DNA of 38,381 nt from Gammaproteobacteria bacterium (GTDB taxonomy: Bacteria; Pseudomonadota; Gammaproteobacteria; Nitrosococcales; Methylophagaceae), in NCBI GenBank assembly GCA_029210875.1, contig JARGFJ010000024.1:1-38381 (forward strand). Reading direction: 5' to 3'. Under the pieces are notes generated by a model. The model made no database searches. It saw only the letters and a list, made by a program, of their open reading frames with translations, and was not told the DNA's origin. Shown here in pieces: positions 1-38,381 of this stretch (the first letter of the stretch is position 1; each line of letters opens with the position of its first letter). The position numbers and the translations under genes were made by a program.

Positions 1-119
1 AGTGAAGTCGTTAGCATCTGGGTATCATGATCTCATTATGGAAATAATCAAGCATTTTCATTGATCACGGGTATATAATGGTTTAGCCATTTTACTCTTC
101 CTATAATTCTAACGTTCAC

Positions 120-971
120 TTAAACTGAAAAGGGATATTTAATTGCATCGTGGCATTGATAACCAATCACGTCAAAATCATCTAACGTGACCCAAGTTTC
201 CAAATCTTCCAGCGTTTTAATATCTGGATTGATGTTCAGTTGTGGCGACTCAAACGGCTCACGCTTGAGTTGGACATCACGCATCAGTTCCAACTGATCG
301 TCATAGATATGTGCGTTAATGATTTTATGATACGCCATACCAGCGTTATTATCAGTTATCTGAGCCATAATCTGCAACAGGAAAAACACTTGTATCTGAT
401 TAAAATTCAAACCAAGTGGCACATCACACGAACGTTGATACGATGTTAAATACAGAGTGTCATTGAGCAATGAAAAGGTATGCGTGTGCATGCAGGGGCG
501 TAAACAGCCCATTTCAAACTCACCCGGATTATAAAAGGTCAGGATTTCACCGCGATCATCAATACCTCGTGATAAGTCATCCACTATTTTCTTGAGCTGA
601 TCAAGCGTTGAACCATCGGACTTTTGCCAACGACGACCTTGTACACCGTAAACGCGCCCCATATCGTCTTGACCTTTACGGAACGGGCTATTCAACCAAG
701 CCTGGTTTTCATTGGCATTGGCGTCCCATGTTTTGGTGCCTAATGCACGAAAATCTGCGGCATTATCATAACCACGGATATAACCCAAAATCTCCGCAAT
801 TGCTGATTTCCAATAACTTTTACGCGTGGTGATGATCGGAAATTTATTATTGGCAACATCGTATTCCAGATCCGCATTGATGACTGTTAAACAACGTTTG
901 CCAGTACGTTCATTTTCTATCCATGAGCCGTGGTCAATAATACGTTGGCACAGATCTAAGTATTGTTTCAT
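120..971 (-). CDS. thyA: Thymidylate synthase
   Basis: Converts dUMP to dTMP using methylene-tetrahydrofolate, in the cytoplasm; the last step of de novo thymidylate synthesis. The 283-residue protein is the longer type known from Vibrio and relatives rather than the 264-residue E. coli form, and it resembles the Vibrio cholerae protein from end to end as I recall it. The nucleophile is Cys160 in LRPCMH, followed by the dUMP phosphate-binding [13 protein letters not shown] (179-191). The C-terminus KYPFSV corresponds to the usual closing tail. The start ATG has AAGGG five bases upstream. It is the last gene of a probable three-gene minus-strand unit, 41 bases after the AAA+ regulator gene, with no obvious promoter in that gap. 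Downstream (1-119) I see no convincing terminator. Confidence 0.97.
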
Positions 972-1012
972 GCTTGCCCTTAACAGTCTGAAGCTCGGTT
1001 GTTGTTGTTTAT

Positions 1013-1945
1013 TTATAAATCATATTTTTGCATCCGATAGAGCAAGGTATCGCGACTAATTCCTAACAATCTCGCTGCTTTGGAACGGTTGCCTGCAGCC
1101 ATTTCCAAGGCTTGTTCTATCAAATCAAGTTCTACATCCGCCAATTTTATACCATTTGCAGGCAATTTAACCGTATGTTGACCTGAAATTACATCAGGCA
1201 ACATTTCTGAGGGTAAGTCATCTTGTGTTAATAATTTTCCAGGATTCAATAATGCCATGCGTTGGCAAAAATTGATCAACTCTCTGACATTGCCCGGCCA
1301 CTGATAGCGTTTTAAAAGATGCTCCATCTCTTTGGAATAACGTACCACCGCATTGTTGCCAGCAAATTCTCGACTGTAATGACGAAGCAGTAACACAATG
1401 TCATCATAACGTTCACGCAATGGCGGCAGAATGATGGGGACAACTTGCAGACGATAAAAAAGATCAGATCGAAAGCGTCCGTCTTTAACATATTGTTGTA
1501 AGTCAGCACTGGTGGCAGCAATGACTCTAACATCAGCAACATGTAGTTTGTGACTGCCTTGAAGTTGGCATTCACCTGCTTCTAAAAAACGTAATACTTT
1601 TGCCTGAATTGATAATGGTAGCGCATCAACTTCATCTAAAAAAACCGTACTGCCATCGGCCGCTAATAATCGCCCTTTATAGTCGATCTCACCGTTTGGA
1701 TTGGCTCGACCAAATAAGTCGGCTTCGATACCCTCTGTTGGTAATGCCGCACAATTAACCGTAGTCATGGACTGCTGTTTACGGTGACTTTCAGCATGTA
1801 ATGCTTGTGCGACAAGCTCTTTTCCAGTTCCAGTTTCACCATAAAGTAAAACGCTGGCATCGCTAAGTGCGATCATCGGCAGGGTGCGAACAATATGTGT
1901 AACGGCTGGTGATTGACCTAATAGTTGCTTCATAGAGGTGTCCAT
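1013..1945 (-). CDS. AAA+ / Fis-type HTH regulator lacking the GAFTGA loop
   Basis: Resembles the central and C-terminal parts of sigma-54 enhancer-binding proteins. Visible are Walker A GETGTGKE (36-43), Walker B VFLDE (101-105), the sensor I region RVIAATS (140-146), the arginine-finger region [11 protein letters not shown] (156-166), WPGNVREL (216-223) and a Fis-type helix-turn-helix (about 274-310, with [19 protein letters not shown]). There is no N-terminal receiver or sensor domain: the AAA+ core starts almost at residue 1. Where family members carry GAFTGA, needed to contact sigma-54, this protein reads [12 protein letters not shown] (80-91). It may therefore be a DNA-binding ATPase that does not activate sigma-54, as in TyrR-like regulators. 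The ATG follows directly on the TAA of the upstream membrane-protein gene with no gap, so translation is probably coupled. Its target is unknown; the divergent TonB receptor and its own operon are candidates. Confidence 0.85.
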
Positions 1946-2677
1946 TTACATCATGTGATGAGCATGTTCGTCTGACTGTACATTATCACTGTGTTGAGCG
2001 TGATGATTCATTGGCCATAGCGCGGTAGCTAATGCCATAATGATAATTAATATACCAGCCACTTTTCGAAGCTCAGCATTTCTAGCCAAGGACGCTAACA
2101 TGCCAGCAAACAGGCCCGCCCCCATAACTGCAGGCAAGGTTCCGGCACCAAAAGCCAACATCACTAATGAAGCTTTGATTGGATCGCCAGCAGTGGAAGC
2201 CACTGCCAATGCCGCATATACCAAACCACAGGGCAGCCATCCCCAAACCAAACCTAAAAACAAGGCCTGCGATTTAGTTTTTACTGGTAAAAACTTTTGA
2301 CCTATCGGCTGCAACCACCGCCAAATCGGTGCTCCCATTCGTTCCATTCGAGCAAATTTGGGAAACCAGCCTGCGAGATATAAGCCCATTGCAATCATGA
2401 CAATAACTGATAGATAGCGCAAAATAAGATGACCATTAAATGCTGTCAAAGGTGAACTTAAGATCCCCACTATGGCACCCGCAACACCATAACTCAGTAA
2501 ACGTCCCAGATTATAATTAAATACAAACGGAAACATCTTGGCCTGGCTTTCTCTTATTTCAACTGGCAGGCTTAATGTCAACGCACCAATGACGGAACCA
2601 CACATCGCAATACAGTGAACGGTACTGAACAGACCGAGCAAAAATGCCGTGATATAGGAAGTTACAATTGCATCCAT
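1946..2677 (-). CDS. DsbD_2 / TauE-SafE-like membrane protein, probably metal or thiol related
   Basis: A 243-residue inner-membrane protein with about six hydrophobic segments. It has two conserved-looking cysteine motifs, HCIAMCG (21-27) and WGWLPCG (145-151), typical of the DsbD-like family often annotated as sulfite exporter TauE/SafE. Members are commonly found next to cbb3 oxidase assembly or copper genes. The C-terminal tail after the last helix is His-rich (MNHHAQHSDN, then DEHAHHMM), suggesting metal binding at the membrane surface. It begins a probable operon with the AAA+ regulator (adjacent, zero gap) and thyA, and is divergent from a TonB-dependent receptor. Metal, especially copper, handling is an inference from the Cys motifs, the His tail and the neighbour; the exact substrate cannot be read from the sequence. 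Confidence 0.8.
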   Translation of the reverse strand: MDAIVTSYITAFLLGLFSTVHCIAMCGSVIGALTLSLPVEIRESQAKMFPFVFNYNLGRLLSYGVAGAIVGILSSPLTAFNGHLILRYLSVIVMIAMGLYLAGWFPKFARMERMGAPIWRWLQPIGQKFLPVKTKSQALFLGLVWGWLPCGLVYAALAVASTAGDPIKASLVMLAFGAGTLPAVMGAGLFAGMLASLARNAELRKVAGILIIIMALATALWPMNHHAQHSDNVQSDEHAHHMM

Positions 2678-2736
2678 CTTGTCTAACCCAAACTAAAAAT
2701 CAACATCAAAGTGGCACAGTAACACGACTTAAAAAA

Positions 2737-2807
2737 ACACTATCGTGTCATTTCACCTACTTTATCGTGAAAAAACACACTTTTGTGAATTGCATCATCA
2801 TTAGAAT
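2737..2807 (+). promoter_or_regulatory. Candidate operator and promoter of the TonB receptor gene
   Basis: In the 158-base divergent gap there are repeated GTG half-sites. ACACTATCGTGT (2737-2748) is a palindrome with four-base arms; CACTTTTGTG (2778-2787) repeats the CAC-N4-GTG layout exactly 40 bases later; TTTCAC at 2751-2756 pairs with GTGAAA at 2767-2772. TATCGTG occurs twice, 22 bases apart (2741 and 2763). A possible -10, TAGAAT (2802-2807), lies just downstream with no good -35, as expected of an activated promoter. The regulator is not identifiable from sequence. Confidence 0.4.
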
Positions 2808-2835
2808 AGCCCGATTACAAATTTCGGAGTGGACA

Positions 2836-4884
2836 ATGCGCTATTTTAACTTACTACCTTTATCGCTGATGATGCTTGGTTATGGCATGACATCACATGC
2901 TGAACACCTCAGTCTTCCTGCTATGTCTGTTGAGGGTGCAGCAGCTGAAGAAACGCCTTATATATTGCCACCCCATGTTATTTCTTCTAATGACACGGGG
3001 GATTTGGTCAAACGTCTTCCTGGCGCCAATATCAATAAAAATGGCACCCTTAGCACTATTACACAATATCGCGGCTTATTTGGTGATCGTGTCAATGTAG
3101 TGATTGATGGCGTAAGGATCAGCCAAGCGGGCCCCAACCAGATGGATTCACCATTGAGTTATTTGCCTAGCTCACGTGTGGCGAATGTCTCTGTTTATCG
3201 TGGTATAGCACCTGTCAGCACCGGCATCGAAACAATCGGTGGCACCATAACTGCCAACTCTAAAAAAGCAGAATTTGGATCCGGTGAATCATTTGAAACC
3301 CACGGTAACGCTACTGCCGGTTATGCTACAAACGGTAATACACGTTACGCTGGCATTACTGCCAGTGCCGCTAATGAAAGCCATCGCTTCCAGATTGCAG
3401 GCAGTGCTGACCGAGGTAATACACTTGAGTTTGCTGATGGAGATATCAGGCCAAGCCAACATGAGCGAGATACTGTTGGACTATCATACGGCTTTCAAAA
3501 TTCAGGACACCAACTGGATATTGATCTTGAGCACAATGATACTGGCAAAACAGGTACACCAGCCTTGCCGATGGATATTATTTTTGCTCGTGGAGAACAC
3601 TACAAACTCAACTTTGGCAAAGACTTGAATAATGGTGGCAAAATACGTGCGCGCATTAATTACCAAGATACTGATCACTTGATGAACAACTATCAGTTAA
3701 GAACAAAAACAGACAAAAGCAAACACCGTTACGCCCTGACCGATGTCGAAAGTGCTGGTTTCAAACTTAGTTATCAACAAGATAATTGGACTATCGGAAT
3801 AGATGCCGATCAAGCTAAACATAATGCAACTGTTTTCAATCCAAACATGACCAGTTTCTTTCTCGAAAACTATAAAGACATCGAACGTGATCGTTATAGT
3901 TTATTTGGCGAAGTCAAGACTCAGTTAGCTTCTGACTGGCAAGCTGAATTTGGAGGAAGATACACCCTTGTTTCGATGGATGCAGCAGACGTTTCATCCT
4001 CTATGATGGGCGGCCTGGCAACCTTGGCAACTCGATTTAGTAACCAGGATAAAAGCCAGGACGAACATTTAATTGATATCGTTGCCAAAGTTATCCACAA
4101 CCTGGATCAAAATCTAGACTTTGAATTCGCTTTGGCACGAAAGGAACGCGCTCCCAGTTACCAGGAACGTTATTTATGGGCGACAATGGAATCAACATCG
4201 GGTTTAGCTGATGGTAATAATTACGTCGGTGATGTTAATTTAGATAAAGAAACCGCTTATCAAGTTGAACTAGGATTAGACTTGCATACAGCTAAAGCAG
4301 GCTTGTCACCACGTATTTTTTATCACCATATCAATGACTATATTCAAGGTGTCGCTAGTGACGATGCAACAGTTATTGCTGTCAGTACCATGATGGGAGA
4401 TGCCACACCACTACAATTTAGTAATGTCGATGCCAAACTCTATGGTTTTGATGCGAATTGGTTTGCCACTATCTCATCTAACTGGCAATTAGACGGAACA
4501 GTAAGTTATGTTCGCGGTGAGCGCCGTGATACTAACGATAATCTCTATCGGATTGCGCCACTCTCTGCCCGCACTATGCTGAGTTATGTACAAACAACAT
4601 GGCGTGTAGGGTTTGAGGCTGAAACGGTTGCCGCCCAAAATAAAGTATCTGTTGAAAATGAAGAACAAAAAACCAGTGGTTATGCTTTATTTCATCTTTC
4701 AGCAAGCTACCAGCCAGCTCAAGACGTTATCATCACAGCGGGCATCAATAATCTGTTTGATCGTGATTACCAGGATCATTTAGGTGGCATCAATCGAATT
4801 AGTGACAACCCTGATATTGCACAAGGCGAACGTTTGCATGGTTTGGGTCGTAGCGGCTATGTCGGTGTCAATGTTAACTGGTAA
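2836..4884 (+). CDS. TonB-dependent outer-membrane receptor, possibly copper type
   Basis: A 682-residue outer-membrane receptor taking up a ligand with energy from TonB. The chosen ATG has GGAG upstream and opens a signal peptide (MRYFNLLPLSLMMLGYGMTS, cleavage after SHA); the 56 in-frame codons before it are not needed. A TonB-box-like LPAMSVEG follows. The plug domain (about 50-150) contains VNVVIDGVRISQAG and GPNQMDSPLSYLP, the latter similar to the GPN-MDPP stretch of OprC/NosA-type copper receptors. The barrel fills the rest, with NNLFDRDY near the end and a terminal aromatic (NVNW). Met pairs in the barrel (SSSMMGG, STMMGD) would suit copper, but the ligand is inferred. It is divergent from the DsbD_2-like operon and converges with a small secreted protein gene 15 bases away. 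Confidence 0.85.
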   Translation: MRYFNLLPLSLMMLGYGMTSHAEHLSLPAMSVEGAAAEETPYILPPHVISSNDTGDLVKRLPGANINKNGTLSTITQYRGLFGDRVNVVIDGVRISQAGPNQMDSPLSYLPSSRVANVSVYRGIAPVSTGIETIGGTITANSKKAEFGSGESFETHGNATAGYATNGNTRYAGITASAANESHRFQIAGSADRGNTLEFADGDIRPSQHERDTVGLSYGFQNSGHQLDIDLEHNDTGKTGTPALPMDIIFARGEHYKLNFGKDLNNGGKIRARINYQDTDHLMNNYQLRTKTDKSKHRYALTDVESAGFKLSYQQDNWTIGIDADQAKHNATVFNPNMTSFFLENYKDIERDRYSLFGEVKTQLASDWQAEFGGRYTLVSMDAADVSSSMMGGLATLATRFSNQDKSQDEHLIDIVAKVIHNLDQNLDFEFALARKERAPSYQERYLWATMESTSGLADGNNYVGDVNLDKETAYQVELGLDLHTAKAGLSPRIFYHHINDYIQGVASDDATVIAVSTMMGDATPLQFSNVDAKLYGFDANWFATISSNWQLDGTVSYVRGERRDTNDNLYRIAPLSARTMLSYVQTTWRVGFEAETVAAQNKVSVENEEQKTSGYALFHLSASYQPAQDVIITAGINNLFDRDYQDHLGGINRISDNPDIAQGERLHGLGRSGYVGVNVNW

Positions 4885-4899
4885 TGTCTAAGTCTGGGC

Positions 4900-5472
4900 T
4901 TACAACACTTCTTTGAGTTGTTGAAGGTGAAATTCGGCTTGCCGGGTTTCACCTGATTCAGTGGTATAGCGAAAGATAATCTGACGGCCTTGCTGAAATT
5001 GCTGTAATAATGACTCTACTGCCAGTTCACCTTGTATAGCAAAGTCGACTACTTCCGGTCTACGATCGGCTCGCATGTGATGATAGCTATCATGATCCCA
5101 TCCTGCCAATTTCAAAATATCGGGGTTATTTTGTTTAACCTGACTAAACAACCATTGTGTTTGCTCAGCATCATACTCAAAGCCAAACGTGACTTTTTGT
5201 TGATCGCCCTTGCCACCACCACACACTTTCTGATGTTCTAATTTGACAGGTTTATTCTGATCAATTTGCAAAACGATAAGCTCATTATCAGCAAAGCTGT
5301 CAGCCACCTGATCGGTAATAATAAAACTCCCCCATAATTCACCGTCATTTAAACGATGAATCATCAAAATATCACCGGTGTCACTGAGCAATTCAACTAA
5401 TGTAATCTGGGCTGCCAATGAGCCACAACAGAGTAATAACACACTGGCTAAAGCACGAAAAATCAAATTCAT
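4900..5472 (-). CDS. Small secreted protein of unknown function
   Basis: A 190-residue protein that I do not assign to a family. The ATG at 5472 has AGAGG six bases upstream and is a better start than the in-frame TTG two codons earlier. It begins with a Sec signal peptide (hydrophobic ASVLLLCCGSLAA, likely cleaved near Ala-Gln), so it is probably periplasmic. The mature part is acidic and polar, with one Cys in KVCGGGKGDQ, a His-rich patch DHDSYHHMRADRR in the middle, and a C-terminal stretch that looks like a beta-rich domain (GRQIIFRYTTESGETRQ). Its stop faces the stop of the TonB receptor gene 15 bases away. No transmembrane helix is seen after the signal peptide. A metal-related role is conceivable from neighbours only. 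Confidence 0.75.
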   Translation of the reverse strand: MNLIFRALASVLLLCCGSLAAQITLVELLSDTGDILMIHRLNDGELWGSFIITDQVADSFADNELIVLQIDQNKPVKLEHQKVCGGGKGDQQKVTFGFEYDAEQTQWLFSQVKQNNPDILKLAGWDHDSYHHMRADRRPEVVDFAIQGELAVESLLQQFQQGRQIIFRYTTESGETRQAEFHLQQLKEVL

Positions 5473-5560
5473 AAGCAACCTCTTATATACCTATAAAGAC
5501 TCACATGCTTATCTTTAGTTCTGTGCCTATGATACTTCAATCTGCAGAAAATCATGTTTG

Positions 5561-5641
5561 GTCATTGTCGCGAAGGCGAGAAACCATAGGCAGTGCAACT
5601 AGTCGCTATCGTTGGAGGATCCCCGCTTTTGCGCGAATGAC
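5561..5641. repeat. REP/BIME-like imperfect inverted repeat
   Basis: The left end GTCATTGTCGCGAAGGCGAG and the reverse complement of the right end, GTCATTCGCGCAAAAGCGGG, match at most positions, giving an imperfect inverted repeat of about 25 bases per arm with a central spacer. This is the layout of the dispersed palindromic intergenic repeats (GTCATTCCCGCGAAAGCGGG type) of many proteobacteria. It is visibly richer in GC than its surroundings and fills most of the gap between the secreted-protein gene and ppx. Arm mismatches suggest an old, decaying copy. No open reading frame here is credible. Confidence 0.65.
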
Positions 5642-5688
5642 GAACTCTGGTAATTTAACAGCAAACCCAATGACAATGGGTATAGATT

Positions 5689-7185
5689 CTACAGTTTGAT
5701 CTTAATGCCAATAGATTTTAAATAATCGGCTTCTTGTAATAAGTCGGCTTCAGTCAATGGATGTTCAATTAACCAACCATTAGGTAAGCCAATCCGAAGA
5801 CCTTTATTGGTCACTTTGAGTTTAACAAAGGTATCCGTTTGCTCTGAACGCCCGCGATTAAACACCATTGCCAGACGTAACAAAATGGTTAATTTTTCTG
5901 TGGCCTGTTGTAACTCATCTGGCAAATATTTGATTTCTGTTTTAGGAAACTTACGGCGCTGCCCTCTGACCATTGCCGCTAACGCATGTTGCTCTTCTCG
6001 TGAAAAGCCGGGCAAGTCAGAATGTGCAACCAAGTAAGCCGAGTGCTTGTGAAACTGGTCGTGTGAGATCGCTAAACCAATCTCGTGTAATTTAGCTGCC
6101 CATTGTAAGTGTTGTAAATGTATTTCTTGATCAATATTCCAGTCTTTAGCGACCTGCTCATAAAGTTGCGCTGCCATCACTGCAACACGTTCAGCATGAG
6201 GTTGATCAACATGGTAGCGTCGTGCTAATGACTGGACCGTACGATCACGCTCATCATCATGTCGAATACGACCTAATAAGTCATACAATAGACCTTCACG
6301 CAAAGCACCATCTGACACAATCATTCGCTCAATTTTTAAACGATCAAACGCCGCTCGTAATATACAGACACCGCCTGCTATTACATTTTTGCGTTCAGGG
6401 CTTAAGCCTGCAATATCGAGATTATCAATATGACCCGACGCTATCATGACATCAATCAAGGCATCTAATGCATCTGGAGTAATCAGACCATCGTCTGACC
6501 AGCCATTTTCTTTTGCAATATTGGCAACACTGCGAATGGTGCCTGATGCACCTACGGCTTCGATCCAGCTCATTTTACGAAATGGCTGCTGAATGGCTCG
6601 TAAACGCGTGCCAGCTGCAACCAATGCCATTTGTATGCGTGGTCTACTAATTGTGCCATCACCAAAAAAACGCTGAGAAAAGCTGACGCAGCCCATCTCC
6701 AGACTATCTCGCATTTGGCCTTTTAGACCTTCACCAATAATAAACTCAGTACTACCTCCACCAATATCCATCACCAGACGACGTGATTCATCAAAGGCGA
6801 GCGAGCGCGCCACGCCTAAATAAATGAGACGAGCTTCTTCTTCACCGGTAATAACATCTATTGGATGACCCAAAGCATATTGGGCACGACGCAAAAAGGA
6901 GCGACTATTTTCAGCAATACGTAAGGTATTGGTTCCCACAATACGCACGCTTCCTGCTGGCAAATATTTGATGCGCTCTCCGAAGCGTTCTAAACAGGCA
7001 ATAGCCCTATCTTGTGCTTCATCAGAAAGTCGATGATGTTTTAAACCTGCTCGAAGTTGAACCATTTCGCGCAGGCGATCCATCACTTGAAAGTGGCCAT
7101 CTCGCACACGAGCAATAATCATATGAAAACTATTCGAGCCCAGATCTATGGCCGCTAAAATATCGTGTTCGCTATCAGGTTCCAT
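5689..7185 (-). CDS. ppx: Exopolyphosphatase / guanosine pentaphosphate phosphatase family (Ppx/GppA)
   Basis: Cytoplasmic hydrolysis of terminal phosphate from polyphosphate (Ppx) or of pppGpp (GppA); the families cannot be separated with certainty here. The N-terminal phosphate-binding loop AAIDLGSNSFHMIIARV is near residue 11. The second nucleotide-fold motif is MDIGGGSTEFIIGEG, with EEARLIYLGVARS just before it. An HD-like C-terminal domain (about 310-498, containing AAKLHEIGLAISHD) is present, as in full-length Ppx. The ATG at 7185 gives 498 residues and the usual short N-terminus; a TTG seven codons upstream is the alternative. It lies in the same neighbourhood as phoU-pst-phoBR, consistent with phosphate storage and recovery. 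Confidence 0.93.
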   Translation of the reverse strand: MEPDSEHDILAAIDLGSNSFHMIIARVRDGHFQVMDRLREMVQLRAGLKHHRLSDEAQDRAIACLERFGERIKYLPAGSVRIVGTNTLRIAENSRSFLRRAQYALGHPIDVITGEEEARLIYLGVARSLAFDESRRLVMDIGGGSTEFIIGEGLKGQMRDSLEMGCVSFSQRFFGDGTISRPRIQMALVAAGTRLRAIQQPFRKMSWIEAVGASGTIRSVANIAKENGWSDDGLITPDALDALIDVMIASGHIDNLDIAGLSPERKNVIAGGVCILRAAFDRLKIERMIVSDGALREGLLYDLLGRIRHDDERDRTVQSLARRYHVDQPHAERVAVMAAQLYEQVAKDWNIDQEIHLQHLQWAAKLHEIGLAISHDQFHKHSAYLVAHSDLPGFSREEQHALAAMVRGQRRKFPKTEIKYLPDELQQATEKLTILLRLAMVFNRGRSEQTDTFVKLKVTNKGLRIGLPNGWLIEHPLTEADLLQEADYLKSIGIKIKL

Positions 7186-7285
7186 TCTTATTCGCTTTAC
7201 TGACAATGTCGATACTATTTTGCATGACTTCTACGATCATTGCCAAATAAACCGCAAGGTGTTTGTTCAACATCAGATTGCCGTT

Positions 7286-7333
7286 GTTGGGTTTTAACCC
7301 AACAGAATCGCCCTGACTCCTGCATCCATGCAG
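7286..7333. repeat. Two palindromes in the ppx / porin divergent gap
   Basis: GTTGGGTTTTAACCCAAC (7286-7303) has eight-base arms around TT, and CTGCATCCATGCAG (7320-7333) has six-base arms around CC. They sit in the 253-base gap between the divergent ppx and porin genes, upstream of a TATAAT for the porin. The stretch between and around them reads like a dispersed intergenic element known by eye from other gammaproteobacterial genomes, but I cannot confirm copies here. Operator function is an alternative. Confidence 0.4.
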
Positions 7334-7379
7334 TCGACCACAAACGGTAACAGCAGCATGCGTCTTCAAGTCACTTGGG

Positions 7380-7385
7380 TATAAT
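7380..7385 (+). promoter_or_regulatory. Candidate -10 box for the porin / c-di-GMP enzyme unit
   Basis: A perfect TATAAT lies 54 bases before the preferred porin start. No good -35 is seen 16-18 bases upstream, so the promoter may be activated. If transcription starts a few bases downstream, the more distal ATG at 7400 would have almost no leader, which favours the start at 7439. Confidence 0.35.
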
Positions 7386-7438
7386 CGTGTGGGTTTATTA
7401 TGCTAGCATCGGTATTTGTAATATGCCGGATAATAAAT

Positions 7439-8173
7439 ATGATGATAAATTCAACTGGATCCACGCTCAAGATTAGTCTGTTTGCACTAGGTATTTTATT
7501 TTTTCAACATGCCCAGGCAGATGTCAGCGCTAATCTTAATTTTACAGATAATTATGTCTATCGCGGCATATCTAATTCTAATAATGGGCCTGCAATTCAA
7601 GGCGGTATTGATTATTACAATGAGTTAGGGCTTTATGCTGGTGTTTGGGCAACCACCATGGACTTTCAGTTACCTGATGGCGATCCCAGTTACGAATTTG
7701 ATATGTATGGCGGTGTTACTGGCGAGTTTGCCGGCATAAACTGGGATGTTGGATTTCTACGATTTACCTACCCTAATGCTGCCAGTAAATGGAAGTTAGA
7801 TGCACATGAATTTCATCTGGGATTAAGCAAAGCGATAAATGACATAACTATTGGCGCCGTCTACCATTACTCCCCCGATTATTCCGGTGCAGGCCATAGT
7901 CATTATATTGAAACCAATATCGATCTACCTTTACCTTATGAGTTCAATTTAGCATTGCATGCCGGTCACCAAACATTTGCTAATAATGTATGGTACGGTC
8001 TGCCCGATTACACCGATTGGCGGATTGCCGTTGGACGTGACATTGCTGGCTTTCAAGTAGAGTTAGGCTGGACCGATACTGATGTCAATAACAACGATGC
8101 CTGCTTTTTTGGCACAGACTGGTGTGACAGTACGTTCAGCATCGATGTTCGGACAGATTTCCAGTTGTTTTAA
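7439..8173 (+). CDS. TorF-family putative porin (Gcw_chp)
   Basis: Probable outer-membrane beta-barrel of the family annotated as TorF-type putative porin (Gcw_chp); substrate unknown. The 244-residue protein starts with a signal peptide (LKISLFALGILFFQHAQA, cleaved before DVSANLN). The family pattern is clear: NFTDNYVYRGISNSNNGPAI, then GGIDYYNELGLYAGVWATT, regular alternating barrel strands, a late Cys pair (ACFFGTDWC) and a terminal Phe (FQLF) as used for outer-membrane assembly. Two adjacent ATGs (7439, 7442) precede the signal; ATG 7400 is possible but would add 13 residues before it. The c-di-GMP enzyme gene starts 18 bases downstream, so the two are probably co-transcribed. Confidence 0.82.
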   Translation: MMINSTGSTLKISLFALGILFFQHAQADVSANLNFTDNYVYRGISNSNNGPAIQGGIDYYNELGLYAGVWATTMDFQLPDGDPSYEFDMYGGVTGEFAGINWDVGFLRFTYPNAASKWKLDAHEFHLGLSKAINDITIGAVYHYSPDYSGAGHSHYIETNIDLPLPYEFNLALHAGHQTFANNVWYGLPDYTDWRIAVGRDIAGFQVELGWTDTDVNNNDACFFGTDWCDSTFSIDVRTDFQLF

Positions 8174-8191
8174 CTAGTCACGGAAAAGATC

Positions 8192-11100
8192 ATGTTGTTA
8201 AGAAAGAAACTGTCTCTAATTGCTATTTTGGGTGGCTTATTGATTACGCTTCCGGCCTTGTTTGCACTTTATTATCTTGCCCGTGACAGTTATCTAGAAC
8301 AAACGCTGGCTCAACTCGCTAAAACTACACACGCCAATGCCTCTATTCCCATCGATCATATTCGGCAAGCTGAAACCAGCCTAATCAGCTTGGCTGATGA
8401 ACTGAAACTGAGCCTGTCACAACCACCGTTAGCAAGTGAAATAGATGAGTTTGATAAACTCGTCTCTACTGATGAGCATGGTGTTACTCGCAATAATCCG
8501 AAGCTATTTGACGGTCAGCGTCAAGCAGGTGTTTTTATCCCTGCCGATGTCACTCTTACTGATGACGTTAAACGAACCAAATTGCGCGCAATGAAATTAC
8601 TCAGCCATTACGGTCAGGCGGCTCTGCATTTTTTTGATGGTATTTGGTTTGATCAAGCTAATAAAACATCGGTTATTTTCTGGCGACGCGATGCTGATTT
8701 TATTTATCAATTAGCGCCAGATCATGATTACACCCAAACCTTGTGGAATACTCTGGCATCACCTGAACTCAATCCTGAGCGAACACCAAAATGGACACCT
8801 GCCATTCAAGAATCACCCGTTGGCACATGGGTTGTAAGCTGTGTTTACCCTTTAGATATCGATGACAAGTGGCTTGGGGTATTAGGCCATGACATTGCTC
8901 TGACAGAACTCATTACTAGTTTCACTCAACAAGATGCTTACCAACATAGTCAACATTTTTTACTTGATGCGTATGGTAGTTTTGTTTTAGCGGGTCCCTG
9001 GCAACAACAACTGGAACAAGCATCAGGTGAATTTAAACCTGATCTTAGCCAAGAACCCGAGCTACAGGCTCTTTTCAATGGTGATTTGACTCTCGATGGA
9101 AATCATTATCACGTCAGCTTACACAATCAGAACTATGTCGCGTTCTCATTAGCTCTGCCCGGACTAGACTGGCGTTATTATCGTTTAGTTTTGATCGATG
9201 AACTACTCGCACCGATGCATCAACTGTTTATCGATATCGCTGTGTTATTAATCCTAATCGCCCTGCTCTCAACCATTTTAATGAATCAGGCCGTATGTCG
9301 ATTATTTATACATCCCTTAACTCAGTTTGCAAAGACGGCCTACAACTATGGTCATGGTCAATCTGATAGTCGTATTAACTACCCCAAGCACGATGAATTG
9401 GGTAATGTTGCCTCGACCTTTAACCAAATGGCTGACAATATTCAACGACAGCAACAAACACTTCAAAAAAGTCAGGCCGAATACAGTCATGTCATCAATA
9501 CCATCAATGAGGCCATTTTCAAGCTCGATAATAGCGGACGTGTACAATTCGTCAACGCAGCTTGGCAACAACTGACAGGCTATTTACCTTCATCATCAAT
9601 CAGTCATTTTTTTACTGATTTTATTCATCCAGAATCACTGATTGATGTTGAAACAGCGATTGAAGCTACGCTAGATGACCCCTCTTTCTTATTCCATGGA
9701 GAAATAAAACTACTCAATACACATCAACAATCGATCTGGGTCGAACTTGAAATGCAAGCCTCAATCGACACCTTTCCACACGCAGGTGAACAGCTCGTTA
9801 TTACCGGCCACATGGATGACATTACCACCCGAAAATATACACACTTGATCGATAGTTTGATTAGTAATCTTGAACGTCAAGCTATGCAAGGTCGTCACCT
9901 GGAACAGGTACTTGGTATTTTCTGCATAGAGCTATCACATGCACTATCATTACCGTTAGTCTGGGTTGTTCGCCCGACTGAACACACCCATCGCGTTATT
10001 GCTGCTGCAGGTGATATGGTTGGTCAGGTCAACACGCTTAATCATTTGCTTCTCAGTGATTCAAAGCAATGGCAGCAATTTTCAACGTCAACACAACCAC
10101 AGACATTAACCACTGATTTAACCGTTAATGGTATTGGCGATAGCTTGGTAATACCACTTTGCTTACCTAATGATAATAGCAATGCGATCGTTCTTTTTCA
10201 CACCGAACTTACACAACATTTTTCTGAGCATGATACTGAGCGCCTAAGCAAATTAACCGCCAGGATTGCCATCATCATCCAACTGGCTGAAGATCAAAAA
10301 TGGATGTTGTTACATCGCACAGCAGTCGAAACAACGGCTAATGCTATTTTGATTACCGATAACCACGCCAATATTGAATGGTGTAATGATGCTTTTACCC
10401 GTTTAACCGGCTATTCATTGGAGTCTATTCAAGGTAAAAACCCACGTATTTTGAACTCAGGCAAACAAGACGCGTCATTTTATCAAGAAATGTGGCACTG
10501 CTTATCAAATAAAAAGATATGGCGTGGTGAACTCATTAACCAACGAAAAAATGGCAGTCTTTATTCGGTAGTTCAGACCATCACACCATTAATCGATGAT
10601 CGCGGTAAAATTACCCACTTTGTCGCCGTTCAAGAAGATATCAGTGAACTTAAAGCCGCTGAACAGCGTATGCAATATTTAGCAACGCATGACTTCTTAA
10701 CCGATTTACCTAATCGATTTATGCTTAAACAAAGACTCGATCACGCCATTGAAACAGGGCATCGCCAGCAGCAGCAACATGCTGTTTTGTTTATGGATTT
10801 GGATGGTTTTAAAAGTATCAATGACTCGCTTGGTCACCAGACCGGTGACATGATTTTACAACAGCTCGCACAACGCCTGAGTTCATTGCTTCGTCAAGCT
10901 GATACCCTGGCTCGTATTGGTGGCGATGAATTTGTGCTCTTGCTGGAAAACATTCCAAATGTGGAGACAATCAATAACATCGCGATAAAAGTACTCGAAA
11001 ATTTCAAGCACAAATTTGATGTTCAGGGTAATCAACTCAAACTCACCACAAGTATTGGCATTAGCCTGTATCCACAAGATGGTACAACATCAGAACAACT

Positions 11101-11962
11101 ACTCAGTCACGCAGATGCCGCAATGTATCATGCCAAAGAACAAGGTCGAAATAATATCCAGTTTTTCACCCAATCGATAAATGACACCATCCAGGCACGA
11201 CTGACCCTGGAACAGGATCTGCAAACAGCACTGCACGATAATCAGTTTGAACTGCATTACCAACCTCAAATAGATTTAGAAAAACAGACTGTGCTAGGGG
11301 CTGAAGCCTTACTTCGATGGCACCATCCCAAACGTGGCATGATTTCACCTCTGACCTTTATTCCATTTGCGGAAGATACCGGACAAATCATTGACATCGG
11401 CAATTGGGTACTTAAAACAGCATGTCAACAAGCGAAGCAATGGCATCAGCAAGGTTATGGACAACTTAATGTCTCGATCAATGTCTCTGTTCGTCAGTTA
11501 TTGCATTCGGAATTCATTAGTTCTGTGCAAACTATCTTGACTGAAACGATGGTTAACCCACAACTAATCACTATCGAGCTCACTGAAAGTATTATGGTAA
11601 CCCAACCAGAACATGCAATAGAACTACTCAATCAGCTCAAAGCGCTAGGCTTGAAGCTGTCGATTGATGATTTTGGTACCGGCTATTCCAGCTTGCAATA
11701 TCTCAAATTATTACCTCTTGATGAACTTAAAATTGATCAAAGTTTTATCCGAGATATTATGCATACAGATGGTTATGCTATCGTCAAAAGTATCTGTGCG
11801 CTGGGGCATTCTATGGGATTATCACTGCTGGCTGAGGGGGTTGAACAGGTGTCGACGCCAGCCGTTTTACAGAAAGTAGGCTGTCACCGCTGTCAGGGCT
11901 ATTTATTTAGTAAGTCGCTATCAGTTCAGGATGCAAATGATTATTTTGCTTCGCATTATTAG
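8192..11962 (+). CDS. Membrane c-di-GMP cyclase/phosphodiesterase (sensor-HAMP-PAS-GAF-PAS-GGDEF-EAL)
   Basis: A 1256-residue inner-membrane signalling enzyme. An N-terminal helix (about 8-30) and a second near 340-365 flank a large periplasmic Cache-like sensor. A HAMP segment follows (PLTQFAKTAYNYGHGQSDSR on), then PAS (about 430-545), GAF (about 560-700) and PAS (about 705-830). The GGDEF domain has intact GGDEF at 910-914 and an inhibitory RxxD (RQAD, 900-903) five residues before it. The EAL domain has EAL at 1038-1040 plus NVSVRQL, IELTES, IDDFGTGYSS, LKID, LLAEGVE and QGYLF, so every usual catalytic position looks present. Both making and breaking c-di-GMP are thus possible. Downstream lies a strong hairpin. 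The porin gene 18 bases upstream suggests joint expression. Confidence 0.93.
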   Translation: MLLRKKLSLIAILGGLLITLPALFALYYLARDSYLEQTLAQLAKTTHANASIPIDHIRQAETSLISLADELKLSLSQPPLASEIDEFDKLVSTDEHGVTRNNPKLFDGQRQAGVFIPADVTLTDDVKRTKLRAMKLLSHYGQAALHFFDGIWFDQANKTSVIFWRRDADFIYQLAPDHDYTQTLWNTLASPELNPERTPKWTPAIQESPVGTWVVSCVYPLDIDDKWLGVLGHDIALTELITSFTQQDAYQHSQHFLLDAYGSFVLAGPWQQQLEQASGEFKPDLSQEPELQALFNGDLTLDGNHYHVSLHNQNYVAFSLALPGLDWRYYRLVLIDELLAPMHQLFIDIAVLLILIALLSTILMNQAVCRLFIHPLTQFAKTAYNYGHGQSDSRINYPKHDELGNVASTFNQMADNIQRQQQTLQKSQAEYSHVINTINEAIFKLDNSGRVQFVNAAWQQLTGYLPSSSISHFFTDFIHPESLIDVETAIEATLDDPSFLFHGEIKLLNTHQQSIWVELEMQASIDTFPHAGEQLVITGHMDDITTRKYTHLIDSLISNLERQAMQGRHLEQVLGIFCIELSHALSLPLVWVVRPTEHTHRVIAAAGDMVGQVNTLNHLLLSDSKQWQQFSTSTQPQTLTTDLTVNGIGDSLVIPLCLPNDNSNAIVLFHTELTQHFSEHDTERLSKLTARIAIIIQLAEDQKWMLLHRTAVETTANAILITDNHANIEWCNDAFTRLTGYSLESIQGKNPRILNSGKQDASFYQEMWHCLSNKKIWRGELINQRKNGSLYSVVQTITPLIDDRGKITHFVAVQEDISELKAAEQRMQYLATHDFLTDLPNRFMLKQRLDHAIETGHRQQQQHAVLFMDLDGFKSINDSLGHQTGDMILQQLAQRLSSLLRQADTLARIGGDEFVLLLENIPNVETINNIAIKVLENFKHKFDVQGNQLKLTTSIGISLYPQDGTTSEQLLSHADAAMYHAKEQGRNNIQFFTQSINDTIQARLTLEQDLQTALHDNQFELHYQPQIDLEKQTVLGAEALLRWHHPKRGMISPLTFIPFAEDTGQIIDIGNWVLKTACQQAKQWHQQGYGQLNVSINVSVRQLLHSEFISSVQTILTETMVNPQLITIELTESIMVTQPEHAIELLNQLKALGLKLSIDDFGTGYSSLQYLKLLPLDELKIDQSFIRDIMHTDGYAIVKSICALGHSMGLSLLAEGVEQVSTPAVLQKVGCHRCQGYLFSKSLSVQDANDYFASHY

Positions 11963-11972
11963 CCTGAAAATT

Positions 11973-12006
11973 GCTATTCCGCTGATGTGTTTGTCAGCGG
12001 AATAGC
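11973..12006. terminator. Bidirectional terminator between the GGDEF/EAL gene and phoU
   Basis: GCTATTCCGCTGA and TCAGCGGAATAGC form a perfect 13-base stem with the eight-base loop TGTGTTTG. On the minus strand it is followed at once by AATTTTC; on the plus strand by a T-rich stretch ending in TTTTT about 12 bases on. It lies between two convergent genes and can serve both. Confidence 0.8.
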
Positions 12007-12013
12007 TCGATGT

Positions 12014-12727
12014 TTATATTTTTCGATCGAGTAACTGTTCCATATGCTCAATACTTAAATGGCGCACATCTTTACCCTCAACCAGATAAATAATATGTTC
12101 GCAAATGTTATGAGCGTGATCGCCAATCCGTTCCAGTGAGCGTGCTGACCACATCATATCAATAACCCGAGTCACTGCTCGCGGATCTTCCATCATATAG
12201 GTGATTAATTGACGAATAATGGTTTCATATTCCGAATCAACCGCTTGATCTTCGCGTGCAACTTGCATTGCCTGATCAACATCAAAACGAGCAAACGCAT
12301 CTAACGCATCGCGTAACATGCCACGAACATGATTGCCCAAGGTTTGTAATTCACGATAATTCTTCTTAGGACGATCTTTTTCAGACAGATTTAACGCCAT
12401 CCGGGCAATACTGACTGATTCATCACCAATGCGTTCAAGATCGGTAATTGTTTTTAATATACCCGCAACAAGGCGTAAATCACCTGCTGTTGGCTGGCGT
12501 AATGCAATAATTTGGATACATTCTTCATCAATTGTGATTTCCAAATCATTAACATCCTCATCTAATGCCATGACTTCACGCGCTAATTCATTATCGCCAG
12601 TCATCAGTGCTTCTAAGGCATTATTTATTTGCTGCTCAACCAAACCACCCATGGCTAAAACACGTGAGCGAATGTCTTCCAATTCATTCTCGAATTGTTG
12701 TGAAATATGTTGTGAATTAGTCACCAT
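12014..12727 (-). CDS. phoU: Phosphate signalling protein PhoU
   Basis: Cytoplasmic negative regulator that links the Pst transporter to PhoR so that the Pho regulon is silent when phosphate is plentiful. The 237 residues show the two PhoU repeats: the metal-binding-type helices appear as DLRLVAGILKTITDLERIGD in the first and VTRVIDMMWSARSLERIGDH in the second, both with the E/D-rich ERIGD signature. The start ATG has GGGAG seven bases upstream. It is the last gene of the pst cluster, 26 bases after pstB, and is followed by a strong hairpin. Length and order (pstSCAB-phoU) are standard. Confidence 0.97.
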   Translation of the reverse strand: MVTNSQHISQQFENELEDIRSRVLAMGGLVEQQINNALEALMTGDNELAREVMALDEDVNDLEITIDEECIQIIALRQPTAGDLRLVAGILKTITDLERIGDESVSIARMALNLSEKDRPKKNYRELQTLGNHVRGMLRDALDAFARFDVDQAMQVAREDQAVDSEYETIIRQLITYMMEDPRAVTRVIDMMWSARSLERIGDHAHNICEHIIYLVEGKDVRHLSIEHMEQLLDRKI

Positions 12728-12753
12728 TACTTAACTCCCTAAATGTTGTTCTA

Positions 12754-13599
12754 TTAACCGTAACGGCCTGTAATATAATCTTCTGTTTGTTTCTTAGATG
12801 GGTTAGTAAATAACTCATCCGTTGCACCAAACTCAATCAATTCTCCCATATACATAAAGGCAGTATAGTCTGATACTCGTGCAGCCTGTTGCATATTATG
12901 AGTTACAATTACGATGGTGTATTTATCTTTGAGTTCATAAATCAACTCTTCAATTTTAAGTGTTGATAAAGGATCAAGCGCGGATGCTGGCTCATCCAGT
13001 AATAACACTTCAGGCTCAATCGCGATGGCTCGTGCTATCACTAAACGTTGCTGTTGACCGCCGGACATACCCATCGCTGATTCATGCAAGCGATCTTTTA
13101 CTTCATCCCACAATGCCGCTCCTTTAAGTGATTTTTCGACCACTTTATCCAGGGTAGCGCGGTCATTAACACCTTGCAAGCGTAGCCCATAAGCCACATT
13201 TTCATAAATCGATTTAGGAAAAGGATTCGGTTTTTGGAACACCATGCCAACCTGACGGCGTAAATCAGCGACATTAACCGATGGTGTATTCAACTCTTTA
13301 CCATCCAGTAACATCTCACCCTGAATATTAACACTATCGATCAAGTCATTCATGCGGTTAAAACAGCGTAATAATGTTGATTTACCACAACCACTTGGAC
13401 CGATAAATGCAGTTACTCTGTTTTTCGCAATTGACATATTAATGTTATGCAAAGCCTGTTGTTGTCCATAAAACAAGTTAAAGTCTTTGACTTGAAGACA
13501 AACAGTTTCATTTGCCATATTTAATTTAGGACCACGGCCCATTGATTCAATGTCAATTGTTCGTGCCGCCGTCATTGTTTGTTGTCTATCTGCATTCAT
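12754..13599 (-). CDS. pstB: Phosphate ABC transporter ATPase PstB
   Basis: ATP-hydrolysing subunit of the high-affinity phosphate importer, on the inner face of the membrane. Walker A GPSGCGKS is at 67-74, the Q-loop in [10 protein letters not shown], the ABC signature MSGGQQQR, Walker B EVLLLDEP, the D-loop SALD and the switch His in IVIVTHN. The ATG at 13599 comes one base after the pstA stop, preceded by GTGAGAG; an in-frame GTG at 13611 would overlap pstA and is less likely. An N-terminal extension of about 30 residues precedes the conserved ATPase domain, making it slightly longer (281) than the usual 250-260. Confidence 0.96.
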
Positions 13600-13600
13600 A

Positions 13601-15286
13601 TTAACTCTCACTTGCTTTAAAGTTCTCGCGTAAACGATTACGTATACTAATCGCAGCTAAATTCAACACAATAATGATCAACACCAGTAATAACGCTGTG
13701 GCATACACTAGAGGTCTAGCCGCTTCAACATTGGGGCTTTGGAAGCCAACATCGTAAATATGGAAGCCAAGATGCATAAATTGACGATCTAGATGTAAAT
13801 ACGGTGCAATGGTATCAACTGCTAGAGCAGGTGCTAATTTGACCACACCGACCATCATCAATGGTGCCACTTCACCGGCCGCGCGTGCCACCGCCAAAAT
13901 TAAACCCGTCATCATTGCTGGTGCCGCCATTGGTAACACTGTTCGCCATAATGTTTCGGCTTTGGTTGCTCCCAATGCCAGACTCCCTTCACGAATTGCA
14001 CGAGGAATGCGTGATAAGCCTTCTTCTGTTGCTACAATCACCACTGGTACCGTCAAAATTGCCAAGGTTAGCGATGCCCACATCAGACCGGGAGTACCGA
14101 AGGTTGGGGCAGGTAATTTGGCCGAGAAAAACAGTTCGTCAATATTGCCACCAATAAAATAGACAAAAAAGCCCAAGCCAAATACACCATAAACAATTGA
14201 GGGCACACCCGCCAAGTTGTTGACCGCGATACGAATCAGACGAATCATTGGGCCTTGTGTTGCGTATTCTTTCAAATACACTGCCGCAATCACACCAAAT
14301 GGCGTCACCAAAACAGCCATGATCATAACCATCATCACCGTACCAAAGATAGCTGGGAAAATACCACCTTCAGTATTGGCCTCACGCGGCTCGCCTGATA
14401 CAAATTTCCATACAGCATGCCCGTAAAAACCAAGCTTATCCCATACGCTCATTGCATTTGGCTTACTAACTTCAACGACCTTGGCTAACGGAATTTCTAC
14501 CTCTCTGCCATCGGACATGCGAACCATGATCTGATCTCTATTCAAAGCAGTATTTAAATCAAATAACTGTTTTTGGAGATCGCTATATCGCACATCCCAC
14601 TGTTTGCGCTCTTGCTCAAGTTCCTGATATTGAATAGCACCTTCAGGTACTCCGGCTAATTCCAGACGACGCTGTTCAAGACGAAGTTGTTCTAAGCCAT
14701 GATTAATTTCACCAATGTCTTTTTTCTCAATTTTTTTAGCCTGAGCGACTAAGTCATTGCTACGAATAAGCCTTGTTTGTAATTCTTGCCATGCATTGTC
14801 ACCGTCTGCAACGACTTCATGTTGTTGCTTTACCCGAGTCAAATAACCATAAAAATTACCCCACTCCCGACGTTCAATGGCGACAATATCCGCTGGATAA
14901 CTGATTTCACCCATCCACGGCCCATTCACCCATCGAAAATCCAAACCAAAATAATCACGGTTACCCACTTTTAGTAAATGACGTTCTGCACTTGCTTGAC
15001 CTTCCGGTAAATCAACACCCGCACTTTTTAAGCGCGAAGCAGACACCTCTTCGGTATCTATCGCCTCACCAATTAGGGTGATCGCTTCACCACCTGGCTC
15101 TTGATAGGATAACTCCATCACATCTGCTGGCCAAAAATGACTCAAGCCTCGCACCGCGATAAGTAAAAGTAGGCCTACAACCATTACCAAAGAGATACTG
15201 ACAGCACCTGCATTTAGCCATACCCATGGACTACCACTTTTGTACCAACTCGAAAAAGATTTATTAGTCATCGTTTTACTCTTCAT
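13601..15286 (-). CDS. pstA: Phosphate ABC transporter permease PstA, enlarged form
   Basis: Inner-membrane permease of the Pst importer. At 561 residues it is nearly twice the E. coli length. The extra part is an N-terminal module (PF11812/DUF3333 type): a first membrane helix (about 22-46), then about 250 periplasmic residues with a Gln/Glu/Leu-rich coiled coil (about 170-240). The usual permease domain follows from about residue 295, with the EAA-type loop [20 protein letters not shown] that contacts PstB. Its ATG overlaps the pstC stop by one base (TAATG), so translation is coupled. The pairing with an enlarged PstC suggests the two periplasmic parts work together; that is inference. Confidence 0.94.
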
Positions 15287-17562
15287 TACAGGCTACTGTA
15301 TTTGTTACGCAAACGCTGACGGACAACTTCAGCAATCGTATTAAAAATAAATGTCGCCATAAACAACACCAAAGCGGCTAAGAACAAAACGCGGTAATGC
15401 GTGCTGGCCACCTCTGCTTCCGGCATTTCTACAGCAATATTGGCTGATAAGGCTCTGAAACCTTCAAAGATATTGAAGTCCATAATCGGTGTATTACCGG
15501 TTGCCATTAACACAATCATGGTTTCACCGACAGCACGGCCCAGACCAATCATCACAGCTGAGAAAATACCCGGGCTTGCTGTCAGTAACACAACACGCGT
15601 CAGTGTTTGCCACGGTGTCGCACCTAATGCCAATGACCCAATCGTCAAATGTTTAGGCACACCAAATATCGCATCTTCAGTAATCGAAAAAATGGTTGGA
15701 ATAACCGCAAACCCCATCACCATACCGACGACGAGTGAATTACGCTGATCAAAACCAATACCCATATCGGTTAACCATTTCGGCATATTGCCATCAAACA
15801 GCCATAATTCCAGTGTCGGACTGGCCAGCATTGATAACACACCAACAGCGATCACAATCGGGATCAAAATCGCTGCTTCCCAACCATCAGGAATACGCTC
15901 TTTCAATGCAGCAGGTAATTTTGTCCATGCCCATGCGGTTAAAATAATCATTATTGGCATCATAATAAAAATAGAAAAGACACCAGGCAAATTACCCTCT
16001 ACTAATGGTGCTAGCCATAAGCCAGCCAGAAATCCAAGGATAACGGTTGGCAATGCCTCCATAATTTCAATGGTTGGCTTAACAATGGTACGCATTCGTG
16101 GTGACATAAAATAAGCCGCGTAAATCGCGCCCATAATTGCTAGCGGTACCGCTACGATCATCGCGTAAAATGCTGCTTTTAGCGTGCCGAAGGTTAATGG
16201 ACTTAAACTAAATTTAGGTTCAAAGTCATTACTGGCCGATGACGATTGCCAAATATATTCTGGTTTATCACGACTTTCATACCACACTTTTTCCCATAAC
16301 GAATGCCAGGACACCTCCGGGTGTTCGTTATCGATATAAGCTAATTTTGTCTGGCCATCGTCAGTCATGGTGATGATGCCGTTAGCCCGAGGTGAAATAG
16401 CCATTAATGCATGGCCTGGCTTAACCAGTGGCTCAACCAGTAAGGTCCGATGTGCGGTAGTATGATAAACACCAAGCTGACCAGAGGTATCTAAGGCTAA
16501 AAAGCCTTTGCGGGAATATTCTGGTGCAATTGTGGCAATTGGTGCAGTTTGATCATTAAAACTACGGACATTGTGTAAGGTGTAATTGTTGTTGTCATCG
16601 CGTACTGGAAACCACTGATCAATCTGACCATCGCTACGTCCAGCCAGAATCGATATTCCACCCGTTAAAAACTCCAGTGCAGTAATATCAATGCCAGAGG
16701 GTACCGCTTTAATTTTTTGGATTAAATGCGGTGCGTCACTATTACTGATGTCGAAATAACTGATAAAACCTTTATCATCAACAACATATAATTCGCGTTG
16801 GTCGATATCCAGTTGAAGATGAGTTTGAGTGTCGCGATTATCAAGTGGAATTTCAGCCATTTTTTGCTTAATTGTAAACAGTTCTTCATCCATAAAATCC
16901 TGTTCACGCTCAAAACTTTTCAGGACTAATCGCTTGTCTTGTGTCAAACCGACCAAGGTCGTCTGTTCATCATTACTTTGTACACTTAACAAGGTTAATG
17001 GCTGTGCTTGTGAGTCCAGCACCAAGGCGTCTTCACCCATTGGATAAGAAATGATTGGCGTGATTTTACGTGTATTACCTTCTGGATAACTAATCTTATA
17101 GTCCTGCTTGAAAACCAAAACTCGACCGTCATTTAAACCATAAGCAAATACACCCGTAGATGGTGCTCCCTTACTGAAACTGGTGATGGTGCTTTCAGCC
17201 GGCACGGGCAACCTCTGCTCCAGCATCGTTTGGCCATTATTGGCGTTAAAGAACTTAACCTTGCCTTGCCTTGTCAGCATTAAACCAACATCGTTGTATT
17301 CGTTTAATGTTAAATGCTGAACATTTGTGCTTCCCAGATTAAATTCGGCATCCTGTTCAATATCAGCACCATAAAATAACGGGAAGACCACATACAGCAA
17401 ATAAAAGAAGATCAATACAATCGCAAAAATAACCGACATACCACCCATGGCTACGCCATATTTTGCTAGACGATCTTTAAATTCACGCCATGCTCTACGG
17501 CGAATAGCCACAGCTGAGTCTGTTGCAGGTAAAACACTAGTGCTCATGGATTCTTGAACCAT
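15286..17562 (-). CDS. pstC: Phosphate ABC transporter permease PstC with large periplasmic domain
   Basis: Inner-membrane permease of the Pst importer, 758 residues against about 320 in E. coli. After the first membrane helix (about 42-65) comes roughly 390 residues of repeated beta-strand units (for example NDVGLMLTRQGKVKFFN, GVFAYGLNDGRVLVFKQD, GGISILAGRSDGQIDQWFP, GFLALDTSGQLGVYHT), the look of a WD40/PQQ-type beta-propeller. The standard permease part starts near residue 470, with the loop [20 protein letters not shown] second ATG at 17547 is an alternative start. A hairpin between pstS and this gene probably lowers its expression relative to pstS. Coupled to pstA by a one-base overlap. 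Confidence 0.94.
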   Translation of the reverse strand: MVQESMSTSVLPATDSAVAIRRRAWREFKDRLAKYGVAMGGMSVIFAIVLIFFYLLYVVFPLFYGADIEQDAEFNLGSTNVQHLTLNEYNDVGLMLTRQGKVKFFNANNGQTMLEQRLPVPAESTITSFSKGAPSTGVFAYGLNDGRVLVFKQDYKISYPEGNTRKITPIISYPMGEDALVLDSQAQPLTLLSVQSNDEQTTLVGLTQDKRLVLKSFEREQDFMDEELFTIKQKMAEIPLDNRDTQTHLQLDIDQRELYVVDDKGFISYFDISNSDAPHLIQKIKAVPSGIDITALEFLTGGISILAGRSDGQIDQWFPVRDDNNNYTLHNVRSFNDQTAPIATIAPEYSRKGFLALDTSGQLGVYHTTAHRTLLVEPLVKPGHALMAISPRANGIITMTDDGQTKLAYIDNEHPEVSWHSLWEKVWYESRDKPEYIWQSSSASNDFEPKFSLSPLTFGTLKAAFYAMIVAVPLAIMGAIYAAYFMSPRMRTIVKPTIEIMEALPTVILGFLAGLWLAPLVEGNLPGVFSIFIMMPIMIILTAWAWTKLPAALKERIPDGWEAAILIPIVIAVGVLSMLASPTLELWLFDGNMPKWLTDMGIGFDQRNSLVVGMVMGFAVIPTIFSITEDAIFGVPKHLTIGSLALGATPWQTLTRVVLLTASPGIFSAVMIGLGRAVGETMIVLMATGNTPIMDFNIFEGFRALSANIAVEMPEAEVASTHYRVLFLAALVLFMATFIFNTIAEVVRQRLRNKYSSL

Positions 17563-17667
17563 AAAGTAAATACTCTATAAAACGATTATCGGCATGTTTT
17601 GCCTTTGATTGTCAATACAAGTAAAAAATAACTTTAACAAACTATTTTTTGATTATATTCATAACAA

Positions 17668-17697
17668 AACGCCCCAGTATCATTATACCGAGGCGTT
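17668..17697 (-). terminator. Attenuating hairpin between pstS and pstC
   Basis: On the minus strand AACGCCTCGGTAT pairs with ATACTGGGGCGTT (13 pairs, two of them G-T) around an AATG loop and is followed by TTGTT. It lies 34 bases after the pstS stop. The short, interrupted T run suggests partial termination, which would give more binding protein than permease; such a hairpin is common after pstS. It could also stabilise the pstS transcript end. Confidence 0.7.
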
Positions 17698-17731
17698 TGT
17701 TTTATCTAAACTTAAATTAAAACGAACTGTT

Positions 17732-18685
17732 TTAGTTTAATTTTTCTAACTCTTTTTCAACAACCGAAGCTGGTAGAGGAATATAACCATCTTTAACTAC
17801 AACTTGTTGACCTACTTTCGACATGATCATTTTGATAAATTCACGATCAATAGGTGCTAATGGTTTGTTAGGCGCTTTGTTGATATAAACGTATAGGTAA
17901 CGAGATAGCGGGTACGTACCATTTGCTGCATTTTCTGCTGTCGCAGCAATAAATGGTTTACCTTCTTCTTTTGTTAATGCTAATGCTTTAACACCAGACG
18001 TTTTATAACCAATACCTGAATAACCAATACCGTTTAGTGATTTAGTGACACCTTGAACTACAGATGCTGAACCTGGTTGTTCGTTGACACTATCTTTATA
18101 GTCACCTTTACACAATGCGTGTTTTTTAAAGTAACCGTATGTACCCGACACTGAGTTACGACCGTAAAGCTGGATACTACCCAAGTCACTACCCAATTGA
18201 GTCCAGCTAGCGATATCTTCTGCATAACCACATTTACGAGTCGCCGAGAAAATCGCATCTACTTGAGGAACAGTTAATCCTTCAATAGGATTATCTTTAT
18301 GTACGAAAACAGCTAATGCGTCAATAGCGACACGAATTGGTGTTGCTTTATAGCCATATTTTTCTTCGAAAGCCGCGTCTTCTTTGTCCTTCATTTTACG
18401 GCTCATCGGACCAAAATTTGATGTACCTTCTGTTAATGCAGGAGGCGCAGTAGAAGAACCCGCAGCTTGGATTTGAATGTTAACGTTTGGATATTCACGT
18501 TTGAACTCTTCAGCCCAAAGCGTCATCAAGTTAGCTAACGTATCAGAACCAACACTGGATAAGTTACCAGAGATACCACTTTGTTTTTGATAATCCGGTA
18601 ATGCTGCATCAACATCAGCAAATGTTGCTGCAGAGAATACCATCGTTACTGCAGTACCTAAAATTGCAAGTTTTTTCTTGAACAT
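17732..18685 (-). CDS. pstS: Phosphate-binding protein PstS
   Basis: Periplasmic receptor that captures phosphate for the Pst importer. The 317-residue precursor has a signal peptide ([19 protein letters not shown], cleaved before DVDAALP). The binding-fold signatures are visible: [18 protein letters not shown] at the first helix, [23 protein letters not shown] in the phosphate-loop region, and [18 protein letters not shown]. Two Cys (near 150 and 190) could form a disulfide. It belongs to the PstS branch of the PBP-like-2 type rather than the classic E. coli form. GGGAG lies about ten bases before the ATG. A tandem PhoB box precedes the gene, and it opens the pst unit, separated from pstC by a hairpin. 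Confidence 0.95.
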
Positions 18686-18736
18686 GGTTGTTCAACTCCC
18701 AAGTTAATATAAATGTGTAATGAAATTACCTAGAGG

Positions 18737-18792
18737 AGTATCAGGTTTTAATATGACAAGGATATGAAATAAATATGACAGTTATATTACAG
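18737..18792 (-). promoter_or_regulatory. Tandem PhoB box and promoter of pstS
   Basis: Read on the minus strand there are four seven-base units at exact 11-base spacing: CTGTAAT (18786-18792), CTGTCAT (18775-18781), ATTTCAT (18764-18770) and TTGTCAT (18753-18759). This is two adjacent Pho boxes (consensus CTGTCAT-N4-CTGTCAT). A -10-like GATACT (18737-18742) follows after ten bases, the usual PhoB-promoter geometry in which the box replaces the -35. It lies between phoR and pstS. Confidence 0.9.
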
Positions 18793-18815
18793 TCACAGAA
18801 ATACTGGCACGGCTG

Positions 18816-20105
18816 CTAAATATCAGGTTGATGTACCGCTCTTCTGCGAGGAAAACGACAACAAAATTGCGAGCCAGAACCTGGTTCACTGCTGATAACA
18901 AGTTCGGCATCGTGACGTTGTAACACGTGTTTTACGATTGCCAAACCAAGACCTGTACCCCCCGTTTCTTTGGATCGCCCACTATCAACACGATAAAAAC
19001 GCTCGGTTAAGCGCTCAAGGTGATGTTCCGCAATACCATCACCTTCATCATTGACATCAATATAGGCATAAAGATCATCCACACGCCAACGTACCGTGAT
19101 CTTGCATTCTGGTGGCGTATATTTAACGGCATTGAATACTAAATTTGAAATTGCGCTATGTAATTCATCACGATCACCCAAAAGCCAGCGATCTGTTTTA
19201 ATTTTCAAATTTATTTTTTGTTGCTGATAATGTGATACGCGTTTTGCTTGTTCTATGATCGTTTCTAATAATGCTTGTGTATCAACAGGTAAATGCCGTA
19301 GGGGTTTTTCACCGGTTTCTAATTGCGATAATGCAAGCAAATCGGTGATCATAACCTGCATACGTTCTGATTGCTCACGCATCACCGGTAACGCCCCTTG
19401 CCATAATTCCTGTGGACTATCTTCCGTGAACGTACCTAAATAACCGCACAATACCGTCAGTGGTGTGCGTAATTCATGTGATACATTGGCAACAAAATCA
19501 CGCCGCATTTTTTGTAACTTAATGGTCGAAGTCATATCGCGTGCAATCAACAAGCGACCGCTACCCATATAGTTCACAATTTTCATTTCAAGCTGAATCT
19601 TAGGGTTCAGCGGTGAGGCTACAATAGCAACCTGACCACTGCCAACTGGAGCATCTAACAAGATTTGGAAATTTGGATCACGAATTAGATTATTGAGACG
19701 AACGTTATTATCTCTAGGCCAATGAATACCCAATAATTCACGTGCAGCAGTATTAGCCCAGTCGACTTCACCGTACTCACCTAACACCACAATACCATCA
19801 GGTAAGGCCGCTGTTGCTGCCTGAAAACGCTTGAGATAGCCAGCAAGTTTCTTTTTTCGAGAATTATTCTGGTTGCGCATCTGGTCAATTTGACGACAGA
19901 CATCATCAATAATGCCATCGGCACTTGGCGATGCTGTTTTCTTGGGTTTATCCAACCAAAACCAGAGTTGATACCATGTTCGCTGCAACCATAAGGCATA
20001 ACCAAATGATGCGATGAACATAAATGTCATCATTTGTCCGAATAAGAGTCCAACAAACCCTGCCAAACTAACGATTGTGAGCAGTCGCCAATAATCCCAC
20101 TGCAT
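18816..20105 (-). CDS. phoR: Phosphate sensor histidine kinase PhoR
   Basis: Inner-membrane kinase/phosphatase that phosphorylates PhoB when phosphate is low. About 429 residues: an N-terminal membrane region (two helices within about 5-45), a linker, a PAS domain (about 95-190, ALPDGIVVLGEYGEVDWAN), the H-box FVANVSHELRTPL, the N-box NLVFNAVKYTP, and the ATP-lid motifs NDEGDGIAE and GGTGLGLAIV. There is no large periplasmic sensor, as in E. coli PhoR, which senses through Pst-PhoU. ATG 20105 is preferred over the TTG one codon earlier; it lies three bases after the phoB stop, so the two genes are coupled. Confidence 0.96.
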   Translation of the reverse strand: MQWDYWRLLTIVSLAGFVGLLFGQMMTFMFIASFGYALWLQRTWYQLWFWLDKPKKTASPSADGIIDDVCRQIDQMRNQNNSRKKKLAGYLKRFQAATAALPDGIVVLGEYGEVDWANTAARELLGIHWPRDNNVRLNNLIRDPNFQILLDAPVGSGQVAIVASPLNPKIQLEMKIVNYMGSGRLLIARDMTSTIKLQKMRRDFVANVSHELRTPLTVLCGYLGTFTEDSPQELWQGALPVMREQSERMQVMITDLLALSQLETGEKPLRHLPVDTQALLETIIEQAKRVSHYQQQKINLKIKTDRWLLGDRDELHSAISNLVFNAVKYTPPECKITVRWRVDDLYAYIDVNDEGDGIAEHHLERLTERFYRVDSGRSKETGGTGLGLAIVKHVLQRHDAELVISSEPGSGSQFCCRFPRRRAVHQPDI

Positions 20106-20108
20106 CAA

Positions 20109-20807
20109 TTAATCTTCAGCAAATCGATAGCCAACACCACGTACCGTTTGCACAAGCCTATCGTGACCCGTAGGTTCTAGCGCTTTACGTAATCGACGAA
20201 TATGTACATCGACCGTACGTTCTTCGATATAAACCGTGTCACCCCACACCTGATCAAGCACCTGACCACGGCTATACGCTCTCTCTGGCGTTTTCATAAA
20301 AAAGTGTAATAAACGGAACTCGGTTGGACCTAAATCAATGCGTTTACCATCAATAGTCACGCGATGGCTTTGAGTATCCAGATCTAAACCTGCAAATGAT
20401 AACTGCTGACCACCGCCACCAGCAGAGTCATCTGATCTGCATCGTCTCAGCAAGCCTTTAATTCTGGCAATTAACTCTGGTGGTGAAAATGGCTTGTTAA
20501 CATAATCATCTGCACCGACACTGAAACCTTTAACCAGATCTTCACTTTCGCCTTTGGCAGTTAACATAATGACTGGAATATCAGCGATATATTCGTTCGA
20601 ACGTAAACGTCGAATAAATTCGATGCCATCAATGCCTGGCAACATCCAATCAAGTAAAATTAAGTCTGGTTTGGATTGTCCCAGCCACTGCAAACCTTGT
20701 TCAGCATCGGCTACCGGTTCACACACAAAGCCAGCATGACGCAATGAAAAGCACAGCATATCTCTAATTGCTGCATCATCTTCTACTATTAAAATCGTTG
20801 TCGCCAC
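20109..20807 (-). CDS. phoB: Phosphate response regulator PhoB
   Basis: Cytoplasmic transcription activator that binds Pho boxes. The receiver domain has acidic DD near the start (VEDDAAIRD), the phospho-acceptor Asp in DLILLDWMLPG, the Thr in IMLTAKGES and the Lys in VNKPFSP. The C-terminal winged helix (about 130-230) ends with the recognition part YIEERTVDVHIRRLRKAL. The start is GTG, with GGGAAG six bases upstream. The gene begins the phoBR pair and has its own Pho-box-like element about 50 bases upstream. Confidence 0.97.
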   Translation of the reverse strand: MATTILIVEDDAAIRDMLCFSLRHAGFVCEPVADAEQGLQWLGQSKPDLILLDWMLPGIDGIEFIRRLRSNEYIADIPVIMLTAKGESEDLVKGFSVGADDYVNKPFSPPELIARIKGLLRRCRSDDSAGGGGQQLSFAGLDLDTQSHRVTIDGKRIDLGPTEFRLLHFFMKTPERAYSRGQVLDQVWGDTVYIEERTVDVHIRRLRKALEPTGHDRLVQTVRGVGYRFAED

Positions 20808-20841
20808 TGTTTACTTCCCGATCTTTAGGATTAACTGGTTC

Positions 20842-20875
20842 ATCATACCGATCAATTGTTACATTTTTGTAACAG
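20842..20875 (-). promoter_or_regulatory. PhoB-box-like promoter of phoB
   Basis: On the minus strand CTGTTAC-AAAA-ATGTAAC (20858-20875) has the 7-4-7 layout of a Pho box and also forms a palindrome (TGTTAC / GTAACA). A good -10, TATGAT (20842-20847), follows after ten bases, the same spacing as at pstS. This suggests that phoBR is controlled by PhoB itself. Confidence 0.75.
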
Positions 20876-20895
20876 CTAATGCTATATCAACATAC

Positions 20896-23028
20896 TCACA
20901 GAGCCGCTTGAATACATTTTAAAATGCCATAATCTAGCTGTCCATCCAGCTCGTCATATATCGGTTTTAATCTGCCTTTGCTGTCATCTTCCATTGATTC
21001 AATCAAAAAAACAACTTCGGCATACACGCTATCGTCAATATCAATAACCTCTCTAACATCAAGCAAACCAACCTCAATAGCGTGAGCCAAATGCGTATAA
21101 ATGGTCGTGGTTTTAACATCGCGTTGTTGTGCAATATCTTCTATTGATAGCTGTTGCTGATAGAGCATCAAGGTTTGATTCACGGTGTCGCTTAAACGAT
21201 TATTAAGTAATTCAGACTGGGGATAACGCTTTATTTGATCAATAAAATATTGCCCATAGCGAGTTTGTTTTAATTGACCAACACCTGACACCTTGGCAAA
21301 GTCAGCCAATGTTGTTGGTCGTTTTTTGAGCATGTCATGCAAGCTATCATCACTAAAAATGACATAGGCGGGAACATCTGTCTCATCGGCCAATGTTTTG
21401 CGTAAACTGCGTAACGCCTCCCATAACGCCATATCTTGTGGTTTTACAGCAACTTTACCTGATCGCTGTTTAGCCGACTTAGATGATTCTGGTGTTACCG
21501 GTGTTCTTAAAGCGATCGCTTGCTCACCTCGTAATAATGGACGACATTTCTCTGTCAAACATAATGCGCCATGACGTGACATATCAATATCGATATAGGC
21601 TAATGCAATTAATTGTCGAAATACACTACGCCAGTGTGTGACCGATAACTCTTTACCTATACCAAAGGTCGTGATCTGATCATGGCCATTTCGAATAATG
21701 CGTTGATCTGTCTTACCCTGCAACACATCAATCAAATAATTAACCCCAAACTGCTGACCTGTTCGGAAAATACACGATAATGCTTTTTGTGCCGCTTCAG
21801 TGCCATCCCATTGCTGTGGCGGTGACAAACAATTATCACAATTGCCACACGGCTGGGTAACGTGTTCATCAAAATAGGATAATAGGGTTTGACGTCTACA
21901 GCTAATAAGCTCACATAAACCGAGCATAGACTCGAGTTTATGATGTTCAACCTGTTTATGTATTTGATCTGCATTGGAGTTTTGAGTGAACTGCCTCAAT
22001 GTGATCACATCTTGTAACCCATATGCCATCCACGCATTGGCTGGCATACCATCGCGCCCTGCTCGACCCGTTTCTTGATAATAGGCCTCAACACTTTTAG
22101 GTAAATTTAAGTGTGCAACAAAGCGAACATCGGGTTTATCAATACCCATTCCAAAGGCAATGGTTGCGACCATAATGACACCGTCTTCGCGTAAAAATTG
22201 TTGCTGGTGTTGCTGGCGTGTCTGTTGGCCTAAACCGGCATGATATGGCAGGGCAATTCGACCTTGCTCCGTTAACCAGTGGGCAATTTCATCGACTTTA
22301 TTTCGCGACAAACAATAAACAATGCCGGCATCATGTGGGTGATTAGCTTGTAAAAAAGACCATAAGCGCTGTTTAGGGTTATTACCTTCTGAGATGGCAT
22401 AGTGAATATTGGGTCGATCAAAACTGCTAATAAAGTGTTGCGCTTGCTGTAACTCTAGTTGCGTAACAATTTCATCACGTGTTCGCCTGTCGGCTGTTGC
22501 TGTTAATGCGAGTCGTGGTACATTCGGAAAACGTTGATGCAAGACTGAGAGTTTTTGATATTCCGGCCGAAAATCATGGCCCCACTGTGAAACACAATGT
22601 GCCTCATCAATAGCAAATAAGGCTAATTGACACTGCTCTAATAAAGCTAACATTGCATAAGACAATAGACGTTCTGGAGCAATGTATAACAAATCAAGTT
22701 CGTTATTAAGCAGTTTGGTTTGCACCGCTTGCGTTTCGCTAACAGTCAAACTTGAATTTAAAAAAGCGGCTTTGATACCAAGTTGTAGCAAAGCATCAAC
22801 CTGATCTTGCATTAAGGCAATTAATGGCGAGACGATGATGGCTGTACCATCACGAACTAATGCCGGAATTTGATAACACAGTGATTTTCCACCACCCGTC
22901 GGCATTAAAACCAGAGCATCATTACCATCGACTATTTGTTGAATAATCGCCTGCTGATCATGTCGAAACTGATCATAGCCAAAAACTGATTTTAGAAGCT
23001 CATGAGCCGTGTTCATCCGAGCGTTCAT
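20896..23028 (-). CDS. recQ: ATP-dependent DNA helicase RecQ
   Basis: 3'-5' DNA helicase of recombination and replication-fork repair. Counting from the ATG at 23028 (710 residues): the helicase core with Walker [10 protein letters not shown] (Lys48) and the Walker B DEAH box (Asp141, followed by the RecQ aromatic loop [13 protein letters not shown]), FDRPNI opening domain 2, and the arginine-finger helix [12 protein letters not shown]. The zinc-binding Cys set is present ([10 protein letters not shown], then CGNCDNC). A winged-helix region and an HRDC domain follow ([15 protein letters not shown] on), then an added C-terminal helix-turn-helix (about 605-710, HTH_40 type). An upstream in-frame GTG and a nearer ATG (23016) are alternative starts. 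It sits between the pit and phoB genes with no evident link to phosphate. Confidence 0.95.
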
Positions 23029-23064
23029 AAGAGATAGTTTCAATGTGGTTAGTGAAGGCGAGTT

Positions 23065-23096
23065 TACCACGATGATCGGCTAACAGCATCGTGGTA
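23065..23096. terminator. Hairpin between the phosphate transporter gene and recQ
   Basis: TACCACGATG and CATCGTGGTA form a perfect ten-base stem with a 12-base loop, 28 bases after the pit stop. There is no T run after it on the minus strand (it continues AAACTCG), so it may be a weak terminator or an RNA-stabilising hairpin; it also lies just ahead of the recQ start. Confidence 0.45.
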
Positions 23097-23124
23097 TCCA
23101 ACAAACCAAATAATGTTATGAACT

Positions 23125-24774
23125 TTAAGCCATGATGCCTTTGATCATATAAAAGATGGATGCCGCTAAAACAGCGGCAGCTGGAACAGTGATCAACCAC
23201 GCTGTGATGATTTTCTTAATCGCATCGCGTTTCACATATAAGGTTTTCTGATCTTTCTTCAGTTCCTTTTTAACATATTTAATCGCATCATCTTCTTCAT
23301 CTATAAGTCGATAAAGCGCTGTTATACGCTGATAATCTTCGACAGATTTATCTTGTTTTTTACGTAAATCATTGAGCTCTCGACGCAAGGCATGGCGGCG
23401 TTTTTTCTCATTTTCGAGTTCTGCCAAATCTTGTTCTATTTCATGTTCAATTGATGCAGAACTATCCAACCACTCTCTCAAAAAACCGACACCAAAGACA
23501 CCACCAATTGCAATATGGGTCGAACTAACGGGTAAACCCAATTGGCTGGCAATAATCACCGTTATAGCAGCGGCCATTGCCACTGAAAATGCGCGCATTT
23601 GATCCAGTTCAGTAATTTCGCTACCGACCGTTCTAATTAAGCGCGGTCCATATAAAGCCAAACCAATAGCAATACCAAAAGCACCAACGCCCATTACCCA
23701 GAAAGGAATACCGGCTTTGACAGAAATACCGCCTGTCATTACTGCATCATTAATTGCGGCCAATGGCCCAATCGCATTAGCGACATCATTGGCACCATGA
23801 GCAAAACTTAATAAAGCCGCAGCAAAAATCAATGGAATAGTAAATAATAAATTAACGCCAGCACGCGAATTATCTAAGGTGGCCAACTTGGATTTAAGCG
23901 TTTGTTTTAGCAAAAAGAATACAGCCACACCGACAATAAAACCTAACATTGCCGCTGCTGTGAAAGAGGGTTTCTTAGTGACTTCAAAAGTCAAAAAAGT
24001 GAAGTCATTAATGCCAGTAATTATGTGTGGCCAAATCGATTTCAAACCTTTTAATATTAAATACGTTACAAACGCCCATGCCATAATCGCAACATACAAG
24101 GGCACCCACCGATATGAAGCAGAAATTTTGTCCTCTTGAAATACGATGGTTTTTTTAATGGCAAATAAGAATGTCGCAGCAATAATTCCACCGATAACCG
24201 GAGAGATAACCCAGGAAGCAGCTATTTGTCCCATAGTGACCCAATTGACAATACCAAAACCTGCTGAGGCAATACCTGCCCCCATCACACCACCAACAAT
24301 AGAATGGGTTGTTGAAACTGGTGCTTTCGCCATGGTAGCGACGTTTAGCCATAGTGCCGCCGCCAATAGCGCTGCCATCATAGCCCACAAGAAACTATCG
24401 GTATCGCTGCCAAAGCCATTAATATCAATGATGCCTTTTTTAATGGTTGACACCACATCACCACCAGCAATAAAAGCACCACCCGCTTCAAATATCATTG
24501 CGATCACGATCGCACCGCCCATTGTTAAGGCTTTTGAGCCTACAGCTGGCCCAACATTGTTAGCGACATCATTAGCACCAATATTCATCGCCATATAACC
24601 ACCAAAAACGGCAGCAATAGCTAGAAACACACTATTAGGAACAGAACCACTTGTTGCGAAACTGTAGGCCAGGATCCCCACCAAAAAAAACAATGCAAAG
24701 CCGATACGCGCCAAATCATTTTTACTACGCTTTAGCGCCTGCTTTTCTAATTCATGTATTGTATTTATTTCCAC
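23125..24774 (-). CDS. Pit-family inorganic phosphate transporter
   Basis: Inner-membrane, ion-coupled phosphate uptake. The 549-residue protein carries both PHO-4 signatures as an inverted repeat: GANDVANNVGPAVGS (66-80) and GANDVANAIGPLA (from 327), each followed by a membrane bundle and an S-S-T-H motif (PVSTTHS, PVSSTHI). A long cytoplasmic, highly charged coiled-coil segment (about 436-520, with DLAELENEKKRRHALRRELN) is inserted before the last membrane helix; this is absent from E. coli PitA. The start is GTG (24774) with only a weak AGG upstream. A Pho-box-like element lies upstream, suggesting phosphate control, although Pit proteins are usually constitutive. Neighbouring recQ, phoB and pst genes are on the same strand. 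Confidence 0.92.
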   Translation of the reverse strand: MEINTIHELEKQALKRSKNDLARIGFALFFLVGILAYSFATSGSVPNSVFLAIAAVFGGYMAMNIGANDVANNVGPAVGSKALTMGGAIVIAMIFEAGGAFIAGGDVVSTIKKGIIDINGFGSDTDSFLWAMMAALLAAALWLNVATMAKAPVSTTHSIVGGVMGAGIASAGFGIVNWVTMGQIAASWVISPVIGGIIAATFLFAIKKTIVFQEDKISASYRWVPLYVAIMAWAFVTYLILKGLKSIWPHIITGINDFTFLTFEVTKKPSFTAAAMLGFIVGVAVFFLLKQTLKSKLATLDNSRAGVNLLFTIPLIFAAALLSFAHGANDVANAIGPLAAINDAVMTGGISVKAGIPFWVMGVGAFGIAIGLALYGPRLIRTVGSEITELDQMRAFSVAMAAAITVIIASQLGLPVSSTHIAIGGVFGVGFLREWLDSSASIEHEIEQDLAELENEKKRRHALRRELNDLRKKQDKSVEDYQRITALYRLIDEEDDAIKYVKKELKKDQKTLYVKRDAIKKIITAWLITVPAAAVLAASIFYMIKGIMA

Positions 24775-24809
24775 CAGAAATCAACCTGTGTTTCAAAAGT
24801 CGGCTAATT

Positions 24810-24827
24810 ATTACAATTTTGTAACAT
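24810..24827 (-). promoter_or_regulatory. PhoB-box-like element before the pit-type gene
   Basis: On the minus strand ATGTTAC-AAAA-TTGTAAT is nearly the same as the element at phoB (CTGTTAC-AAAA-ATGTAAC), with the 7-4-7 spacing. The ten-base-distant -10 is poor here. On the other strand the site lies just before TTGACT (24829-24834), a possible -35 for dsbD with a weak -10, so the element could also affect dsbD. Confidence 0.55.
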
Positions 24828-24921
24828 ATTGACTAACTAATTCGCTTTTTAAACTATCGGCTGTAACTATCAGTTGTTACTATTGTCTACTTATCACTTA
24901 ACGATAGATGCTATGTGACCG

Positions 24922-26757
24922 ATGAAAAAAATTTTATTTTTAATGCTTCTGCTTGTCTCAATGACAACCCAATCGCGACCAGGTTTGCTCGATAGCCTCG
25001 GTTTAACTAATGATTACGACACGCCGCCACCTGTTGAACAAGCCTTTCAGTTTTCTGCAACAATTAATGATGAAAAGTCACTTAGTGTGCAATGGCAAAT
25101 TGCAGAAGGTAATTATTTATATAAAGATAAAATTCGTTTCGAACTAGCTGATAGTGATGGCGTTTCTTTGCTGCCAATATCATTGCCTGTTGGTGAAAAC
25201 AAGGTGGATGAAATCTTCGGGCTGAGCGAAGTTTATACGCATGACACATCGGTAACACTGCCACTAAAACGTGATAACCCTGGTAGTCGCTCAATCACGC
25301 TCATAGCACATTACCAAGGCTGTTCAGAAACATTCCATATATGTTATCCACCCACTCAATCAACCATCGAATTATTATTGCCAACGATCACTGCTGATGA
25401 AACCGAGGCTGTCAGCACAGTAAGCAAAAGTGATGTTGCCAACACATTTTCACAACAAGATCGCATTGCTAAAAGCCTGTCAGAAGATAGCTTAGCCAAA
25501 ATCTTATTTGGCTTTTTAGGCTTAGGCTTGCTGCTCGCATTCACTCCCTGTGTGTTTCCAATGATCCCGATCTTATCAAGCATAATTGTTGGTGAAGGTG
25601 AACGCATCACCACCCATCGTGCTTTTATATTATCGCTAAGTTATGTTGTTGCCATGTCAGTCACCTATACCGCAGCCGGAGTCATAACCGGCCTGGTCGG
25701 TGAAAACTTACAGGCCATGTTTCAAAACCCGTGGATCATCGGCAGTTTCAGTGGCCTATTTGTCATTTTAGCCTTATCTATGTTCGGTTTATTTGAACTG
25801 CAATTACCTCATGCCTTACAACATCGACTTCATCACATCAGTCATCAACAGCAAGGTGGTCATGTGATTGGGGCTGCAACCATGGGGTTGTTATCGGGCT
25901 TGATTGTTGGCCCTTGTTTGGCACCACCATTAGCTGGCGCACTTATTTTTATTGGTCAACAAGGCGATCCTGTTCTGGGAGGAATGGCATTGTTCGCGCT
26001 CAGTATGGGCATGGGCTTACCATTATTAATCATAGGTACATCGGCTGGCAGTTTATTACCAAAAGCGGGTGACTGGATGATCACGATAAAAACGGTATTT
26101 GGTGTAGTGATGTTGGCTTTGGCAGTCTGGATGTTAGAACGCATTTTGCCAGCGTCTATCATTATGTTGCTGTGGGGCTCGCTTATCATTGGCATGGCTA
26201 TTTTTCTGGGCGCGCTTAACAGCCTTCATATTGATTCGGGTGGCTGGGAAAAATGCTGGAAAAGTACTGGCATCATTTTATTGATTTATGGTTCATTACT
26301 GATTATCGGTGCAGCCAGTGGTGGTCATAATGTTTGGCAACCGCTTGACACGTTTACATTAAAATCTGCCAATGCTGATAAAGCACCGTCAGGCATACAA
26401 TTCAAGCGGGTTTCTGATTTAGCAGAATTAGATCACGCACTAAGCAATACTCAAACCGTATCAATGCTTGATCTCTATGCAGATTGGTGTGTCGAATGCA
26501 AACGTATGGAAGTCACCACCTTCAAAGATCCACTGCTTATTGATGCATTATCAAACATAAGCGCATTACAAGTTGATATGACCGAGAATAACGATAACCA
26601 CAAAGCACTACTTAAACACTTTGGTTTATTTGGCCCGCCTACCCTATTGTTTTTTGATAACAAGAGGCATGAATATAGGCATCACCGTCTTATCGGACTG
26701 ATCAGTGCTGGTGAACTTATCAATCACATTGCCAATCTTCCGCCGTCAGCACCATAA
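24922..26757 (+). CDS. dsbD: Thiol:disulfide interchange protein DsbD
   Basis: Moves electrons from cytoplasmic thioredoxin across the inner membrane to periplasmic partners such as DsbC and cytochrome c maturation proteins. The 611-residue precursor has a signal peptide (KKILFLMLLLVSMTTQS). The alpha domain has Cys134 and Cys141 in YQGCSETFHICYPP, one residue more between them than the C-x5-C I recall from E. coli. The eight-helix beta domain (about 190-465) has Cys210 in FTPCVFP and Cys332 in GPCLAPP. The C-terminal thioredoxin domain has WCVEC (Cys523, Cys526). All three redox pairs are present. It starts the long plus-strand group that continues to aroQ. Confidence 0.96.
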   Translation: MKKILFLMLLLVSMTTQSRPGLLDSLGLTNDYDTPPPVEQAFQFSATINDEKSLSVQWQIAEGNYLYKDKIRFELADSDGVSLLPISLPVGENKVDEIFGLSEVYTHDTSVTLPLKRDNPGSRSITLIAHYQGCSETFHICYPPTQSTIELLLPTITADETEAVSTVSKSDVANTFSQQDRIAKSLSEDSLAKILFGFLGLGLLLAFTPCVFPMIPILSSIIVGEGERITTHRAFILSLSYVVAMSVTYTAAGVITGLVGENLQAMFQNPWIIGSFSGLFVILALSMFGLFELQLPHALQHRLHHISHQQQGGHVIGAATMGLLSGLIVGPCLAPPLAGALIFIGQQGDPVLGGMALFALSMGMGLPLLIIGTSAGSLLPKAGDWMITIKTVFGVVMLALAVWMLERILPASIIMLLWGSLIIGMAIFLGALNSLHIDSGGWEKCWKSTGIILLIYGSLLIIGAASGGHNVWQPLDTFTLKSANADKAPSGIQFKRVSDLAELDHALSNTQTVSMLDLYADWCVECKRMEVTTFKDPLLIDALSNISALQVDMTENNDNHKALLKHFGLFGPPTLLFFDNKRHEYRHHRLIGLISAGELINHIANLPPSAP

Positions 26758-26886
26758 TATTCAGAACTACCCAGTTCGACGAATTTAGCTTCAAAAACCG
26801 CATTTTCTGTTAAAAAACTGGACAATAATTAACCACTGGTGCAAAATTCGCCCCATATCAATGTTGATTTAGGCGCGATCATTCCA

Positions 26887-27330
26887 ATGGCAAAAATTTT
26901 AGTGCTGCACGGCCCCAACTTAAATCTTTTAGGTAGCAGAGAGCCAGAGCATTACGGTTCAGATACTTTGGCCACGATTGCACAACGCTTGCAACAACAG
27001 GCAAAGACCCAAAATATTGAGTTGGAAAGTGTTCAATCCAACGCTGAACATGAGCTGATCGATAGTATTCACAACGCTCGCAATAACACGAATTTTATCA
27101 TCATCAATCCAGCCGCATTTACTCACACAAGTGTCGCGCTACGTGATGCTTTATCAGCCGTTGAAATTCCATTTATCGAAGTGCATCTTTCAAACGTGCA
27201 TGCACGCGAACCGTTTCGTCAACACTCCTTCCTATCAGATATCGCTATTGGTGTTATCTGCGGTTTGGGTGCACAAGGTTATGAGCTTGCTCTACAAGCA
27301 GCCATCTCACATATCAATAAAAACAAATAA
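26887..27330 (+). CDS. aroQ: 3-dehydroquinate dehydratase, type II
   Basis: Third step of the shikimate pathway (3-dehydroquinate to 3-dehydroshikimate), cytoplasmic, dodecameric. The 147 residues from the ATG at 26887 match the family length exactly; an in-frame GTG at 26839 would add 16 residues that do not fit. Visible are [21 protein letters not shown] (first 21 of the mature fold, with the catalytic Tyr and the flexible-loop Arg), NPAAFTHTS, and [18 protein letters not shown] with the catalytic His. The ribosome site is weak. It precedes accB by 15 bases, the common aroQ-accB-accC arrangement. Confidence 0.95.
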
Positions 27331-27345
27331 CACAAAGGCTATCTC

Positions 27346-27798
27346 ATGGATATTCGTAAAATTAAAAAGCTGATCGATCTTATTCAGGAATCAGATATTG
27401 CAGAAATCGAAATTCACGAAGGTGAAGAATCTGTTCGCATCAGTCGTGCCAGTTCTGCTGCCCCAGTGATGATGCATGCACCTGCTGCCGTTGCAGCCCC
27501 CGTCAGTGCGCCTGCAGCGGCACCAGCTGTTGAAGCACCAGCGCCAGCTGCTGCTCCCAATACAGAAAATGCCGTAAAATCGCCCATGGTTGGAACGTTC
27601 TATCGTTCATCTTCGCCTGAAGCGCCGTCATTTATCGAGGTTGGCCAAACCGTTGCTGCCGGTGATGTTATTTGTATCATTGAAGCAATGAAAATGTTTA
27701 ACCAGATTGAAGCCGATCGTAGTGGTGTCGTAAAAGCGATTCTCGTCGAGAATGGCCAACCCGTTGAATACGACGAACCTTTAGTGATAATCGAATAA
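27346..27798 (+). CDS. accB: Biotin carboxyl carrier protein of acetyl-CoA carboxylase
   Basis: Carries the biotin that moves carboxyl groups between AccC and the carboxyltransferase in the first committed step of fatty-acid synthesis. The 150 residues have an N-terminal helix ([16 protein letters not shown]), an Ala/Pro-rich flexible linker (about 38-72), and the biotinyl domain (about 75-150) with Lys116 in EAMKM as the biotin site. AAAGG lies nine bases before the ATG. It is followed by accC after 56 bases without a clear terminator, so the pair is very likely co-transcribed. Confidence 0.97.
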
Positions 27799-27854
27799 TA
27801 ACCAATTCGTACTCTCGATGTATCAAAAGCCTCAAACAACGGATTACACATATC

Positions 27855-29195
27855 ATGATTGAAAAAATAGTCATTGCTAACCGCGGTGAAATTGCACTTC
27901 GTATCCTTCGTGCCTGTAAAGAACTTGGCATTAAAACCGTCGCGGTTCACTCTGATGTAGATCGTGATTTAAAACACGTTTTACTTGCAGACGAAACCGT
28001 CTGTATTGGTCCTGCAGCGTCTACTGATAGTTATTTGAACGTACCGGCAATTATTAGTGCAGCTGAAATTACCGATGCTTCTGCCATCCATCCTGGCTAT
28101 GGCTTTTTATCAGAAAATGCTGATTTTGCTGAACGTGTCGAAAACAGCGGTTTTATCTTTATCGGACCCAAAGCAGAAACCATTCGCTTGATGGGCGATA
28201 AAGTGTCAGCCATTGCTGCGATGAAAGCCGCTGGTGTGCCTTGTGTGCCAGGTTCTGATGGTCCACTTGGCGATGACGATGCAACTAATATTCGTCTGGC
28301 TCGTGACATTGGTTATCCAATTATTATTAAAGCATCTGGCGGTGGTGGTGGTCGTGGTATGCGTGAAGTACACAGTGAAGCACATTTACTCAATGCCATT
28401 GCCATGACGCGTGCTGAAGCAAAAGCAGCCTTTGCTAATGATATGGTTTATATGGAAAAATTCCTTGAAAATCCACGTCACATTGAATTTCAGGTATTAG
28501 CCGATCAACACGGCAATGCGATTCACCTGGGTGAACGTGATTGTTCAATGCAGCGTCGCCATCAAAAAGTATTAGAAGAAGCGCCAGCGCCTGGCATCAC
28601 GCCTGAATTACGCGCTCGTATGGGTAAAATCTGTGCCGATGCCTGTGTTCGTATTGGCTACCGTGGTGCAGGTACGTTTGAATTTTTATACCAGGATGGT
28701 GAGTTCTATTTCATTGAAATGAACACCCGTATTCAAGTAGAACATCCTGTTACAGAGCAGGTGACCGATACTGACTTAGTCGCTGAACAAATTCGTGTTG
28801 CCTCGGGATTACCCTTGTCTTTAACTCAAGATGATATTGTTATTCGTGGTCATGCTATTGAGTGTCGTATTAATGCTGAAGATGCTAAAACCTTTATGCC
28901 AAGTCCCGGTTTAGTCACGCATTATCATGCTCCAGGCGGTGCCGGCATCCGTATGGATTCGCATATTTATAGTGGCTATCGTGTGCCACCTAACTATGAT
29001 TCGTTGATCGGTAAATTGATTGTTTATGGCACAACGCGTGAATCAGCTATCGCACGAATGAAAACGGCATTGCATGAAATTGGCATTGAAGGTATCAAAA
29101 CCAATGTCGCCCTTCAACAAAGTATTATGGATGATACCCACTTCCAAGAGGGTGGCACCAATATCCACTATCTTGAAAAGAAACTTGGGCTATAA
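27855..29195 (+). CDS. accC: Biotin carboxylase subunit of acetyl-CoA carboxylase
   Basis: ATP-dependent carboxylation of biotin on AccB. The 446 residues are the standard length. The ATP-grasp fold is recognised from the N-terminal [19 protein letters not shown], the Gly-rich ATP loop [45 protein letters not shown], and [14 protein letters not shown] with the catalytic Glu and Arg. The C-terminal carboxylase domain follows from about residue 335. It sits between accB and prmA, the latter starting eight bases after its stop. Confidence 0.98.
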
Positions 29196-29203
29196 CGCCC
29201 ATC

Positions 29204-30079
29204 ATGGCCTGGATTCAATTTATATTCAACAGCACACCTGACGCTGCTGATCACCTATCAGATATGCTGTCAGAGTGTGGTGCGGATGCGATCACATTTC
29301 AGGATAATCAAGATCAACCCATCTATGAACCAGAACTAGGGACAACGCCTTTATGGTCATCGACTGATGTCGTCGCCTTGTTTGATGCCGAAACCGATCC
29401 TGATTCAGTTATTACGTTATTAACTGGCTTAATGGCGCCCACTGCGTTACCACGCTATCGTATTGAAGCCGTTGAAGATAAAGACTGGGTAAGAGAATGG
29501 ATGGATAATTACCATCCTATCAATTTTGGTAATCGTTTGTGGATTTGTCCTAGCTGGCACACTCCGCCTGACAAAAATGCTGTCAATATCATGTTAGATC
29601 CCGGTCTGGCTTTTGGTACTGGCACGCATCCAACAACCGCATTATGTCTTAACTGGCTCGATCAAGCTGATGTCAAAGACAAATATGTTATTGATTATGG
29701 CTGTGGTAGTGGCATTTTAGCAATCGCAGCAGCATTGCTCGGTGCCAAGAAAGTGATTGGCGTCGATACCGATCCACAAGCTTTAGAAGCAACACAAGCT
29801 AATGCGGCACGAAATGGTGTAGAAATCGACACCTATTTCCCCAATCAATGCCCCGATCTAGCTTGCGACCTATTACTTGCAAATATTCTGGCAGGACCAT
29901 TACAGTCTTTAGCGCCCCATTTAGCAGCACTAACAAAAACTGGAGCACCGATAGTCTTATCCGGTATTTTAGATACACAAGCAGAGATGGTCAGCCAAGG
30001 TTACCAAGCTTGGTTTGACATGAATCCGCCCGTACAAAAAGAAGAATGGATCCGATTAACAGGTCTGAAACATGACTAA
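29204..30079 (+). CDS. prmA: Ribosomal protein L11 methyltransferase
   Basis: Trimethylates ribosomal protein L11 using S-adenosylmethionine. The 291 residues show the small N-terminal substrate-recognition domain (about 1-60, MAWIQFIFNS), then a linker and a Rossmann methyltransferase domain with DPGLAFGTGTHPTTALCL before motif I VIDYGCGSGILAIAAALLGA, IGVDTDPQAL and motif IV LLANILAGPL. Its stop overlaps the dusB start by eight bases, indicating coupled translation. The accC-prmA-dusB-fis order is conserved in Gammaproteobacteria. Confidence 0.96.
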   Translation: MAWIQFIFNSTPDAADHLSDMLSECGADAITFQDNQDQPIYEPELGTTPLWSSTDVVALFDAETDPDSVITLLTGLMAPTALPRYRIEAVEDKDWVREWMDNYHPINFGNRLWICPSWHTPPDKNAVNIMLDPGLAFGTGTHPTTALCLNWLDQADVKDKYVIDYGCGSGILAIAAALLGAKKVIGVDTDPQALEATQANAARNGVEIDTYFPNQCPDLACDLLLANILAGPLQSLAPHLAALTKTGAPIVLSGILDTQAEMVSQGYQAWFDMNPPVQKEEWIRLTGLKHD

Positions 30080-31073
30080 ATCTGTGTTTAACATCGGGCC
30101 ATATCAACTGCCAAACAATTTGTTTTTGGCTCCTATGGCAGGTGTTACCGATCGTCCTTTTCGCCAATTATGTCGCCGCTTGGGTGCTGGTATGGCTGTA
30201 TCCGAAATGATTACAGCAAATAAACTGTTATGGGCGAGCAAAAAATCATTATTACGTGCTAATCATGATGGTGAACCCGAACCGCGCAGTGTGCAAATTG
30301 CCGGAACGGATCCCTATATGATGGCCAAAGCAGCTCAACATAATGTCGAGCAAGGTGCCCACATTATCGATATCAATATGGGTTGCCCTGCTAAAAAAGT
30401 GTGTAATGTGATGGCGGGGTCTGCCTTATTGCAAAATGAAAAACTGGTAGCTCAAATTCTAGAGTCCGTCGTTAAAGCCGTTGATGTGCCCGTCACCTTG
30501 AAAATTCGTACTGGTTGGGATCCGCAAAATCGCAATGGTGTAAACATTGCCCGGATAGCTGAAAGCAGTGGCATTCAAGCACTTGCAGTTCATGGACGCA
30601 CACGTGCCTGTGCTTATAAAGGCGAGGCCGAGTTTGACACGATTGCTGAAATTAAAACTGCCATAGCCATACCGGTCATAGCCAATGGCGATATCACGAC
30701 ACCTGAAAAAGCGAAACAGATCCTTGAGTACACCCATGCTGATGGCATCATGATCGGTAGAGCTGCACAAGGAAATCCTTGGATTTTCAAACAAATTCAA
30801 CATTATCTGGACTATAATCAATGTCTAGCTCCACCTTGTTTGAGTGAAGTAAGACAGACATTGCTTGAACATCTTACTACTTTATATGCGTTCTATGGTG
30901 AATATACGGGTGTCCGAATGGCGAGAAAACATATTGCTTGGTACAGCAAAGGCTTACGAAATGGCAATCCATTTCGTCAACAAATGAACACCTTTGACAC
31001 AGCACAGCAACAACTCGAGTTTACCGAACAATTTTTTGCTCAACTGCAACAACAGGACACGTTAGCAGCATGA
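30072..31073 (+). CDS. dusB: tRNA-dihydrouridine synthase B
   Basis: FMN enzyme that reduces uridine in tRNA to dihydrouridine using NADPH. The 333 residues form a TIM barrel (LAPMAGVTDRPFRQLCRRLG at the FMN end, INMGCPAKKVCN with the catalytic Cys, VTLKIRTGWD, LAVHGRTR, IPVIANGDI, DGIMIGRAAQGNPWIF) and a C-terminal helical domain (about 245-333) with ARKHIAWYSKGL. It overlaps prmA by eight bases at its start and fis by four (ATGA) at its end, the classic dusB-fis pair. Confidence 0.97.
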   Translation: MTKSVFNIGPYQLPNNLFLAPMAGVTDRPFRQLCRRLGAGMAVSEMITANKLLWASKKSLLRANHDGEPEPRSVQIAGTDPYMMAKAAQHNVEQGAHIIDINMGCPAKKVCNVMAGSALLQNEKLVAQILESVVKAVDVPVTLKIRTGWDPQNRNGVNIARIAESSGIQALAVHGRTRACAYKGEAEFDTIAEIKTAIAIPVIANGDITTPEKAKQILEYTHADGIMIGRAAQGNPWIFKQIQHYLDYNQCLAPPCLSEVRQTLLEHLTTLYAFYGEYTGVRMARKHIAWYSKGLRNGNPFRQQMNTFDTAQQQLEFTEQFFAQLQQQDTLAA

Positions 31074-31360
31074 GTTATCCACAAGAACAACAGACCGCGA
31101 CCTGCTTTGACCTTGCAGTTAAAGCTGAACGCACCCATGCACCACTTAGTGAATGTGTTGAAGTTGCATTAAAAACCTATTTCAAGCACCTTGATGGTCA
31201 TAGCGCTGCCAATCTTTATGAAATGTTATTAAGTGAAGTCGAAGCGCCCTTATTACGAGCAACCTTAGAGCACACTCAAGGCAATCAAAGTCGTGCCGCC
31301 GAGATTCTGGGTCTCAACCGTGGTACCTTACGCAAAAAATTAAAAGCTTACGGCTTATAA
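31070..31360 (+). CDS. fis: DNA-binding protein Fis
   Basis: Nucleoid protein and regulator that bends DNA and acts at rRNA promoters, recombination sites and many others. The 96 residues match the usual length of about 98. The conserved C-terminal helix-turn-helix is [26 protein letters not shown] (shown here only in part: [17 protein letters not shown]). The N-terminal part is less conserved, as normal. Its ATG overlaps the dusB stop. Expression probably follows growth rate through the dusB-fis transcript, but no promoter of its own is clear. Confidence 0.97.
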
Positions 31361-31391
31361 ACCAGATAATAATTCAGATCAGGAAACATTC

Positions 31392-32957
31392 ATGAACAAA
31401 GTCCAACGCGCCTTACTTAGCGTTTCAGATAAGACCGGTGTATTAGAACTCGCACAACAACTCACTCGCCTTGGCGTTGAATTGCTATCAACGGGTGGTA
31501 CGGCAAAGTTACTACAAGAAGCAGGTTTGCCGGTAAAAGAAGTATCTGAACATACTGGCTTCCCAGAAATGATGGATGGCCGTATTAAAACGTTACACCC
31601 TAAAATTCATGGTGGTTTATTAGGTCGACGCGGTACTGATGAAGCCATTATGGCGGAGCACGATATTGCTCCGATTGATTTAGTTGTTGTTAACTTATAT
31701 CCGTTTGAAGCAACTATTGCGCGTGATGATTGCACCTTGGCAATGGCGATTGAAAATATTGATATCGGTGGTCCAACCATGTTACGTGCTGCCGCTAAAA
31801 ATCATGCCTCAGTGACGGTATTAATTGATCCTGCTGATTACACACGGGTTATTGATCAAATCGAAGCAAATGGCGGTGTTGATGATGCAACGCGTTTTGA
31901 TCTGGCCATTAAAACATTCGAGCACACTGCCCATTATGATGGTGCAATCTCTAACTATTTTGGTACGTTAACTGCGGGTGAGGACAAAGTAAATTTCCCT
32001 CGCACCTTCAATACCCAATTCCATAAAGCACAAGAAATGCGTTATGGTGAGAACCCTCACCAAAAGGCCGCTTTTTATACTGAAAAGACACCAGAAACAG
32101 GCACGATTGGTGCGGCGGTTCAACTGCAAGGTAAAGCCTTGTCTTACAACAATATTGCCGATACCGATGCCGCATTGGAATGTGTTAAAGCTTTCCCTGA
32201 ATCACCGGCATGTGTGATTGTTAAACATGCCAACCCATGTGGTGTCGCGATAGCAGATGATCTATTAACTGCCTATGATTTAGCTTACCAAACTGATACA
32301 ACTTCTGCATTTGGCGGCATTATTGCGTTTAATCGAGAATTAGATGCTGAAACGGCACAAGCCATTATTGATCGCCAGTTTGTTGAAGTTATTATTGCCC
32401 CTGCAATCAGTGAACAAGCCATAGAAGTCGTCAGCACTAAAAAGAATGTTCGCCTACTTTGTTGTGCTGCATTCCCTGAACAACAAGCTGAAGGATTAGA
32501 CTATAAACGCGTGACTGGCGGTTTATTGGTACAAGACCGTGACACAGCATTAGTGACCGCAGACGAATTAAAAGTTGTAACCAAAAAGGCACCAACAGCA
32601 CAACAAATGTCTGATCTTTTATTTGCATGGCGTGTTGCTAAGTTTGTTAAATCCAATGCGATTGTCTATGTTAGAAATCAACAAACAGTGGGAATTGGTG
32701 CAGGTCAAATGAGTCGTGTAGTCAGTAGCCGTATTGCCGGTATCAAAGCCAATGATGCAGGCTTAACCGTTCCAGGAGCAGTTATGGCTTCTGATGCCTT
32801 CTTCCCGTTCCGTGATGGTTTGGATGCTGCGGCCGAAGCGGGAATTAGCGCTGTTATTCAACCAGGTGGTTCAATGCGTGATGATGAGGTGATTGCGGCA
32901 GCCGATGAACATGGTATCGCAATGGTATTCACAGGCATGCGTCATTTTAGACACTAA
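31392..32957 (+). CDS. purH: Bifunctional AICAR transformylase / IMP cyclohydrolase
   Basis: Catalyses the last two steps of IMP synthesis. The 521 residues have the N-terminal cyclohydrolase domain (about 1-195: [47 protein letters not shown]) and the C-terminal transformylase domain, whose catalytic Lys-His appears as [13 protein letters not shown] and whose other signatures are [21 protein letters not shown] and [18 protein letters not shown] lies seven bases before the ATG. The next gene, the cyclase-like one, begins 22 bases after its stop, so co-transcription is likely. Confidence 0.98.
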
Positions 32958-32979
32958 GCACAATAGTGAACTTAACTAG

Positions 32980-35613
32980 ATGGATCTAATCGAAGTTACA
33001 AAATTATTTAATGCTCACAATCGCTCCAGGATTGAGCGATTGCTTGAGTTAGCACCGCCAGCACATCAGACTTTTTTACAATTTTTACCGTTAATTTTTC
33101 AGTCTAATGATTCAGCTTTGCCATGTTATGTTGAAGGTGCACCATTTGGCATCGTTGACTATCAGCCAAGTAATAAGCTATTAGCCCTCGCCAAGAAAAA
33201 CCATCCCACTCTTTCTTATTCAAAACATGCTTTTAGGCACTATCCGATTCAAGGTCTATACCTGATAAACGATGTTGGTGCCTTGTATTATCCAGATGAT
33301 CCTCAGTTTGATTTATGGCTAATCTATTCTTCGGACAATACCGAGCAGCAGATCCAGTTACTCAAAACCAAATTACACGATAGTATTAGCCTGGCAAAAT
33401 CGTTGGGAATAAAACTGAATGCTCGATTGCTCAATGATACTGCTATCAAAGAATATAAAATTGAATCCGATGATTTAGACAGGTTTTACAGTAGCGGACT
33501 TATTCTGGCCGGCAGTATTCCTTTATGGTGGTTGCTTACACCCGAACAAGAGCTAGACTATCAAACCCATGCGAGACAGTTCATTTCTGCTCCTCCCGTC
33601 GATGCCGCTATTCTTGACTTTGGTCCTTTAGAAAAGCACTCGGCATCCGTGCTTGTTGATACGGCTATTAAAGCAAGTTTAGCTGCCTTGAATTATGGAC
33701 TGCCTTGCTTTCTGGAGTTATTTTTTCAGCAAACCTTACTCGACCATCTATCCGACAATTTATGGCTGTCGCCTCGTTATAAACAAGCTATATATAGCAA
33801 AGAGACCAATACCTTTTTCTGTGAACCTCTTATATTGAAATATGAGCTCGTCTCAGAAAAGATCTCATCTGAATTTATCCCTTATCTCCAGCGTTCACTC
33901 TATTTATTGGCTAACGAACGCTTATCGTCCAAAGTGACATCGCCTCGCTTTCCCTGGCGGCGAGACAATATGGCCGATCTTGTTAATCAATGGCAATGGA
34001 ATAAGCAGGAACTTGCCGAATTAGATCAGCGCAATCAGGCACAAATCCGTCAACGTTTAGATGAATTTAAGCTGACCAAAACACTCACACAACAATTCAA
34101 CAGCACACTTAGTGGGGTAATAAAAAGTTCAGCTCCAGATGCGTCAAAAAAGTTTGTATTACTACAAAAAGCATTTCAAGATCTGTTCGATAGTCCTCCT
34201 GATGTTATCCCATGTTTACCTGAGTCGCTGATACCTGACGTTTCTGAAGATATACTATTTATTGAATTTGACCCGGCATCCAGACAGTGGCGTATCAATG
34301 AAATTGAGCGAACAACGCTAAAAAAAGATCAACGCTTTTCTCCGTTATATAGTAGCGCTTCGTTATTACTTACGGTCGCATGGGCCATAATTAATGGTGC
34401 GCTTTCCAAATATACCCGTGTTAAATTACTTTCAACTAATAGTGATGTGTCGACAACGACCCTTTATAGTTTGATTGAGCAGTTAGTCAAATCGCCTTTG
34501 GTAACGATGCAGTCATCAGATGAACATTTAATTTGGCTACTATTTGCTAATACAGAGATCACCCCTAAACAAGCCTATAAACAGCAAGATATAAAACTCG
34601 CTCTCCGTCTTCGCGATCCGCTAAATTATGGTTACCATCGTCGAAATATGGTCTTGTGTTTAGAGGTAATAACGCGTTCAAAAGATAATATATGGCACTA
34701 CTTGCATAATGATAGTGTCAATGCAGTGGGAGAAACCCTTGCCAATTTTGTTCGTTGGCACTCACCTACTTCACAACAAAATTATGTAGAGTGTTGGTGT
34801 CCGACACCGTCTTTTGCCAGCAATATTAGTAAAAGAATAACGACGCTGTGCCAGCATCTATCTGAGCACGTTCAACATGCACCAGAAAATGGCATCTACA
34901 TTCTTGAAGTAGGTGACCAATTATGCCGAATCCAATGGCAACAGCAACATGTCGATGCCACGCTTTATGCCCATCGTTATGATCTCGACACCATCTTATC
35001 TCTGACTAGAAATGAATTTTATGCCACCCATGTTGATCAGAATTTGGATCATGAAGGCCTTTATCAATTGTTACTAAAGGACCAAAACCGACAGCAAATA
35101 CGTGTGTTTATAGATAGCCAAAAATCACATATCGATGTTTATATTCTCGATGAACTTGGGCACCTCGATAAGCAACAATTTTCGTCACTAAAAGAAACTA
35201 CTTTGCTGACTAATTTGAATCAATTCCTATCTGCTGTAGCTGCCACCCACCATCTGAGTAAACCGCATTTTTATAAATTACATAACATCTACGGTGCGTG
35301 GTCGTTGAAAGCATTACCTCTTCCGTCACCTGATATCACAGACAGTTATCTTCCGGTTCAAGTTAAAATGGAACAGGTCAAAACTGACTCGCCATGCACA
35401 ATAAAATGTGGACCCAAACAGTTTAGTGGCAAAGCCAACGACGCAGCATTATTTGATCAAGTATCGCAATTTATGCTCAGTTTACGTCAATCATCCAGTT
35501 CTTTCTCTCTCTACATTACCGAACTTACATTTGAGCAAATCACACCAATAACAACTACTCACGATCATCTTATTTTCAAACAGCACCTCGAAAACTTACT
35601 TAACAAGCGTTAA
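32980..35613 (+). CDS. Class I adenylate cyclase (CyaA)-like protein, catalytic motif lost
   Basis: An 877-residue protein collinear with E. coli CyaA (848) as I recall that sequence: LPCYVEGAPFGI (47-58), LDRFYSSGLILAG (166-178) and WRRDNMADLVNQWQW in the N-terminal half, and VAWAIINGALSKYTRV in the C-terminal half. In the nucleotidyltransferase motif the Gly-Ser pair is replaced by Asn97-Asp98, and D-L-D-I-W reads QFDLW (109-113), so the first metal-binding Asp is Gln. The positions of E. coli Arg188 and Lys196 are Ser171 and Ser179, and the Gly-rich loop before them is missing. The frame is intact, so this is not a decaying gene. I infer a non-catalytic or altered cyclase, role unknown. 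It lies 22 bases after purH and 67 before argC. Confidence 0.8.
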   Translation: MDLIEVTKLFNAHNRSRIERLLELAPPAHQTFLQFLPLIFQSNDSALPCYVEGAPFGIVDYQPSNKLLALAKKNHPTLSYSKHAFRHYPIQGLYLINDVGALYYPDDPQFDLWLIYSSDNTEQQIQLLKTKLHDSISLAKSLGIKLNARLLNDTAIKEYKIESDDLDRFYSSGLILAGSIPLWWLLTPEQELDYQTHARQFISAPPVDAAILDFGPLEKHSASVLVDTAIKASLAALNYGLPCFLELFFQQTLLDHLSDNLWLSPRYKQAIYSKETNTFFCEPLILKYELVSEKISSEFIPYLQRSLYLLANERLSSKVTSPRFPWRRDNMADLVNQWQWNKQELAELDQRNQAQIRQRLDEFKLTKTLTQQFNSTLSGVIKSSAPDASKKFVLLQKAFQDLFDSPPDVIPCLPESLIPDVSEDILFIEFDPASRQWRINEIERTTLKKDQRFSPLYSSASLLLTVAWAIINGALSKYTRVKLLSTNSDVSTTTLYSLIEQLVKSPLVTMQSSDEHLIWLLFANTEITPKQAYKQQDIKLALRLRDPLNYGYHRRNMVLCLEVITRSKDNIWHYLHNDSVNAVGETLANFVRWHSPTSQQNYVECWCPTPSFASNISKRITTLCQHLSEHVQHAPENGIYILEVGDQLCRIQWQQQHVDATLYAHRYDLDTILSLTRNEFYATHVDQNLDHEGLYQLLLKDQNRQQIRVFIDSQKSHIDVYILDELGHLDKQQFSSLKETTLLTNLNQFLSAVAATHHLSKPHFYKLHNIYGAWSLKALPLPSPDITDSYLPVQVKMEQVKTDSPCTIKCGPKQFSGKANDAALFDQVSQFMLSLRQSSSSFSLYITELTFEQITPITTTHDHLIFKQHLENLLNKR

Positions 35614-35680
35614 ATCCTTTCGCTTTAGTCTCCGCTCTTTTATTATGTACTGTTTCAAATCAACAAAGGCCTGACCGAAC

Positions 35681-36709
35681 ATGATTAATGTTGGCATTGT
35701 AGGCGCTACAGGCTATACCGGAGTAGAGTTATTACGTCTGCTTGCAACGCATCCTGAAGTGACATTAACCGTGATTACATCTCGTGCCGAAGCGGGTATG
35801 CCTGTTTGCGAAATGTTTCCCAATTTACGTGGTTTTGTCGATCTCTGCTTTAGTGAGCCCGATGTAGACCAGCTCGCAGGTTGTGACGTGGTATTTTTTG
35901 CGACACCACACTGTGTTGCGATGGCGATGGTACCTGAATTGATCAAGCGTGGAACCCGTGTCATTGATTTATCAGCGGACTTTAGACTTAAAAATGTCGC
36001 ACAATGGGAACAGTGGTACAACATGCCTCATAGCTGTCCTGAGCTACTCGATCTTGCCGTCTATGGCTTGCCTGAAGTCAATCGTGAACAGATCAAATCT
36101 GCACAATTAATTGCTGTTGCTGGTTGCTACCCGACTGCAACCCAACTCGGCTTTTTACCGTTATTAGAAAATGATGTGGTTGACCCATTACACCTGATCG
36201 CTGATGCTAAATCGGGGGTTAGCGGTGCGGGTAGAAAAGCCGCTGTTGCTAGCTTATTGTCTGAATCCTCAGAAAATATGAAGGCCTATGGGGTTGCCGG
36301 TCATCGCCACTTACCCGAAATAATGCAAGGTTTATCTCGTGCTTACGGCAAGGCTGTAAACTTAACGTTTGTACCACATCTAACGCCAATGATCCGGGGT
36401 ATCCATGCAACCTTATATGGCAGACTGACTAAAGACTGTGATCTGCAAGCATTATATGAACAGCGTTATGCCGATGAACCGTTTGTTGATGTGATGCCTA
36501 TTGGCTCTCACCCTGAAACTCGTAGTGTTCGTGGCATCAATACCTGCCGGATAGCCATTCATCAACCCCAAAATAGTGATACGGTGGTGGTGTTATCAGT
36601 GATTGATAATTTAGTGAAAGGTGCATCAGGCCAAGCGGTTCAGAATATGAACATCATGTTTGGTTTCGATGAAACATTAGCCATCAACACTATTGCAGCG
36701 CTGCCATAA
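35681..36709 (+). CDS. argC: N-acetyl-gamma-glutamyl-phosphate reductase
   Basis: NADPH-dependent reduction of N-acetylglutamyl phosphate in arginine synthesis. The 342 residues have the N-terminal nucleotide-binding [14 protein letters not shown] (8-21) and the catalytic Cys149 in [11 protein letters not shown], then [11 protein letters not shown], the substrate-binding HRHLPEI and the [10 protein letters not shown] and VDNLVKG-like ([17 protein letters not shown]) closing motifs. The ribosome site is poor. The coiled-coil protein gene starts directly after its TAA, so translation is coupled. I see no strong promoter in the 67 bases before it. Confidence 0.97.
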
Positions 36710-37399
36710 ATGTCATCACTGGCAAAACACGTTATTTACCAACCCAAACCGTATCGATGTCTGATCATTGTTACGGTTGCAGTCTTGCTCACCGCAGTGC
36801 TGATTTGGTTTTATTTAACGCAATCGAATGAGTCGCTGCTTATAGAATTGTCACAACTAAAACAGCAGCAGCAACAGCTATTGAATCAAAATCAACACTT
36901 GCAACAACAGCTTAAATCGGTACAACATCAACTTGAAGATAAAAATCAGTTTATAGCCATCCAAAGCGAAACAGATACACAGTTAAAACGCCGGCTTGAT
37001 GAGCTTCAAAACAAAGTGGTTCATCTCAACAAAGAATTGATGTTTTATCAAACCATTACTCAAGGCAACACCTCCAGTAAATTGCAAATTCGAGAATTGG
37101 AACTCAATGCAATCGCAACTGACAAACCTGAAAATATTAGCTATCGCGTTGTTATCACCCAAGGTGAAAGAATTACTAAACCGCTAACTGGCATAATTAC
37201 TTTAACTTTGAACTATGACACAGACAAACACGACGTAATCAGCGAACATCAGCTTAATTTACGACATGTGCAAGTACTTGAGGGTACATTAAAATTAGCT
37301 GACAATATTGCTCCCAACAGCATCACCATCACGCTAAAACAAAACAAAAAAATCACCCTATCACAATCCTTTGATTGGCAAATTGCTAAACAAAACTAA
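36710..37399 (+). CDS. Membrane-anchored coiled-coil protein (DUF6776-like)
   Basis: A 229-residue protein of unknown function, probably DUF6776 family by position between argC and a bactofilin gene. One membrane helix (CLIIVTVAVLLTAVLIWFYL, about 17-36) is followed by a periplasmic Gln/Leu-rich coiled coil (about 40-115, with LKQQQQQLLNQNQHLQQQL) and a C-terminal domain of beta-strand character (about 120-229). The N-terminus is cytoplasmic with basic residues, so the bulk faces the periplasm. ATG follows the argC TAA without a gap. Link to the bactofilin downstream (15 bases) suggests a role in cell shape or envelope organisation, which is inference. Confidence 0.8.
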   Translation: MSSLAKHVIYQPKPYRCLIIVTVAVLLTAVLIWFYLTQSNESLLIELSQLKQQQQQLLNQNQHLQQQLKSVQHQLEDKNQFIAIQSETDTQLKRRLDELQNKVVHLNKELMFYQTITQGNTSSKLQIRELELNAIATDKPENISYRVVITQGERITKPLTGIITLTLNYDTDKHDVISEHQLNLRHVQVLEGTLKLADNIAPNSITITLKQNKKITLSQSFDWQIAKQN

Positions 37400-37413
37400 C
37401 GTAGAGGCCCATT

Positions 37414-37869
37414 ATGTTTAACAAAGGAAAAAGCAAAAACAGATCTAAATCCGTTCGAATTGATACTTTAATTGGACAATATACTCACATTAAAGGCGAT
37501 ATCAGCTTTAGCGGTGGCTTGCGTGTCGATGGTAATATTGTTGGCAATGTTAATGCCATGGGAGATAACGAATCGGTACTGACTTTAAGTGATTTAGGTT
37601 CTATTGAAGGCGAAATAAGAGTGCCGAACCTAGTCATCAATGGCACTATTATTGGTAACGTATATGCTACCGAACATGTAGAACTGGCTCCAAAGGCCAA
37701 AGTTCAAGGTAATGTCTATTACAGAATGTTGGAAATGGTGATAGGAGCAGAAGTAAACGGACAATTGATCCGTATCAGTAGTGATAATGAAAATATGCTC
37801 GATCTCGCTCACGAACGTGTCGAAGACAGCGAAACCTTTCAGTTAGAACAAAAGTCTAATCTTGACTAA
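37414..37869 (+). CDS. Bactofilin
   Basis: Cytoskeletal protein that polymerises into filaments on the inner membrane without nucleotide, helping to place cell-wall or stalk enzymes. The 151 residues have a basic N-terminal tail (FNKGKSKNRSKSVRIDTLIG), then repeated six-residue beta-helix turns (IKGDISFSGGLRVDGNIVGN, GSIEGEIRVPNLVINGTIIG, VELAPKAKVQGNVYYRMLEM) typical of PF04519, and a short acidic tail. AGAGG lies seven bases before the ATG. It follows the coiled-coil protein gene by 14 bases and precedes erpA. Confidence 0.93.
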   Translation: MFNKGKSKNRSKSVRIDTLIGQYTHIKGDISFSGGLRVDGNIVGNVNAMGDNESVLTLSDLGSIEGEIRVPNLVINGTIIGNVYATEHVELAPKAKVQGNVYYRMLEMVIGAEVNGQLIRISSDNENMLDLAHERVEDSETFQLEQKSNLD

Positions 37870-37921
37870 TTTGCTTGGTTTTTACATACTAAGCACATAA
37901 ATCTAAATTTTGGAGTCAATT

Positions 37922-38284
37922 ATGAATAGTGCAGTGGCAAGTCCGGTTGAAATGCCTAGCCCCGTTAATTTTACTGATGCAGCAGCAAATAAAGTCAGTG
38001 ATTTAATTAAAGAGGAAGGTAATGATGCACTAAAACTGCGTGTGTTTATTACTGGTGGTGGCTGTTCTGGCTTTCAATATGGCTTTACATTCGAAGAAGA
38101 AATTAGTGACGGTGACACGCAAGTTGAAAAAGCGGGTGTTACATTACTAATCGATCCAACCAGTTATCAATATTTGGTAGGTGCTGAAATTGATTACACC
38201 GATGGCGTTGAAGGCTCTCAGTTTGTTATTCGAAACCCTAATGCAACCACTACCTGTGGCTGTGGTTCATCTTTCTCAGCATAA
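37922..38284 (+). CDS. erpA: Iron-sulfur cluster insertion protein ErpA
   Basis: A-type carrier that delivers Fe-S clusters to apoproteins. From ATG 37922 (120 residues), which has GGAG six bases upstream; the TTG four codons earlier lies before that site and is rejected. The three cluster-binding Cys are visible in [11 protein letters not shown] and [26 protein letters not shown] is the usual family stretch. The N-terminus before [11 protein letters not shown] is longer than average by a few residues. It follows the bactofilin gene after 52 bases, a common neighbour arrangement in Gammaproteobacteria. Confidence 0.96.
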
Positions 38285-38381
38285 TACGTAATTAACCTGA
38301 GATAGGTTTAAGAGACGACCATCATCTTAAATTCTTCACTAGTAATTTTCAGTGATGGCTTGTTCTCTTTAAGTGAGTAAG

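Follow-up and report, generated by a model that had tools for sequence, protein, structure and literature searches.

A class I adenylate cyclase homologue between purH and argC

Inspection of the window (the whole 38,381-nt stretch of DNA analysed) showed a cya-like gene lying between purH and argC (Table 1). An earlier note had described its product as a full-length relative of class I adenylate cyclases with an intact 877-codon frame and a preserved C-terminal half. Both features were borne out: the ORF 32980..35613 is uninterrupted over 877 aa, and its product matched PF12633 (Adenyl_cycl_N) over residues 5-184 at 95.4 bits and PF01295 (Adenylate_cycl) over residues 262-780 at 125.3 bits, the cut-off being 27 bits in each case. 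Nine NCBIfam models of class I cyclases also matched, the best of them over residues 4-876 at 325 bits, with all scores far under the equivalog cut-offs (802 to 1866 bits). Since both Pfam cut-offs are exceeded, the protein is, as a sequence family, a class I adenylate cyclase; it belongs to a known family and does not represent a novel type of system. The class I cyclases are the standard source of cAMP in Gammaproteobacteria, and an annotation resting on the Pfam match would label the gene an adenylate cyclase. A search of the window genome (2.44 Mb in 93 contigs, 99.99% complete) for a second, intact CyaA found none, the cya-like gene being its sole PF12633 match. A phmmer search of the PDB with the protein returned no class I cyclase, only two ribosomal-protein matches (E 0.41 and 0.86). 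AlphaFold2 runs on the protein and its 95%-identical relative L032 reached a mean pLDDT of 33, with zero residues above 50, and the model was discarded.

Table 1. Position of the cya-like gene, its parts and its conserved neighbours in the window (residue letters with E. coli numbers refer to CyaA; f1, family of the window genome)
Feature	Position	Strand	Basis or remark
purH, conserved upstream neighbour	31392..32957	+	PF01808, PF02142
cya-like gene; class I adenylate cyclase homologue lacking most of the catalytic residues	32980..35613	+	ATG, 877 aa
Presumed former catalytic domain, Adenyl_cycl_N (residues 5-184)	32992..33531	+	Pfam match
Presumed former nucleotidyltransferase motif (residues 97-113): G102-S103...D114-x-D116-x-W118 in E. 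coli, N97-D98...Q109-F-D111-L-W113 here	33268..33318	+	alignment
Residues 165-180: Gly/Ser loop (E. coli about 175-182) deleted immediately before; R188 to S171, K196 to S179	33472..33519	+	alignment
Residues 241-247: SPYKSVLK-like in canonical enzymes (K260, K264), P242 and E246 here	33700..33720	+	alignment
C-terminal Adenylate_cycl region (residues 262-780), retained	33763..35319	+	Pfam match
E282, at the position of E. coli D300; an acid in 39/39 f1 copies	33823..33825	+	alignment
argC, conserved downstream neighbour	35681..36709	+	PF01118, PF22698

In the family of the window genome (f1), purH lies upstream and argC downstream of the gene in 19 of 19 loci of the same genus (L002-L020, the window and a broken copy, L019, included), and purH is also upstream in all 18 loci examined from the other two f1 genera. 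Two intact enzymes (L140, L141) from f2, a related family of the same order, likewise sit between purH and argC, and relatives of the window's next three genes follow argC there. That an intact f2 enzyme occupies the same purH-cya-argC locus is evidence for vertical inheritance, at this site, from an active enzyme; the cya-like gene would thus stem from an ordinary class I adenylate cyclase. A quick protein tree, made with 22 of the 39 full-length f1 sequences cut to 660 residues, joined f1 with the f121 proteins described below (SH-aLRT 98); the two branches measure 1.49 and 2.01 changes per column, and the grouping is possibly due to long-branch attraction. An f1-plus-f2 clade was not rejected (AU p 0.09), such non-rejection being no proof of the clade. 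In the window, argC is followed by DUF6776 (36710-37399) and bactofilin (37414-37869) genes, and relatives of both follow argC in two f2 loci with intact cyclases.

Loss of catalytic residues throughout the family

The protein and its relatives were aligned with E. coli CyaA from NC_000913.3, which served as the reference for residue numbering; checked against it, the E. coli numbers given in the earlier note were correct. The block around the motif aligned without gaps, as had been claimed, and carried the predicted exchanges, Gly102-Ser103 reading Asn97-Asp98 and Asp114 reading Gln109, with Asp111 and Trp113 remaining at the positions of D116 and W118; S113 is P108. Where active enzymes have GS...DxDxW, the protein has N97-D98...Q109-x-D111-x-W113. 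The further losses described in the note were found as well: Arg188 and Lys196 have become Ser171 and Ser179, the Gly-rich loop has gone in a deletion that takes in E. coli positions 175, 181 and 182, all invariant among canonical enzymes, as well as 178 (32/33), and the KAVLK stretch has no matching lysines, K260 and K264 being replaced by P242 and E246. The acid at the D300 position is kept, as E282. An intact GS...DxD elsewhere in the protein was looked for with the strict pattern GS/GT-x(5-12)-D-x-[DE], which matched E. coli CyaA at residue 102 and had no match anywhere in the cya-like protein.

Residue counts compared 39 full-length f1 copies, that of the window included, with 33 canonical enzymes. 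The former are the 41 aligned rows minus G046, truncated to 739 aa by the end of its contig, and G047 (717 aa); the latter are the 30 highest-scoring loci of a survey of 370 genomes, two f2 copies and E. coli CyaA. As the canonical rows were picked by high score, their invariance is favoured by choice, and it is on this invariance that the importance of the scored residues rests; mutational work on E. coli CyaA reportedly exists. G102, R188, K260 and K264 were each present in 33/33 canonical enzymes and in none of the 39 f1 copies, and G175, a Gly in 33/33 canonical enzymes, was gapped in all 39 by deletion of the Gly/Ser loop. Against 33/33 in each case, S103 was found in two f1 copies, S113 in one, D114 in one and W118 in 33. 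The Gly/Ser loop, Arg188 and KAVLK lysines of active enzymes are therefore deleted or replaced in every f1 copy counted, and the substitutions of the window protein, sought in its relatives, represent a loss common to the family. Chance was rejected as its cause, since none of the 39 copies has retained G102, R188, K260, K264 or the loop. Sequencing or assembly error was also rejected, because the same degenerate state is seen in other genomes.

Some observations are counterpoints to inactivity and would suit a protein that has remained catalytic through the acids at 116 and 300, either in a remodelled active site or on a different substrate. Position 116, Asp in 33/33 canonical enzymes, is Asp in 16 and Asp or Glu in 32 of the 39 f1 copies, and the D300 position is acidic in all of them. 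An acid-x-acid pair at 114/116 occurs in nine copies, with Asp at both positions only in G030, and Glu72, Arg82 and Arg123 of CRP are kept in 48/48 f1 genomes read (see below). However, the nine acid-x-acid copies are, like all 39, also without G102, R188, K260, K264 and G175, and S103 is absent from 37 of the 39. The f1 alignment preserves positions such as G60, K136, Y187, G195, W200 and W201 (E. coli numbers). Within residues 1-200, the columns conserved to at least 95% in f1 include no acid and a single lysine, K131, which is common to canonical enzymes. Continued catalysis appears highly improbable on this evidence, and a changed substrate is the least likely of the alternatives named in the earlier note, the others being a pseudoenzyme and a regulator.

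A PF12633 match was found in 48 of 57 f1 genomes, with a maximum of 124 bits, whereas two f2 genomes (genus g6) have a class I enzyme at 236 and 242 bits with an intact motif. In the class-wide survey, 116 of the 370 genomes had a PF12633 match, 109 of them scoring at least 189 bits and seven no more than 105 bits. The lowest of the 109, G362 (189 bits, L144), has an intact motif; outside the rows aligned, the higher scorers were judged by score. The seven low scorers comprise three f1 genomes, three f121 genomes (83-94 bits) and one sub-cut-off match. This last match (G097, 19.9 bits) was dropped, as the sequence of the stretch looks like that of a small nucleotidyltransferase. Within the class, degeneration is thus uncommon; it was seen in all f1 copies scored and in all three f121 copies examined.

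Maintenance of the gene under purifying selection

The reading frame is open over at least 850 codons in 39 of the 48 f1 copies. Two others (G008, G046) are cut by contig ends, seven look broken or shortened (G003, G005, G012, G018, G020, G036, G047), and a PF12633 match is absent from nine of the 57 f1 genomes, some of these being incomplete. The broken copies and missing matches indicate that the gene is dispensable in some lineages. Among f1 genomes of reduced size, the cyclase-like gene and crp both look broken in G018 (1.7 Mb), and neither gene has a match in G023, G026 and G031 (1.1-1.5 Mb), as if both go in reduced genomes. Other genomes speak against a tight link between the two genes: the cyclase-like gene of G030 is not accompanied by a close CRP, and CRP is present in G001, G021, G024, G033 and G056, where PF12633 has no match.

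Values of dN/dS for the cya-like gene were 0.097-0.195 in 13 f1 pairs, one of them saturated and some having genomes in common; the window/L032 and G000/G011 comparisons are one pair (G011 = L032), and the planned pair G012/G025 was omitted because G012 is not among the full-length rows. Canonical cyclases gave 0.052-0.127 in eight pairs, seven of which cover only 705-739 codons, and the single f121 pair gave 0.108. Between the window and L032, the ratio was 0.195 overall and 0.079 over residues 1-200, compared with 0.044 for purH and 0.083 for argC; among the nine genes compared, the cya-like gene had the highest dN/dS and the lowest dS, which raises the ratio. In other f1 pairs the first 200 residues were not consistently more constrained than the remainder. 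Within the genus, identity to the window protein is 28-39% (95% for G011), vs 84-97% for PurH and 75-95% for ArgC. The gene is evolving faster than its neighbours, yet is under purifying selection.

The broken and missing copies, the low identity within the genus and the 0.195 recorded for window/L032 (inflated as it is by the low dS) would all fit a decaying relic, that is, a functionless gene that still shows constraint because its decay, which followed the loss of cAMP signalling, has been slow or is recent. The degenerate state is, however, common to three genera and so probably old, and most copies have nevertheless stayed open; moreover, their dN/dS values (0.10-0.20) overlap those of canonical cyclases. 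A relic is for these reasons unlikely. The same two observations, 39/48 open copies and a dN/dS of 0.10-0.20, support the earlier note's view that the gene is selected for something other than cAMP synthesis. What was found, an open frame under purifying selection after the loss of catalytic residues, is what characterizes a pseudoenzyme. Catalysis would have been lost in, or before, the f1 ancestor.

CRP and the remaining cAMP pathway

A search for CRP in the window genome and its relatives found it to be kept, but with Ser83 changed. In the window genome this residue is Lys, with Gly71, Glu72, Arg82, Arg123 and Thr127 all kept. In E. coli CRP, the residues that contact cAMP are reported to include Glu72, Arg82 and Ser83 (PMC11253593). 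CRP was read in the 48 of 56 f1 genomes that gave a near-full match; G014, G018, G023, G026, G030, G031, G039 and G042, with no match or a distant or fragmentary one, were left out of the count. Gly71, Glu72, Arg82 and Arg123 are invariant in these 48 CRPs, and Ser83 is kept in seven, the others having Met (18), Thr (7), Gly (5), Lys (4), Ala (3), Gln (2) or Ile (2); the counts come from one family, so that the rows are not phylogenetically independent. Ser83 is kept in 28 of 32 canonical-cyclase genomes and in four of four g6 genomes. The seven f1 CRPs that keep the residue and the four canonical-cyclase genomes without it are counterpoints to any simple link between Ser83 and an active cyclase.

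The CRP of the window genome passed the NCBIfam cut-off for cAMP-activated CRP (277.6 vs 266 bits), which speaks against a wholly changed ligand. Given this score and the four residues invariant in 48/48 genomes, a cyclic nucleotide may still bind f1 CRP. In a comparison with the PDB, the protein scored about equally against 3IWZ (209.5 bits) and catabolite gene activator chains (up to 210.1 bits). The entry 3IWZ, titled catabolite activation-like protein and taken here to be Clp, has Glu at the Ser83 position, where the CRP of the window genome has Lys.

Other components of cAMP metabolism were also looked for. A class III cyclase (PF00211) was not found in the window genome by profile search; matches occurred in two of 56 f1 genomes, in one of them only at the cut-off, and in four of six f2 genomes. 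With the E. coli protein as query, CpdA was not found in the window genome, and 54 f1 genomes yielded only four weak matches (20-33 bits), compared with strong matches (156-186 bits) in four of four g6 genomes. A paper on Methylophaga mentions four ORFs with CRP-type cAMP-binding domains, and no cyclase (PMC11526790).

A CYTH protein, encoded at C6:33924-34511 in the window genome and present in 50 of the 55 f1 genomes searched, might be thought to provide cAMP, with the cya-like protein as the regulatory partner of this or another enzyme, a role compatible with its being a pseudoenzyme. The f121 genomes offer a parallel, in that a degenerate class I protein coexists there with 4-5 PF00211 matches per genome and with CRPs that have Ser83. 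On the other hand, the CYTH protein of the window genome matched no NCBIfam model at E 0.01, in a set in which the presence of the class IV cyclase model is not assured, and its sole PDB match at E 0.1 was the inorganic triphosphatase 5A60. Judged on these results, and on the failure to find PF00211 or CpdA in the window genome, a regulatory partnership with another cAMP-making enzyme appears very unlikely.

A probable cyclase pseudoenzyme and its likeness to known systems

The loss of residues and loop in 39 copies, the single PF12633 match in the genome and the altered cAMP pathway together support the claim of the earlier note that catalysis has apparently been lost. Read from sequence, the cya-like gene probably encodes a vertically inherited cyclase pseudoenzyme, deprived of catalysis and maintained for a non-catalytic role in a lineage that has retained CRP while apparently giving up cAMP. 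The f1 cells would then make no cAMP, and their CRP would be ligand-independent or would use another ligand, as Clp and DdrI do. The remaining fold of the cya-like protein may act as a partner in binding or scaffolding, the likeliest setting being the regulatory circuit once fed by the enzyme; such a role is our best guess, and no interaction partner was found. It is conceivable, though doubtful, that the two-domain fold has become a ligand- or protein-binding regulator controlling the retained CRP, in which case a direct protein switch would have replaced the second messenger while using the same two genes.

With respect to CyaA, the protein is homologous over both Pfam domains (PF12633/PF01295) and lies at the same locus as the intact f2 enzyme, and differs in the residues and loop missing from all 39 copies. 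The closest parallel is provided by the degenerate class I proteins of f121 (L137-L139, from G360, G425 and G181), which have open frames of 902-928 aa and both Pfam domains. Like the cya-like protein, they are without the GS...DxD motif and are constrained in the one pair tested. Unlike it, they have a GS region six residues shorter and keep LAGKYPVWW; their genomes, unlike that of the window, have 4-5 profile matches each to PF00211, and their CRPs have Ser83 in three of three cases. The window's neighbour genes were not found within a few kb beside the f121 loci. The f121 pattern implies that class I catalysis may be lost without cAMP being lost as well; in f1, unlike f121, the other evidence points to cAMP loss. 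If this is true, cAMP signalling should not be assumed in the f1 family, and the lineage would be a natural experiment on what becomes of a cyclase and CRP once the messenger is lost, with f121, whose lesions differ and which has matches to class III cyclases, as a contrast group. A degenerate class I cyclase was the subject of no paper found in the open-access literature searched, most subscription journals lying outside this scope.

For CRP, the likeness is to two factors of its family that need no cAMP for DNA binding, Clp of Xanthomonas and DdrI of Deinococcus; the CRP of the window genome is likewise without Ser83. DdrI is described as cAMP-independent and has Ala at the Ser83 position (PMC11253593), and Clp binds DNA without ligand, is released from DNA by c-di-GMP, and keeps Gly71, Glu72, Arg82 and Arg123, as does the CRP of the window genome (PMC12937710). 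A point of difference is that the CRP of the window genome passes the model for cAMP-activated CRP. The literature search found no report of a retained degenerate cyclase in the organisms of Clp or DdrI.

Elsewhere in the window, a 1256-aa PAS-GGDEF-EAL protein is encoded at 8192-11962, with intact-looking GGDEF and EAL motifs. This makes c-di-GMP signalling plausible, and turnover of the nucleotide likely, in this organism; no link to CRP was seen here. The segment 13601-24774 carries phosphate-uptake-like genes (for a PhoR-type kinase, a PBP-like protein, a transport permease and a PHO4-family transporter). A RecQ helicase gene lies within this group.
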